Positions 1-64,000 of a DNA stretch of 64,000 nt are shown here, piece by piece (the stretch's first letter is position 1; every line of letters begins with the position of its first letter). The notes under the pieces are model-generated. The model had not been told where the DNA came from. It was given only the letters and a program-made list of their open reading frames with translations, and searched no databases. Source of the stretch: Planctomycetes bacterium TMED75 (lineage in GTDB: Bacteria > Planctomycetota > Phycisphaerae > Phycisphaerales > SM1A02); contig NHEC01000019.1 of assembly GCA_002171655.1 (NCBI GenBank), positions 1 through 64,000 on the forward strand. Direction: 5' to 3'. The translations under genes and the position numbers were made by a program.

Positions 1-1
1 C

Positions 2-1651
2 GACCAACCCGATCAGCATGTGGTGATCGAACGTCCGGTGGGAGATGATTTCACGATCTCCCTGTTCTTCAGAACCGAGGCGGTCGCACCGGGATCCGAA
101 CAGGACCCCCGCTGGTTTCTCGGGTCGGGACTGGTGGATGGTGAGATCAGCGGAGTGGTGCGTGACTTTGGCATCTCGATGATCGGCAACGGAGTGGTGG
201 CGGCGGGTCTGGGTGACCCGGAACAATTCGTTTCCTCCCCTCCCGGATTCAACGACGGGTCCTGGCACCACGTTGCACTGGTTCGGGAAAGATCCACGGG
301 GCGCTTTGCACTTCACGTCGACGGAATCCTTGCGGACGAGGGAATGGGAAATCGCGAGACCCTGGACGCACAGGAGACACTGCACATTGGTCGGTCGCGG
401 AACGGACATCGAGCATTCGCGGGATCAATCGATGAAGTCCGTTTCTTTGAACGGGCGCTGGATGCGGACGAGATCCTTTCCCTGGCCTGCGAGGTCAGTC
501 CGGATCCGAACCAGACCGCAACGGGGATTGCGGGCGGAGAGAGCACCTACCTCGGCGATCGAGATCGACTTCGGAGGCTCTCGATTCCTCGAGCAGAAAC
601 GGTACGCCTGCTCGCCCTGACCGAATCCGGAAGTCATCCCCCGGAGACCCGGATCCTCGGACGTGGAAGCGTACACGCTCCAGAAGAGGTCGTTGAACCC
701 GGGGTCCCGGAGGTGGTCCGCCAGTTGGCAGCAGTCCCACCGGTGACTCCGTCGATACACGGCGACTCTTCGGGAAGACGAACTGCGCTGGCCAGGTGGA
801 TCAACGATCCGAGCAATGCACTGGCGCTGCGGACCGCGGTGAATCGAATCTGGCACCATCATTTCGGAGTGGGCATCGTTGCGTCCACGAATGACTTCGG
901 GCGACTGGGACTGCCGCCGTCGCACCCAGAACTTCTTGACTGGCTTGCCGGTGAGTTCCTGCAACAGGAACGCAGCATGAAGGCGATGCACCGGCTGATG
1001 ATGAGCTCAAGTACCTATCGCATGTCGAGCAGCGCGGATGACGAGGTGCTGGAGATCGATCCGGAGAATCGACTTCTGTCGCGCCATCGAATGAGACGAC
1101 TGAGTGCCGAAGAGCTGCGGGATGCGATGCTTGCGGTAAGTGGAGAGCTTCGAGACACCATGGGCGGTCCGAGTGTCCGACCCCCGATGCCGAGATCCGT
1201 CCTGGAGACCAGCTCCCGACCCAACGAAGTCTGGCCGGTCACGGCAGCGGAGGATGTGGGCAGGCGATCGATCTATCTGCACACCAAACGATCACTCCTG
1301 GATCCGCTGCTCACGGTGTTCGACCTTGCGGATCCCGACAGTCCGTGCCCCGAGCGCTACGCCACCACCCAGCCCACGCAGTGCCTGACCCTGCTCAACA
1401 GCGAATTCGCCAATGAGCGAGCGGCCGCTCTGGCCCGGAGGATCCAGAACGAACACCCGAGAAACCTCGATGCCCAGGTCAGCCGAGCGATCGAACTGAG
1501 TACCAATCGTGAAGCGACGCAAGCGGAAGTGGCCGAAGCCCGGGACTTCATGGAACTGCTCGAACGTGAAGAGGACTTTCAGAGAGAGCGCGCCCTGGAG
1601 ACCTTCTGCCTGATCACACTCAACCTCAATGAATTCATGCACGTGGATTGA
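2..1651 (+). CDS. LamG-like domain plus DUF1553 (PSD1) C-terminal protein, 5' truncated by window edge
   Basis: Frame is open to the window start (DQPDQHVVIERPVGDD...). LamG/concanavalin-like segment 'GSWHHVALVRERSTGRFALHVDG...IDEVRFFERAL', then PSD1-type 'LARWINDPSNALALRTAVNRIWHHHFGVGIVASTNDFGRLG' and 'RRSIYLHTKRSLLDPLLTVFDLADPD'. Confidence 0.85.
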   Translation, partial: DQPDQHVVIERPVGDDFTISLFFRTEAVAPGSEQDPRWFLGSGLVDGEISGVVRDFGISMIGNGVVAAGLGDPEQFVSSPPGFNDGSWHHVALVRERSTGRFALHVDGILADEGMGNRETLDAQETLHIGRSRNGHRAFAGSIDEVRFFERALDADEILSLACEVSPDPNQTATGIAGGESTYLGDRDRLRRLSIPRAETVRLLALTESGSHPPETRILGRGSVHAPEEVVEPGVPEVVRQLAAVPPVTPSIHGDSSGRRTALARWINDPSNALALRTAVNRIWHHHFGVGIVASTNDFGRLGLPPSHPELLDWLAGEFLQQERSMKAMHRLMMSSSTYRMSSSADDEVLEIDPENRLLSRHRMRRLSAEELRDAMLAVSGELRDTMGGPSVRPPMPRSVLETSSRPNEVWPVTAAEDVGRRSIYLHTKRSLLDPLLTVFDLADPDSPCPERYATTQPTQCLTLLNSEFANERAAALARRIQNEHPRNLDAQVSRAIELSTNREATQAEVAEARDFMELLEREEDFQRERALETFCLITLNLNEFMHVD

Positions 1652-3146
1652 ACCCTTGACCAGACCCAGCAAAGAACAACCCGATCCCGCCGGAACCTTC
1701 TGCCGACGAACCCGCCGTGAATTCCTCTGGCAAACTGGAGCCGGCTTCACCGGAGTCGCACTGGGTTCGCTGCTGGCTCAGGATGGTTTTCTGGGACAAC
1801 AGGCGACCGCCGCGGATGGAGTCAGTGCCTACAACCCTCTGGCGCCGAACCCACCGATGTTTCCCGCAAAGGCCAAGAGCGTGATCTTTCTGTTCATGTA
1901 CGGGGGTCCGTCGCATGTGGACCTCTTTGACTACAAGCCGGAACTCTTCAAACACGACGGGAAAACCATCGAGGTCGAGACCAAGGGGCGAAGCGGAAAC
2001 CGAAATCTGGGCCGGGTGATCGGTCCCAAGTGGAAGTTCAAGCGCCACGGAGACTCGGGCGCCTGGGTGAGTTCACTCTTCCCACATCTTTCGGGGTGTG
2101 TCGATGACATCGCGTTTCTCAAGGGGATGTATGCGGAAAGTCCGCTGCACGGTTCGGCGATGCTCATGATGAATTCCGGCCGGCTGCTTGCTGGTGCTCC
2201 CGCAATCGGATCCTGGGCGAATTACGGACTGGGCAGCGAGAATTCAAACCTCCCGGGTTTCGTGGTGATGCTCGATGAGAAGGGCGGACCGATCTCGGGC
2301 GCCAAGAACTGGTCGAGCGGGTTCATGCCCGCAACCTACGCGGGCACCGTACTGCGAGGGAGTGGCGCACCGATCCTGGATCTGGAGAATCCCGCGGGCC
2401 GCAGCCGTCGGGTCCAGAGGCACCTGCTTGACCGACTTCGGATGTTCAACGAACGACACGCGGAACAGCACCCCGGCAATCCTGATCTCGAAGCCCGAAT
2501 CCAGAGCTATGAACTGGCCTACCGGATGCAGGCCACCGCGCCGGAGGCGGTCGACCTTTCGAAGGAAAGCCCCTCCACCCGTGCGCTCTACGGAATTGAG
2601 GAACCGAGAACCGACGATTTCGGCCGCAAATGCCTGCTGGCGAGGCGACTGGTGGAGCGTGGCGTCCGATTCGTGCAGCTGTATTCGGGTGGTGCCCACA
2701 ACGACGACAACTGGGACGCACACGGTGATCTGGTCAAGAACCATGCCTTCCACGCGGGCAACACCGACAAGCCGATCGCGGGTCTGCTGACCGATCTCAA
2801 GCAGCGTGGGCTGCTGGATGAAACCCTGGTGGTCTGGGGTGGAGAATTCGGTCGGCAACCGATCGCCGAATACAGCGAAGGCACGGGTCGTGATCACAAC
2901 TCCTATGGATTCACCATGTGGATGGCAGGCGGTGGGATCAAGGGCGGCACGACTGTGGGCGGCACCGACGAACTCGGCAACAAGGCGGTTCCTGAAATTG
3001 GTCGATTCCACGTCAACCGACTCCATGCAACGATTCTCCATCAGCTGGGAATGGATCCCAATGCGCTCACGTACTTCCATGCCGGGCTCGAACAGAAGCT
3101 CGTGGGGGTTGAAGGCGCGGAGCCCATCCGAGAATTGATGGTCTGA
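1629..3146 (+). CDS. DUF1501 domain-containing protein with Tat-like signal
   Basis: 'RRTRREFLWQTGAGFTGVALGSLLAQDG', 'PAKAKSVIFLFMYGGPSHVDLFDYKPEL', 'WGGEFGRQPIAEYSEGTGRDHNSYGFTMWMAGGGIKGG'. True start may lie slightly downstream because the ORF overlaps the upstream CDS. Confidence 0.88.
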   Translation: MNSCTWIEPLTRPSKEQPDPAGTFCRRTRREFLWQTGAGFTGVALGSLLAQDGFLGQQATAADGVSAYNPLAPNPPMFPAKAKSVIFLFMYGGPSHVDLFDYKPELFKHDGKTIEVETKGRSGNRNLGRVIGPKWKFKRHGDSGAWVSSLFPHLSGCVDDIAFLKGMYAESPLHGSAMLMMNSGRLLAGAPAIGSWANYGLGSENSNLPGFVVMLDEKGGPISGAKNWSSGFMPATYAGTVLRGSGAPILDLENPAGRSRRVQRHLLDRLRMFNERHAEQHPGNPDLEARIQSYELAYRMQATAPEAVDLSKESPSTRALYGIEEPRTDDFGRKCLLARRLVERGVRFVQLYSGGAHNDDNWDAHGDLVKNHAFHAGNTDKPIAGLLTDLKQRGLLDETLVVWGGEFGRQPIAEYSEGTGRDHNSYGFTMWMAGGGIKGGTTVGGTDELGNKAVPEIGRFHVNRLHATILHQLGMDPNALTYFHAGLEQKLVGVEGAEPIRELMV

Positions 3147-3170
3147 TCCGGATGCTTCAAGACATAAAAC

Positions 3171-3202
3171 ACGCCCCCGTTCGGCAAACCGAACGAGGGC
3201 GT
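3171..3202 (-). terminator. Intergenic stem-loop between convergent genes; probable terminator of the minus-strand gene 3230-3697
   Basis: acgcccccgttcg-gcaaac-cgaacgagggcgt, 13-bp stem with one mismatch; followed on the minus strand by gTTTTatg. Confidence 0.6.
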
Positions 3203-3229
3203 TCATGAATCGTACAGTTCGACCTGGAA

Positions 3230-3697
3230 CTAGCTTGCGCTGGTGACCTTCGCAATTTCTGCATTCTTCTGGGCGACGTCCATGCTGTCGAAGCGCTTCT
3301 TGCAACCGTTGCAGCAGAACCCGAGCGTGACACCATCCCAGGTGCTGGTCGGGGAAGAGGTGGCGAGCTTGCGGGAGGTCATCGGGCAGACGTTGTTCAC
3401 CATGCCGTTGGTGGCGACGGTGGTCCTGCCAGCCTTGAGGTTCTCAACTTCCGCGTTCTTCTGGGCGACGTCCATGCTGTCGAAGCGCTTCTTGCAACCG
3501 TTGCAGCAGAACCCGAGCGTCACCCCGTCCCAGGTGCTGGTCGGGCAACCTGTCTTGAGCGGCCTGGAGGAAATTGGACACGCATCGTTCACCATACCGG
3601 GACTGACGGCGGAAGCGGTCTGATCCTGCTTCTGAGCACTGTCGCAGCCGAAGCTGAAGAGGGTGGCGATCACGATGAGGGAAATTGACTTGAACAT
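3230..3697 (-). CDS. Small lipoprotein with two tandem YHS/TRASH-like Cys motifs (putative metal binding)
   Basis: Start at MFKSISLIVIATLFSFGCDSA (lipobox). Two copies of 'TSTWDGVTLGFCCNGCKKRFDSMDVAQKNAE'. Confidence 0.75.
   Translation of the reverse strand: MFKSISLIVIATLFSFGCDSAQKQDQTASAVSPGMVNDACPISSRPLKTGCPTSTWDGVTLGFCCNGCKKRFDSMDVAQKNAEVENLKAGRTTVATNGMVNNVCPMTSRKLATSSPTSTWDGVTLGFCCNGCKKRFDSMDVAQKNAEIAKVTSAS
3261..3545. repeat. Direct repeat, two copies (about 3261-3353 and 3453-3545), period 192 bp
   Basis: Near-identical DNA: gcrttcttctgggcgacgtccatgctgtcgaagcgcttcttgcaaccgttgcagcagaacccgagcgt...tcccaggtgctggtcggg. Confidence 0.85.
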
Positions 3698-3809
3698 GTC
3701 TGGGGCTCCTTGATTGGCTGCAGCATAGACCAAGTGAACCAGGGGGCAGAGCCCGGGCACCAAACTTCGGAAAGAGATATGGTGCATGGATCAAGAGGGG
3801 CATTCATCA

Positions 3810-4310
3810 ATGAGCAAGCAGCTACTTATTCTTCGACATGCCAAGAGCGATCACGGTGACCGCACCCTGAGTGACCACGATCGACCCCTGAACGCACGCG
3901 GACGTGAAGCGGCCGGCACCATGGGCCAATTCATGAAAAAGCAGGGTCTGGAACCAGATCTGGCCCTCTGCTCGAGTGCGGTCCGAACCACCGAGACCCT
4001 CTCTCTGCTTGCCCAGGCGGGAGGCATGCATCCGAAGACCGAATTTCAGGACCTCCTCTACCTGGCATCCGCCACCGCCATGCTGGAATTGATCTCCACT
4101 CGAGCGCAGCGGGAAGAGCAGGTGCTGCTGGTGGGACACAACCCCGGTTCCGAAGATCTGCTCCACGTGCTGGGGCTCGGGATGCATGAGATGCCCACCT
4201 GCACACTGGCCCAGGTGGAGCTTGAGATCGACGACTGGGTGCTTGCCACCGGATCGGTTCAGGCACGACTGCTGAATCTGTGGTTGGTCAAATCACTCCC
4301 GGAGATCTGA
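3810..4310 (+). CDS. SixA-like phosphohistidine phosphatase (histidine phosphatase superfamily)
   Basis: 'LLILRHAKSDHGD...DRPLNARGREAAGTMGQFM...LCSSAVRTTETL...LLVGHNPGSEDLLHVL'; ATG at 3810 (MSKQLLILRHAKS). Confidence 0.82.
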   Translation: MSKQLLILRHAKSDHGDRTLSDHDRPLNARGREAAGTMGQFMKKQGLEPDLALCSSAVRTTETLSLLAQAGGMHPKTEFQDLLYLASATAMLELISTRAQREEQVLLVGHNPGSEDLLHVLGLGMHEMPTCTLAQVELEIDDWVLATGSVQARLLNLWLVKSLPEI

Positions 4311-4330
4311 AACAAAATAAGAGCAGGAAC

Positions 4331-6103
4331 TCAGTCAGAGTCCAGCTGGGATACGGACTGATCTTCAAACTGAGACCAGTCCGGCAGCACTCGAAGCAAT
4401 TCCGGCAACAACGGGGGAATGATCGATCTCAGCAGCTGTTCGTAGGCCGCAAGAAACTCCGCCTCCGACAGATACGGGTCATCCGCCACCAACGTCAACT
4501 GGACCTTGGTGAAAAATGCATGCTCCACTCCGAGCGTGTAGGACAGAGATCGAACCCCACGCGCACTCGGCGTCATCTGCCCGTTGGCGATGAAGAAGTA
4601 TGCGCCCGCCAGTCGTGCTCCCGGTTCCGAGGGATCCACGAACAATGAGATCATCAGTTCAAGTTCACCCACGGGCACCCGAAGAGTCCGTGGGAGGCCG
4701 GTCCGTGGATGAGTGGATTCGATGAGCCGATAGGGCTCGTCGGTGACCAGATTGCGGCGGCGGCCGAGAGGCATTTCGTCCAGCAAATCCGTGTAGTTCA
4801 CGATGAACGGCGCACTGGTCTCGATGAGGCCGTGCACCGACCAGCAGCGCTCCGGAACATGGGGTCGGTTCGAAGGACCCCCGGTGTAATGGGCGACGTG
4901 CAGGTTGAGTACGCCGATGTCCTCGAGGAAGTAGTCACGATCCAGGTAGGTCGTGGTTCCAAGCACATCAGCCACGGTATCGGAATACAGTCGATCCGAA
5001 CCGATTCGCTTCCACGGACCCAGTGAGGGGGAAACCGTCTCCAGAGGTTCGCGAAGTGGGACCGCCTTCTTGATCGAATGCACCCCGGCGTACTCCGCGA
5101 CTCCATGGATCGAAAGCGCACTGAGCAACAAAAGTCCGAGCAACACCCCCAGGGCCACCGGAGCTCTGGGTGACCAGCGGATTCCTCCAGGAGTGGAAGC
5201 CTCGCTCGAGGGATCTGCCGGAGCTTCCGGAGAAAAGCCCGCAAGGAACCACTGACAGGACAGAAACAGGAGCAGCGCGGGGAACAACCAGAGCATGCTG
5301 AGAAACGAGTGCGCCGCACCGATCGTCAACTCGGGGTCGTAGGAGTCCAGGACCCCCTGCATGGTGATCCTGAAGATGTTCACCACCAGGGCGATGGGCA
5401 CCGCCAGGGCGATCAGAAGAAAACGCTGCCAGAGCAAGGGCAGTCCGGACCAGGCGATCAGGGTTCCCAGGGCGATGAACGCCATCAACATCCGCATACC
5501 AGAGCACGCTTCGGCGACGTCGATCGCGTTGGACTGAGTGGGTGTTTCCAGAACCAGGAGGTTTCCGGTGCGAACCGTGTCGTACCCCAGGAGTTCGAAC
5601 ATGAACCGGGATCCAACGGTGGCAACGTCCTGAAGGCGATCGGTCACCGGAGCGAGCGCCACCGGCGAAATGAATTGACCGAAGACGAACAGGTACAACA
5701 GGGGAAACCACAACACTCGCAAGACCGACCAGCCACAGAGGGTGAGCACGATCCCGCAGAGGGTGACCGCGATTCCGACGGAGCGTGCATTGTGCAGGTG
5801 CAGCCACCCGGGCCCCAGCACCGTCAGGCCGTAGAGACCGATTCCGATGCCCACCACGATGAAACCGGTGCCTGAGACCCGGACTGACTGGCGCATCAAC
5901 CGCTCGCGGTCGATCCAGGCCAGGTAGACCGTGGCAAAGGGCACCAACAGCGTGTGCCCCCAGTCCCCGGGACGGAAGGCGACAAACTGAAACTGGACCA
6001 CCAGGAAATGCCAGAAGAGCGCAACGAGGAGCACGATCAGGATCGTGATCGACAGCAGCAGTCCTCCGGGGCGCAACTCGATCTGGTCACGGTCGACGGT
6101 CAT
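4331..6103 (-). CDS. Exosortase with fused C-terminal EpsI (DUF3485-like) domain
   Basis: Polytopic N-terminus with exosortase signature 'VAEACSGMRMLMAFIALG' and 'RITMQGVLDSYDPE..IGAAHSFLSMLWLF'. C-terminal 'YLDRDYFLEDIGVLNLHVAHYTGGPSNRPHVPERCWSVHG' typical of EpsI. Confidence 0.85.
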   Translation of the reverse strand: MTVDRDQIELRPGGLLLSITILIVLLVALFWHFLVVQFQFVAFRPGDWGHTLLVPFATVYLAWIDRERLMRQSVRVSGTGFIVVGIGIGLYGLTVLGPGWLHLHNARSVGIAVTLCGIVLTLCGWSVLRVLWFPLLYLFVFGQFISPVALAPVTDRLQDVATVGSRFMFELLGYDTVRTGNLLVLETPTQSNAIDVAEACSGMRMLMAFIALGTLIAWSGLPLLWQRFLLIALAVPIALVVNIFRITMQGVLDSYDPELTIGAAHSFLSMLWLFPALLLFLSCQWFLAGFSPEAPADPSSEASTPGGIRWSPRAPVALGVLLGLLLLSALSIHGVAEYAGVHSIKKAVPLREPLETVSPSLGPWKRIGSDRLYSDTVADVLGTTTYLDRDYFLEDIGVLNLHVAHYTGGPSNRPHVPERCWSVHGLIETSAPFIVNYTDLLDEMPLGRRRNLVTDEPYRLIESTHPRTGLPRTLRVPVGELELMISLFVDPSEPGARLAGAYFFIANGQMTPSARGVRSLSYTLGVEHAFFTKVQLTLVADDPYLSEAEFLAAYEQLLRSIIPPLLPELLRVLPDWSQFEDQSVSQLDSD

Positions 6104-6129
6104 CGATGCACAGCGTACTCGATGCCGAC

Positions 6130-7575
6130 TCAGGCAAAGATCTCCTCGACCACCCGACCTGCCACATCGGTGAGTCGGAAGTCACGACCGGCACTCCGAT
6201 AGGTCAGGCGCTCGTGGTCGACCCCCAGCAGAGCAAGGATCGTTGCGTGCAGATCATGCACGTGGACCCGATCCTCCTGGGCGTAATACCCGTATTCATC
6301 GGTTGCCCCGTAGGAGAAACCGGGCTTCACCCCACCGCCCGCCATCCACATCGTGAATCCATGAGGATTGTGGTCACGTCCGTTGCCGCCCTGGGCGGCC
6401 GGCGTCCGGCCGAACTCACCCCCCCACAGCACCAGAGTGTCCTCGAGCATGCCTCGCCGCTTGAGATCGGTGATCAGTGCGGCGATGCCGGTATCCACTT
6501 CCGCGGCATTGGAACGATGGTCGGCTTCGAGGTTGCCGTGCTGGTCCCATTTGTAGGAATGCGTGCACTGAACGAAGCGTACTCCGCGTTCACTGAACCG
6601 CCGGGCCAGCAGGCATTGGCGACCGAAATTCTCAGTGACCTCCTCATCAAGACCGTAGAGGCGCTGGGTTTCATCGCTTTCCCGGGAGATGTCCAGGACG
6701 TCGGGAGCGACTCCCTGCATCCGGAACGCCAGTTCGAAGGTCTCGATCCGACCTTCCAGCGCAGGATTGCGACCCGTCTGCGCCATGCCCTCCTCGTTGA
6801 GTTGTCGGAGCAGGTCAAGCTGCTCCCGCTGGATTGCGGAATCACCCATCGAGGTCATGTGCTCGAATCGGGCCTTTGCACAGCGCACTCCCGCATGACC
6901 GATGGAGGTTCCGTGGTACGCCGCGGGGAGGAAGGCGGAGGAATAGTTGTTCACCCCTCCGTGCCCAAGGGTCGGACAGATCGTGACGAATCCGGGGAGG
7001 TCGTGGTTTTCAGAACCCAGACCGTAGGTGATCCAGGAACCCATCGAGGGGCGAACGAAATTTTCCGACCCGGTGTGAATCTTCAACAAGGCCGCACCGT
7101 GTGCGGGATTCGATCCGTGCAAACTCTTGATGAAGCAGAGTTCGTCGACGACCTTTGCGGTCTCGGGAAAGATCTCACTGACCCAGGCACCGCTCTGGCC
7201 GTGCTGTTTCCACTTGTAGGGGCTGCCCAGCAGATCTCCGGTCTCGGCGAACTGGACTCGGGGCTTGGCGAAGGGCAGTGGCTTGCCACTGTCGCGTTGC
7301 AATTTCGGCTTGTAGTCGAAGGTGTCCACCTGGGAGGGGCCACCGTGCATGAAGAGAAAGATCACCCGCTTGGCACGAGGAGACTGGTGGGGCATGCGAA
7401 CCCCCAGCGGATTTGGGTCACGCGGATCGAGCAGGTGCGGGCGCTCCTCGATCAGGCGTGCGAAACCATCCTCTGCAAGCAGTCCGGCAAGCGCGACGGA
7501 GCCGAATCCGGCGCAGCACTGCTTGAGCATGTCGCGACGGTTGACGTGAGGCGTGATGGAGCAGAACCGACCCAT
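6130..7575 (-). CDS. DUF1501 domain-containing protein
   Basis: 'NRRDMLKQCCAGFGSVALAGLLAEDG', 'RVIFLFMHGGPSQVDTFDYKPKL', 'WGGEFGRTPAAQGGNGRDHNPHGFTMWMAGGGVKPG'. Confidence 0.88.
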   Translation of the reverse strand: MGRFCSITPHVNRRDMLKQCCAGFGSVALAGLLAEDGFARLIEERPHLLDPRDPNPLGVRMPHQSPRAKRVIFLFMHGGPSQVDTFDYKPKLQRDSGKPLPFAKPRVQFAETGDLLGSPYKWKQHGQSGAWVSEIFPETAKVVDELCFIKSLHGSNPAHGAALLKIHTGSENFVRPSMGSWITYGLGSENHDLPGFVTICPTLGHGGVNNYSSAFLPAAYHGTSIGHAGVRCAKARFEHMTSMGDSAIQREQLDLLRQLNEEGMAQTGRNPALEGRIETFELAFRMQGVAPDVLDISRESDETQRLYGLDEEVTENFGRQCLLARRFSERGVRFVQCTHSYKWDQHGNLEADHRSNAAEVDTGIAALITDLKRRGMLEDTLVLWGGEFGRTPAAQGGNGRDHNPHGFTMWMAGGGVKPGFSYGATDEYGYYAQEDRVHVHDLHATILALLGVDHERLTYRSAGRDFRLTDVAGRVVEEIFA

Positions 7576-7735
7576 GTGTCCAGCATAGAGCAGGAATCCT
7601 GTCCATGAAGGCTGAATCCCGAATGGCGGCGAGGAAGTCGATCTGAAGCGACAAGAGTCCGGAAGCCCTTCGGTTCAAGGCACGATATGGGACGAATTCC
7701 GGAGGTGGAATCAAACCGCAAGGCGGATGGTGAAC

Positions 7736-10700
7736 TCAGCGAACGTAAATGAACTCGTTCGAGGAGAAGAGCACCTGACAGAGCGAGCGGAGCGCGAGAA
7801 GTTCCTGGGGAATTCGATCGGTTTCATCCATTTGAGAAGGCCACTGCACCGAGGAGCCGGTGCTGGAAGAGTGCCGGATCGAATCCAGGTGCGAGAGTGC
7901 GTACTCGAGTTCGAGAGGCTTTGGGGGGCGGGCGAAGCAGGCTTCGTAGGCGCGGACCACCCGCGCGGGGTCGTCGGTGAGTTGTTCATCATCCAGAAGC
8001 TCCCGAGCGAGCTCTTCAGACTGAGAGAGCACCAGCGGACTGTTCATCATGAAGAGTGCCTGCTGGGCGACCACGGTCCGTGGACGATGATCCACGGGCA
8101 CACTGGAATCGGGATAGTCGAAGATCGAGAAAAACGGATACATGTCGTTTCGAATGACCGGAAGATAGATCGACCTTCGGGAAGAGTCGTAGCGCTCGTT
8201 GCTGGCCGACTGGTCGTTGGTCACGTAGGCGAAGTTTCCGGAGTTCATCAACGACCCCCCCACCGAAAGGTCGAGCGATCCACCGACCGCCAGAAGCGCG
8301 TCGCGGACTGGTTCGGCCTCGAGTCGAACGGGATCTCGTCGACTGTAGAGGGCGTTTGCGGGATCCAGTTCCCGAGTAGCAGCGTCGGTCATCGGACCCA
8401 TGCGCCAGGTGGCCGAATCAAGAATGAGGCGGTGCATCGCCTTGGTCGACCAACCACCAGAAACGAACCGACGGGCTAGCCAGTCCAGGAGCAGCGGATG
8501 GGTCGGTTCCGCTCCCCGAGTTCCGAAGTTGCTGGGGTTCGCCGCGATCCCGCGCCCGAAGTGACCCTTCCAGATCCGATTCACCGCGACCCGCGACGTC
8601 AGCGGATTGTTCGGATCGACGATCCAGTTCGCCAGTTGCAGTCGACCACTCGAGTCGCCTGAGATCTCTGGAGGATCGACCGCATGGGCGAGGATCTGGA
8701 GGACCCCTCGCGGTACCACCTGCTCGGAAGGATTGGTGTGCTGACCCCGGATGAAGATCGGCAGGTCGATGGGTTCGTGGTCCTCGACCGCAATGCCCAT
8801 CTCGAATCGATCGGGTGCCCCCGCCTTCAATTCATCACGCTTTTCAGACAATCGACTGATGCGTTGACCCACCGAGGTCGCACGCATCTGCGGACTCGAT
8901 TCATCAATCCAGAAGAGTCCTGGATCACCCAGTAACACTCGACGCATCGCCTCCTGACCGGGGTCGGGCAAGGGTTCAGCACGGTGCTGCTCGATCAGAG
9001 CGTGCCGCTCCCATCCGTCCAGAACCAGTCGGGCCGCGAGCTCCCAACGACGCGCGAATTCGGAGTGGTCGAGGGGAGCCTGACCTTCCACGATCGATCG
9101 AAGAAACAAACGGTCGTCGGGCGACACTCCGGAGTGATCCTCGACCCCATCCGCTTGAACCGAATCCTCGGCGTATTCTGCGGACAACTCCGCCAGAAGT
9201 GGTGCACACTCTTGATCGAAGTCGGCGGAATCCAAACCAGCCACCCTGCGCCATGGCTCGAAGATCGGCTCGGACTCCAGAGCGAACGCCACGCGCTCGA
9301 TGAAGACCGGATCAAGATCCCGTCGGTCGGCGATCTGCTCGATATCGGCATCGAAACGCGCCCAGTCCTCGGGACCGATGAGAAACAGCCGGTCAAGATG
9401 GGGGTAGGCCGTCTCACACTCCAGCCGAATCAGATGCGGACCCGGTTCCAGATCGAAATCAACCATCTCCCAGGCCATTTTGTCTGGAGTGAACGAGCCC
9501 GTGGGCTCCCCGCAGAATTCATCATCGATCAAAGCTCCATCCACGAGCACACGAAGTGGCCGCTCTTCATCGGAGGCATACCGAACTCGAAGTTCGTGTC
9601 GGCCGGACTGAACTGCCTGGTACTCGTATTCCACGAACTGAAGTTCGTCCGGGCGGGAGGTGTGGATGACTCCGACCCCCGAACCCCAGCGATCGAAGTC
9701 GACCCGGAGGTTCGACCGATCGAAGTCCTCCGCTTGCCGGACTTCGGGAATTGATTCAAGGGTGAGGCAGGCAATCATCGCATCTGCGGTTCGGGAGAGC
9801 CAGCGAGTGCGCAGCTCGCGACTTGCCGTGGCCAGCACCTCATCAAGCTCCGCCTGATTGCGCTCGGAGGCCTCACGGTGCAGACGTTCCATTTCGATCT
9901 GCTCGTCCGTGGCCAACGCTCGTTCATGCACTCGCGCAACCGTGTTCAGAGATTCCATCGTCCGGGTGCTGTAGAAAATCCCCGCAAGGGCGTGGTAATC
10001 GGCGGTGGTGATGGGATCGAACTTGTGGTCGTGGCAACGGGCACAACCGATGGTCTGGCCCAGGAATGCCTGACCCAGGACATCCAGCTGCTCGTCGACG
10101 ATGTCGATCTGCATCTTTTCCTTGTCGGGCTCGGCGAGCACCTTCGGCCCGAGGGAGAGAAATCCCGTGGCCAGCAGTCGGGAGGGGCGTGTGGATTGCT
10201 CGGAAGCGTCTTCGAGAAGATCTCCGGCGATCTGTTCGAGTACGAATCGGTCGTAGGGCTTGTCCGCGTTCATCGCCTCCACCACCCAGTCCCGGTAGCG
10301 CCAGGCATTGCCGAATGCGGTGTTTTCATCGAGTCCATTGCTGTCCGCGTACCGCGCCACGTCGAGCCAGTGCCGACCCCAGCGCTCTCCGTACTGTTCG
10401 GATTCCAGCAGCCCATCGACCATGCGGGAGAATGCCGAGTCCGAATGATCGGCAAGGTAGCGGTGCACCGCCTCGGGATCGGGTGGCAGTCCGATCAGAT
10501 CGAAGTAGGCGCGGCGAATGAGAACCCGCTTGTCCGCTTCGGGTGCAGGGGCAAGGCCCGCCTGATCAAGACGGGCGAGGATGAACTGGTCGATCTCATT
10601 GCGACACCAGGCAGGGTCGGAGACGGGAGGTGGCGGTGACGTCGCGATCGGCTGATACGCCCAGTGCTCGCGCTCGCGATCCCAATCGTAGCCCTCGGGG

Positions 10701-11155
10701 TGCTCGATGCGAATCGGCTCCTCGGAATCCGGGGTGTCTGGAACCACCGCACCCGCCTCGATCCAACGGCGAACATCCTCGCGTTCCTGGACGCTGAGTC
10801 TCCCTCCCGGAGGCATCTGAAACTCCGGATCAAGGTAGCTGATGGCCACATACAACGGACTTGCTTCGGGATCGCCGGGCACGACCACCAAGCCGCCATC
10901 TCCACCCTGTCGCAGAGCACCGGGTGAATCGAGCCGCAGCCCACCCTTCACGATGCCGGATTCAGCACTGTGACAGGCGACACAGTGTTCCAGGAGCAGT
11001 GGTCGGATTCGCTTCTCAAAGAAGGCGCCACCATCATCCGAGGTTCGCGCCCCCAGAGCCGGAGACGCCAGCCACGAGAACGCCACCACCGCCATCGAAA
11101 GCAGTGCTCGTCGTTTCAGTCTCTGGAGCGAGGGAAGCATTGGTGACCCATTCAA
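7736..11155 (-). CDS. PSCyt1 (planctomycete cytochrome c)/DUF1549/DUF1553 protein with an internal CBM-like segment
   Basis: '[36 protein letters not shown]' (CxxCH), '[24 protein letters not shown]', '[29 protein letters not shown]', C-terminal PSD1 '[21 protein letters not shown]'. Confidence 0.88.
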   Translation of the reverse strand: [1139 protein letters not shown]

Positions 11156-11230
11156 CAGCGAACCGGAACCACGAGTATAGGAAGCGGGGTCTGAAAAACG
11201 AACGGTGTAGATGGAGTTTGGGGGTGGTTA

Positions 11231-13138
11231 TCAACCCCTGCGCCGGACACGCCGCTGTTTCTTCATCTCTTCGCTGACCTCGACTCCGTGGTAGTTGAGG
11301 AATCGCTCCATCCCGTCGGGCCCGACGAAGAAGCGCATCACCCGTCGATCAAGGTGCAGCATGTCGGCAAACATCAGACCGTCCAGCACATCCCCGAAAT
11401 CACGGTCGACGTTGGCGGCGAGCAGCTTGGCATCGAGCTTCAGGTACTGCCGAAGAAGAATGGGCATCGATCGCTTGCCGGCTTCGATCGTCCGAACCAG
11501 CGCATCCAGGTCCTCCGGATCGGTGATCGCCTGCGCGACGCGACGCTCATCCCAGTGACTCGAGCGCGAGACCTTCATTGGATTTCGGGGCTTGACCAGC
11601 CCACTCAGAACGGGGATCGCTCGGTGTGTCTGCAGGAAGGAGATCAACAACTGACGGGACATCGAAGTGAATTCATTGCTGATGGAAACCGGGCCGAACA
11701 ACCGGTGGTGGTCCGGATGCAGTACCACGAATGCACCGATGGCGCGCCAGAGCAAAAGCAGTGCGGTCGGTTTTCGCTGGTATTCCTCTCGCACGTAGGA
11801 GCGACCAAGTTCGATGGCGGGTGAGATCCGCTCGATCAGAGTGGCGTCGTAGTCGAAGAGTGAATGGGTATAGAGTCCTTCGAGCCCATGACCGGGCACA
11901 ATTTCGTCGGTCATGCCGAGCCGGTATCCACCAGCGAGCTGCTTCTTCTTCTTGTCCCAGAGCAGCAACTGCCAGTACCAACCGTCGTAGCGGTCGAGAT
12001 CGAGAGAGCGCCCCGAGCCCTCGCCCACATCCCGAAAGGCGGATTCGCGAAGACGGCCGACCTCGAGCATCAGACGAGGGATGTCGCCCGCTCGTGCACA
12101 CCAGACTTCAAGATCCGATTGCGCGATGAGTCGGGCATCCGAGCCCAGGGCATCGAGTTCCTGCTGAAGCTCGTCGCCGTTGTGACTGGGCTTGGAGGCG
12201 ATCTGGGCCCATTCGGACTGCTGTTCGGTCGCGGCCTGTTCCGTGAGCGCGGGATCCTCATCGGACTGGGTGCGATCTGCGAGCAGGTAGGTTCGAGCCC
12301 GAAGGTATTGAGCCAGGTCGTCGGAGGAGTCGAAGCGGGAGATCCGGTCGGCAGTGACTGGTTCACCGAATCGAATCGGAAAGCGCATTCCCAGACTGAT
12401 CACCAGCTCATTGGGCAGCAACATGGTGCGCAGAATGGGATGGATCAGACCCATGCACTGGAAGAACGCACTGTTGCGGCCTTTTATGTAGGCGGGAACC
12501 ACGGTTGCCTTGGAAAGTCGGGCAAGTCCTCCGATGTGCTCGGTCCAAGGATCATCGGTCACGACGCGATTCCTGAGGTCCAGGTGAGAGACTGCTCCAG
12601 CGGGCAAGACGACCAGGGCGCCCCCGTTGCGAACAAAGCGAATCGCTTCCCGCATCGAGGATCGATTTTCGTCCGGGTTCTGACCGAGTACATCAACTTC
12701 AATGATCGAGTCGCTCTCACTGAGGAAGCGCATCTTTCCGAGGATCTTGTTGACCATCACCTTGACGTTGGGCCGACGGCGCTCGACCAAAGAGAGCAAC
12801 GCCACGGCATCGTGACCACCCAGAGGGTGGTTGGCCGTGATGATCACCGGGCCCTCTTCCGGAATCAGTTCAAGCTGCTTGGGATCGAATTGGACATCCA
12901 GCTTGAACTCATCGACGTAGGACTGTCCGGCTCGAACTTCTCCAGCCCGGACCCGGACCGTCATGTTGCGTTCGTGTTGCGCAATGTGCTTCAACCGCAG
13001 AATGCGGTAGAGGATCGGGCGAATCAGGCGAAACGGCAAGCCACGCAGGCCCGGTTTGGGCTTTGGAAGAAAATCAACAAGTGGCAGGGTGTCGTCAGGA
13101 ATCGAAAAGTCCTCCGGGCTGAGCTGGCACTTTACCAA
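11231..13138 (-). CDS. Bifunctional acyltransferase, PlsC-like N-terminus plus GNAT/OlsB-like C-terminus; OlsF-like ornithine-lipid synthase candidate
   Basis: N-terminal 'VIITANHPLGGHDAVALLSLV' (NHxxxxD-type). C-terminal 'ARAGDIPRLMLEVGRLRESAFRDVGEGSGRSLDLDRYDGWYWQLLLWDKKKKQLAGGYRLGM', OlsB/hemolysin-like acyltransferase. Confidence 0.72.
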   Translation of the reverse strand: MVKCQLSPEDFSIPDDTLPLVDFLPKPKPGLRGLPFRLIRPILYRILRLKHIAQHERNMTVRVRAGEVRAGQSYVDEFKLDVQFDPKQLELIPEEGPVIITANHPLGGHDAVALLSLVERRRPNVKVMVNKILGKMRFLSESDSIIEVDVLGQNPDENRSSMREAIRFVRNGGALVVLPAGAVSHLDLRNRVVTDDPWTEHIGGLARLSKATVVPAYIKGRNSAFFQCMGLIHPILRTMLLPNELVISLGMRFPIRFGEPVTADRISRFDSSDDLAQYLRARTYLLADRTQSDEDPALTEQAATEQQSEWAQIASKPSHNGDELQQELDALGSDARLIAQSDLEVWCARAGDIPRLMLEVGRLRESAFRDVGEGSGRSLDLDRYDGWYWQLLLWDKKKKQLAGGYRLGMTDEIVPGHGLEGLYTHSLFDYDATLIERISPAIELGRSYVREEYQRKPTALLLLWRAIGAFVVLHPDHHRLFGPVSISNEFTSMSRQLLISFLQTHRAIPVLSGLVKPRNPMKVSRSSHWDERRVAQAITDPEDLDALVRTIEAGKRSMPILLRQYLKLDAKLLAANVDRDFGDVLDGLMFADMLHLDRRVMRFFVGPDGMERFLNYHGVEVSEEMKKQRRVRRRG

Positions 13139-13197
13139 GACCGAGCGCCGAGGCGAAAACGGGGGCCCGCCAGAACTGGAATTTCCTGCTCATTCAT

Positions 13198-13638
13198 TCA
13201 CCGATCAAGCACTTTCGACAGGTCCACCCACTCCCGCGCACCCAGGCACAGCGGGATCTCCGGTACTGGCTCCTGAATGACGACGCGAATCAGATGTTCG
13301 AGCAGACGCCGGTTGGAGAGATGTTCGCAACCGCAGAGGAACACCCGGATGAGAGCCATCGCATTCAGAATCTCATGAAGCTGATGGTTGAGGGCATCTG
13401 CCTCGAGTTGGGCGACCTCTTCAAGGGTCGGGAACTCGAAGCCAAGGGCCTCGAGCTGCAAGCGGTTGGTGGTTTTCGGTGCATGCTCGAGATCGTGGAC
13501 GATGGTCCAGAAGAGGCGATCCCCTTCCTCTCCGCGTGACTCGGCTTGGGTCACAAGGCGGTCGATTCGAAGATCTCGCTGACGGATTTTGACCGACTCG
13601 ATCTGCTTCATCCGGCTGCACAACTGCTCGTGGTCCAC
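13198..13638 (-). CDS. Hypothetical protein, predicted soluble and helical
   Basis: 146-aa ORF on the minus strand between minus-strand neighbours; no family recognised. Confidence 0.5.
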   Translation of the reverse strand: MDHEQLCSRMKQIESVKIRQRDLRIDRLVTQAESRGEEGDRLFWTIVHDLEHAPKTTNRLQLEALGFEFPTLEEVAQLEADALNHQLHEILNAMALIRVFLCGCEHLSNRRLLEHLIRVVIQEPVPEIPLCLGAREWVDLSKVLDR

Positions 13639-13739
13639 GCAACACCTCCGTTGAAATCACAAAGCATGGCCGCCAGATGCTCGCGGGCGCTCAAGGGCGG
13701 CAGAAAAGCCGACTCCGATCGACCTGAATGTCACGCGGA

Positions 13740-16133
13740 TCACTGCACCAGTTCGTTGGCCGTGCGCACTCGGACCCGTGCATCACCCAACCACTGACCC
13801 GTGACCTCGATGGACTGTCGCTGCCCCGGAAGCAGAGTGAAGAGTCCAAAGGACTCGTTGACGACCGAGGGCAGTCCGTCGATCAGGATGCACGCATCGC
13901 TCAGGAGTGAACGGGCCGTGAGTTCGATGGCCGTGCGATGACGCCCCTCTCCCTTCACCTCCAGTTCAAACTCCGGTTCAGGCAAGGCGAGCGTACGATC
14001 CTTCTGAAAGAAGTGGTGCACGGCCCGGTCACCAAGATGCGCCACGATCAGTTCCGCGGAAGGATCCTCCGGAATCGCGATGGATGCCGGCAGGTCAATG
14101 TGCAGACGCCCCCTGCGAGGCGGTATCGAAAACTGCTCCTGGCGGGAAGCGAGTACTTTCCCACTGAACGTGACACGCTCCAGATGAACGGTGCCGGCGT
14201 GCTCCCGGTTGGATCCGTTGATCAGTACGAAGCAAAGCGATTCACCCAGTGGTTCCAGGTACATCCCCAGCGGATTGAAGGCCTCGCGTACCGCGTGAAA
14301 CGCAGGCTTGCGTCGGCGTTCGACGTCGACCAATGACCAAGAATGCCCGGTCCAGACATCGTTCAGCTGCCAGATCAAGGCACCTTCGCATCGAGGCTGG
14401 TTGGCCCGGTACCACGAACAGGCCGTGCGCATTGCCCGCGCCTGCAGCAACTGACACGCCCAGATCCAACCGGGCAGGTCGATTGCATCGGTGCGCAGTC
14501 CGAACCAGTCCTCGAGAAAGGGCTCGTACTGGACCTCGTCTCCGCCCCACGCCCGCTGGCGATCTGCGAGATCCGCTGGTTGCAGGGAGTCGATGGATTG
14601 ATCGAACGCCTGCTCGATGGTGGCGGCACACGGTGGAGCCTGGTGCCCGAATTCACTCGCAAAGCGAGGCACCTGGGTTCGAAGTTGCTCGAATTTCAGA
14701 TCCCAGACGTGACGATCACCGGTATCCGGATCATTGGGGTGTTGCTCAAGGGAGCCGGAGAAAGGCGATTCGACCCAGTAAGGACGGGTCGCATCAAGTT
14801 CACAACAGATCTCGGGCAGGAGCCGCGTCCAGTAGTCGATACCGACGGAGAGTTTGGGATCCATTCGTTCCCGCCAGCCCCAGGAATACCAGGCAAGCAG
14901 GTCCTCGTTTCCCCCGCACCAGAGCATGATCGAAGGATGGTGGGCCAAGCGAGCGACCTGGGCTCGGGCCTCCTGCTCCACGAGCATCTTGAACGACTCA
15001 TGTTCAGGATAGGTCGCGCAGGCAAACATGAAATCCTGCCAGACCATGAGCCCCAGTTCATCACAACGCTCGTAGAACCAATCCGGTTCGTAGAGCCCCC
15101 CACCCCACACCCGGATCATGTTCATGTTCGCTTCACACGCATCGGAAAGCAGAGGTGCCACATCCTCGATCGACTGACCGTGTGGAAACAGTCGTGCCGG
15201 AATCCAGTTCGCACCCCGACAGAAGACCGGCTCGCCGTTGATCTCGAGCACGAATCGTCCGTCGGAGTCATGAATCAGTCGAGAAGTACGCAGGCCGGTC
15301 CGGACCTCCGCGGTAGCCCCATTGGCCAGTCGGACCCGAACGGTGATCAGTTTCGGATCCCCGAGATCACGAGGCCACCAGAGCGGTGGATTGCGGATCT
15401 GCAACCGACCCTGGCTCGGGCCATCCACCGCCGTCAGTTCGCGCCCCGAATCATCGATCAACTGAATGGAGTGTTCGACTGAATCCCCATCGAGATCGAC
15501 ATCGATCGAGACCTCGGCCTCATTCGGATCGGCGCGGTGGCAATGCAGGCGTATTCCGGCGATTCGGGTGCCACTGAAACATTCGAGCCTGACATCACCC
15601 GCCAAGCCGCAGGTCGGACAGCAGGGTCCCCAGTCCCAGCCGAAGTTGCAGGCGCTCTTGCGCATCTGAGAGAAAGGGCCCCATGCGCCATCCGCATTCA
15701 CTGGACGAGTCCCGTGGATCGTTTCGAGCCGCTTGGCTTCATCAAGTGTGCCCCGAAGCCTGACCACCAGATGATTGGCACCGGGGCGAAGGGCCTGACG
15801 AACCTCGAGACGGTGCGGGGTGAACTGGGAGTTCAGCTGCGCCAGGACCTGTCCGTTGAGTTCCACGGTTCCGGTGGTGTCGACGGAATCAAGACAGAGT
15901 TCCAGGCGCTCACATTCGAAGAGCTCTGATTCGACTTCGAATTCCGTGCACCACACCCAGTCGGCATGACCCACGAAGGCCTGGGCGGATTCGCCACCGA
16001 TCGCATCGGGATCGGGAATCAATCCGGCGTTGAGCAGGGCATCGTGCACGCAACCGGGAACCTGTGCCGGAACCGGTGCATGCTCGATGGATTCGACCGT
16101 CCAGTTCGAACCGGCAAGAGAGATCGTTTTCAT
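13740..16133 (-). CDS. GH2-family beta-mannosidase-like glycoside hydrolase
   Basis: 'FVGHADWVWCTEFEV', 'MIRVWGGGLYEPDWFYERCDELGLMVWQDFMFACATYP', 'HPSIMLWCGGNED', 'FASEFGHQAPP'. Confidence 0.87.
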   Translation of the reverse strand: MKTISLAGSNWTVESIEHAPVPAQVPGCVHDALLNAGLIPDPDAIGGESAQAFVGHADWVWCTEFEVESELFECERLELCLDSVDTTGTVELNGQVLAQLNSQFTPHRLEVRQALRPGANHLVVRLRGTLDEAKRLETIHGTRPVNADGAWGPFSQMRKSACNFGWDWGPCCPTCGLAGDVRLECFSGTRIAGIRLHCHRADPNEAEVSIDVDLDGDSVEHSIQLIDDSGRELTAVDGPSQGRLQIRNPPLWWPRDLGDPKLITVRVRLANGATAEVRTGLRTSRLIHDSDGRFVLEINGEPVFCRGANWIPARLFPHGQSIEDVAPLLSDACEANMNMIRVWGGGLYEPDWFYERCDELGLMVWQDFMFACATYPEHESFKMLVEQEARAQVARLAHHPSIMLWCGGNEDLLAWYSWGWRERMDPKLSVGIDYWTRLLPEICCELDATRPYWVESPFSGSLEQHPNDPDTGDRHVWDLKFEQLRTQVPRFASEFGHQAPPCAATIEQAFDQSIDSLQPADLADRQRAWGGDEVQYEPFLEDWFGLRTDAIDLPGWIWACQLLQARAMRTACSWYRANQPRCEGALIWQLNDVWTGHSWSLVDVERRRKPAFHAVREAFNPLGMYLEPLGESLCFVLINGSNREHAGTVHLERVTFSGKVLASRQEQFSIPPRRGRLHIDLPASIAIPEDPSAELIVAHLGDRAVHHFFQKDRTLALPEPEFELEVKGEGRHRTAIELTARSLLSDACILIDGLPSVVNESFGLFTLLPGQRQSIEVTGQWLGDARVRVRTANELVQ

Positions 16134-18382
16134 TCGACCCGCCCATCGTCGGTCTCATCGGCGACGAACGCGGCCAGACGACGATACATCCGGCGCAGAT
16201 CTCTGAAGCCTCCGATGGTGAACCAGACCGTGACCACGCTCGCCACGGCAAACGCGAAGTAGGTCCACCAGTGCCAGTACCCTGCCCACCATGTTCGATC
16301 CAGTCCGTAGCGCACCGCATAGAAGGTGACTCCGATGAAGACGAGGGTGAAGAGAAAGGGCCAGAGCAAGGTGATCGTGGTGGCGATCCGGTCCCACCGA
16401 GTCATCTGGGAGTCGAAGCCGAGTCGCTCGATCCAGGTTCCACGCTGAACCGTGAGGACCTGTTCATCACTGATCGCATGCGCTCCACGGTGGAGCAGCT
16501 TGTCCATGTCGTGGGGGGCACCGCCCCGTGCCCAACCGATCAAAGAGACCGAGATGTAGAGCAGGACGGCAATCAGGATCGACCAGAACGTGAGGACCTG
16601 GCCGGTCATTTCGTTGCGAACGTAGGCCAGTGGGGCAAGCAGTGCCGAGGCATTCGAAGGAGGCTCGACCCTGATCCGGTACGGGGTCTGGTCGGGCAGG
16701 GTTCCAGTCGCGACGCCAGTCGAAGACAGGGAGTGGGACGCGAACACCGAACGGTCCGCTCCCCACGCCAGATCGATCGCCGCCTGTGCCGACGCTTCCC
16801 CGTCGGCAGCGACCACCAACTCGTGTTGCACGGCGAATGGAACCTCTTCAGCCTCCATCCACTCCGGTGGTTTGCCGGAAACGCTCAGGGGTGCTTGAAT
16901 CGTGTGATCCCCATGCTCGACCACCAGCACGGGTCCGGGGTGCACGGTGAGTGGATCAAGTTGCTTGAGAACGATACCACCACCGGAAAGAAGCATGCCC
17001 GCGACCATCGCGCTCCAGGCTGCCGCGGTAGTCCCCCGCTTCCAGTAGAGCCCGCCGATGATCGCACTTCCCGCACCTCCCACGAAGACCGCACCGGTCA
17101 ACGCCAGGAACATCGCGATGTACTGGTTGGGCTCGTAGAGCATGCTGAAGATGAAGGCGAAGATCGCGACCCCGAAGATCGAACACTTCAGAAGAATCAG
17201 ATGAGCCCGCTGGGAAAGCGGAGTCTTTCGGAAGGGCAGAACCACGTCCTGAATGAAGATCGAACCCCAGGAATGCAGGTAACTGTCATTGGTGGAGATG
17301 AAGGCACCGAGCATCGCCGCGGCGAAGAAGCCCAGAAGTCCGGCAGGAAGCAGCTGTGCGGCGGCAGCCGGAGCCCGGACCTCCGCCTGCAACGCCGCGG
17401 TGGGTTGTCCTGCGACGTAGGTCTCGATCAATTCAGCCTGGACGCCGTACTCGGGGTTGGTCATCACCACCCTGATTGCAACCGGAAGCACCAGAGTGAT
17501 CAGCATCAGGACTCGAAAGCGCCAGCCGTTGAAGATGTTGGCCATCTTCGCCTCGTGCGCGTTGAGCGCGGCCGCCCGGTACCCGCCCTCACCCTGCCAG
17601 CTCATCATTCCGTAGAAGAGGACGATCACTGTGATCACCCAGTACCAGATGTTGAAGTTCTCCTCACGACCGAGGTCGAGTGGATCCACCAGTGACTTGC
17701 CTTCCGGAGCCGCCAGCAGCGCGGTCTCGATCTGGCTCCAGGGGATCAGCCAGAGCAGGTAGCCGATGACGACGAGGAAGACGATGTTGGCGAAGGATCC
17801 CTGAAGGAAGTCGGTGACGATGACCGCGACCTGCCCTCCGAGAAAGACGAAGAGCAACGCGATCCCGAGCATGAAACCCATCAGGAGCGGGAAGGTGCTG
17901 ACTGCGGTGTCGCCGAACATGAGTGCATCGGGAAGTCCGCAGAGCGCGATGAAGAATCGAGCGGCGACTGCCGGAAAGATTCCGTAGTTGATGATGCCGC
18001 TGAGAAAGGCGACCACGCCCGCGAACACTCGAAAGCGTCGGCTGTAGCGCATCTCGAAGAACTGCGGAAGCGTCATCGCCCGAGTCTGTCGATAGCGGTA
18101 GATCACCCAGCCCGAAAGAGCGATGACGATCATCGCCGGACCTTCCATCAGACCCCACCAGATCGAGGTGTAGGCGACGTCGTAGTTCTGCTGCCAGTAC
18201 CAGACCAGGGAGATCACCCCGAGCTGGGCCATGCCGTAGGCGACGGCTATCAGGTACCGACCCGCACACCGATTGGCCGCCAGGAATCCGGAGACGGAGC
18301 CGGCGTAAGGGCGGGTGAACAGCGCCACCACGAACAAGGCGAGGGGGAATCCAAGGAGAATGATCCAGTCGATCAAGTGCAT
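16130..18382 (-). CDS. Sodium:solute symporter (SSS) family transporter with an extramembrane insertion
   Basis: Polytopic; 'GFLAANRCAGRYLIAVAYGMAQLGVISLVWYWQQNYDVAYTSIWWGLMEGP', 'GGQVAVIVTDFLQGSFANIVF', 'ALTGAVFVGGAGSAIIGGLYWKRGTTAAAWSAMVAG'. Overlaps the GH2 gene by 4 bp (ATGA). Confidence 0.83.
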   Translation of the reverse strand: MHLIDWIILLGFPLALFVVALFTRPYAGSVSGFLAANRCAGRYLIAVAYGMAQLGVISLVWYWQQNYDVAYTSIWWGLMEGPAMIVIALSGWVIYRYRQTRAMTLPQFFEMRYSRRFRVFAGVVAFLSGIINYGIFPAVAARFFIALCGLPDALMFGDTAVSTFPLLMGFMLGIALLFVFLGGQVAVIVTDFLQGSFANIVFLVVIGYLLWLIPWSQIETALLAAPEGKSLVDPLDLGREENFNIWYWVITVIVLFYGMMSWQGEGGYRAAALNAHEAKMANIFNGWRFRVLMLITLVLPVAIRVVMTNPEYGVQAELIETYVAGQPTAALQAEVRAPAAAAQLLPAGLLGFFAAAMLGAFISTNDSYLHSWGSIFIQDVVLPFRKTPLSQRAHLILLKCSIFGVAIFAFIFSMLYEPNQYIAMFLALTGAVFVGGAGSAIIGGLYWKRGTTAAAWSAMVAGMLLSGGGIVLKQLDPLTVHPGPVLVVEHGDHTIQAPLSVSGKPPEWMEAEEVPFAVQHELVVAADGEASAQAAIDLAWGADRSVFASHSLSSTGVATGTLPDQTPYRIRVEPPSNASALLAPLAYVRNEMTGQVLTFWSILIAVLLYISVSLIGWARGGAPHDMDKLLHRGAHAISDEQVLTVQRGTWIERLGFDSQMTRWDRIATTITLLWPFLFTLVFIGVTFYAVRYGLDRTWWAGYWHWWTYFAFAVASVVTVWFTIGGFRDLRRMYRRLAAFVADETDDGRVE

Positions 18383-18428
18383 ACAGGACGATCCATGGTA
18401 CTCATACGTCCAGATAACGGATTAAATT

Positions 18429-18456
18429 TTGCCTCAGTCGAATCCGCAGGTATGAT
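18429..18456 (+). promoter_or_regulatory. Candidate sigma70-type promoter for the 18.5-25.7 kb export locus
   Basis: TTGCCT (18429-18434), 16-bp spacer, TATGAT (18451-18456), upstream AT-rich ATTAAATTT; lies in the divergent intergenic region. Confidence 0.45.
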
Positions 18457-18506
18457 GAATGGAACTTCTTCAAGGCCACAACCAACACGGCCGACAGGCA
18501 ACCAAG

Positions 18507-18905
18507 ATGCATCTTCCCCACCAAATCATCACGATCCTGGTCATCTGCTGGATCCCGTTCTGTTGCTGTTCGATCAAGGCGATGGCCTCGATGGCAGGGG
18601 GCGGGGACATGATCCAGACAAGTTGTTGCAGTCAATTGGGTTGTGATGGTTCGAAGACGGATTCGCAAGAGGCTCCCGGAGACCACCGTCGCTGCGCAGG
18701 ATGCTGCGAACGATTTGCGCCGAACGACACTGTCCAAGAATCCCTGCCAGGCATTGATGAAATCGGTGTGGACCTCTTGGTCTGCCCGACACCCCCCCGC
18801 CCCGAACTGAAACCTGATTGGATGGGCTTCCTTCGAAACGAAGCCCGACCACCGGATCCACCGCTCGGCGCCCTGCTGGCCCTCTGCTGCCAGCTTCAGG
18901 TCTGA
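18507..18905 (+). CDS. Small secreted Cys-rich protein (putative metal-related)
   Basis: Start at MHLPHQIITILVICWIPFCCCSIKAMASM (hydrophobic leader), then 'TSCCSQLGCDG...HRRCAGCCERF'. Precedes efflux genes on the same strand. Confidence 0.55.
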   Translation: MHLPHQIITILVICWIPFCCCSIKAMASMAGGGDMIQTSCCSQLGCDGSKTDSQEAPGDHRRCAGCCERFAPNDTVQESLPGIDEIGVDLLVCPTPPRPELKPDWMGFLRNEARPPDPPLGALLALCCQLQV

Positions 18906-18984
18906 ACGCACTCACCGAACACTCCGTACGCTGTACGTCAACACAGCGAGGACTGTCTGGTGGGCGTATTTGAAAGACCAATTT

Positions 18985-20400
18985 ATGAGCATAAATAAAA
19001 TCATTCGTCATCTGATGACAACAATCTGGCTGTCAGTCCTACTCCTTCTTCTGGCAGGCTGCTATACCGCCAATCCCCAGTCGGATTTCGACCAAACCGC
19101 ATTGCTTGCGGAGGATCGCACCGGTGCATCCGTATCCCTCAAGGATGCGTGGTCGACTTCTTTCGAAGAGCGCAGCGAGGCGTGGGACGGCATCGAACCT
19201 CTGAAACTGGAGCCAGCGATCGTCGTTGCACTCACCAACGACCCCGAGCTGAGGAGGCAACTCTCACTGGTGGCTCGCAAGCGGGCGGAGCTGGCGCAGG
19301 CATCGCTTCCGCCCAACCCCAGGGTGGTCTTCCAGTTCGGCGCCCCCCTGGACGCCGCGGGTGGGTCGCCCGGGATGGTTCAGCTGCTTCAGCAGCTCAC
19401 GTGGCTCTGGACCATGGGGGATCGGATAGACCGACAAGACGAGCAGCTGCAGGCGATGATCCTGGATGCGGCGAGAACTACAGTGACCCGCGCGGCCGAG
19501 GTGCGGGTTGCCTACACGGAAGCGGCCTACTTCCGCGACATCATTGAGTTGCGAAGGGCTTTCGTGGCGACGACCCGAAGAACGCTGGATCTGGTCAGCG
19601 CCCTGGTCGAAGCCGGCGAGGTACCGGAGGTCAATCAGGAACGCGCACGCATCGAACATTACGTTGCCGAGGCCGCACTGGCCATGAGCATGCGCCAGCT
19701 GCGAGGGCACAAACTGCAGCTGCTCCGTCTGATGGGGTGGCCGGGGCACGGGACCGGCTGGGACCTGGCGAGCCCGCTGATGCAAGGGCCCGTCGAAGGC
19801 ATGCCGACCGAAAGCCAGATCGTGCGGCGCGCGCTCGAGGTCCGGCTGGACATCGCCGCCACTGAACGAATGATCAGGGCCGCAGAGGCGGAGCTCAGGC
19901 TTGCTGGATTCACCAGGATCCCACAGGTCGAGTATCGAATCAGCTGGAACCGGAACTTCGGAGACCGACCGGGACTCTTCAACGGAAGTGCCGTCACGCT
20001 TCCGATCGTCGACACCGGATATGCACACATCGCGGACGCCATGGCGCAGCTTGAAACCGCGAATCTCGATGCAGCAATTCTCCGTCAGAACGTCATTCTG
20101 GAGACACGAAGCGCACTCAATTCATGGTTCCAGGCCGAGGAACAGCTGCAGCTCTTTGATGAGACCCTGGTCCTGGAATCAGAGCGCGTGGTGGAAAGTT
20201 CCGAATTGGAGTTCAAGGCGGGCTCGGTCGATTCCACCGAACTGCTGCTCACCCAGCAGCAGATGATCGAGCAACAACTTGAGATGCTTCAACACATGCG
20301 GCAATCCGCACTGGCCTGGATCGGTCTGGAGACGGCGGTGGGCGGCTCCTTCGAGATACCGCTCGAGAAACCTGAAGTTGAGGTGGAGACAAGATCATGA
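18985..20400 (+). CDS. TolC-family outer membrane efflux lipoprotein (CzcC-like)
   Basis: 'MSINKIIRHLMTTIWLSVLLLLLAGC' lipobox (TTG at 18970 is an alternative start). 'LRRQLSLVARKRAELAQASLPPNPRVVFQFGAPLD' and 'LRLAGFTRIPQVEYRISWNRNFGDRPGLFNGSAVTLPIVD' are typical OEP repeats. Confidence 0.82.
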   Translation: MSINKIIRHLMTTIWLSVLLLLLAGCYTANPQSDFDQTALLAEDRTGASVSLKDAWSTSFEERSEAWDGIEPLKLEPAIVVALTNDPELRRQLSLVARKRAELAQASLPPNPRVVFQFGAPLDAAGGSPGMVQLLQQLTWLWTMGDRIDRQDEQLQAMILDAARTTVTRAAEVRVAYTEAAYFRDIIELRRAFVATTRRTLDLVSALVEAGEVPEVNQERARIEHYVAEAALAMSMRQLRGHKLQLLRLMGWPGHGTGWDLASPLMQGPVEGMPTESQIVRRALEVRLDIAATERMIRAAEAELRLAGFTRIPQVEYRISWNRNFGDRPGLFNGSAVTLPIVDTGYAHIADAMAQLETANLDAAILRQNVILETRSALNSWFQAEEQLQLFDETLVLESERVVESSELEFKAGSVDSTELLLTQQQMIEQQLEMLQHMRQSALAWIGLETAVGGSFEIPLEKPEVEVETRS

Positions 20401-21950
20401 GCGAATCAAGTTCACTCAAGGACCTCGCACCGGACGCCTTGAACCGCATTCCGACGCCGGCTGCACGCTGGTTCTCCAGATTTGCCCTTCCATTGGGAAT
20501 AGTCTGCGTTTGCCTGCTCCTGCTCCTGGCCATGAGTTGGAGCGCGCTTGCACCAAGGAAGAGCGTCCAGGTTCAGACCGCGGTGGTCCGGCCGGTTCAA
20601 GCGGTCACGGTTTCAGAACAATCGTTTGACGAAGGCGCCGTGATCCAGGCGCCGGGTTGGGTTGAACCTGATCCAAATCCACTCTTTGTCTCTGCGCTGA
20701 CCGAGGGAATCGTGGAGACGGTGATTCCCCTTGAAGGTGAGCGGGTTGAAGTGGGCGACACCATCGCCATGCTGGTGGATGAAGACGCCAGACTTCTGGT
20801 CCAGAAGGCAAAGGCGCAATTCGACTTTGCCGAGGCAAACCTTGCCATAGCGCAATCCTCCGCAAAGGCTGCCGCCACCGAGCGCAGGGAACTCATCGAA
20901 CCAACTCGCCGACTTGCTCTGGCGAACGCGAGCCTTCAGGAGATCAAAGCCGTACGAAGTGAACAGATCGCGACCATGCGAAGTGCGGAACTGGAGCGAG
21001 ATCAGCTTCAAGATGAACTCAAGCGGAAGGAACCACTGATCAGTGAGGGAGCGGTGGCCGAAGCGGTCGTGGTCCGAATGCGCATGAAAGTTGATGCAAG
21101 CAAGGCACGGATCAACAGTCTCAAGGAACAGATGAAAGGCACCGATGCGCGGGTGACTGCGGCAGAAGCGGAGTTGATCGCCTCTGAACGAGACTTCGAG
21201 CTCCTGGTCCATGAAACACTGGAGATCGAAAAAGCAACCGGTGAACTGCTGCGCGCAGAGGCAGATGTCGCCATTGCATCCGCTGAACTCGATACCGCAC
21301 GACTCAAACTCATGCGATGCAAGGTGCGTTCACCAGTCGCCGGAGTGGTCATTCAGAGGCTGAGCGGACCGGGCTCCACAATCAACTACGGAAACGGAAC
21401 CCACGGGGCACACCTGATTCATCTCTATGATCCAGAGAACCTTCAAGTTCGAGCGGATATTCCGCTTGGTGTGGCCGCCGGGGTCGGAGTTGGACAGGCC
21501 GCAGAAATCGTGGTCGACCTGCTTCCGGACCAGATCTTCACCGGAGAGGTCACACGATTCCTGCACAAGGCGGACATCCAGAAGAACACCGTGGAAGCCA
21601 AGGTCAGAATCCACGATCCCTCCCCTTTGCTCAAGCCGGAGATGCTGGCGCGAGTCAGAATTCTTCCGGTGCGAAACATAGAGACCGGTGAAACCGAGCG
21701 AACCGTCCAACGTGTCTTCGTACCCCGCGATGCAATCGTGGGAACCGAAAGCGAACCGGAAGTCTGGGTGGTCGATGCCTTGCAGTCCGGACAGGGAACT
21801 GCGGACCGGCTGCCCGTCACGCTCGGTGCTTCAGAAGAATCGGGGTGGATCGAACTTGTCGATGGAGTCCTTCCGGGAACCAAGGTGATTCTCAACGGAG
21901 AGGGCCTGAACCAGGGCGATTCCGTCAGCATCAAAAGAGGTGATGTGTGA
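20397..21950 (+). CDS. HlyD/RND-type periplasmic adaptor (membrane fusion protein)
   Basis: Single N-terminal TM; 'GWVEPDPNPLFVSALTEGIVETVIPLEGERVEVGDTIAMLVDEDA', long coiled coil, 'LMRCKVRSPVAGVVIQRLSGPGS'. ATGA overlap with upstream gene. Confidence 0.85.
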   Translation: MSESSSLKDLAPDALNRIPTPAARWFSRFALPLGIVCVCLLLLLAMSWSALAPRKSVQVQTAVVRPVQAVTVSEQSFDEGAVIQAPGWVEPDPNPLFVSALTEGIVETVIPLEGERVEVGDTIAMLVDEDARLLVQKAKAQFDFAEANLAIAQSSAKAAATERRELIEPTRRLALANASLQEIKAVRSEQIATMRSAELERDQLQDELKRKEPLISEGAVAEAVVVRMRMKVDASKARINSLKEQMKGTDARVTAAEAELIASERDFELLVHETLEIEKATGELLRAEADVAIASAELDTARLKLMRCKVRSPVAGVVIQRLSGPGSTINYGNGTHGAHLIHLYDPENLQVRADIPLGVAAGVGVGQAAEIVVDLLPDQIFTGEVTRFLHKADIQKNTVEAKVRIHDPSPLLKPEMLARVRILPVRNIETGETERTVQRVFVPRDAIVGTESEPEVWVVDALQSGQGTADRLPVTLGASEESGWIELVDGVLPGTKVILNGEGLNQGDSVSIKRGDV

Positions 21951-22641
21951 AATGTCATTGATCGAATGCCGAAAATTGACTCGGGTGTACCAAAGTGGCG
22001 TGGAAGAGATCAAACCACTTGATGGTGTCGATCTCGCCATTGAAAAAGGACAGTTTGTCGCACTCATGGGCCCCTCGGGATCCGGCAAGACGACTCTCCT
22101 GAATCTGCTTGCGGGCATTGACCGGCCGACGTCGGGCGAACTCATCATTGATCAACAGTCGATTGGCCAGCTCTCGCGAAACAAACTGGCGACCTGGCGA
22201 TCGGAACACGTCGGGTACGTCTTTCAGTTGTACAACCTGGTACCCGTGTTGACCGCATACGAGAACGTGGAACTTCCCCTTCTGCTCAAGCCACTCACCC
22301 CAAAAGAACGACACGAGCGAGTCGCCGCAGCCCTGGAAGTGGTGGGAATTGCTGACCGGCATCTGCACTACCCGAGACAACTTTCAGGTGGCCAGGAGCA
22401 GCGAGTCGCGATTGCGCGTGCCATTGTGACCGAACCCACCCTGTTGCTTGCCGACGAACCCACCGGGGACCTCGACAAGTCCTCGGCGATCGCGGTCATG
22501 GAACTGCTCAGGCTGCTCAATGAAAAGCATGGTCGAACCATTGTGATGGTGACCCACGACATCAAGACCGCCGAGTATGCGGACCTTCTGCTGAATCTCG
22601 AAAAGGGAAAACTGATCGAAGGTGAAGGAGCCCCAACATGA
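21940..22641 (+). CDS. ABC transporter ATP-binding protein (MacB/LolD type); ATG at 21954 is an alternative start
   Basis: Walker A 'MGPSGSGKTTLLNLLAG', signature 'LSGGQEQRVAIARAI', Walker B 'LLLADEPTGDLD'. Confidence 0.92.
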   Translation: MMCEMSLIECRKLTRVYQSGVEEIKPLDGVDLAIEKGQFVALMGPSGSGKTTLLNLLAGIDRPTSGELIIDQQSIGQLSRNKLATWRSEHVGYVFQLYNLVPVLTAYENVELPLLLKPLTPKERHERVAAALEVVGIADRHLHYPRQLSGGQEQRVAIARAIVTEPTLLLADEPTGDLDKSSAIAVMELLRLLNEKHGRTIVMVTHDIKTAEYADLLLNLEKGKLIEGEGAPT

Positions 22642-23798
22642 AAACGATGTTACGAACGATTCCAATCGTCCTGAAGCAGATCAGACGCAGTCCGATCCGA
22701 TCGGGCCTCACCGTTGGCGGTATCGCCATAGCGATGTTTCTCTTCTGCTTCGTGGAGGCAATGCGGGACGGAGTCAGCAACGCCACCACCGCCTCCGCGG
22801 AAGACGCCACGCTGATCGTCTACCGCCAGAACCGCTACTGCCCTTTCTCAAGCAAACTGCCCCAGTACTACGGGGATCGGATCGAGAAGATCGAGGGTGT
22901 CACGAGTGCGGTGCCAGTCCAGATCACCGTCACCAACTGCAGAGCGTCGCTGGATGTGGTGACGTTCCGCGGGGTCCCGCGTGACGAGCTGGTCGACGTG
23001 CTCGAACCCGGATGGACGATCGCAAATGGGTCGATCAGTGACTGGAAGAAACGAGGAGATGGCGCACTGATCGGAGAATCCCTCGCGGCCCGACGCGGCG
23101 TCAGGGTGGGTGACCGATTCAGCGCTGCGGGCCTGACCGTCTACGTTGCGGGGATCATCGAGTCGGAAGCCCCACAGGATCGCAACGTCAGCTACGTGCA
23201 CCTCCCGTTTCTTCAGGAGAGCATGCGGACCGGTGGCACCGGAGGGTCCGTCACTCAATTCATGGTCAAAGTCAACAACCCGTTGGTGATGGATGAAGTG
23301 GCTCGAACCATCGATGGTGAATTCAGATTTGAATCGCACCCCACCTCCACGAGTTCGGAGAAGGCGTTCGTAGGAAGAGCCGCCCGGGACATCATCGAGA
23401 TCGTGGGCTTTGCGACCTGGCTTGGCTGGAGTGCGCTGGTCACGGTCTTCGCACTGGTGGCCAATGCAATCGTACTTGCGATGCGCGATCGGATTCGTGA
23501 CCACGCCGTCCTCCAGACCCTGGGATTCACCGGTGGACTGATCGGATTCATGGTGGTCTTTGAAGGTGCGGTTCTCGGCATACTGGGAGGTGGGATCGGG
23601 GCACTGGCCGCTTGGAGCGTTGCGCGCATCGGCCATTTCAGCATGACGATGGAAGGACTCAACGTAGAGATCTCTTCGAGCCCCTTGCTGCTGTTGATCG
23701 GGATCTCACTTTCACTGGCATTGGGCATTCTCGCCGGAATCGTCCCCGCCTGGCGCGTCTCACGGCGTGAGATCGCTCACTCGTTCAGGACGGTCTGA
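22638..23798 (+). CDS. ABC transporter permease, FtsX/MacB-like
   Basis: N-terminal TM, large periplasmic domain, 'VTVFALVANAIVLAMRDRIRDHAVLQTLGFTGGLIGFMVVFEGAVLGILGG'. Confidence 0.86.
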   Translation: MKTMLRTIPIVLKQIRRSPIRSGLTVGGIAIAMFLFCFVEAMRDGVSNATTASAEDATLIVYRQNRYCPFSSKLPQYYGDRIEKIEGVTSAVPVQITVTNCRASLDVVTFRGVPRDELVDVLEPGWTIANGSISDWKKRGDGALIGESLAARRGVRVGDRFSAAGLTVYVAGIIESEAPQDRNVSYVHLPFLQESMRTGGTGGSVTQFMVKVNNPLVMDEVARTIDGEFRFESHPTSTSSEKAFVGRAARDIIEIVGFATWLGWSALVTVFALVANAIVLAMRDRIRDHAVLQTLGFTGGLIGFMVVFEGAVLGILGGGIGALAAWSVARIGHFSMTMEGLNVEISSSPLLLLIGISLSLALGILAGIVPAWRVSRREIAHSFRTV

Positions 23799-23807
23799 CA
23801 GATACTC

Positions 23808-24986
23808 ATGAAGCTTCTGCCGATCAGCTACGCCACACGAAATCTGGGAAGAAGCCCGGGTCGCATGTGCCTTTCCATTGGCGGAAGCATGCTGGTGGTC
23901 CTGTTGGTGCTCGCATCCGCCGGTTTCGTCACCGGCATGCAGAAGTCGATAGTCTCGAGTGGAAATCCTCGGAACATGATTCTGATGGCGGCAGGTTCGA
24001 TAGAAAGTATCGAGCGAAGTGAAGTTGCCATGCAGACCTCGGGAATCCTGGCCGCAAGTGTCAGTGGACTGCGCGAAGTTGGTGGCGTCGAGGCAATCTC
24101 ACCGGAAATCCACCTTGCGATACCGGTTTCAAAGGTCGAACCGACGAACGAAGAGAACACTGGAGACCTCATGGTCTTTCGCGGGGTGACTCCCGCAGCA
24201 TGGTTGGTCCACGAGGATGCACAGCTTGAATTCGGCCGACTTCCGGAACCTGGTCGAGAAGAGATCATTCTTGGGAGAATGGCCGCTCGCTCACTTGGGT
24301 ACGAACCGGCCGAAACAGCGATAGGACACCGACTGTGGATCGGTGTCGAACCAGTGGAAGTGGTCGGGATCCTCTCCGGATCGGGCAGTGTCATCGAGGG
24401 TGAGGCATGGATCGACCTCGCCAACCTCCAGGTGATCGCCCAGAGGGATTCACTTTCATGCGTGGTGCTCACCAGAAACGAGGCGACACCCGCTTCCATC
24501 GATAGCTTCGCAGTTCGCCGGCTCGATCTGGAACTGGTCGCGATTGAAGAAACCGACTATTACGCATCACTGGCCGGATTCTTCCGTCCAATTCAGTGGA
24601 TGGTGATCATCACCGCGATCCTCATTGCCTTTGGTGGCATCGTTGGTGGCCTGAACACAACCTATGCCGCCTTTGCGAGCAGGGTGCGAGAACTCGGCAC
24701 ACTGCAGACGCTCGGATATTCGCGTCCGGCCATCATGGTCAGCCTGGTTCAGGAATCACTGCTTGCGAGTGCCGTGGGAGCACTGATCGCATGCGGTGTC
24801 GGGCTGCTGCTCATCGATGGAATCGCCATCAGGTTCTCGCTCGGGGTCTTCGGCATCGAGATCGATACCCTGGTGCTCGCCGCCGCGCTCACAACCGGGC
24901 TGGTGCTGGGCGTGCTGGGTGCGATCATTCCCGCCTGGCGCTGCCTGAGACTCCCCATTCCAGAGGCACTTCGGACCAGTATTTGA
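23808..24986 (+). CDS. ABC transporter permease, FtsX/MacB-like (second, distinct)
   Basis: 'IAFGGIVGGLNTTYAAFASRVRELGTLQTLGYSRPAIMVSLVQESLLASAVGALIACG'. Confidence 0.86.
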   Translation: MKLLPISYATRNLGRSPGRMCLSIGGSMLVVLLVLASAGFVTGMQKSIVSSGNPRNMILMAAGSIESIERSEVAMQTSGILAASVSGLREVGGVEAISPEIHLAIPVSKVEPTNEENTGDLMVFRGVTPAAWLVHEDAQLEFGRLPEPGREEIILGRMAARSLGYEPAETAIGHRLWIGVEPVEVVGILSGSGSVIEGEAWIDLANLQVIAQRDSLSCVVLTRNEATPASIDSFAVRRLDLELVAIEETDYYASLAGFFRPIQWMVIITAILIAFGGIVGGLNTTYAAFASRVRELGTLQTLGYSRPAIMVSLVQESLLASAVGALIACGVGLLLIDGIAIRFSLGVFGIEIDTLVLAAALTTGLVLGVLGAIIPAWRCLRLPIPEALRTSI

Positions 24987-25070
24987 GTTTCAGATTGGAC
25001 ACCTTGCAGAAGTGCGGGTACCGTTCCCAAACACCATCAACCAGGGACCACCCTCTTCGGAAGATCCACC

Positions 25071-25685
25071 ATGCAATACACCTTCTTGACCGGCATTGGG
25101 ATTTCACTTTTCATCGGAGCTCTGGCAGTGCCCGGCGGATGCGGCCGGTCCGATGAGACAATCCAGGACTTGAAGACTGCCGACGTGGTCATTCCCGCTT
25201 CGACCTTCGTCAATGTACGGCCTGAGGGGTCGGTGATGCTGGCGGACATCAAGGCGAGTGGGAACGTTGGTGACAAGGTGGTCGTCGAAGCGAGGGTGGG
25301 CGGTCGGGCGACACCATTCGTCGATGGCAGTGCGATGTTCATCGCCGCGGATCCAAGACTTGTCTCGTGCGACCAGCGACCCGGGGACCACTGCAAGATT
25401 CCCTACGACTACTGCTGCGAAGACCCCGCAGCCATGAAGGCAGGCACCGCGACCATTCAGTTGGTGGATTCCAATGGCATTCCCTATCCGGTTGGGGCCA
25501 GAGGTCAGGGTGGGATCGAACCCCTGAAGACGGTCGTCATCTCCGGAGTGATCTCGGAAAAGAACGAACAAGGCATCATGGTCATCGATGGAAGTACGAT
25601 CTGGGTTGGAACCATTCCGGCCTCCCCCCCCGGCGAACACGACCACCACGACCACCACCACGACCACGACCACAGCCATGAATGA
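25071..25685 (+). CDS. Secreted Cys-cluster protein with His-rich C-terminal tail (putative metal-binding)
   Basis: Signal-like N-terminus 'GISLFIGALAVPGGCGRSD', Cys cluster 'CDQRPGDHCKIPYDYCCED', C-terminus 'HDHHDHHHDHDHSHE'. Confidence 0.75.
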   Translation: MQYTFLTGIGISLFIGALAVPGGCGRSDETIQDLKTADVVIPASTFVNVRPEGSVMLADIKASGNVGDKVVVEARVGGRATPFVDGSAMFIAADPRLVSCDQRPGDHCKIPYDYCCEDPAAMKAGTATIQLVDSNGIPYPVGARGQGGIEPLKTVVISGVISEKNEQGIMVIDGSTIWVGTIPASPPGEHDHHDHHHDHDHSHE

Positions 25686-27223
25686 TTCACGTGACTGACC
25701 GACCACTCATTCTTGCGATCGATATCGGCACCTCGGGCACCAAGGTGCTGGCGGTGGATGCCCTGGGCCAGGTACGGCACTCGGCTCATGCGAGCTATTC
25801 ATTCGAGTCACCTCAACCGAGTTGGGCGGAACAATCGCCTCAGCTCTGGTACGACGGCACTCTGAATGCGGTGCAGTCGCTGCTTTCAAACCCCGAAATT
25901 CAAGCAGACGACGTGGTGGCGATCGCCCTTGCGGGTCAGATGCACGGCCTGGTGGCGCTGGACGCGCACCTGGAAGTCATTCGCCCCGCACTGCTCTGGA
26001 ACGACCAGCGAAGCGCCCCGCAGTGCGAGCAGTACGCGAATCAACTGGGCAATGAGTTCCTCCTCGAGCACACCGGCAATCTGATGCTCCCGGGGTTCAC
26101 GGTTCCGAAGCTGCTGTGGATGAGAACACACGAGCCCGAAGCCTACGCCGCAATCAGGCATGTCCTGCTTCCCAAGGACTACGTGCGCTTCAAGCTGGGC
26201 GGCAATTTGATTTCGGATGTGACCGATGCCTCAGGCACTGGCGTCTTTGACTGTGGCCGTAGACGATGGTCGAAGGCGATGTTGGAGGCACTGGACCTCC
26301 CGCCCGAGTGGTGGCCACCAACGGCGGAAAGCCTGGAAGTGGTCGACCAATTGAGTCCTTCGGCAGCGAAGGAGATCGGGCTGCGGGCTGGGATCCCCCT
26401 CATCGCGGGCGCCGGCGACCAGGCGGCCAGTGCGGTCGGAACCGGCATCATCAAGGAAGGGCTGGTCTCGACCACCATTGGAACCTCGGGCGTGGTCTTC
26501 GCATGCAGTGACCACTGGCGCACGACTCAAGACGGCGCGCTGCATGCATTCTGCCACGCAGTCCCCGACACCTGGCACCTGATGGGTGTGATGCTGAGTG
26601 CCGGCGGCAGCTACGACTGGTTCTGCCGCAGCCTCATGCCCGACATCATGGACCAGGCGCAGGCGAATGGGATCGACCCCTTCGAGGAGATCACCGAGCG
26701 AGCGGGCGGTGTGCAACCGGGGGCTGATGGATTGTTCTTCCTTCCCTACCTGACCGGAGAACGCACCCCCCACGCAGATCCCCGGGCACGAGGTTGCTTC
26801 ATCGGCCTGACGCCCGCCCACGACCGCAACCATCTTGCTCGCGCAGTCATCGAGGGAGCGCTGTTCGGCCTGCAGGACTGCCTGCAGCTGATCCGTCGCC
26901 TGGGCATCCAACCGGATTCGATCCGACTTTCCGGGGGAGCCGCCGCAAGTGAACTCTGGCAATCACTGAGTGCGGACGTGATGGGTGCCCCGATCGTCTC
27001 GACCACCACCAGTGAGGGAACGGGCTACGGAGCAGCCATTCTGGGCGGGACTGCAGTGGGACTCTGGCCGGATGTTCCCCAGGCGTGCGAACAGCTGGTA
27101 CGGGAAAGACGCCGGACAATGCCTTCGGAAGACCAGGTCGTCTACGCGAGACTCCACGAGCGATACGCTCAGCTCTATCCGATACTCAAGGAGTGGTGGC
27201 ACGAGACCAAGCCGCTACCCTGA
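25682..27223 (+). CDS. xylB: Xylulokinase (FGGY family)
   Basis: 'LAIDIGTSGTKVLAVDALGQV', 'IALAGQMHGLVALD', 'RPALLWNDQRSAPQC', 'LPKDYVRFKLGG', 'GVQPGADGLFFLPYLTGERTPHADPRARGCFIGL'. Confidence 0.92.
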   Translation: MIHVTDRPLILAIDIGTSGTKVLAVDALGQVRHSAHASYSFESPQPSWAEQSPQLWYDGTLNAVQSLLSNPEIQADDVVAIALAGQMHGLVALDAHLEVIRPALLWNDQRSAPQCEQYANQLGNEFLLEHTGNLMLPGFTVPKLLWMRTHEPEAYAAIRHVLLPKDYVRFKLGGNLISDVTDASGTGVFDCGRRRWSKAMLEALDLPPEWWPPTAESLEVVDQLSPSAAKEIGLRAGIPLIAGAGDQAASAVGTGIIKEGLVSTTIGTSGVVFACSDHWRTTQDGALHAFCHAVPDTWHLMGVMLSAGGSYDWFCRSLMPDIMDQAQANGIDPFEEITERAGGVQPGADGLFFLPYLTGERTPHADPRARGCFIGLTPAHDRNHLARAVIEGALFGLQDCLQLIRRLGIQPDSIRLSGGAAASELWQSLSADVMGAPIVSTTTSEGTGYGAAILGGTAVGLWPDVPQACEQLVRERRRTMPSEDQVVYARLHERYAQLYPILKEWWHETKPLP

Positions 27224-27227
27224 TGCC

Positions 27228-27413
27228 ATGATTCTTGCAATTGCGACCACCCTCTCGATGCTGGCCATTGGCTACCTGGTCTGGAAGACGATCCAGATAC
27301 AGGAATCGAAGGACGATACGTTCGAAGAGAAACTGCGTGCAGATGAGGAACGTGCGAGGCAGGGCCGAGAGGCTGAAGCCCAGGCGCACGCGAACCGCGA
27401 CAAGACTCGGTGA
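27228..27413 (+). CDS. Small single-TM hypothetical protein (61 aa)
   Basis: 'MILAIATTLSMLAIGYLVWKTIQIQESKDDTFEEKLRADEERARQGREAEAQAHANRDKTR'; starts 5 bp after xylB stop. Confidence 0.45.
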   Translation: MILAIATTLSMLAIGYLVWKTIQIQESKDDTFEEKLRADEERARQGREAEAQAHANRDKTR

Positions 27414-27414
27414 A

Positions 27415-28164
27415 TCAGACGAATCGACGGTCCGCGCGGCTGGAATTGACGGCATCCTGCAGGTGCCGACCAGGGCACAGGGTGCTGGCCAGCTCCCGAT
27501 GCGTGCGAACCCGACTGGTGGGAACCCGATACTTGTTGCGCAAATTGACCACCAGAATTTCGAGTCCGCGCACCTGATCGCGTGAAGGCCGCTGTTGTTC
27601 GAAATTGCCCAGGCAAAGGATCCCGATGTTCCGTTCGTTCTGATTCTTGACGTGTGCACCTTGGTAGGTGATGGGACGTGCCTCCCAAACTCGGCCGGCA
27701 CGGTCGACCACGAAGTGGTAGCCGATGTCGCCCCAGCGATTGCCGCCATCCCGATTGAGGTGGGCACGCCTGATCAATTCGATGCGTGCGGCCACTTCGG
27801 ACTGGCGAGTACCGCTGAAAGGTGGCATGCCGTCATGGTGGATGGTGATCCGGTTCGGAGTGCCCATGGGATTGATGCGGCTGGGAATCGGAGCCCCTTT
27901 GGCCCAGTAACTGCGTGCCAGAGTGCCGGAAGGAGCGGCTTCGGGGAGGGTTGCAGGTGCTGGGACGGGGGTTCCGGAGGACGCTCGACTCGGATCGGAG
28001 GGCCAGGATGGCTGCGGAAGACGGGTGGTGGATCGTGGCGCCGCACAACCTGCCAGAGCTCCGAGTCCGGCCAGAAGAAGCAAGCGTCGGGTCAGACCGC
28101 GACCACCGGGAGCAGAATCACCGGAGAGCTGCCTGGGATCTTGATTCTGGTCCACCGTGACCAC
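27415..28164 (-). CDS. Peptidoglycan recognition/N-acetylmuramoyl-L-alanine amidase-like lipoprotein
   Basis: 'RRLLLLAGLGALAGC' leader with lipobox; 'RITIHHDGMPPF...RWGDIGYHFVVDRAGRVWEARPITYQGAHVKNQNERNIGILCLGNF'. Confidence 0.8.
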   Translation of the reverse strand: MVTVDQNQDPRQLSGDSAPGGRGLTRRLLLLAGLGALAGCAAPRSTTRLPQPSWPSDPSRASSGTPVPAPATLPEAAPSGTLARSYWAKGAPIPSRINPMGTPNRITIHHDGMPPFSGTRQSEVAARIELIRRAHLNRDGGNRWGDIGYHFVVDRAGRVWEARPITYQGAHVKNQNERNIGILCLGNFEQQRPSRDQVRGLEILVVNLRNKYRVPTSRVRTHRELASTLCPGRHLQDAVNSSRADRRFV

Positions 28165-28361
28165 CTCCTGGGCTCGTGATTTCGACGTTTCCGTGTCGAT
28201 TTGCGGGGCTCGCTGGTCCGTAGATCATCGACTCCTACTGGACGCCAGCTCCAGTATATACGCGCGGACCGGAGGATCCCTTCGGCGAGTTTCAAATCAA
28301 AATGAGATCCGACATCGAAGCGTCTGAATTCCCACTTATTCCGGTGTTTTTAGTACAATAG

Positions 28362-30920
<2,559 letters not shown>

Positions 30921-31099
30921 GCCATAAACAGCCGCCCGATTGCATCTTGAGTGCACGGACCACCATCTACCGAAGAGATTCGATCTGAGTGGGCGATTCC
31001 TGCGTGTAACTCTGCTCATCTCCAGTAGGGTGGCGATCGAAAGCGCCCCGTTGATGAACCTGTTTCCACTGGAGACAGAGTGCCCTGGAGAATGAGCAG

Positions 31100-32620
31100 A
31101 TGAAGACCTTGATTCAATGTGTCGTATGCATCTTCAGTCTGACTTTGGCCGGTACGCTTGCCCTCGCTCAGGATGAGAACTGTCCGCCGGTCCTGAGCCC
31201 CCTGATGATGCCCCCGGCCGGAGGAGGCGCAAACGATGCTCCCTGGGTGCTCAGCTGGGAGGAAGCAATCGGGAAAAGCCCCTCGGTGGTCATCGATGAA
31301 GACATCCCCTTCGAGCAACGCCTTCGTACCTTCCCGATGCCGGGCAGGAAGCAGGCCGGAATCACCATCAATGCACTGGTTCCGGGCAGGGAGGCGGGGC
31401 AACTCATCCGTGAAGAGCGCTTCCTGCCCAATCCGGTGCTCGTGGTGACCTGGGTGAATTCAAGACGTCCGCTGCTCCTGGGACAGGAATACCCCCCCTT
31501 CCAGGATTACGGGATGCTTCAGGAATACGTCGCCAATCCAGACGACACGTTGCTCAACCAATGGTTTGCGACCACCTGTAATGCTTCTGAATACCTCCGT
31601 GACGTGACCGGCTACGACCTGCAGTGCCTGAATCCGGATCTGGGCACCGACGCCTGTACGAATGCGATTGCACTTGGCCTGCCATCGGTCGGTGTCCCGT
31701 ATTCGTTCGGCCCGATGGGCAGTGGAACCAGTGAAGAGACCTACGACCCCTACAACACCGAGGATGCAACGCTCTGGTGGAGAGCGGACTTGATGGTCGC
31801 GATCGCCGACCGGAGCGCATTGATACGGCCTTCTCTGAATCCCACGGTCAGCCCCACGACCAAGGCACGGTTCACCAACAATGGAAGACCGATCTGGGAC
31901 AGCACTCAGTCAACCTACAGACGACCCGAGATCGGGGACGATCTTTTTCCGGCGGTCTTCGACAAACTTGAAGGAACGTCCGATCCGGACGGCCCGAAGC
32001 GGTTTGTCGGCTGGATCAACAACTGCGACTATTCCGGAACCGTTGAATTCGAGGGCTTCGAGGGATACTGGCAGTGGCTTGAATACTGGAAGGCGAATTC
32101 CTGGTACGGACCGCATGAACCCTCGACCGGGCAGCCCCCCACCAACCAGAACATGTGTCCAGGAAGCACCAATGGCCATCCTTACAACCAGTTTCCCTTC
32201 AGTGGGCTTGGAGTCACTCTCAACTGGACGGTGGATGTCACCACTGGAGGCCCCCTGCCGGAAGATTTCTACGCAGTGAGCGAGTTCATCCACGTTGGGG
32301 AACAACCGATCTACGTGGTGGGTGTGTACCAGGGCTCGCAGATGCTTGGTGGCGGTCTACCCGAAAGCGGACAGGTGCCTTGGTACGAATCCTGCAATGG
32401 AGACTTCAACCTGGACGGTGAGGTCGACGGGAAGGACCTGGCAATTCTGCTCTCGGAGTGGTTCACTGCCGACTACCAGTCAACGGCAACGCCCAACATG
32501 TGCCTGAACCTCTTCAAGATCAACCCGGACGTGGGCGCCGCCGCGCTCCTGGAACTTCTCGAACAATGGGGTGCCTGCCCGGACTGGCCGGTTCCCGGCC
32601 TCGATCCTGCGTGTGGTTGA
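31100..32620 (+). CDS. Secreted hypothetical protein with C-terminal dockerin-like (EF-hand) element
   Basis: Signal peptide 'LIQCVVCIFSLTLAGTLALAQ'; C-terminal 'CNGDFNLDGEVDGKDLAILLSEWF...ALLELLEQWGACPDW'. Confidence 0.7.
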   Translation: MKTLIQCVVCIFSLTLAGTLALAQDENCPPVLSPLMMPPAGGGANDAPWVLSWEEAIGKSPSVVIDEDIPFEQRLRTFPMPGRKQAGITINALVPGREAGQLIREERFLPNPVLVVTWVNSRRPLLLGQEYPPFQDYGMLQEYVANPDDTLLNQWFATTCNASEYLRDVTGYDLQCLNPDLGTDACTNAIALGLPSVGVPYSFGPMGSGTSEETYDPYNTEDATLWWRADLMVAIADRSALIRPSLNPTVSPTTKARFTNNGRPIWDSTQSTYRRPEIGDDLFPAVFDKLEGTSDPDGPKRFVGWINNCDYSGTVEFEGFEGYWQWLEYWKANSWYGPHEPSTGQPPTNQNMCPGSTNGHPYNQFPFSGLGVTLNWTVDVTTGGPLPEDFYAVSEFIHVGEQPIYVVGVYQGSQMLGGGLPESGQVPWYESCNGDFNLDGEVDGKDLAILLSEWFTADYQSTATPNMCLNLFKINPDVGAAALLELLEQWGACPDWPVPGLDPACG

Positions 32621-32664
32621 GGATGCATCGGGAGGAACCTGAACTGCCCCCTCGGGCAGATTGT

Positions 32665-33348
32665 TCAGGTTTCGCTCAGGGCGGGGTCCTCGATTCCGGC
32701 AGCGGCAAATCCTCGAGCACGCAGCAGGCAGGCATCGCAGTGCCCGCACGGCACTCCTGAATCCGATGGGTCATAACAGGAATGGGTGTGCTGCAGAGGC
32801 ACCTTGAGCGCATTCGCACGCTGCACAATCTGGGCCTTGTCGAGTTGGGCGAGCGGAGCGACGATCTCCAGTGCGCGACCTTCGACTCCTTCTCGAGTCG
32901 CAAGATTCGCCATCGTCTGAAACGCCTCGATGTACTCCGGGCGACAGTCCGGATACCCGGAATAGTCGATTGCATTCACCCCGATCCAGATTTCATGGGC
33001 GGATCGAACCTCCGCATGTGCGAGAGCCAGCGACAGAAAGACGGTGTTGCGTGCGGGGACGTAGGTGACCGGAATCGAGGGGCCCTCGTCGAGTGCGTCC
33101 TTGGGGACTTCGAGTTGCGTGGTGAGGGCCGAGCCCCCGAAGATTCCAAGGTTGATGTCCATGACCACGTGTTCCACCGCGCCGAAATGGGCGGCGATGC
33201 GGGCCGCTGCCTCGAGTTCGTACTGATGTCGTTGTCCGTATCGAAAACTCAGGGCGTGGCACGACCTGCCGGAGGCGGTCGCCTCGGCAAGCACCGTGGA
33301 GGAGTCCAATCCTCCGGAAAGCAGAATGATCGCAGGCTCCCCACTCAT
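32665..33348 (-). CDS. queC: 7-cyano-7-deazaguanine synthase
   Basis: '[18 protein letters not shown]', '[15 protein letters not shown]', '[19 protein letters not shown]', '[36 protein letters not shown]'. Confidence 0.95.
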
Positions 33349-33352
33349 GTGA

Positions 33353-34279
33353 TCAAACCGGACCGGGAACGGCGTCCAGAACCTTCTGCATGATGCGTCG
33401 GGTGGTCAACGTGTCACCCGCATGCATGTAGGTTCTGCTGATGATGCGGTGGGCACAGACCGGAATGGCGTTGGTGATGATGTCGTCAGGAATGACGAAG
33501 TCACGTTCGGCCAGCAGTGCAGTCGCACGAGCGGCCTGAGAAAGTGCGAGGGCACCCCGGGGGCTGACTCCCACCTGCAGCTCATCGTTCTCACGAGTTG
33601 CCCGAGCAATGGCGATCACGTACTCCACCAATGAGTCATCCATTCGAACTTGATCGACCCTTGCCTGGAGTTGACTGACGGCATCCTGATCGAGGACCGG
33701 GCTCAGATTCTTCAATGAAGTCTGTGCGGGGCGACGGTGCAGGATGCGGGCCTCGTCCCCGGGTGCTGGATAGCCGAGGTTGATTCGCATCAAGAATCGA
33801 TCCAACTGGTTCTCGGGAAGAAAGTACGTTCCCTCGAACTCATAGGGGTTCTGGGTGGCGACCACCATGAAAGGTGAGGGCAACTCGTGGATCTCCCCTT
33901 CCGCGGAGACGGTTGCTTCACTCATGGCCTCAAGCATTGCCGACTGCGTTCGGGGCGTGGTTCGATTGATCTCGTCGGCAAGGACGATGTTGGCGAAGAT
34001 CGGACCTGGCCGGTATTCGAATTCCTCGGTGTCCTTGCGATAGATGGAGACCCCGGTCACGTCTCCGGGCAGGAGATCAGGCGTGCATTGAATCCGGCTG
34101 AAGCTGCAGTCGATCGACCGGGCCATTGCGTTGGCAAGCACCGTCTTGCCCACTCCCGGAACGTCCTCGATGAGCACGTGCCCCCGAGCCAGCAAGCAGG
34201 TGATGAGGCGATCCACCGCCTGCAGGTTGCCCATGAAGACAGAAGTGATGTTTTCCCGCAATTGATCGATTGGGCTCAT
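33353..34279 (-). CDS. MoxR-family AAA+ ATPase
   Basis: '[51 protein letters not shown]', '[23 protein letters not shown]', '[33 protein letters not shown]'. Confidence 0.94.
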
Positions 34280-34295
34280 GAGTCCAGTATCCTAG

Positions 34296-35129
34296 ATGGT
34301 TCACAAGGAAACGGCACCCATGGTCGAGGACAATGCCCCCAAAGACCGAGTCAATGCGCTCAAATGCGCTTCCTGTCGGTACGACCTCTCGGGGCTGGAA
34401 ACGCAGAGCAAGTGTCCGGAATGCGGGTTCAGCATTGTCCGAAGCCAGGAACTGGCTGACGAACTCATTCTTCCGGGGGATGAGCTTCCTCGGATTCGAC
34501 TGGCCATGGCCCTGCTCTTGAGCAGTACCCTCACCGGGATCCCCGGAATCATGCTCTATTGCCTCTTTGCCGTGTTTCTGGGCTTGTCGCAGGCCTGGGC
34601 CATCCCAGACGAGGCCCTCTGGAGCTTTCAAGGGCTTCTGTTCGTGGCCAGTTGGAGCCCGGTTCTGACCCTGGCGGTGTTGCCTCGCCGCGTCCACGTG
34701 GACGGAGGCGTCCGAATCATGGTGGGCTGGGCCCTGGGGTGTGTGGTGGGAATTGGCCTGATCAACACGCCGTTTCAGACGCTTTTTCTCGCAGGATCCG
34801 CGTTGGCAGTGGTGTGTGGAATCATCAACTTGACTCGAGCCAACCGTTCGATCGGCTCCGTGGTGCCCGCTTGGGGGCGGCTGGGCGCAGCCAGACAAAC
34901 CCGAGGACCGCTGGTCGCGGCAGTACTGGTGATCGCAGTGTGCCGAATGATCCTGGAATACACGCCAAGCTACCGGATGGATGACCCCATACCCGTGTGG
35001 ATCCAATTGATGGTTGCGGCGACGGAAATCCTGCTCTTTGTGGGATGTATCTATCTTCTCATCAATAGATTATGGCTGATCTTCAGCTTGTGGCGAGCGT
35101 CGGCGCTCAGAACCAGGGAGCGCCACTGA
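34296..35129 (+). CDS. Hypothetical polytopic membrane protein with N-terminal zinc-ribbon motif (start possibly 34320)
   Basis: 'LKCASCRYDLSGLETQSKCPECGFSIVRSQEL' (CxxC...CxxC) followed by several hydrophobic segments. Confidence 0.65.
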   Translation: MVHKETAPMVEDNAPKDRVNALKCASCRYDLSGLETQSKCPECGFSIVRSQELADELILPGDELPRIRLAMALLLSSTLTGIPGIMLYCLFAVFLGLSQAWAIPDEALWSFQGLLFVASWSPVLTLAVLPRRVHVDGGVRIMVGWALGCVVGIGLINTPFQTLFLAGSALAVVCGIINLTRANRSIGSVVPAWGRLGAARQTRGPLVAAVLVIAVCRMILEYTPSYRMDDPIPVWIQLMVAATEILLFVGCIYLLINRLWLIFSLWRASALRTRERH

Positions 35130-35400
35130 ACACGCGCTGACTCTGCCACGATGGCAGGCCAGCACGGAGCCATGCCCGTATCGGTCACCTCTGGCTCGGG
35201 ACACACTCTGGTCCACACCCCTTCGAACCCCGATTTCAGCACCTGAGCACGTATTCCAATCCGTTTTGAGCCACCACGCCAGAACCGACGGTTCGGCATG
35301 GGCTTTGATCCTTTGAAGGGAAGGCCTTCCGCTGGATGGCCACGTCACGACGACCAGGACTCCGCAGACAACGGACTCCATGAATAGGAGAAGAGCAGCC

Positions 35401-37125
<1,725 letters not shown>

Positions 37126-37211
37126 TCCAGACCCTGAGCATCCACCACACACAGAACACACACCCCAGCAGACTGCTGGAACCAAAGAATCAGAAACAGG
37201 AGTATCCAAGA

Positions 37212-37502
37212 ATGTCAGTTCGACCCCTCGAAGATCGAATTCTCGTCAAACCAACGGAAGCCGAGACCCAGACCGCATCGGGCATCTTTCTGCCCGAATC
37301 CGCGAAGGAAAAGCCGATGCACGGCAAGGTCGTCGCCGTCGGTCCCGGAAAGCTGATGGACAACGGCGAACGAGTGAAGCCCGGAGTGAAGAAGGGCGAC
37401 GTCGTCGTCTACGGCAAGTACTCGGGCTCCGAAATCGAGATCAAGAGCACCATGCTCCTCATCGTTCGCGAGAGCGAACTCCTTGGGGTGATCGAGGGCT
37501 GA
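37212..37502 (+). CDS. groES: 10-kDa co-chaperonin GroES
   Basis: 'MSVRPLEDRILVKPTEAETQTASGIFLPESAKEKPMHGKVVAVGPGKLMDNGERVKPGVKKGDVVVYGKYSGSEI'. Confidence 0.96.
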   Translation: MSVRPLEDRILVKPTEAETQTASGIFLPESAKEKPMHGKVVAVGPGKLMDNGERVKPGVKKGDVVVYGKYSGSEIEIKSTMLLIVRESELLGVIEG

Positions 37503-37524
37503 CCCTCGGAAGCGGAGTAATCCA

Positions 37525-39138
37525 ATGACAACGAAGCAGATGAAGTTTGAAACCAGCGCCCACACCGAACTCTTCAACGGAGTGCGCAAGCTTGCCGATG
37601 CGGTTTCGGTGACCATGGGACCCAGTGGCCACAACGTGGTGATGGACAAGTCCTACGGTGGCCCGACGGTGACCCGTGACGGAGTGAGCGTGGCCAAGGA
37701 AATCGATCTCCCTGGCAAGTTTGAGAACATGGGTGCCAAGATGATCCAGCAGGTGGCGAAGAAGACCGCCGAAGTGGCTGGAGATGGAACCACCGCAGCA
37801 ACCGTGCTCGCGGCCAGCATTCTTGAAGACGGACTCCGGTACCTTTCCACGGGAGCCAACGCGGTTGCGATCCAAAGAGGCGTCAATGCCGCCGCATCCG
37901 TTGCGGGAGATGCCATTCGCGACATGGCCGTCAAGTGCAAGGGCAAGGCCGACCTCGAGAAGATCGCCACGGTTTCCGCCAATCAGGACCGTGAGATCGG
38001 ATCGACCATCGCCGAAGCCATCGACCAAGTCGGCGCCAACGGTGTCGTCGAGGTCGAGGAAGGCAAGACCGCCGAGACCACGCTCGATTACGTCGAGGGC
38101 ATGGCTTTCGACAAGGGATATCTTTCCCCCTACTTCATGACCGATCCGAAGAAGGCCGAATGCGTTCTCGAGAATCCGATGATTCTGATTCACGAGAAGA
38201 AGATCTCGAACCTCGCGGATCTGCTCCCGTTGCTGAACAAGGTGGCGACTGCAGGCAAGCCCCTTCTGATCATCGCCGAGGATATTGAAAACGAAGCGCT
38301 TGCCGCACTCGTCGTGAATCGCCTGCGGGGCGTTCTGGAAGTCTGCGCCGTGAAGGCTCCTGGGTTCGGAGACCGCCGCAAGGCAATTCTTGAGGACATT
38401 GCAGTCCTCACCGGCGGAACGTTCTTCGCCGAGGACCTCGGAAGAAACCTGGAAGACGTCGAGATCAAGGAACTGGGCACCACCCGGAAGGCCGTGATCA
38501 CCAAGAACGACACCACCCTGGTCGAGGGTTCCGGCAAGAAGAAGGACATCACGTCCCGCGCGAATCAGATCCGGACCCTCTATGACAACTCCACTTCCGA
38601 TTACGACCGTGAGAAGCTGCAGGAAAGACTTGCCAAACTCACCGGAGGGGTTGCCATCATCTCCGTCGGTGCACAAACCGAGTTGGAACTGAAGGAACGC
38701 AAGGATCGAGTGGATGATGCACTCCATGCCACCCGAGCTGCAGCCCAGGAGGGCTACGTCCCGGGTGGAGGCGTTGCCTTCGTGCGAGCGATCACTGCGG
38801 TGGAAGAGGCTCGCAGGAAGGGCAAGGGTGATGAGAAGCTTGGTTACGACATCATCGCTGAAGCCATGCGCATGCCAATCTGCCAAATCGCCAACAACGC
38901 AGGAGTTGATGGCGATCTGGTGTTCGAAAAGGTTGCTGAAGGCAAGGGCGGATTCGGATTCAATGCCGCCAACGGCCAGTACGAGGATCTCGTCAAGTGT
39001 GGGATCATCGATCCGGCACTGGTTTCTACGACAGCACTGTCCAATGCAGCGAGCGTCGCGGGGTTGATGCTCACCACCAACGTGGTGATCACCGAACTCG
39101 ACGATGACGACGAACCCGTAAATGGTGCCGTCAGCTGA
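37525..39138 (+). CDS. groEL: 60-kDa chaperonin GroEL, copy 2, without GGM tail
   Basis: 'KQMKFETSAHTELFNGVRKLADAVSVTMGPSGHNVVMDKSYGGPTVTRDGVSVAKEIDL', 'EVAGDGTTAATVLAASI'; C-terminus 'ITELDDDDEPVNGAVS'. Confidence 0.95.
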   Translation: MTTKQMKFETSAHTELFNGVRKLADAVSVTMGPSGHNVVMDKSYGGPTVTRDGVSVAKEIDLPGKFENMGAKMIQQVAKKTAEVAGDGTTAATVLAASILEDGLRYLSTGANAVAIQRGVNAAASVAGDAIRDMAVKCKGKADLEKIATVSANQDREIGSTIAEAIDQVGANGVVEVEEGKTAETTLDYVEGMAFDKGYLSPYFMTDPKKAECVLENPMILIHEKKISNLADLLPLLNKVATAGKPLLIIAEDIENEALAALVVNRLRGVLEVCAVKAPGFGDRRKAILEDIAVLTGGTFFAEDLGRNLEDVEIKELGTTRKAVITKNDTTLVEGSGKKKDITSRANQIRTLYDNSTSDYDREKLQERLAKLTGGVAIISVGAQTELELKERKDRVDDALHATRAAAQEGYVPGGGVAFVRAITAVEEARRKGKGDEKLGYDIIAEAMRMPICQIANNAGVDGDLVFEKVAEGKGGFGFNAANGQYEDLVKCGIIDPALVSTTALSNAASVAGLMLTTNVVITELDDDDEPVNGAVS

Positions 39139-39159
39139 GTTGACTCGATCTGGACATCC

Positions 39160-39190
39160 CCACCTCCCGGAACTGGGTTCCGGGGGGTGG
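39160..39190 (+). promoter_or_regulatory. Strong intercistronic stem-loop between groEL2 and dnaJ
   Basis: CCACCTCCCGGAAC-TGG-GTTCCGGGGGGTGG: 14-bp stem (one G.U in plus-strand RNA), 3-nt loop, no T-run. Confidence 0.6.
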
Positions 39191-39222
39191 ACCACATCGA
39201 GACCCGAAGAGGAATTGCCGAA

Positions 39223-40371
39223 ATGCCGACGGTCCGCTGCTACTACGAGACGCTTTCGATAGAGCGATCTGCGTCTCACGAAGAGATCAAGCGGTCCTAT
39301 CGTCGGCTGGCGATGAAATTTCACCCAGACCGGAATCCCGATGACCCCGAATCGGAAACCCGATTCAAGGAAGCCACCGCAGCATATGAGGTGTTGTCCG
39401 ATCCGGAGAAACGAAAACGCTATGACCAGTACGGCCACGCAGGGCTGCGAGGCACTCCCGGACACGACTTCAATCGCATGAACGTCGAGGACATCTTCTC
39501 GATGTTCAACGACATCTTCGGCGGTCGAGGCGGCTCTTCTCAAGCAGGCGGCCGCGCCGCGGGCATGGCTCGAGGCTACGACCTCGAAACCGAAGTCGAG
39601 ATCGAACTGGCCGATGTACTTGAAGGCACCAGCCGGGAAGTCCAGTTCAGGCGACAGGATGTTTGCCACACCTGCGAGGGCAGTGGCGGCAAACCGGGAG
39701 TCGAACCCTCCACCTGCCCGACCTGCGAAGGTGCGGGTCAGGTGCAGCAGGCGGGGTTCGGTGGGATGTTTCGCATGGTCACCGCCTGTCCAAACTGCAG
39801 AGGGCGCGGCAAGATCATTCTGGAAAAGTGCAATGACTGCCGGGGCGTGGGCCGGGTAGCGCTCTCACGAACGCTGGAAGTCCAGATTCCACGAGGTATC
39901 GGAGACGGTCAGGTGATTCGGGTCCAGGGAGAGGGCGAACCCCCGCCTCCGGAACGAAGTGCCGACGGAAGTGGCATCAAGGGCGACCTTCATGTGGTGG
40001 TTCGAATTCTTCCTCACGACCTCTTTGAACGCGACGGCGACCAGATCATCTGGGTCCAGCCGATGGCGTTTGCGCAAGCAGCGCTCGGAGCAATGGTCGA
40101 AATTCGGACTCTGGAAGACGTGGTCGAACTCGAGATCCCAGCGGGAACCCAGCACGGAGAGATCTTCAAGGTTGCCGGTTCGGGGCTACCGAACCTCCGA
40201 AGCCGAACTCGCGGGGACATGATCGTCATCGTGCAGCTGGTGGTGCCCACCAAACTGGACGAGGAACAGCGCAAGCTGCTTGAGCAGTATGCGGAAATGG
40301 AAGAAATCCCGGTCAGTGAACCAGGCCAGGGTTTCTGGAGCAAGCTCAGAGACAAGGTGATCGGCAGCTGA
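39223..40371 (+). CDS. dnaJ: Chaperone DnaJ (alternative upstream start 39187)
   Basis: J domain 'RCYYETLSIERSASHEEIKRSYRRLAMKFHPDRNPDD' and four CxxCxGxG-type zinc motifs. Confidence 0.95.
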   Translation: MPTVRCYYETLSIERSASHEEIKRSYRRLAMKFHPDRNPDDPESETRFKEATAAYEVLSDPEKRKRYDQYGHAGLRGTPGHDFNRMNVEDIFSMFNDIFGGRGGSSQAGGRAAGMARGYDLETEVEIELADVLEGTSREVQFRRQDVCHTCEGSGGKPGVEPSTCPTCEGAGQVQQAGFGGMFRMVTACPNCRGRGKIILEKCNDCRGVGRVALSRTLEVQIPRGIGDGQVIRVQGEGEPPPPERSADGSGIKGDLHVVVRILPHDLFERDGDQIIWVQPMAFAQAALGAMVEIRTLEDVVELEIPAGTQHGEIFKVAGSGLPNLRSRTRGDMIVIVQLVVPTKLDEEQRKLLEQYAEMEEIPVSEPGQGFWSKLRDKVIGS

Positions 40372-40389
40372 GCCGACACACAGAAACAG

Positions 40390-40971
40390 ATGGATCAGGA
40401 TCTTCGAATGGCGTCAGAACCCCAGCAAGATCATGTCGAGGACCCAGGACTCGACGATGAAGCCCCCCAAACCATGAACGAGCCAGCCGAGCCCATGGAA
40501 GCGCTTCGGCAGGAACTCGAGGAAGCGGTGGCCGCGAAACAGCGTGCCATGGCCGATTTCTCGAACTTCCAACGCCGTGCTTCCGAAAACGAGTCCCGGG
40601 CCCGCAGCCAAGGCATCGCCGAGGTGGCCCGCACCCTCGTACCGGTGCTTGATCAATTCGAGATGGCCCTTGGGCAGGCTTCCAGCGAGGCGAACATCGA
40701 GTCATTGATCGAAGGCATCACCCTGGTCAAGGATGGATTCCTGCAAGCACTGGAACGCAACGGCGTGCACCCGATCAGCCCCGAGGTGGATGATGAGTTT
40801 GATCCCATGCGCCACGAGGCGATGATGAAACAGCCGGTGGAGGGTGTTGCACCAGGTCATGTCAGCATGGTCGTTCAATCGGGTTGGGAGTTGGGGAGCG
40901 TGGTCCTGCGGCCGGCAAAGGTGGCGCTGGCTCCATCCGCCGAGGAATCCGGCAGTGCGGAGCACTCCTGA
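40390..40971 (+). CDS. grpE: Nucleotide exchange factor GrpE
   Basis: 'KQRAMADFSNFQRRASENESRARSQGIAEVARTLVPVLDQFEMAL...EGITLVKDGFLQALERNGVHPI...DPMRHEAMMKQP'. Confidence 0.92.
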   Translation: MDQDLRMASEPQQDHVEDPGLDDEAPQTMNEPAEPMEALRQELEEAVAAKQRAMADFSNFQRRASENESRARSQGIAEVARTLVPVLDQFEMALGQASSEANIESLIEGITLVKDGFLQALERNGVHPISPEVDDEFDPMRHEAMMKQPVEGVAPGHVSMVVQSGWELGSVVLRPAKVALAPSAEESGSAEHS

Positions 40972-41307
40972 ATGCCCACGTACGATTATCAGTGCGCGGA
41001 ATGCGGCCATGAGTTCGAACTCTTCCAGCAGATGAGCGATTCCGTGAAGCGGAAGTGTCCGGAATGCGGAAAGAATCGACTGAAGAGGTTGATCGGCACC
41101 GGAGCCGGGATCATTTTCAAGGGTGGTGGATTCTACGAAACCGACTACCGAAGCGACTCCTACAAGAAAGCCGCCGCCGAAGACAAGAAGAGCTCCGATT
41201 CGAGCTCCTCCGACACTCAGTCCTCCAAGGACACCAAGAAATCAAAGCCCGAACCGGCCAACCAGAAGAAGGACTCCGCCCCGGCCAAGAAGAAGGACAC
41301 GAGCTGA
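40972..41307 (+). CDS. FmdB-family zinc-ribbon protein with charged Ser/Lys-rich tail
   Basis: 'MPTYDYQCAECGHEFELFQQMSDSVKRKCPECGKNRLKRLIGTGAGIIFKGGGFYETDYRS'. Confidence 0.93.
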   Translation: MPTYDYQCAECGHEFELFQQMSDSVKRKCPECGKNRLKRLIGTGAGIIFKGGGFYETDYRSDSYKKAAAEDKKSSDSSSSDTQSSKDTKKSKPEPANQKKDSAPAKKKDTS

Positions 41308-41366
41308 TTGATTTCCAGGCGTGGCACTTCGAGGGTCCCTCAGTGCGAAGCGGTTAGGATGACTGC

Positions 41367-43772
41367 ATGCCGAGCAAGTTCACCCAGAGAATCCTCAGTC
41401 ACATCAAGAACCCCAAGTACGCACCGAAATCGGTAACGGAGCTTGAGCGATACCTGCGGATTCCGCCGGAAGAGGATGATGAATTTCGTTCTGCGATCGG
41501 CGCTCTGATTGAACAGGACCGCTTGGTCCTCGGTCGCGAAGATGTGATCCAGCTTCCGCCCATGCCCTCCGAATTTTCGGGGAAGATCAAGATCACGACC
41601 CGCGGATTTGGTTTCGTGACTCCCGAGATTGCATATCGAGGCGGTGATCTCTACATCCCCGAAAACGGAATGATGGATGCAATCAGTGGAGACCGCGTAC
41701 GGGTGGTGATGAACCGTCAGAGCGGCCGCTCCGGAGGCGGCCCGGGAAAGCAGGGACAGCGGACTCGAGGTCGGATTGTGGAGATTCTCGAGCGCAACAA
41801 GACCAGTTTCACCGGAACCATCGCCCGGCAACGTGGTGAATGGTACGTCCTTCCGGATGGAAAACGGCTGCGAACTCCGATCCTCGCGCGCGATGCCGCT
41901 GCGAAGAACGTCCGTGAAGGTGACAAGGTCATCATTGAGATCGTGCACTTTCCCAACGAATACGAACGAGCCGAAGGCGTGATCACCAGCATCCTCGGTG
42001 AAGCGGGGGCACCGGACGTCGAGACTGCAGCGGTCATCGCGGACTACGGCCTGCGTACCGAGTTCACGGAAGAGGTGATCGAAGAGGCACGGGCCGCCGC
42101 ACAGCAGTTCGATGCGGAGTCCGAAGACCCCGGACATCGAAGGCTGGACCTCACCGGGCTGCTCACCTTCACCATCGACCCGCCCGATGCCAAGGACTTC
42201 GATGATGCGATATCGATCGAGTTCGATGCGAATACCGGAGAGTACGAACTCGGGGTACACATCGCCGATGTCGCTCACTTCGTGAAATCCCGGGGAAAAC
42301 TGGACAGCGAGGCCTACCAGAGAGGGAACTCCACCTACCTCCCGAGACTCGTCCTGCCCATGCTTCCGGAATTGCTTTCAAACGGAGTGTGTTCACTGCA
42401 GGAAGGCGTGCCGAGATTCGTCAAGAGTGCGTTCATCACCTATGACGACAAGGGTCGGATTACGGGTCGCAGGTACCACCGGTCGGTCATCCGATCTCGC
42501 AAGCGATTGACCTATCTGGAAGCGCAGGCACTCATTGATGGCGACCAGAAGAAAGCGGTCATGAATTCCAAAGGCGATCCGGACTACCCGGATGAACTGG
42601 TCGAGGCGCTGCGACACGCACAGAAACTGGCACGATCCATCCGAAAGAAGCGATTCGGTAACGGGATGCTCAGCCTGAGCCTTCCGGAGTCGGAAATCGT
42701 ATTCGACGACGAGGGGCAGGTGATCGATGCGCTCCCCGAAGACGACGCCTACACCCATACGATCATCGAGATGTTCATGGTGGCGGCGAATGAATCGGTT
42801 GCATCACTCTTCGCGGACCTCAAGATTCCGCTGATTCGGCGAATCCACCCCGAGCCCGATTACGAGGACATGGGTGATCTTCGAAACTACGCGCGCCTGG
42901 TCAAGTTCAAGATCAAGGAGAATCCAGATCGCAGGGATCTTCAGGAGCTTGCACGGATTTCAGAAGGCACACCCTACGAGCGAGCCATCCACTTTGCACT
43001 GCTCAAGACGATGACGCGCGCCGCATACAGCCCCGCGCTGATCGGCCACTTCGCACTGGCGTCCGAACATTACGCACACTTCACCAGTCCGATCCGGAGG
43101 TATCCGGATCTCACGGTCCACCGAGCACTGGATGCTTACCTCGATCAGACCGAAAACGGCACCTCGCTGATCGGTGGAAAGGGCAGAGGGAAGCTCACCA
43201 AGGCCCTGGAGCATGACATCAACTGTCCTACCGAAGATGAATTGGTCCAGGTCAGCGAGCACTGTTCTGCAACCGAGAACAACTCTGAGGAAGCGGAACG
43301 AAGCCTGCGACAGTTCCTGGTACTTCAATTCCTCGATTCACAGGACGCCTCGACCACCTACGAAGGAACCGTGACCGGAACCACCACCTCGGGAGCGGTC
43401 TTCATCACCCTGGACAAGTTCCTCGTCGACGGCATGGTTCGTCCGGATGACATGCCCGGGCAGCAGGAACACGGTTCACAATGGCGCCAAGACCGAATGT
43501 CAGGTCGGTTGTTCGCCGCCCGGAGTGGAGCCTCAGTGGGAGTTGGTGACCGAGCGGTGGTTCAGATCGGCCTGATCGACCTGCACGCACGGGAGATGGA
43601 CCTGCTGGTTGTCTCGTTTGATGCGATCACGGCTCCCAGTCAGGACGACCGTGATGGCAATCAACCCTGGCGGACTGCGGACAGACCAGAGCGAAGGGAT
43701 CGCGGCGGGAAACCCAAGAAGGGCAAGCGCAAGGGATACAAGATGGGTCGCCGCGGCCGACGAAGTACCTGA
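41367..43772 (+). CDS. rnr: Ribonuclease R (RNB/S1 exoribonuclease)
   Basis: 'GRIVEILERNKTSFTGTIARQ', 'TFTIDPPDAKDFDDAISIE', 'GVHIADVAHFVKSRGKLDSEAYQRGNSTYLPRLVLPMLPELLSNGVCSL', 'HYAHFTSPIRRYPDLTVHRAL'; basic tail. Confidence 0.95.
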   Translation: MPSKFTQRILSHIKNPKYAPKSVTELERYLRIPPEEDDEFRSAIGALIEQDRLVLGREDVIQLPPMPSEFSGKIKITTRGFGFVTPEIAYRGGDLYIPENGMMDAISGDRVRVVMNRQSGRSGGGPGKQGQRTRGRIVEILERNKTSFTGTIARQRGEWYVLPDGKRLRTPILARDAAAKNVREGDKVIIEIVHFPNEYERAEGVITSILGEAGAPDVETAAVIADYGLRTEFTEEVIEEARAAAQQFDAESEDPGHRRLDLTGLLTFTIDPPDAKDFDDAISIEFDANTGEYELGVHIADVAHFVKSRGKLDSEAYQRGNSTYLPRLVLPMLPELLSNGVCSLQEGVPRFVKSAFITYDDKGRITGRRYHRSVIRSRKRLTYLEAQALIDGDQKKAVMNSKGDPDYPDELVEALRHAQKLARSIRKKRFGNGMLSLSLPESEIVFDDEGQVIDALPEDDAYTHTIIEMFMVAANESVASLFADLKIPLIRRIHPEPDYEDMGDLRNYARLVKFKIKENPDRRDLQELARISEGTPYERAIHFALLKTMTRAAYSPALIGHFALASEHYAHFTSPIRRYPDLTVHRALDAYLDQTENGTSLIGGKGRGKLTKALEHDINCPTEDELVQVSEHCSATENNSEEAERSLRQFLVLQFLDSQDASTTYEGTVTGTTTSGAVFITLDKFLVDGMVRPDDMPGQQEHGSQWRQDRMSGRLFAARSGASVGVGDRAVVQIGLIDLHAREMDLLVVSFDAITAPSQDDRDGNQPWRTADRPERRDRGGKPKKGKRKGYKMGRRGRRST

Positions 43773-43795
43773 TCGAGACTGCATCAAGCTGCATG

Positions 43796-43830
43796 AAAAA
43801 AACGGGACCCGTTCGTGAGAACGGGCCCCG
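43796..43830 (-). terminator. Rho-independent terminator reading on the minus strand
   Basis: Stem cgggacccgttc-gtga-gaacgggccccg (43803-43830, one mismatch), followed on the minus strand by TTTTTTT (43802-43796). Confidence 0.75.
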
Positions 43831-43930
43831 GAATTATCCTTGGCGACAACAGGAGAATCGGGGCCGACCGATTGTCATCGAAATTCCAAGGACACCAGTT
43901 GTTTGCTCATGAGGGGATACCACTCAGTCC

Positions 43931-44101
43931 TCAGTAGGATGCAAGAAATGCCTCCTCTTCAACGGACAACCAGGTCTGTTCGTAGGAGATCGTCTCCATC
44001 AGGCCGTCACGCAGGAAATGAGCGGCCTCGATGTCGTTGGATTCGAGACAGGATTTGATGTTGCCGAGTACGTGGCTGATGTTCATGGTTCCGTCGCTCA
44101 T
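43931..44101 (-). CDS. Small hypothetical protein (56 aa)
   Basis: 'MSDGTMNISHVLGNIKSCLESNDIEAAHFLRDGLMETISYEQTWLSVEEEAFLASY'; GA-rich SD-like aggggagc upstream; minus-strand terminator downstream at 43796-43830. Confidence 0.5.
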   Translation of the reverse strand: MSDGTMNISHVLGNIKSCLESNDIEAAHFLRDGLMETISYEQTWLSVEEEAFLASY

Positions 44102-44296
44102 CTTGCTTGCTCCCCTGCCGAATGCTTTGACTGAAAGACACTGCTGAGAGTTTCCGCGTGAAAACCGGGGATCTCTCCGGTTAAAAAGAAAAAAATGAAA
44201 ACCGCTCCCAAGGAGAAAGGCCGCGGATCTGCATCCGTTGCGGGGCATGGTTCCGTACTGCCGTAGGCTCCATCCAATTCAGGAAGGAACCCCGAT

Positions 44297-45556
44297 ATGA
44301 CCTCACTCACCGTGCTCCTAACCGTGGTGTCGACCAGCATCATGAGACCGATGAATTGCGACGAGCACACCATCTATGAAATCGTGGAAGTGCTGGTCGC
44401 CCCGAACGGACCGAGCGAACGACAGTTCGGAAAGAACGTGGAACTGATCGGAGAGTGGTTCGCGGTTGCAACCGATTCGGGTGAAGATGGATCGCTGCAA
44501 CCCGGTTCGGTCCATCTCTACGAGCACCTTGAATTCGGGTGGCGATCAGGGAAGCTGCTGCATGCTCCTGAACGAACCTGGCCGGACGAATTCGGTTCAG
44601 ACATGGATTCCAGTCACCATCGTCTGTTGGTTGGTGCCCCGGGCGACTCGGAAGTGGACTGGGACAGTGGTGCCGCTTGGCTGTACGAGTTGCGGGACGA
44701 CTGGTCGCTGATCTCGGCCTTGCAACCGAAGCAAGTGGAATCAGGGGCTCGATTCGGGGATGCGGTCGCTCTCGACGGAGCCTGGGCGGCGATTGGGGCA
44801 CCCCGCAGTGACGGATTGGGAATCGCCTCGGGAGCGGTGTACATCTTCGACGGTCGATCGGGGCCTTGGACGGAAGTACAGCGCATCGAAGCCCCCGATG
44901 GCGCTTCGGGTGATTTCTTTGGTGACAGCGTCGCACTCTCAGGCCGCTGGCTGGCGGTCGGATCCTGGGGCGATGATGACCGGGGTGAGAAGAGTGGTTC
45001 GGTCTGGATCTTCCATCATGAACGAGGAAAATGGCGTCCGGTGCAGAAGATCGTTCCTCAAGAACTGGAATCGAGAGACCGCTTCGGTTGTTCACTGGAA
45101 CTCTCGGGAGACTGGCTCATCGTCGGATCAAGTGGCTGGAACACGAACCAGGGAGCGATCTACACATTCAATCTCGACGGCGCAACATGGCTGAAGAATC
45201 GACGCCTGCACTCACGTGCTGGTACGTCGCAGGAATGGCTCGGATACTCACTCTCGGTGAAAAAAGGCATGATGGTTTCGGGTGTTCCGGGAAGACAAGG
45301 AGAAGACATCATGGATGGCGGAGTGGACCTCTTCAAGCTGGAAGCAGGCACCTGGCGCTGGATTCAGCGAGTGACGCCATCAAGAAAAGACTGGCACCAA
45401 CCCCATCAATTTGGCTGGTCGGTCACCACCGATGGCACCCGGATTCTGGTCGGCCGAATTGATGACGCAGACGGACAAGCCGAACCAGGCCGGGCATGGC
45501 TGCTGGAAAACCGGGCCCGAGCACCCTCGGTCTCTGCACTGATCTCCGATGACTAG
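44297..45556 (+). CDS. FG-GAP/integrin-like beta-propeller repeat protein
   Basis: Repeated 'FGxxVxLxGxWxxxGxxxxDxxxxxSGxVxxF' motifs, e.g. 'FFGDSVALSGRWLAVGSWGDDDRGEKSGSVWIFHHE', 'RFGCSLELSGDWLIVGSSGWNTNQGAIYTF'. Confidence 0.75.
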   Translation: MTSLTVLLTVVSTSIMRPMNCDEHTIYEIVEVLVAPNGPSERQFGKNVELIGEWFAVATDSGEDGSLQPGSVHLYEHLEFGWRSGKLLHAPERTWPDEFGSDMDSSHHRLLVGAPGDSEVDWDSGAAWLYELRDDWSLISALQPKQVESGARFGDAVALDGAWAAIGAPRSDGLGIASGAVYIFDGRSGPWTEVQRIEAPDGASGDFFGDSVALSGRWLAVGSWGDDDRGEKSGSVWIFHHERGKWRPVQKIVPQELESRDRFGCSLELSGDWLIVGSSGWNTNQGAIYTFNLDGATWLKNRRLHSRAGTSQEWLGYSLSVKKGMMVSGVPGRQGEDIMDGGVDLFKLEAGTWRWIQRVTPSRKDWHQPHQFGWSVTTDGTRILVGRIDDADGQAEPGRAWLLENRARAPSVSALISDD

Positions 45557-45631
45557 GATCAGACGCATTGAACAAATACCAGAACGGCAGACCGGTACTG
45601 GTCCGAAGAAGCATGGTGGGGCATGAGGCGT

Positions 45632-46354
45632 CTAGTCGCTGATCAGGTGCTTGCGCAAATCGGTCATGAACACCACGATCTGACCCTGCTCACGAGGTGA
45701 AGCGGTGGATTCGACATCCGAGGACCAGAAATCCATGAATCGAACCGCGCTCACGGCGGTCAGATCAGGAATTCGACTCTCATCGAGTTCGCGGGTGGAA
45801 TCACGCTCCGCCTGAGACTTCATGTCAGAAACACGGTCCTCATCGCTCGTCTCCCGTTCCTCTCCAAGAGCCATCCGCTCACCGACCTTGGTCCAACGAA
45901 CAACCCAGGCATCGAGAAAATCAGCCCGTTCAGAGAAGGGGAGATTGACGTAGTCGGAAGCACCGTCCATCAGAATGTCCTTGGCAAGAACCCGGACATT
46001 GTTGGTGGCGGTCTCACGGACGGGGCCACTGATCCCCGCAAGGAACGCCGCCATGGTGGCCGATTCCGACTGCTCCATGTCCCGGAAGCGATCGGAAAAC
46101 TCCATCAGGAACCGAACTCGCTCCTCGAGAGGCAGCTGGCTGAAGTCATCCATCGCCAGATAACCCAGAACGTTCTGAACCGGTGAATTGAAGATGCTTG
46201 GTGGCGCCTGCCATCGCACCACGTACCACCACCACATGAAGAAGGCGACGGCACCACAGAGCAGAATGACCAGCAGACCGCTGAAGAACTCCTTGCGTCG
46301 TTCGCTGATCAGCTCACTGAGATCTTCGTAGACTTCGGAAACGGACTTGGACAT
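45632..46354 (-). CDS. Hypothetical single-TM protein
   Basis: 240 aa; TM 'FFSGLLVILLCGAVAFFMWWWYVV'; lies downstream of, and co-directional with, a prepilin-like gene. Confidence 0.6.
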   Translation of the reverse strand: MSKSVSEVYEDLSELISERRKEFFSGLLVILLCGAVAFFMWWWYVVRWQAPPSIFNSPVQNVLGYLAMDDFSQLPLEERVRFLMEFSDRFRDMEQSESATMAAFLAGISGPVRETATNNVRVLAKDILMDGASDYVNLPFSERADFLDAWVVRWTKVGERMALGEERETSDEDRVSDMKSQAERDSTRELDESRIPDLTAVSAVRFMDFWSSDVESTASPREQGQIVVFMTDLRKHLISD

Positions 46355-46379
46355 TCAATCATCCTCTGATCGACTGGAT

Positions 46380-47135
46380 TCAATCCTCGCCAAAACTCGG
46401 GGAATCATCCACGGGTTGATCGGCATTCTCGAGAATCTGGGACATGTCGGTACTCACGCCGACCGAACCATCAAAGAACAGAGCGTTTCTGGGGATGCGA
46501 GTTCCGAAGTGACGGTCGACACTGTCGGTGAGCACCGGCATCCTTCTTCCATCCTGGCGATAGAAGGCGGTGACCAGTCGTGATTCCATGTCGGTGCGTC
46601 GACGTTCCAGAGCATCCTCGTCGATATTTGGATTGAGGTAGTAGGGAATCAGGGCCTGCTGAACCTGAATCTGAACGCTGGGTGAATAGCGCAGCAGACC
46701 TGGAATGTAGAAGTAACTGGTTCCGGTGGAGAGCGAATCGGCCTCGTCGTTGTCGGCGGGACAGCACCAGCACTTGTTGTCGACGGGCACGTATCCGCGC
46801 AAGGCAAAGGGAAGTCCCCCGCGAGGGCCGTTGTCGGTTGCCGTGGGAATGAAGTCCGTCATCGGAGGAATGTCCCGATTCTGGTTCATGTAGGACTGCA
46901 GAATCGTACCCACCTGGCGCAGATTGCTCATGCACTGAACACTCTTGGCCTCCATCTGAAAGGTTCGCAGCGCAGGGAAGGCGAAGCTGAGCAGAACCCC
47001 GATGATTCCGATCACGATAATCATCTCCACGATCGTGAACGCTCTTCGACCCAGGGGGCGCACCGCGGAATGAAGGGGTGAAAGACGCACGACGCGGCTC
47101 CAGAAAGGTCGGCCAGAAAAGAGGAAACAGCTCAA
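46380..47135 (-). CDS. Prepilin-like type II secretion/pseudopilin protein
   Basis: 'RRAFTIVEMIIVIGIIGVLLSFAFPALRTFQMEAKSVQCMSNLRQVGTILQSYMNQN', N-terminal methylation motif and CMSNLRQ motif. Confidence 0.85.
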   Translation of the reverse strand: MSCFLFSGRPFWSRVVRLSPLHSAVRPLGRRAFTIVEMIIVIGIIGVLLSFAFPALRTFQMEAKSVQCMSNLRQVGTILQSYMNQNRDIPPMTDFIPTATDNGPRGGLPFALRGYVPVDNKCWCCPADNDEADSLSTGTSYFYIPGLLRYSPSVQIQVQQALIPYYLNPNIDEDALERRRTDMESRLVTAFYRQDGRRMPVLTDSVDRHFGTRIPRNALFFDGSVGVSTDMSQILENADQPVDDSPSFGED

Positions 47136-47179
47136 CTATAGCACCCCACAGAGCACACCGGCAGGCTGGTTTTCAAGGT

Positions 47180-48100
47180 CTAGCCAAAGATCGCATCGAT
47201 GAAGGAATCTGGGTCGAACGGCTCCACATCCTCCGGACGCTCTCCAACCCCTACGAGCTTCACAGGAACCGATAAATGGTCCCTGATGGCCACCACAATT
47301 CCTCCACGAGCCGTCCCATCCAGCTTGGAGAGAAACACCCCCGTGATGTCGACTGCTTGCTCGAAACTTCGCGCCTGGACCAGGCCATTCTGGCCGCTCG
47401 TGGCGTCGAGCACCAACAACACCTCGTGAGGGGCACCAGGGATCTTGCGTGCAATGACGTCCCGGATCTTCACCAACTGCCTCATCAGATCACCCTGGTT
47501 GTGCAGGCGACCGGCGGTATCGACCAGGAGAACATCGACCTTGCGTGCGACGGCGGCTTCCGCAGCATCAAAGGCGACCGAGGCGGGATCCGCACCCTGA
47601 GCACCCTTGACGATAGAAACTCCGAGCCTCTCAGACCAGATGGAGAGTTGAGCAACGGCACCGGCTCGAAAAGTATCCGCCGCGGCAAGCAGGACCGATC
47701 GGCCGTCCTGCCGAAGACTGTGTGCGATCTTTGCGACGCTCGTGGTCTTGCCCACCCCGTTGACTCCGACCACCAGTATCACGGTGGGAGCTTCCGAAGC
47801 AACGGCAAGACTTCGATCACAGTCCTCCCACCGTTCCTTGAGACGTTGCTTGAGATAGTTGACGACTTCATCGCCAGTGGTGATCTTGCCTTGCTTCCAA
47901 TCAGCACGAAGACCATCGATGATCTGAGAGGTTGCCTCCACCCCGACATCGGCGCCGATCAAACGTGATTCGAGCTCATCGATCAGGTCATCATCAAGCG
48001 ATCGGCCCGACAGCAACGTGCGAAGTCCACCGCCGAAGGTGCTCGCGGTGCGGGTGAGGCCCTGCTTGATTCTGGAGATGGTTGATTTGAAGAGACCCAT
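47180..48100 (-). CDS. ftsY: Signal recognition particle receptor FtsY
   Basis: 'VILVVGVNGVGKTTSVAKIAHSLRQDGRSVLLAAADTFRAGAVAQL', 'DVLLVDTAGRLHNQGDLMRQLVKI', 'VFLSKLDGTARGGIVVAI'. Confidence 0.95.
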   Translation of the reverse strand: MGLFKSTISRIKQGLTRTASTFGGGLRTLLSGRSLDDDLIDELESRLIGADVGVEATSQIIDGLRADWKQGKITTGDEVVNYLKQRLKERWEDCDRSLAVASEAPTVILVVGVNGVGKTTSVAKIAHSLRQDGRSVLLAAADTFRAGAVAQLSIWSERLGVSIVKGAQGADPASVAFDAAEAAVARKVDVLLVDTAGRLHNQGDLMRQLVKIRDVIARKIPGAPHEVLLVLDATSGQNGLVQARSFEQAVDITGVFLSKLDGTARGGIVVAIRDHLSVPVKLVGVGERPEDVEPFDPDSFIDAIFG

Positions 48101-48157
48101 GTGACACTGGTTCCAAGGCAGGCGGTTGAGCGATTCGGTCAGGGAATGACTGGCATT

Positions 48158-48580
48158 TTACTCGGTGGTTTCGGCGTGCTCGCTGGCCTTCCAGATCCGA
48201 TCCAGAACCGCATTCACAAACGCGGGGCTCTTTTCGGTTCCGAACTCCTTCGCGAGTTCCACGGCTGCGTTGATCGCTTTTCCGCCGGGAGTCTCCAGAC
48301 TCCGGATCTCATGGAGTGCGAGGCGAAGAATGTTCCGATCGATCACGGGTTGCCGATGGGTTGGCCAGTCGGGAGCACATGGTTTCACCAGCAGATCGTA
48401 GACCTCCCGCTGTGGCCAGATGTCCAGAGCCAGCGTCTGACCACCAATTCTGGCCTGGTCGGAATGGGGTCCCTCTGCAAGTGAACGAGCGACTGATTCA
48501 GCATCGACATCATCCAGGATGTCGAATTGATAAAGCGCCTGAAGGGCACACCGCCTCATGTCCCGGGTGAGCTCAGTCAA
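48158..48580 (-). CDS. nusB: Transcription antitermination factor NusB
   Basis: 'MRRCALQALYQFDILDD', 'RNILRLALHEIRSLETPGGKAINAAVELAKEFGTEKSPAFVNAVLDRI'. Confidence 0.9.
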   Translation of the reverse strand: MTELTRDMRRCALQALYQFDILDDVDAESVARSLAEGPHSDQARIGGQTLALDIWPQREVYDLLVKPCAPDWPTHRQPVIDRNILRLALHEIRSLETPGGKAINAAVELAKEFGTEKSPAFVNAVLDRIWKASEHAETTE

Positions 48581-49197
48581 GCTTCACCTTCCTCGTATTC
48601 ATATTCAACTTTGGGGCCGTCTTCTTCCTCGGCTTCCTCATCGGCTTCCTCATCGACTTCCTCATCGACGTACTCGTATTCCTCTTCATCCTCATCTTCG
48701 GCGTCGACTTCCGCAATACCGTCAGCAAGGTCTTCGTCGATGGCGCGAATAGCGAGTGCGCTGGAGATCGCCGCACTCATCGCTTCTTCTCCCTTGTTGC
48801 CCTTCTCACCACCTGCACGCTCATACCCCTGGTCAAGGGCAAGCAGAGTGAGCAGACCAAGTCCGATCGGAATCTCATGTTCGAAGGAGATCTGGCCGAT
48901 CATCCGGGTCACTGCGGAACAGATGTACTCGTCGTGTCTGGTCTCGCCACGAATGACGCAGCCCAGGACCACCACGGCATCCAGGTCCTTGCGCGCCAGC
49001 GCATCCGCCAAGGGGATCAGCTCGAATGCTCCAGCCGCGACCACTTCGTACAAGTCGTCGGGATCGCCTCCGGCATCCACGAAGGCGGAAATCGCACCCT
49101 CTCGGAGACGGGAGGTGACCCCTTCGTGGTAGAGGCTGGTCACCAGACCAACACGAAGGCCCGTGGCATCCAGGCTCAGAATGGGTGCATCATGCAT
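48577..49197 (-). CDS. ribH: 6,7-dimethyl-8-ribityllumazine synthase with long acidic C-terminal extension
   Basis: 'LRVGLVTSLYHEGVTSRLREGAISAFVDAGGDPDDLYEVVAAGAFELIPLADALARKDLDAVVVLGCVIRGETRHDEYICSAVTRMIGQISFEHEIPIGLGLLT'; tail 'DEDEEEYEYVDEEVDEEADEEAEEEDGPKVEYEYEEGEA'. Confidence 0.92.
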   Translation of the reverse strand: MHDAPILSLDATGLRVGLVTSLYHEGVTSRLREGAISAFVDAGGDPDDLYEVVAAGAFELIPLADALARKDLDAVVVLGCVIRGETRHDEYICSAVTRMIGQISFEHEIPIGLGLLTLLALDQGYERAGGEKGNKGEEAMSAAISSALAIRAIDEDLADGIAEVDAEDEDEEEYEYVDEEVDEEADEEAEEEDGPKVEYEYEEGEA

Positions 49198-49287
49198 GAG
49201 GGGCTCCTTCCAGCGCGAAGCATGGTACGCCAAGAGAGCGATGCGTGGGACGGTACAGCCGCATCCGGAAGCGGTACCCTAGGTGTC

Positions 49288-50265
49288 ATGCGACGCAACC
49301 TGTATGTCCGGCTTCTGGGTACCGCACAGCTCACCAGGCTGGCCATGGCGGTCGGAGCGATCGGAGACGTGTGGTTCACCGTGCTCTACAGCCGTTCGAT
49401 CGGCGAGTATTCCTACCTCAACGTGGTCAAGATGTCTCCGGTGATGGCTCTGGCCATTGCCGCCCTGGTGGCCACCGGGCTCTTCACGTTTGGTGCCTCG
49501 CTGAATGATCTGCTGGATGCGCGACACGATCGCACCTTTTCACCGGAGAAGCCGATTCCAGCAGGCTATGTTCGACCTGCCACGGTGGGAATCGTGGTGG
49601 CGGTCGCCTTGATCACCTCCCTTCTGGGTGCCCTTTTCTTCGGTATTGGCGCCCTCACGCTGACTCTGATCGTGGCTGTGGGAATTCTCTTTTACAACGT
49701 GGTCGGAAAGCATGTTCCCGCCATCGGCGTGATCGCGGTGGGCATTGTGAGTGCCTTGCACATGCTGATACCCAACTATGAGATGACGTTCACCCTGCCG
49801 ATCTGGCTGACGATGACTCACTCGACGGTGATCACGTTGACCATCTACATGCTGGTCAAGAAACGCCCCTACCTCAGCCGGCGTTCCTACGTCATCATTG
49901 GCCTCAGCTACCTGGCCTGGTCGACCGTCATTCTGACCACGGGCTGGTATCAGGGGCAGCAGGTGGGCTGGTGGCCGCCGGGGACTTCATCTGCCGGCAT
50001 CATCTGGCCGGTACTCGCGATCATTGGGTTCATCATCACCATGCAGATCAAGACCAGAAAGGTCGAAAACAGGATTGCCGCCGAGAAACTGGCACGCTAC
50101 GGAGCGATGTGGCAGAGCGTCTACTCCGGCAGCTGGTTGCTGGCGGTGGGAATGTATGAGGGAGCGGCGCTGCTCTTCACGCTGGCCCTGGTGGGCTTCT
50201 GCCTGATGACCGGAATGAAGGAATTCGGGGGTCTGGTCACCACGCCCCCCCGCTATCGGGTTTGA
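49288..50265 (+). CDS. UbiA-family prenyltransferase-like membrane protein
   Basis: 'FGASLNDLLDARHDRTFSPEKPIPAGYV' (NDxxDxxxD) and polytopic helices; ATG at 49288 in the 48877-50265 frame. Confidence 0.75.
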   Translation: MRRNLYVRLLGTAQLTRLAMAVGAIGDVWFTVLYSRSIGEYSYLNVVKMSPVMALAIAALVATGLFTFGASLNDLLDARHDRTFSPEKPIPAGYVRPATVGIVVAVALITSLLGALFFGIGALTLTLIVAVGILFYNVVGKHVPAIGVIAVGIVSALHMLIPNYEMTFTLPIWLTMTHSTVITLTIYMLVKKRPYLSRRSYVIIGLSYLAWSTVILTTGWYQGQQVGWWPPGTSSAGIIWPVLAIIGFIITMQIKTRKVENRIAAEKLARYGAMWQSVYSGSWLLAVGMYEGAALLFTLALVGFCLMTGMKEFGGLVTTPPRYRV

Positions 50266-50299
50266 GTCATCAATCGGGCTTCAGTGGTAGGATGTATCC

Positions 50300-53200
50300 G
50301 TGCACGGACGCCCGAACAAACAACTGCTTTCCAGACTGAAGCCCGGGAACTGGGCGCTCGTGGGGGCCCTGCTTGCGGGGATCTGTGCCGACTCGATGCA
50401 GGCACGTCAGTCCAGTGACAATACAACCCTGGAGATCACGGGTGACCAACTGGGTGGGTTTGTCGTCCCGATTCTTCCGATCGAGAGCGACATCATCCTG
50501 GTCGCCCAACGAGCGCAGAATTGGAAGGTCGCCGACACCACCCGAATGTTGCTGGAAGGGGATGTCCAGATCGATGTAGGCGGGTATGCCTTCACCGCGA
50601 CCGATGCACTGGTGTGGATCGATCGAATCCCTTCGGAGCGTGGCCTGGTCAACCAACTGGCAGTCTACTTTCCCAAGGTGGAGGAACCCACGCGGCGAGC
50701 TGGGCTCGGCGTGACCGGAAAGGACGTGCTGGTGGTTGGCTCAGCGATCGGCAAGGTCACTCTGACAACCGCGGTGCGCGAAGAAGGCCCTCCTCCGATC
50801 ACCGAACTTCTGCGAGCCGGAGAAAAGAGACTGGCCGTCTATCTGCGTCAGATCACCGGCAACCCCCCATCACTGGCCAGGCGCCCGATCGCCTTCACAC
50901 CACCCCGTCCACCACTTCCGGTACCGGTACCCGGTGGCTCTCCATTGATTCCGGATCTGGAGGCAGAAGCCTTGGCGGGGCTGCCGAAGAAGATCCCACT
51001 TCCCACGGAAGTGATCGAATCCGTTCCCATCTTCCAGCCGCAGGGTCTGGTCTCCTTCACGGCAAATCAGATCGAGATCATGGAAGACACCGACACCATC
51101 GTCGCCGATGGTCGGTTTCTCGTGGATTACAACCCCATGGGATCCAATGATGCGTTCTCACCGCTTCAAATGAGCGCAAACGGTGGAGTCCTCTTTCTTG
51201 AAGAGGGATCAGTTGCGGCGATGCGTGGAGGTGAGCGCCAGATATCCATCGCGGACGTCAAGGGGATCTACCTCGAGCAGGACGTCACCGCCACGGACGG
51301 AAAATACGCCGTCCGAGCACAAGCCATCTACTACGACACCAGAACCAATCAGGCGATCATGGTGGATGCCGTGCTGCGAACCTACAACCGGTCGCGATCG
51401 GACAAGCCGGTGTATGCCCGTGCCAAGGAGATGAGGCAACTCTCCTCAGACGAATGGACCGCTGAAAAAGCGATGGTGTCCACGAGCAGCTTCTTTGTTC
51501 CCCAACTTTCGATCGGGCTGGACCGCGTCAAGATCACCAAGCAGCCGGGCGTCCAGGGTGTTGGCGGCAGAGGGGGGTTTGGATTGGGCGGGGGTTCAGG
51601 AGGTACGGGTACTGGCGGTGCGACAATGGTCGAAGGTGAGAATCTGACCATCCGCGCCGGTGGAGTTCCCTTCTTCTACTGGCCTTCTTTCTCGGGCGAA
51701 CTGGATGCAATTCCATTCAAGTCACTGAGAATCGGATACGACGAGGAGTTTGGAACAGAAATCGAAACCACCTGGAATCTCTTCTCCCTGCTTGGAATCC
51801 AGGCACCACCCAACACCAAGGCCGATTTGCTGCTGGACGGCTTTACCCTCCGAGGCCCGGCGGCCGGAATTGATTTCGCCTCCTCGGGAGCCGATTACAA
51901 GTCGGGGTTCAAGGCCTATGGACTCTACGACACGGGCGGAACCGATCGGACCAGCGCCGGAGTGTCGGTTCCGATCTCTGAATCATTGAGGGGTGAGGTC
52001 GAAGGCTTCTTCACTATGGCCCTGTCGAACAACCTGACTTTTCGCGCGGACCTCGCGTGGATGAGCGACCCCACCTGGTCGAGTGCCTGGCGAATTGGAG
52101 ACTTCGATTCCCGACTGGAGTACATGTCGGGCGCTTCTCTGGAATACCGAATTCGAAACACCCAGCTGGAACTGTCGGCCAACTACTCGGCGATTCCGTT
52201 TGTCGCGAACAACTACCTCATGGCCAGCAGACCCTACTACGTAGACAAGGCACCTGAGCTGGTCTACCGACGATATGCCGACGATCTCTTTGGTAATGAG
52301 CTCAGTTATTCGAGCAACTACTCAGCGACCTACATGCGAATCAACGTCACCAACGGAACCCCCGATGACCTGGGTGTTCCCAACGCCGCTTTCGCGATGA
52401 CCGATCCGAACCGGCGAGTCGCTGACGTGTACTACGGCGAAGCCGGCTACAACAATGACTTTGTCACCCGGCTCAACACCCGGCAGGAAGTCAGCATGCC
52501 GCTCAGCTACGGGGCGACCAACCTGGTCCCCTACCTCTCTGGTGATGTCACCGGATACATCGCGGAGCGATTCGGTTCCTACAACCCCGAGGCCAAGCAC
52601 ATCAGGTTCTTCGGATCGGTAGGCCTCAAGACCAATACCACCTTCGTGGAAGCCTTTAACGGCGTTCGCAACAATCTCTTCGATCTGGATCGAATGCGAA
52701 GCGTGACCCGTCCCTACGCACATCTGTGGGCAGGAGCTGATTCCCTGGACCAGGCCGGACTGCCGGTATTCGACCAGGAGATCGAGGCCATCAGCGGAGG
52801 AACCGCCGTCCGGGCGGGTGTCCGTCAGACGTTTCAGACCAAGCGAGGTGGCGGAAGCCGTCGCCGTTCAGTGGACTGGATCGATCTTGACGTTGGAGCC
52901 CAGTTGAATGATTCGACGGATGTCTTCACCGCAGCGGATGCCCGGACTCCCTGGAACTACGCCCAGAGCCCGACTCCGCTCTGGGTCGACTGGAGGCCCG
53001 AACTCTCTCAGTGGGGAAGTCACCTCTACGGAAACCTCAACTGGGAGCTGAGTGACACCTTCTCGATTGGTGGGTCCACCACCTACCTGGTGGATACCGT
53101 GACCGGCGTCGAGATCGATTCCAACGGCATCCAGACCCGGAAGGACTACGACGGGCTGATGACGGGTTCGATCGGATTTGAGGTCCAGCACTCTCCGGCA

Positions 53201-53467
53201 ATGAGCACGTACCTTGAGTATCGCTACATCCAACCAGGCGAAACAGAACTGATTCAGGGAGGCGTGGCCTACGAGCTGGGCAAACGATACATCATCGGCA
53301 TCACCCCTCAGTATGACCTTCGAGCCAACGAGCTGCGCTCGATCAACGGCGCACTGACCCGAACCTTTTCAGATTTCGACCTCGCAGTCCAGGGCGGGTA
53401 CGACGTGATCCGTGACACCCCGACCTTCAGTGTTCGACTGTCATTGCCCCCCGGCAACAGTCAGTGA
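50300..53467 (+). CDS. LptD/OstA-like outer membrane protein (GTG start)
   Basis: OstA-type 'TTRMLLEGDVQIDVGGYAFTATDALVWID', 'LVSFTANQIEIMEDTDTIVADGRFLVDY', 'GENLTIRAGGVPFFYWPSFSGELD'; C-terminal beta-barrel-like strands. Confidence 0.65.
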   Translation: MHGRPNKQLLSRLKPGNWALVGALLAGICADSMQARQSSDNTTLEITGDQLGGFVVPILPIESDIILVAQRAQNWKVADTTRMLLEGDVQIDVGGYAFTATDALVWIDRIPSERGLVNQLAVYFPKVEEPTRRAGLGVTGKDVLVVGSAIGKVTLTTAVREEGPPPITELLRAGEKRLAVYLRQITGNPPSLARRPIAFTPPRPPLPVPVPGGSPLIPDLEAEALAGLPKKIPLPTEVIESVPIFQPQGLVSFTANQIEIMEDTDTIVADGRFLVDYNPMGSNDAFSPLQMSANGGVLFLEEGSVAAMRGGERQISIADVKGIYLEQDVTATDGKYAVRAQAIYYDTRTNQAIMVDAVLRTYNRSRSDKPVYARAKEMRQLSSDEWTAEKAMVSTSSFFVPQLSIGLDRVKITKQPGVQGVGGRGGFGLGGGSGGTGTGGATMVEGENLTIRAGGVPFFYWPSFSGELDAIPFKSLRIGYDEEFGTEIETTWNLFSLLGIQAPPNTKADLLLDGFTLRGPAAGIDFASSGADYKSGFKAYGLYDTGGTDRTSAGVSVPISESLRGEVEGFFTMALSNNLTFRADLAWMSDPTWSSAWRIGDFDSRLEYMSGASLEYRIRNTQLELSANYSAIPFVANNYLMASRPYYVDKAPELVYRRYADDLFGNELSYSSNYSATYMRINVTNGTPDDLGVPNAAFAMTDPNRRVADVYYGEAGYNNDFVTRLNTRQEVSMPLSYGATNLVPYLSGDVTGYIAERFGSYNPEAKHIRFFGSVGLKTNTTFVEAFNGVRNNLFDLDRMRSVTRPYAHLWAGADSLDQAGLPVFDQEIEAISGGTAVRAGVRQTFQTKRGGGSRRRSVDWIDLDVGAQLNDSTDVFTAADARTPWNYAQSPTPLWVDWRPELSQWGSHLYGNLNWELSDTFSIGGSTTYLVDTVTGVEIDSNGIQTRKDYDGLMTGSIGFEVQHSPAMSTYLEYRYIQPGETELIQGGVAYELGKRYIIGITPQYDLRANELRSINGALTRTFSDFDLAVQGGYDVIRDTPTFSVRLSLPPGNSQ

Positions 53468-53600
53468 ACCGAGTCTCTTCGGATCCGATCAGGTCCGATC
53501 TCCCGACAACGCACCCCGGGAACCGATTACCAGAACAGCACTTCACGGGAACGAAGGCCGTCGAGAACACGGTGCGGAGTCTTCCACGACGCAGGTGCAT

Positions 53601-54659
53601 TCAGTCTGAATCAAACAATCCCGACGGGGGGACCACTCCAAGACTTTCGCAGGCCTGAGCCGTCAGGCAGCGGCCTTGTCGAGTGCGCGCAAGAAAACCG
53701 ATCTGAAGCAGGTAGGGCTCGACGACATCCTCGAGTGTCGCGGCATCGTCACCCATCGTGGCGGCAATCGCCTCGAGGCCGACGGGTCCACCCGAGTAGG
53801 TGTCTGCAATCGTCTTCAGGTACTTGCGGTCAAGTTCATCAAGGCCCCGCTCGTCGACTCCCTCCAGTGCCAACGCCTCACCGACTACTCCGGGCGTGAC
53901 TTCCCCGGATGCCCGGACCTGTGCGAAATCGCGCACTCTCCGCAAGAGTCGCAGGGCGACTCGTGGAGTTCCTCGGCTTCGGGAGGCAATGATTTGGAGG
54001 GCATCACGCGAGAGCGCCTTCATACCAAGCCGTTCAATGGCACGAGCCAGAATCTCCAGCAGATCATCGAGCCGGTAGTAGTCAAGGTGATGAGAAATAC
54101 CGAATCGACTGCGCAATGGCTGGGTGAGAAGTCCCGCACGCGTGGTGGCCCCGATGAGGGTGAATGGTTTGAGTCCGACGGTGATCACCTTGGCATGCAT
54201 TCCACTGTCAACCGTGAAGTCCACCTTGAAATCTTCCATGGCGGGGTAGATGTACTCCTCCACCGCTGCAGGAAGCCGGTGGATCTCATCGATGAAGAGA
54301 ACGTCACCCTCCCCCATCTTGGTCAGAGTACCGATCAGGTCTCCCGCCTTGGAAAGTGCAGGCCCGCTGGTGGTGTAAAGCCGAGTTCCCATCTCCGTGG
54401 CGATGACGTGTGCCAGGGTGGTCTTGCCCAGCCCCGGTGGTCCATGAAGCAGGACGTGTTCCATTGATTCTTTGCGCTGGCGAACAGCCTCCAGAGCGAT
54501 CGAGAGCCGCTCAACCAGCTCGCGCTGACCGACGTACTCAACCATTCGTACCGGCCGCAGCGCAGGACCACCCCCACTGGCGTCAGGGATCCTGCTGCCT
54601 TGTGACGGCTCCTGATCCTCGTGACGTTGTTCTGAAGTGACTACGCGATCTCTGGCCAT
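53601..54659 (-). CDS. ruvB: Holliday junction branch migration DNA helicase RuvB
   Basis: 'LRPVRMVEYVGQRELVERLSIALEA', 'HVLLHGPPGLGKTTLAHVIATEMG', 'LFIDEIHRLPAAVEEYIYPAMEDF', 'GATTRAGLLTQPLRSRFGI', 'GGPVGLEAIAA'. Confidence 0.96.
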   Translation of the reverse strand: MARDRVVTSEQRHEDQEPSQGSRIPDASGGGPALRPVRMVEYVGQRELVERLSIALEAVRQRKESMEHVLLHGPPGLGKTTLAHVIATEMGTRLYTTSGPALSKAGDLIGTLTKMGEGDVLFIDEIHRLPAAVEEYIYPAMEDFKVDFTVDSGMHAKVITVGLKPFTLIGATTRAGLLTQPLRSRFGISHHLDYYRLDDLLEILARAIERLGMKALSRDALQIIASRSRGTPRVALRLLRRVRDFAQVRASGEVTPGVVGEALALEGVDERGLDELDRKYLKTIADTYSGGPVGLEAIAATMGDDAATLEDVVEPYLLQIGFLARTRQGRCLTAQACESLGVVPPSGLFDSD

Positions 54660-54744
54660 GACCTCATCATCGCCACCCCAGAGAATTGATCAACCGCCAG
54701 CCTCGATCAGTCGAGGATTTCCGGGTGAATTGGAAGCAGATGGA

Positions 54745-55851
54745 TCATTTCAGTGCCCGAAGACGCTGGATCCGCTCGGTGAGCGGTGGATGAGTCGAAA
54801 ACACCGTGGACGCATCATGCCGACCGGAGCGCACCGCTCGCTTGAGTGGGTTGACGATGAACAGCGGAGCGGTTGACTGACCGACGTGCTGTAAGGGTTG
54901 TCGATGACCACCGAGCTTGCCCAAGGCGCCAATCAGGCCGTCGGGGTATCTGGTCAGTTCCACCGCCCCTGCATCAGCAAGAAATTCGCGCTGGCGGCTC
55001 ATCGCGAAACGAACCAGCATTGCACAGAGCGGAGCAAGAATGGCAAAGATGACGGCCAGCACCACGATCACGATCGCCAGGGGGTTGCTCCCACCACCTC
55101 CGCCGCGGCTGCTTCGGCCACCACCGCCACCAAACATGGCACTGTAAAAGGCCACTCGAGTACCGGCGTCCGCCGCGAAGATGATGATTCCCGCCAGAGT
55201 GGCCATCAACATCCCGAGCCGAATGTCGTAATGCCGGATATGGCTGATCTCGTGAGCGATCACACCCGCCAGTTCATCACGCGTGAGCATCTTGCGGAGA
55301 CCAGTGGTGATGGCGACCACCCCATGCTCAGGATCACGTCCGGTAGCGAATGCGTTCATCGCTGGATCCTCGATCAAATAGACCTTGGGCATCGGAATCC
55401 CCGCAGCGATCGAAAGCTCCTCGACCACATTGAACAACCGGGGATCATCGGGCTTGCTGATCTCGCGGGCTCCGGTCATGCGAAGGATCGCCGCCGAACC
55501 CCCGAACCAGCTCCAGATCGTGGCAATCACTGCGATCACAACACCAAAGACCGCCCCAACAAGGAATCCCATCATGAGCGGAGCGACCTGAAGTCCCTGT
55601 TGCTGGGAGTTCGTGGTGTCCGCCGACTCCCCGAACGCGACGATGATGATCCCGATCGCACCACAAAAGCACGTGATCAGCACGTTCATGAGCAGGATGA
55701 GAAACGCACTGTTGCGCTTGTTGCGGGCGATGAGGCCGGTGTAGGTGACGTTCGCCGGCAGCCCCTTGAGGGGAGCCTGCTCGTCATGGACCGCACCGGC
55801 TGAATCGGAGGGGGAGGGTGGGGGTGTTTTTTTCGAGACTGGTTCGGCCAT
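54745..55851 (-). CDS. htpX: M48-family metalloprotease, HtpX-like
   Basis: 'LTRDELAGVIAHEISHIRHYDIRLGM' (HExxH), 'NAFATGRDPEHGVVAITTGL', 'SRQREFLADAGAVELTRYPDGLIGAL'. Confidence 0.88.
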   Translation of the reverse strand: MAEPVSKKTPPPSPSDSAGAVHDEQAPLKGLPANVTYTGLIARNKRNSAFLILLMNVLITCFCGAIGIIIVAFGESADTTNSQQQGLQVAPLMMGFLVGAVFGVVIAVIATIWSWFGGSAAILRMTGAREISKPDDPRLFNVVEELSIAAGIPMPKVYLIEDPAMNAFATGRDPEHGVVAITTGLRKMLTRDELAGVIAHEISHIRHYDIRLGMLMATLAGIIIFAADAGTRVAFYSAMFGGGGGRSSRGGGGGSNPLAIVIVVLAVIFAILAPLCAMLVRFAMSRQREFLADAGAVELTRYPDGLIGALGKLGGHRQPLQHVGQSTAPLFIVNPLKRAVRSGRHDASTVFSTHPPLTERIQRLRALK

Positions 55852-55890
55852 GGATGCAGAAGTGCCTTGGGACTGGAGGCCCGGACTGGA

Positions 55891-56457
55891 TCAGAATTTG
55901 ACGTCGGGCACCTGGCGTTCGGAAGCATCCTCGATCTCAAAGAGATCTCGCTTCTCGAAGTTGAACATGCTCGCCACGATATTGGATGGAATCGCCTGCA
56001 GTTTTTCGTTGTAGTTGGCGGTCATCCGGTTGTAGTTGGTTCGGGCGAATCCGATTTTGTTCTCGGTACTGGTCAGCTCCTCCTGAAGCTGGAGAAAATT
56101 CTGATTGGCTTTGAGATCCGGATAGTTCTCAGAGAGCGCAAACAACTTGCCCAGCGCGGAGGAAAGCATGCCTTCAGCCTGCCCGGTTTCAGCCACCCCA
56201 TTGGCGCTGACCGCGGAATTGCGGGCCTGGACCACGTTTTCCAGGGTCTCTTTTTCGTGCGCGGCGTACCCCTTGACGGAGTTCACGAGGTTGGGGATCA
56301 GATCATGACGTCGCTTCAGCTGAACATCGATGTCGGACCAGGCGGTCTCGGACCCGATGCGGGCACGGACCAGCCCGTTGTAGAGCCCGAAAAACAACAG
56401 TGCCAGCACGAAGAGAATGATGATTCCGGCGATGAAGATAATGAGGATGAAACCCAT
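55891..56457 (-). CDS. lemA: LemA-family protein
   Basis: 'YNGLVRARIGSETAWSDIDVQLKRRHDLIPNLVNSVKGYAAHEKETLENVVQARNSA', 'ENYPDLKANQNFLQLQEELTSTENKIGFARTNYNRMTANYNEKLQAIPSNIVA'. Confidence 0.95.
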   Translation of the reverse strand: MGFILIIFIAGIIILFVLALLFFGLYNGLVRARIGSETAWSDIDVQLKRRHDLIPNLVNSVKGYAAHEKETLENVVQARNSAVSANGVAETGQAEGMLSSALGKLFALSENYPDLKANQNFLQLQEELTSTENKIGFARTNYNRMTANYNEKLQAIPSNIVASMFNFEKRDLFEIEDASERQVPDVKF

Positions 56458-56556
56458 GAGATGAGGTTCCTTTCAGCCCCGAAGGGCGGGTACCGTCGAT
56501 GACAGAGGATCGCAGGATGAAGCGAATTCAGCAAGTGCGACAGATTGCAGCTGGAT

Positions 56557-57261
56557 TCAGGCTCCACCAAGACTGGCGAGCAGCGAATCAAGATCCTGAA
56601 AGTCCTCGTGGATGACCATCGCTCCGGCCTGACCCAACAACTCTGCACGCTGGCCGCGGGCAAGGCCCACGAAGGAGATCCCCAGTGCGCGAGTCGCCTT
56701 CAGATCCCAGATGCCATCTCCCACGTAGACGATCCTTCCAAAATCAGCTGGGGTACACCGATGCAAGTCAGCCGCGCGGTCGATCGCAAGAGAGATGATT
56801 TGCTCGCGGGGATGGGCATCGCAGGCAAATGCTGAAGGCACACCTTCCCAGTCGATACCTGAGTGGCTCAATTTGAGCCGCGCACTTGGCGTCCACCCCC
56901 CCGTTGCAATCGCCACCGGATGCGACTGCCGATCGAGGGTGCTGAGCAGTCGGCGGGCCCCGGGAGTCGCCCGAATGCAGTCGGAGTTCTTGGCGTGAGC
57001 CTTTTCCAGGAGCCCGACGAAATGGTCCCGGAGCCGATCAAGCAGCGCCCGATCCGGTTCCACGCCGTGGTGCTCGCGGATCAAGGCACCGGCGATCGAC
57101 TCGTCCGTGGAATGGGGGTAGTGTGACCAGTCGGTGGACATCTCTTTGATTCCGAGGACGTCCTGGGCGGCAGTACGCCAACAGGCATCATCGAGACCCG
57201 AGGTCTGACAGAGTGTGCCGTCGATGTCGAATACAGTGAGTGGCATGGCGGGATCGGGCAT
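56557..57261 (-). CDS. HAD-superfamily hydrolase
   Basis: 'LTVFDIDGTLCQTSGLDDACWRTA', 'IVYVGDGIWDLKATRALGISFVGLARG'; ATG at 57261. Confidence 0.85.
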   Translation of the reverse strand: MPDPAMPLTVFDIDGTLCQTSGLDDACWRTAAQDVLGIKEMSTDWSHYPHSTDESIAGALIREHHGVEPDRALLDRLRDHFVGLLEKAHAKNSDCIRATPGARRLLSTLDRQSHPVAIATGGWTPSARLKLSHSGIDWEGVPSAFACDAHPREQIISLAIDRAADLHRCTPADFGRIVYVGDGIWDLKATRALGISFVGLARGQRAELLGQAGAMVIHEDFQDLDSLLASLGGA

Positions 57262-57317
57262 AAAGCCCTTGAACAACCTCCGGGGGCAGGATACCCCAAC
57301 CAGATAGAAGCGGTGAC

Positions 57318-58472
57318 ATGAACGAAAAGACAACGGAACGAGTACGAAGATCATTTCAACAAGACGAAGCCGTGCCGCCGGTGGTGACCTCCATCGCTCC
57401 GGGACGGGTCAATCTGATCGGCGACCATGTCGACTACACCGGCGGACTGGTGATGCCCATCGCCATCGACCGAAACACCGCGGTGGCGATAGGGCCGCAT
57501 GCCGGTGATTCTGAAATGATCGTGGATTTCCTTGACCTGGAGGGCCGGTCCGGGCTGGTTGTGGAGTCCTCGCAGGAGATGGATGGAACGGATCTCGATT
57601 ACATCCGAGGTCCGTTGATTCAGCTTCACGAGGCGGGTCTCAGGATTCCACCACTCAGACTCACCGTCTCCAGCACCGTGCCCATGGGCGCAGGCCTGTC
57701 TTCGAGCGCCGCGCTGCAGGTTGCCGTTCTTCTTGGCATACGGACCTACCTCGATAAACCGGTGAGTCCGCTGGAAGTCGCACTCGAGGCGCAGCGTTCG
57801 GAACACACGATCGGAACCCCGTGCGGACTGATGGACATGTACGTCAGTGCTGCCGCTCGGAATGGACATGCCTGCCTCATCGACTGTGGTTCCAACGATC
57901 TGGAGCAGGTGCCACTTCCGCCGGAATCAGAGGCGGTCTTCATCATTTCTGATACCAAGGTCCGACATGATCTTCGAGACGGCGGCTATGCAAAAAGACG
58001 TTCGGAATGCGAGCAGGCGGCGGAACGTATGGGGTATGCCCTGTTGAGTCAGGCGAGTCTCGAACAACTGGAAGCTGCCGCACTTCCGGAAAACCTCCAC
58101 CAAAGGGCACGCCACGTACTGAGTGAGAACCTCAGGGTCCGAACATTTTCCGACGCGTTGAAGCAAGGAGATCTCAAGCGTGCGGGTCAAGCGATGTTCG
58201 AGAGCCATCACTCACTGAGGGATGATTTCGACGTCTCCTGCAAGGAGCTGGACCTCATCGTCGAGATCGCAGAAACGATGTCTGGAGCCGGGATCTACGG
58301 CTCTCGCATGACCGGCGGTGGATTCGGGGGAAGCACGATCACGATGTGTCGACCGGAAGCAGAACCCGAATTTCGAAAACGCGTTGCCGAGGCGTTCGCA
58401 GCTCGATTCGATCACCAGCCGGATTCGATCAGAACCAGTGCCGCAGATGGCGCCCTGGTGATCACAATCTGA
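57318..58472 (+). CDS. galK: Galactokinase
   Basis: 'APGRVNLIGDHVDYTGGLVMPIAIDRNTAVAIGP', 'STVPMGAGLSSSAALQVAVL', 'CGLMDMYVSAAARNGHACLIDC', 'GSRMTGGGFGGSTITMC'. Confidence 0.95.
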   Translation: MNEKTTERVRRSFQQDEAVPPVVTSIAPGRVNLIGDHVDYTGGLVMPIAIDRNTAVAIGPHAGDSEMIVDFLDLEGRSGLVVESSQEMDGTDLDYIRGPLIQLHEAGLRIPPLRLTVSSTVPMGAGLSSSAALQVAVLLGIRTYLDKPVSPLEVALEAQRSEHTIGTPCGLMDMYVSAAARNGHACLIDCGSNDLEQVPLPPESEAVFIISDTKVRHDLRDGGYAKRRSECEQAAERMGYALLSQASLEQLEAAALPENLHQRARHVLSENLRVRTFSDALKQGDLKRAGQAMFESHHSLRDDFDVSCKELDLIVEIAETMSGAGIYGSRMTGGGFGGSTITMCRPEAEPEFRKRVAEAFAARFDHQPDSIRTSAADGALVITI

Positions 58473-59288
58473 TCACTTCGTCGGCGGCGTGGGAGCCACG
58501 GGCGGGGTGTCGGGTTTGTGGTCAGTGGAGTGAAGCAGGAGCGATTGCTTGTTTGTCTTGTTGTAGAAGATCATCGCCTGGATGTGACTGGCGGTTCTCA
58601 GTGCAATGGGGCCGGATCCCTGAGCGTAGAAGACATAACGGGAATCATCGATCTCGGCAGGACCGACGGAACCCTTGTACCGGGTACGAATGCAGATGGT
58701 TTCAAAGACACCCGCGGGCGTCTTGACTTCATAAGTGCCAAGTACCTCGTAGATGCAGCTCAATTTGCCCCGATGCGCGATCTCATTCGGCTTTGCAATC
58801 GATGCAACGGCAACTTCGATCTCGGAATGAACTGATGTGCCTGCGGGCTGATTGCTGAGCAGGACCGGCTCGGCGGGAGAGAAGCGGGCGATCGAACTGG
58901 TCTTGTCATCGACCTCCTGCGAGCGATAAAGGTTACTTGAGGTAAAAAGAATGGTGGAGACCTGACCCTTTCCCATGTGGACCAGGTGGACAGTTCGGTC
59001 ATCGGCCTGGGCCTCGACCTTGAAGCTCATTCCCTTGCCTCGGTCGTCACCGGCAACGATCAGAAAAACGCGATCGTCAAGATCAGCTGAGACGAATTCC
59101 TCGACCGCATTCACATCGGCAGAATCTGACTTGTGGGTGATCACCCCCGGCCCGAAGGTCTGGAGCACATCCGCAAGCTCCTCGTCCGCCTGAACCTGCA
59201 GAACGCAGACTGAGACGAACAGAAGAGGCATACTCATTCGTACTGAACCTCGGCTGAATGAACTCTTGATGACCCCGGAGCGATTCAT
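58473..59288 (-). CDS. Hypothetical exported protein (TapB/DUF3108-like fold cannot be excluded)
   Basis: 271 aa; signal-like 'MPLLFVSVCVLQVQA'; 'GTYEVKTPAGVFETICIRTRYKG...RYVFYAQGSGPIALRT'. Confidence 0.5.
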   Translation of the reverse strand: MNRSGVIKSSFSRGSVRMSMPLLFVSVCVLQVQADEELADVLQTFGPGVITHKSDSADVNAVEEFVSADLDDRVFLIVAGDDRGKGMSFKVEAQADDRTVHLVHMGKGQVSTILFTSSNLYRSQEVDDKTSSIARFSPAEPVLLSNQPAGTSVHSEIEVAVASIAKPNEIAHRGKLSCIYEVLGTYEVKTPAGVFETICIRTRYKGSVGPAEIDDSRYVFYAQGSGPIALRTASHIQAMIFYNKTNKQSLLLHSTDHKPDTPPVAPTPPTK

Positions 59289-59305
59289 GCGGTTATTCTA
59301 CACGG

Positions 59306-60019
59306 ATGAAGCACACACCAAGTTCACTGGCAGCAACCATTGGTATCGCACTGATTCTGCATCTCATGGGGTGCTCAGAGGGTTCGCCATCCGAAGAGAG
59401 CATTGCAGCAAAGGCCTCTGAGACTCCTCGAGCTTCGGGTGACACCGATCTCTACGCACAAATTGAGACCAACCGGGGCACATTCAAGATCCGGCTCAGA
59501 CCCGACCTTGCGCCAGTCGGAAATGCCAACTTTGTGAACCTCGTACAAAGAGGTTTTTACCACGGCCTCGAGGTCAACGCCGCCAACCGGACGAGCGCGA
59601 GTTTCGGGCTGGGAAATACGGTGCCGATCTTCACGGTGGCAAACGAGTATTCAACGGAGTTGATCTTCGATCGACCGGGAATCGTGGCCTGGACCTTTTT
59701 GGATACCAAAAGAGGCACCACCGATCAGATCTCTCATCCGACGCGTTTCTTTGTGACGAAGGCCCCCAATGAACCGTGGACTTTCCAGTATTCCCCCTTC
59801 GCAGAAGTGGTCGAGGGGCAGGATCAGGTCACACAAGCCAAACCCGGAGACTGGATCAGGTCAATTCGAATCATCGGTGATCCGGAACCACTGTTGCAAG
59901 AGCATGCGGAACTGATCCAGAACTGGAACAAGGCACTGCGCCTTGCCGGATACTACGCACCCGGAGAGATGGATGAGCTCAACAAGGACGTCGCACCGCC
60001 CTTTGTCAATTCCAACTGA
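59306..60019 (+). CDS. Peptidyl-prolyl cis-trans isomerase, cyclophilin-type lipoprotein
   Basis: 'LILHLMGCSEG' lipobox; 'AQIETNRGTFKIRLRPDLAPVGNANFVNLVQRGFYHGLEV'. Confidence 0.78.
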   Translation: MKHTPSSLAATIGIALILHLMGCSEGSPSEESIAAKASETPRASGDTDLYAQIETNRGTFKIRLRPDLAPVGNANFVNLVQRGFYHGLEVNAANRTSASFGLGNTVPIFTVANEYSTELIFDRPGIVAWTFLDTKRGTTDQISHPTRFFVTKAPNEPWTFQYSPFAEVVEGQDQVTQAKPGDWIRSIRIIGDPEPLLQEHAELIQNWNKALRLAGYYAPGEMDELNKDVAPPFVNSN

Positions 60020-60728
60020 GGCCCTTGGGCCACTCACGCCATCCCTGGAGGTCACAGCGGGCCACCAGTCGATCGATGTGATGCAGCTCTCCATAGACGA
60101 TTCGCGCACGTTCACTCGGATCAGGTTCCTGGAGAAGCTGATACCGAAGTCGCTCGTCCTTGACCAGAACGAATGAAGCCATCTCGATGAGGGTTTCAAT
60201 GGGGACTTCTTCCTGATCAACCCACTCCCGCACCGCCTCTGCAGCATGCATACGATTCAGTTGATCACCATGAAGCAGCCGCTTGAGTGCTTGTCGCACG
60301 ACGGGGGACGGTGCTTCGGCCAGGGGTGATTCAATCGGACGCAGATCCCCAACCCGGTACAGTCGATCGTCATCCGGCTCATCGACGGATCGAATTAAGG
60401 CCCGGCAGACCCCGTGAACCAGAATGTTTCTGCGCCCATCGGGAAGCAAGTGATTCTTGAGAATCCGGCCGATGCAGACGATGGGCTTGAGCGGAGGCGA
60501 ACCAACCGAGTCCGCGCCGACCAGTCCCTTTTCGAGAACCGCCAGCGCGATCGGGCCGGACTTGGAGAGGTCACCATCCACGGTATGGGCCATGCAGTCC
60601 TCGATCATCTGCCGATAGCGTGTCTCGAAGACATGCAACGGCTGGACTGTCTGAGGAAACAGAGCCACCCCAACAAGCGGAAAGAGAGGAATCGGCTGAT
60701 CGAAATCGACGAGGAAGGACCCAGACAT
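60006..60728 (-). CDS. Stand-alone LON substrate-binding domain protein
   Basis: 'PIPLFPLVGVALFPQTVQPLHVFETRYRQMIEDCM', 'GRILKNHLLPDGRRNILVHGVCRALI'; no AAA+ or protease domain in the ORF. Confidence 0.88.
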   Translation of the reverse strand: MSGSFLVDFDQPIPLFPLVGVALFPQTVQPLHVFETRYRQMIEDCMAHTVDGDLSKSGPIALAVLEKGLVGADSVGSPPLKPIVCIGRILKNHLLPDGRRNILVHGVCRALIRSVDEPDDDRLYRVGDLRPIESPLAEAPSPVVRQALKRLLHGDQLNRMHAAEAVREWVDQEEVPIETLIEMASFVLVKDERLRYQLLQEPDPSERARIVYGELHHIDRLVARCDLQGWREWPKGLSWN

Positions 60729-60765
60729 ACCATCATGGTAGGCAGTCGAGTCGCGATGCCAAGGG

Positions 60766-61659
60766 TCAGGCTGCCATGGAAATCTGAATCTCGTCTTCTT
60801 GGTTTTCCAGGGCCTCCGCAATGGATGCAAACGCCACCGGACCCAAGCCGATCGCATCAGAAGCATGGCTGGAAATCCCCAGATCAGGTAGATCCAGACG
60901 GAATCCACCCGGACAACCTGCAGAGAGACGATCCGCGATGTGGACGAACCAGGGCATCATTGCCTCGTCCCCGCTCAGATTGGTGGGATCATGGTGGTTG
61001 GCGGTCGCACTGACGAGCGATCGGGGGAACTTCCACTGCTCACACAACACGGCACCAAGATCCTGATGGTTGACTCCAAAGGTTGACTCCTCGGCGAGGA
61101 TGAGATTGGTCGAGGGCACTCCGTCGGAATTCACGTCGAGATCGGAAAGGATGGAACTGAAACGGGATTGGTCGTACTGCATCTCGACCATCAGCCCGAT
61201 GTCGTGGAGCAGACCAGCCAGGAAGGCCTCATCCGAACAGCGAGATCCTGCCTCACGAGCAACCATGCAGCAGGCGACTGCGGTCTTCAAACTGTGGTCC
61301 CACAATTCGCGAGCATCGAAGTTGGGTATTGCCGAAGCGCTTTTGAAGATCTTTCCGAGACTCGCTGCGACGGCGATGTTCTTGACTGCGTTCAAACCGA
61401 GCAGCGAGATCGCACGGTTCATCGAACCGATCTGTCGGGGCATCCCGTAGAACGAAGAATTCACCACCTTGAGGATCCGAGAGGAAAGTGCCGGATCGGA
61501 GGCAACGATCTGATGAAGATCACGAGCCGAACTGTTCGGATCATCGATGACGTCCACGATACGAAGCGTCACTTCTGGAAGAGTGGACATGTGGGCGATG
61601 CCCGAGATGATGTCCGTGGCGGTTGAGTATCGATTATCAATTGGATTTGAAGCAGACAT
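60766..61659 (-). CDS. HDOD domain protein
   Basis: 'LPEVTLRIVDVIDDPNSSARDLHQIVASDPALSSRILKVVNSSFYGMPRQIGSMNRAISLLGLNAVKNIAVAASL', 'AFLAGLLHDIGLMVEMQY'. Confidence 0.92.
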   Translation of the reverse strand: MSASNPIDNRYSTATDIISGIAHMSTLPEVTLRIVDVIDDPNSSARDLHQIVASDPALSSRILKVVNSSFYGMPRQIGSMNRAISLLGLNAVKNIAVAASLGKIFKSASAIPNFDARELWDHSLKTAVACCMVAREAGSRCSDEAFLAGLLHDIGLMVEMQYDQSRFSSILSDLDVNSDGVPSTNLILAEESTFGVNHQDLGAVLCEQWKFPRSLVSATANHHDPTNLSGDEAMMPWFVHIADRLSAGCPGGFRLDLPDLGISSHASDAIGLGPVAFASIAEALENQEDEIQISMAA

Positions 61660-61770
61660 GCTTCCCCCGTTCCTGGCTTTCGGGAAGGAGACTCTTCCCC
61701 ACCCAAGGGATTTCGGCCGCCGAGGGACCTCCCTTGAGCAAAGAATCAAGAGACGAGAAAAAGGGGGTGA

Positions 61771-62892
61771 TTAGGGGATCCTGGGCTCGAACCAGCATTT
61801 TCGAACTGGAACCGACGCAAGAGGGATCGTGGCGAGGGTGTGGGCAATGACCTGACCAGAGTCGCCGTCACCGAATCTCGAATCGACACCTCCCGGGAGC
61901 AGGTCGAGTGCCTGTTCAAGGGCACCTTGAAGCCCGGGTCCGGTAAGAGAATCGAGGTGAATCGCAGTGTCCGGACGTTCCCGACCCGCCTGCCGATCAC
62001 CGATATCGACTGCCGGCCGACCGAGCGCGGCGCACTCGATCAATCCTGCACTGCTGTTACCAACCAGTACATCGATGCGTTTGAGGAGTCCGATGAAATC
62101 CCTCCGCTCAAGGTGGGCCAGCGAGAACAGATTGGATTCCCGGATCGCATTGCGGATTCCATCACTACCGGGATCGAGATTTGGAGAGAGCAGTAAAGTC
62201 CGACCGAACCGACTGACCCCGGAAATGATCTGATGCATCCGTTGAGATTCGACATCATCTGAATCTCCCACCGGGTGATGCAGAACTACAAACCTCGGCT
62301 GCCCTATCTCATCCCATTCACGATCACCCATCGGCGGAATCTGGTCGATGCCATCGATGGCTGGAGATCCCACGACGAACACCCCTTCGGGCGACTCACC
62401 CATACTGCGAATGCGCGCACCGCTCTTTGGCGTGGCGGGAAAGTGAAGATGAGACATCTTGGTCACCGCATGGCGAGTTGATTCATCGCACACCCCGGAA
62501 GCGACGTCTCCACCATGCACATGCGCAATTCTGATTCCGAGCAAAGATGCGGCGGTGGCCGCGGCCAGGACCTCGATACGGTCGCCGAGGATCAGGAGGA
62601 AATCGGGTTTCATGATTGCAAGTGATTCGGAAATCCCTCGGATACCGCGAGCGACCGCTTGAGCATCGGCAAGGCGCGTCCGCGCCTGCTCACCTTGCAT
62701 CTCGACCACTGCGTGCACCGTTCGCTCGGCCTGGATCTCGGCCGAAGTCGGTGGATCACCAACCAGGTGCGCGCCACCCACGATCAGTCGAAGATCTGTC
62801 TCGTTCAAGGCATCCAATGCATCGAGCACAGGTCGGAGCAGTCCATACTCGGCGCGGCTTCCCGTGAAGACGGCGACGGTTCGTCGGGTCAT
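61771..62892 (-). CDS. neuC: UDP-N-acetylglucosamine 2-epimerase (hydrolysing), NeuC-like
   Basis: 'TVAVFTGSRAEYGLLRPVLDAL', 'PDFLLILGDRIEVLAAATAASLLGIRIAHVHGGDVASGVCDESTRHAVTKMSHLHFPAT', 'VLVGNSSAGLIECAALGRPAVDIGDRQAGRERP'. Confidence 0.93.
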   Translation of the reverse strand: MTRRTVAVFTGSRAEYGLLRPVLDALDALNETDLRLIVGGAHLVGDPPTSAEIQAERTVHAVVEMQGEQARTRLADAQAVARGIRGISESLAIMKPDFLLILGDRIEVLAAATAASLLGIRIAHVHGGDVASGVCDESTRHAVTKMSHLHFPATPKSGARIRSMGESPEGVFVVGSPAIDGIDQIPPMGDREWDEIGQPRFVVLHHPVGDSDDVESQRMHQIISGVSRFGRTLLLSPNLDPGSDGIRNAIRESNLFSLAHLERRDFIGLLKRIDVLVGNSSAGLIECAALGRPAVDIGDRQAGRERPDTAIHLDSLTGPGLQGALEQALDLLPGGVDSRFGDGDSGQVIAHTLATIPLASVPVRKCWFEPRIP

Positions 62893-63938
62893 GAGTCGGA
62901 CTCGCTTTGGAGATCTTCGTAGGAGATCAGAGAGCCCGAAGTCACGGTACGCAATACTCGAAGACCAACCAGTGAATCAAGCTGGGCCGGAGGAACTCCG
63001 TTGCCGGGACGCATGGTCGAGAGGTGCTTTCGCTGGAGTACCGTCCCCTCCGGGATGTCGATGAGCGCCGAAACCGACTGACGTGAGGCTGCGATGACCG
63101 CACGTTCCGAAGGGGCCACTGATTTCTCAAATCCGCCGACCATCTGCCGAGCACGTCGTGCGAATGCGACGTATCTGGAAAAGTCATCGGGTTCCATCGA
63201 ACTCGAATGATCGGGCCCTTTCGCCTTTCGGTCCCAGGTGATGTGCTTCTCCAGAATCGTCGCGCCGGCAGCAACCGCCAACCCACCGGTCTCGAGGGCT
63301 GTGGTGTGGTCGCTGTAGCCCACCGGCAGGCCGGTCGTTTCACCAAGCACCCGAATAGCACCCAGTGATGCGTCCTGATCAGCGGTCGGGTAGCTGCTGA
63401 CACAATGCAGCAGCCCGGGTTCATTCGTGGTGATCCATGAAAGTGACTCCTGGATCTCATGCAGAGTGGAACCACCGGTACTCACCAGCAAGGGCAAACC
63501 AGTGCCATCAACCGCCTCGAGCAAGGGCCGGTTGATCAGGTCCGGCGAAGCAGTCTTGAGAATGTCCCAGCTCAGTTCCATCGCTTTCCCGACCAGATGA
63601 GGGGTGAACACCGTCACGATGGACTGCAGGTCCAATCCTCGAGCACAGGAGATCAGACGTGCCATGTCATCACTGGAGAGCTGAAGCCGGGAGAGCATCT
63701 GATACGGGTCCGACTCACCGGCTTCCCGTTGGTAGGCGACGAGTGATGCGGAGGATGAAAGAAGTTCCCGTGGATCAAACCACTGGAACTTGACGGCATC
63801 TGCCCCGGCCGAAGCCGCCGAGTGAACCAGCTCAAGCGCGCGTTCAAGTCGACCGTCGTGGTTGACCCCTATTTCAGCAATGATGAAGGGATCATCGCCG
63901 GCGACAGTGAAGCGGGAAGCAGTGCCTGGACCACTCAT
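62889..63938 (-). CDS. neuB: N-acetylneuraminate (nonulosonate) synthase, NeuB-like with SAF domain
   Basis: 'PFIIAEIGVNHDGRLERALELVHSAASAGADAVKFQWF', 'GLPVGYSDHTTALETGGLAVAAGATILEKHITWDRKAKGPDHSSSMEPDDF', C-terminal 'LIDIPEGTVLQRKHLSTMRPGNGVPPAQLDSLVGLRV'. Confidence 0.94.
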   Translation of the reverse strand: MSGPGTASRFTVAGDDPFIIAEIGVNHDGRLERALELVHSAASAGADAVKFQWFDPRELLSSSASLVAYQREAGESDPYQMLSRLQLSSDDMARLISCARGLDLQSIVTVFTPHLVGKAMELSWDILKTASPDLINRPLLEAVDGTGLPLLVSTGGSTLHEIQESLSWITTNEPGLLHCVSSYPTADQDASLGAIRVLGETTGLPVGYSDHTTALETGGLAVAAGATILEKHITWDRKAKGPDHSSSMEPDDFSRYVAFARRARQMVGGFEKSVAPSERAVIAASRQSVSALIDIPEGTVLQRKHLSTMRPGNGVPPAQLDSLVGLRVLRTVTSGSLISYEDLQSESDS

Positions 63939-64000
63939 GCGCCGGCACGAGAACCGAGTGCCGATTGGAGCTTTGCCTCCGCCACAATCAGGTCGATTTC
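63935..64000 (-). CDS. 3' end of an upstream minus-strand CDS truncated by the window (product not identifiable)
   Basis: Minus-strand frame ...EIDLIVAEAKLQSALGSRAGA* with TGA overlapping the neuB ATG (ATGA). Confidence 0.55.
   Translation of the reverse strand, partial: EIDLIVAEAKLQSALGSRAGA

Follow-up and report, generated by a model that had tools for sequence, protein, structure and literature searches.

A conserved planctomycete gene cluster encodes a putative tripartite Type VII ABC pump with Cys-rich partners, a candidate exporter of soft metals

Seven co-directional genes on the + strand (18507-25685) of the 64-kb window, the whole stretch of Planctomycetes bacterium TMED75 DNA analyzed here, form a conserved cluster that is common to planctomycetes and, judging from the genomes compared, encodes an ATP-driven, envelope-spanning pump together with Cys-rich partners of its own. 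We consider it somewhat probable that the cluster is a dedicated tripartite ABC pump of Type VII (MacB/LolCDE/FtsX) for a soft transition metal, most likely of the Zn/Cd type. Zn/Cd-type resistance genes lie in or beside the cluster in several lineages, which makes it a probable, so far undescribed route of toxic-metal removal. That the pump represents an undescribed class of tripartite metal exporter, one with a Type VII ABC motor and a periplasmic thiol relay that is found widely in the Planctomycetota, is proposed tentatively.

Gene organization of the cluster

All seven genes listed in the preliminary description were present on one strand. The first encodes a Cys-rich secreted small protein of 133 aa beginning with MHLPHQ (18507..18908); an ATG further upstream, at 18459, is an alternative start that would give 148 aa. 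It is followed by genes for a TolC/NodT-type outer-membrane factor with the lipobox LLLAGC (18985..20400; Pfam OEP, 3e-32; NodT subfamily, 4e-13, below cut-off), a HlyD/RND-mfp-type periplasmic adaptor of 517 aa (20397..21950; Pfam HlyD_D23, 2e-15, and also HlyD_3; TIGR01730, 125.6 bits against a cut-off of 94.9) and a LolD/MacB/FtsE-type ABC ATPase of 229 aa (21952..22641; ABC_tran, 5e-37). Two different permeases of the FtsX/MacB fold come next: P1, of 386 aa (22638..23798; MacB_PCD, 4e-14; FtsX, 5e-12), and P2, of 392 aa (23808..24986; FtsX, 6e-13; MacB_PCD, 4e-12); in Pfam, both models were above their gathering scores in both permeases. The last gene (25071..25685) codes for a lipoprotein of 204 aa with a lipobox, a Cys motif and a predicted OB fold.

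Neither the first nor the last gene gave a significant family match in Pfam or NCBIfam. All Lol cut-offs of NCBIfam were missed: LolD, the best match of the ATPase, scored 224.7 bits against 307.75, and lolCE 58.9 against 362.45.

The two ATGA overlaps reported previously are real: at 20397 the start codon of the adaptor gene and the stop codon of tolC overlap, and at 22638 those of P1 and the ATPase gene do. Another, at 25682, joins the lipoprotein gene to a downstream xylulokinase-like gene. A promoter and terminator scan gave a result no better than shuffles.

Conservation of the cluster in the Planctomycetota

The lipoprotein gene was found in 107 of 151 genomes of the window's family (78/98 when good genomes are counted) and in 117 of 392 genomes of the phylum, almost always linked to genes for the same ATPase, permeases and adaptor. 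Across the family the order tolC-adaptor-ATPase-P1-P2-lipoprotein is maintained. In distant families the adaptor, ATPase, P1, P2 and lipoprotein genes occur together at 36 of 40 loci, and some distant loci show a rearranged order, P2-lipoprotein-adaptor-ATPase-P1. P2 is conserved beside P1 or the lipoprotein gene throughout family and phylum. The tolC gene is missing from the cluster in some relatives; the lipobox Cys of the TolC-type protein is found in all 30 aligned relatives.

The Cys-rich gene was located upstream of tolC or the adaptor gene at 33 of 41 family loci and 17 of 36 distant loci, and at none in three control positions. Conservation of the two end genes beside the ABC/TolC genes, the point on which the preliminary description could have failed, holds family-wide and largely phylum-wide. 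Purifying selection acts on the two end genes: between pairs of relatives, dN/dS was 0.22-0.57 for the Cys-rich gene and 0.09-0.27 for the lipoprotein gene.

Among 40 genomes of the family, all 20 with the lipoprotein also had P1; of the 20 without it, 17 lacked P1 and an 18th had a 29%-identical P1 paralogue. G013, a species from the same genus as the window, has kept the pump and lost the lipoprotein gene. A scan of genome contigs with a single sequence yielded one planctomycete locus, and a plasmid scan gave none.

Conserved cysteines of the partner proteins and of permease P1

The N-terminus of the Cys-rich protein is hydrophobic and ends in CCC; SCC and CAGCC follow, and the short C-terminus is hydrophobic too. 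The protein is predicted to be exported via a signal peptide. Its ORF has the highest Cys fraction among the 206 window ORFs of at least 90 aa, and its main aligned Cys positions are kept in 49-94% of 51 sequences.

In the lipoprotein, the Cys cluster noticed previously is present, but its spacing, given as C-x6-C-x6-CC, is in fact C-x7-C-x6-CC, formed by C100, C108, C115 and C116 within CDQRPGDHCKIPYDYCC (codons 25368..25418). In the general form C-x(2-14)-C-x2-P-x-[DE]-[YF]-C-C the motif occurs in 76 of 82 members; among 73 motif-bearing sequences, C108, P111, D113, C115 and C116 are invariant and C100 is present in at least 90%. The OB fold was predicted by AF2 with a 73-sequence alignment (mean pLDDT 87.3, core about 98); single-sequence AlphaFold gave a pLDDT of 33.5. 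Foldseek searches with the model matched OB domains and YgiW (1nnx, probability 1.00, TM 0.62 over the target), and comparison of the lipoprotein sequence with the PDB produced chance matches only.

The same protein ends in a His-rich C-terminal tail, EHDHHDHHHDHDHSHE (25635..25682), and its gene holds the densest His stretch among the 206 ORFs. A His-rich stretch was found in 12 of 42 family members and 4 of 40 distant members only. The tail, on which the metal reading had originally been based, is therefore sporadic, a lineage add-on, and was rejected as the defining metal feature.

The universal features appear to be the lipoprotein Cys motif and a Cys pair of P1 that the preliminary description did not contain. 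Cys68 (codon 22839-22841) and Cys101 (codon 22938-22940) are invariant in 78 of 78 P1 sequences, and both are missing from the paralogous P1 of a system that has no lipoprotein. The closest solved chain to P1 is LolC (5e-6).

Metal-resistance genes near distant copies of the cluster

The window copy has no flanking metal gene; its neighbours are a sugar-type symporter gene and the xylulokinase-like gene, and most copies in the window's own family have no metal-gene neighbours. Elsewhere, a Zn/Cd-type P1B ATPase gene is found directly 3' of the lipoprotein gene (L121) or of P1 (L145), and 5' of the Cys-rich gene (L057); in L112 and L129 a CDF gene adjoins the one for the lipoprotein; an HMA-domain gene lies 5' of P2 in L108, L130 and L131; and CusA/CzcA RND genes are nearby in L057, L099 and others. 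The nearby ATPase in L108 is of the copper type. A 12.8-kb copy shared by two families (L057, L104; 92.6% identical) holds an ATPase gene and is bordered by RND and IS66 genes.

Within 12.5 kb of the cluster in 80 genomes, the counts were at least 8 for RND against 2.5 expected (P 0.0045), 4 for HMA against 0.7 (P 0.0065) and at least 5 for P1B against 1.6 (P 0.024); the expectations assume uniform gene positions and use total match counts, and the P values ignore shared ancestry (G419 and G473 share a copy; G255, G506 and G174 are one family). For CDF genes there was no enrichment over this distance: 2 genomes had one nearby, against about 0.8 expected by an estimate from totals, and both genes lie less than 1 kb away.

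The metal genes in and beside distant copies support a dedicated metal-linked ABC system with thiol-rich partners. This part of the initial proposal is supported by gene linkage and by the Zn/Cd P1B ATPase, CDF, HMA and CusA/CzcA genes; the His tail as its driver is not.

Proposed mechanism and alternative explanations

In a metal exporter of this kind, metal would enter the periplasm via inner-membrane exporters (P1B ATPase, CDF), where the Cys-rich secreted protein and, through its Cys motif, the OB-fold lipoprotein would bind it; the His tail, where present, would act as a buffer. It would be passed on to the Cys pair in the periplasmic domain of P1. Hydrolysis of ATP by the ATPase on a putative P1/P2 heterodimer would then drive the metal, free or carrier-bound, out by way of the HlyD-type adaptor and TolC-type channel. 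For Type VII pumps, mechanotransmission and periplasmic substrates have been described (PMC5985334, PMC12646458), and the same mode of action would be expected here as in the tripartite pumps (PMC5985334). A thiol relay composed of the Cys-rich carrier, the four-Cys OB-fold lipoprotein and the permease Cys pair is, jointly with metal export, plausible but not quite probable.

The Cys-rich protein might itself be the cargo: exported by Sec, it would fold or bind metal in the periplasm and be expelled by the pump through the outer membrane, with the OB lipoprotein as an accessory. Small Sec-secreted proteins are exported by Type VII tripartite pumps (PMC8277102, PMC5985334), MacAB-TolC exporting the small secreted enterotoxin STII and the Aat and Cex pumps dispersin-like proteins. 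The gene stands at the start of the cluster, and in 5 of 7 pairs its dN/dS exceeds that of the other six genes, as might be seen for a cargo. However, of the 36 distant loci there were 19 at which the filter used did not find it, although at least one of these, L100, carries a Cys-rich ORF that falls below that filter. Cargo export alone also leaves the neighbouring genes for a Zn/Cd ATPase, CDF and HMA proteins unexplained; we regard it as unlikely.

We give considerably less credit to an exporter for thiol/disulfide or redox homeostasis, in which the Cys proteins would act as a thiol relay in the periplasm, serving the export of a small thiol or oxidised product, and the metal neighbours would reflect shared stress. 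The cluster itself includes no oxidoreductase, and the HMA, P1B ATPase and CDF neighbours, together with the His-rich stretches, favour metal, even though every universal special feature is a cysteine and the OB lipoprotein of L054 is fused to an AhpC/TSA-type thioredoxin-fold domain. A LolCDE-like system for outer-membrane lipoprotein or envelope trafficking, whose client would be the OB lipoprotein and whose metal linkage would be incidental, seems just as improbable. Among named models and solved chains, LolD and LolC/LolE are nearest to the ATPase and P1, and the OB protein has a lipobox; the near-universal presence of the cluster in the family suits a housekeeping role no less than one in resistance. 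Such trafficking would nevertheless leave the cysteines and the metal-gene neighbourhoods unexplained; the scores are far under the Lol cut-offs, and we know of no HlyD adaptor or TolC channel in LolCDE.

Comparison with known systems

The cluster resembles MacAB-TolC, Aat, Cex, PvdRT and DevBCA in its MacB/FtsX-fold permeases, MacB-like ATPase, HlyD-type adaptor and TolC-type channel. MacB combines ATPase and permease in one polypeptide, whereas here they are encoded by separate genes (21952-22641, 22638-23798 and 23808-24986). For the known Type VII tripartite pumps drug, peptide, siderophore or glycolipid cargos have been described; the present cluster differs from them in its Cys-rich and OB-fold Cys-motif partners, its P1 Cys pair and its metal-gene context. 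With LolCDE it shares a separate LolD-like ATPase and two different FtsX-fold permeases, LolC and LolE being the closest solved chains to P1, but it includes an adaptor and an outer-membrane channel.

YbbAP of Escherichia coli, a Type VII ABC system once proposed as a heavy-metal exporter (PMC8277102), is currently regarded as a system that extracts hydrophobic compounds, YbbAP-TesA (PMC12646458); it has a fused 10-helix permease and neither adaptor nor channel, whereas the cluster has both. Beyond this old suggestion, the available text of PMC5985334, PMC8277102 and PMC12646458 describes no Type VII ABC system as dedicated to metal export, and literature searches did not find the gene set of this cluster described. 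Partner proteins aid function prediction for uncharacterised Type VII systems, and the partner set found here differs from the sets presented in that work (PMC12646458). If metal export is correct, it would give a testable role to two widespread, unnamed families, one comprising the OB-fold lipoproteins with the Cys motif and the other the Cys-rich secreted proteins, and Cys68 and Cys101 of P1 would be a direct mutational target.

The predicted OB fold invites comparison with YgiW/BOF proteins, also periplasmic OB folds; the lipoprotein differs in its Cys-motif loop and lipobox, neither of which we know of in that family, and in having no Pfam family match. CusF is a small periplasmic OB-fold metal carrier that works with the Cus pump. 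The conserved residues of the lipoprotein are Cys, Pro and Asp, not the His/Met/Trp copper site of CusF; no Pfam or PDB sequence match related the two, and CusF was not among the best 50 fold matches.

In Gram-negative bacteria, metal efflux across the whole envelope is mainly ascribed to RND pumps. CusCFBA and CzcCBA have the same tripartite, envelope-spanning design, and CusA/CzcA genes adjoin some distant copies of the cluster; their motor is an RND proton pump, whereas here it is an ABC ATPase, with no RND gene within 18507-25685 and RND genes only near distant copies. If the cluster does export metal, trans-envelope efflux of metals would have a second type of motor, an ABC motor doing what the RND motor does in CusCFBA and CzcCBA.

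Organization of the gene cluster

DNA sequence analysis of the window identified seven co-directional genes on the + strand, at 18507-25685, coding in this order for a Cys-rich protein of 133 aa with a hydrophobic N-terminus (18507..18908), a TolC/NodT-type lipoprotein, a HlyD-type adaptor, a LolD/MacB-type ATPase, two different FtsX/MacB-fold permeases (P1 and P2) and a lipoprotein of 204 aa (25071..25685), hereafter the lipoprotein. The preliminary description was right in its gene list and in the ATGA overlaps that it placed at 20397 and 22638; in the last gene, however, the cysteines are spaced C-x7-C-x6-CC instead of the C-x6-C-x6-CC claimed. A third ATGA overlap, at 25682, joins the stop of the lipoprotein gene to the start of a xylulokinase-like gene (25682-27223). 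A xylulokinase homologue was found 3' of the lipoprotein gene in 13 family loci among those examined, a position that probably reflects read-through rather than a functional tie. The source genome is a draft of 2.98 Mb, 79% complete; among its relatives, one from a named collection is a MAG of the Planctomycetota.

Conservation of the cluster

Of 151 genomes in the window's family, 107 contain the lipoprotein gene, covering 33 of 45 genera; an alignment-based search of 392 genomes from the whole phylum found it in 117. Except at contig ends and in a minority lacking the TolC gene, the order tolC-adaptor-ATPase-P1-P2-lipoprotein recurs among the 41 family loci. The linkage of the end genes to the ABC genes, proposed as a check, held: the lipoprotein gene was kept together with the adaptor, ATPase, P1 and P2 genes in 36/40 loci from other families, and the Cys-rich gene recurs beside the ABC/TolC genes (see below). 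Several loci outside the family show the order P2-lipoprotein-adaptor-ATPase-P1; the survival of linkage through rearrangement argues for the cluster forming a functional unit.

Forty family genomes were compared for P1, which was present in all 20 lipoprotein-positive genomes and had no match in 17 of the 20 lipoprotein-negative ones. The sole match in genome G003 was a 29%-identical paralogue, and a true P1 was found in G052, where the locus is cut by a contig end, and in G013, from the genus of the window. In G013 the xylulokinase gene comes straight after the P2 gene, with no lipoprotein gene between them. This looks like a genuine loss, so that, assembly error aside, the lipoprotein appears to be dispensable in at least one species. 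This locus (L138, G013:C7, 4000-6890) retains TolC-adaptor-ATPase-P1-P2 and both P1 cysteines described next.

Cys68 (RYCPxxSxLPxxY) and Cys101 (NCRASLD) of P1 were conserved in 78/78 sequences. Both are absent from the paralogous adaptor-ATPase-P1-P2 set of G003 (L140, 4716-9027), where no lipoprotein was found; judged by this single paralogue, the two P1 cysteines belong with the lipoprotein-bearing type.

Structure of the lipoprotein

The AlphaFold model of the lipoprotein, built on an alignment with 73 relatives, had a mean pLDDT of 87.3 (core ~98); its fold matches were aspartyl-tRNA synthetase OB domains and YgiW, a periplasmic protein of E. coli (probability 1.00, TM 0.62 on target). 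Because the E-values were 1e-3 or weaker, the predicted OB assignment is one of fold and implies no homology. The motif C-x(2-14)-C-x2-P-x-[DE]-[YF]-C-C occurs in 76/82 members. The His-rich tail attributed to the last gene does exist in the window but is sporadic elsewhere (12/42 family and 4/40 distant members), which marks it as an add-on.

Tandem duplicates occur among the members. The lipoproteins of L057, L061, L064 and L104 carry two OB-type domains in tandem, with a different Cys pattern in the first. The L054 protein (4716-5897) joins the OB-fold domain to a thioredoxin-fold domain of AhpC/TSA type (TDCPIAN). Divergent relatives with a CPFC motif occur at two loci. The one at L124 (9266-12218) adjoins genes for a CobW-family GTPase and a poly-His-Asp lipoprotein, along with a borderline match to DUF2946; the one at L125 (11728-12372) has a P1B ATPase nearby. 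They may form a second branch linked to zinc.

The Cys-rich gene

The Cys-rich gene was scored as a secreted-type ORF, 85-240 aa long, that has 8 or more Cys, two or more CC pairs and a position no further than 3 kb from the cluster. By this filter, 33/41 family loci and 17/36 distant loci had one upstream of the cluster and on its strand, and none turned up at three control positions. Several filter-negative loci have a Cys-rich ORF outside its limits. The gene is under purifying selection (dN/dS 0.22-0.57 overall), with the highest dN/dS of all seven genes in 5 of the 7 pairs compared; a family search with the protein gave no significant match. A further Cys/His-rich secreted-type ORF (L099, 9799-10224) heads a divergent RND-type efflux operon adjoining the cluster.

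Metal genes in the vicinity of the cluster

The cluster had been read as a possible metal (or metal-chelate/metallo-lipoprotein) export system with its own periplasmic metal-binding partners. Metal genes do lie in or beside distant copies, but none were found near the window copy or most family copies. A Zn/Cd-type P1B ATPase gene is located immediately 3' of the lipoprotein gene at L121, and a Zn/Cd-type ATPase follows P1 at L145; a CDF gene lies less than 1 kb from the lipoprotein gene at L112 and L129; L108, L130 and L131 have an HMA-domain gene close to P2 on its 5' side, and L108 has a copper-type ATPase upstream; and a zinc/manganese-uptake-type binding protein is encoded nearby at L061. 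Loci L057 (803-13560) and L104 (6250-19000), of different families, share 12.8 kb, 92.6% identical, containing the cluster and a Zn/Cd-type ATPase. This copy is bordered by a CusA/CzcA RND gene, followed in L057 by an IS66 transposase, and looks like a recent horizontal transfer.

Among 80 lipoprotein-bearing genomes, enrichment within 12.5 kb was found for CusA/CzcA (at least 8 genomes vs 2.5 expected, P 0.0045), HMA (4 vs 0.7, P 0.0065) and P1B ATPases (at least 5 vs 1.6, P 0.024), P values that are only a guide since related genomes are non-independent and metal genes cluster together. CDF genes were not enriched at this distance (2 genomes, both immediate neighbours, vs ~0.8 by our estimate). 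We give more weight to the HMA and ATPase genes adjoining the cluster, and to the 12.8-kb copy common to two families, than to the P values. By gene type, the neighbours point more to Zn/Cd; one case is copper.

Proposed mechanism and relation to known systems

According to PMC5985334 and PMC12646458, Type VII ABC systems typically act on the periplasmic side and do not themselves carry substrate through the inner membrane. The genome of the window has three P1B ATPases elsewhere. The most economical reading, which goes beyond the gene set, is that inner-membrane exporters would load metal into the periplasm, thiol carriers would hold it there, and the pump would clear the held metal through the adaptor and channel. 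The main rival makes the Cys-rich protein itself the cargo of the pump; other small Sec-secreted proteins are exported by MacB-type pumps (PMC8277102). We consider this alternative unlikely. The stronger claim, that the cluster represents a dedicated class of ATP-driven metal exporters, is plausible, and we lean slightly against it.

No description of this gene set was found in the literature searched. The cluster has the same build as the tripartite Type VII pumps. Its ATPase, unlike that of MacB, stands apart from the permeases, of which there are two different ones; unlike LolCDE, the cluster has an adaptor and a channel. No shared homology was detected with CusCFBA, whose design the cluster parallels in combining an OB-fold carrier with a tripartite path.
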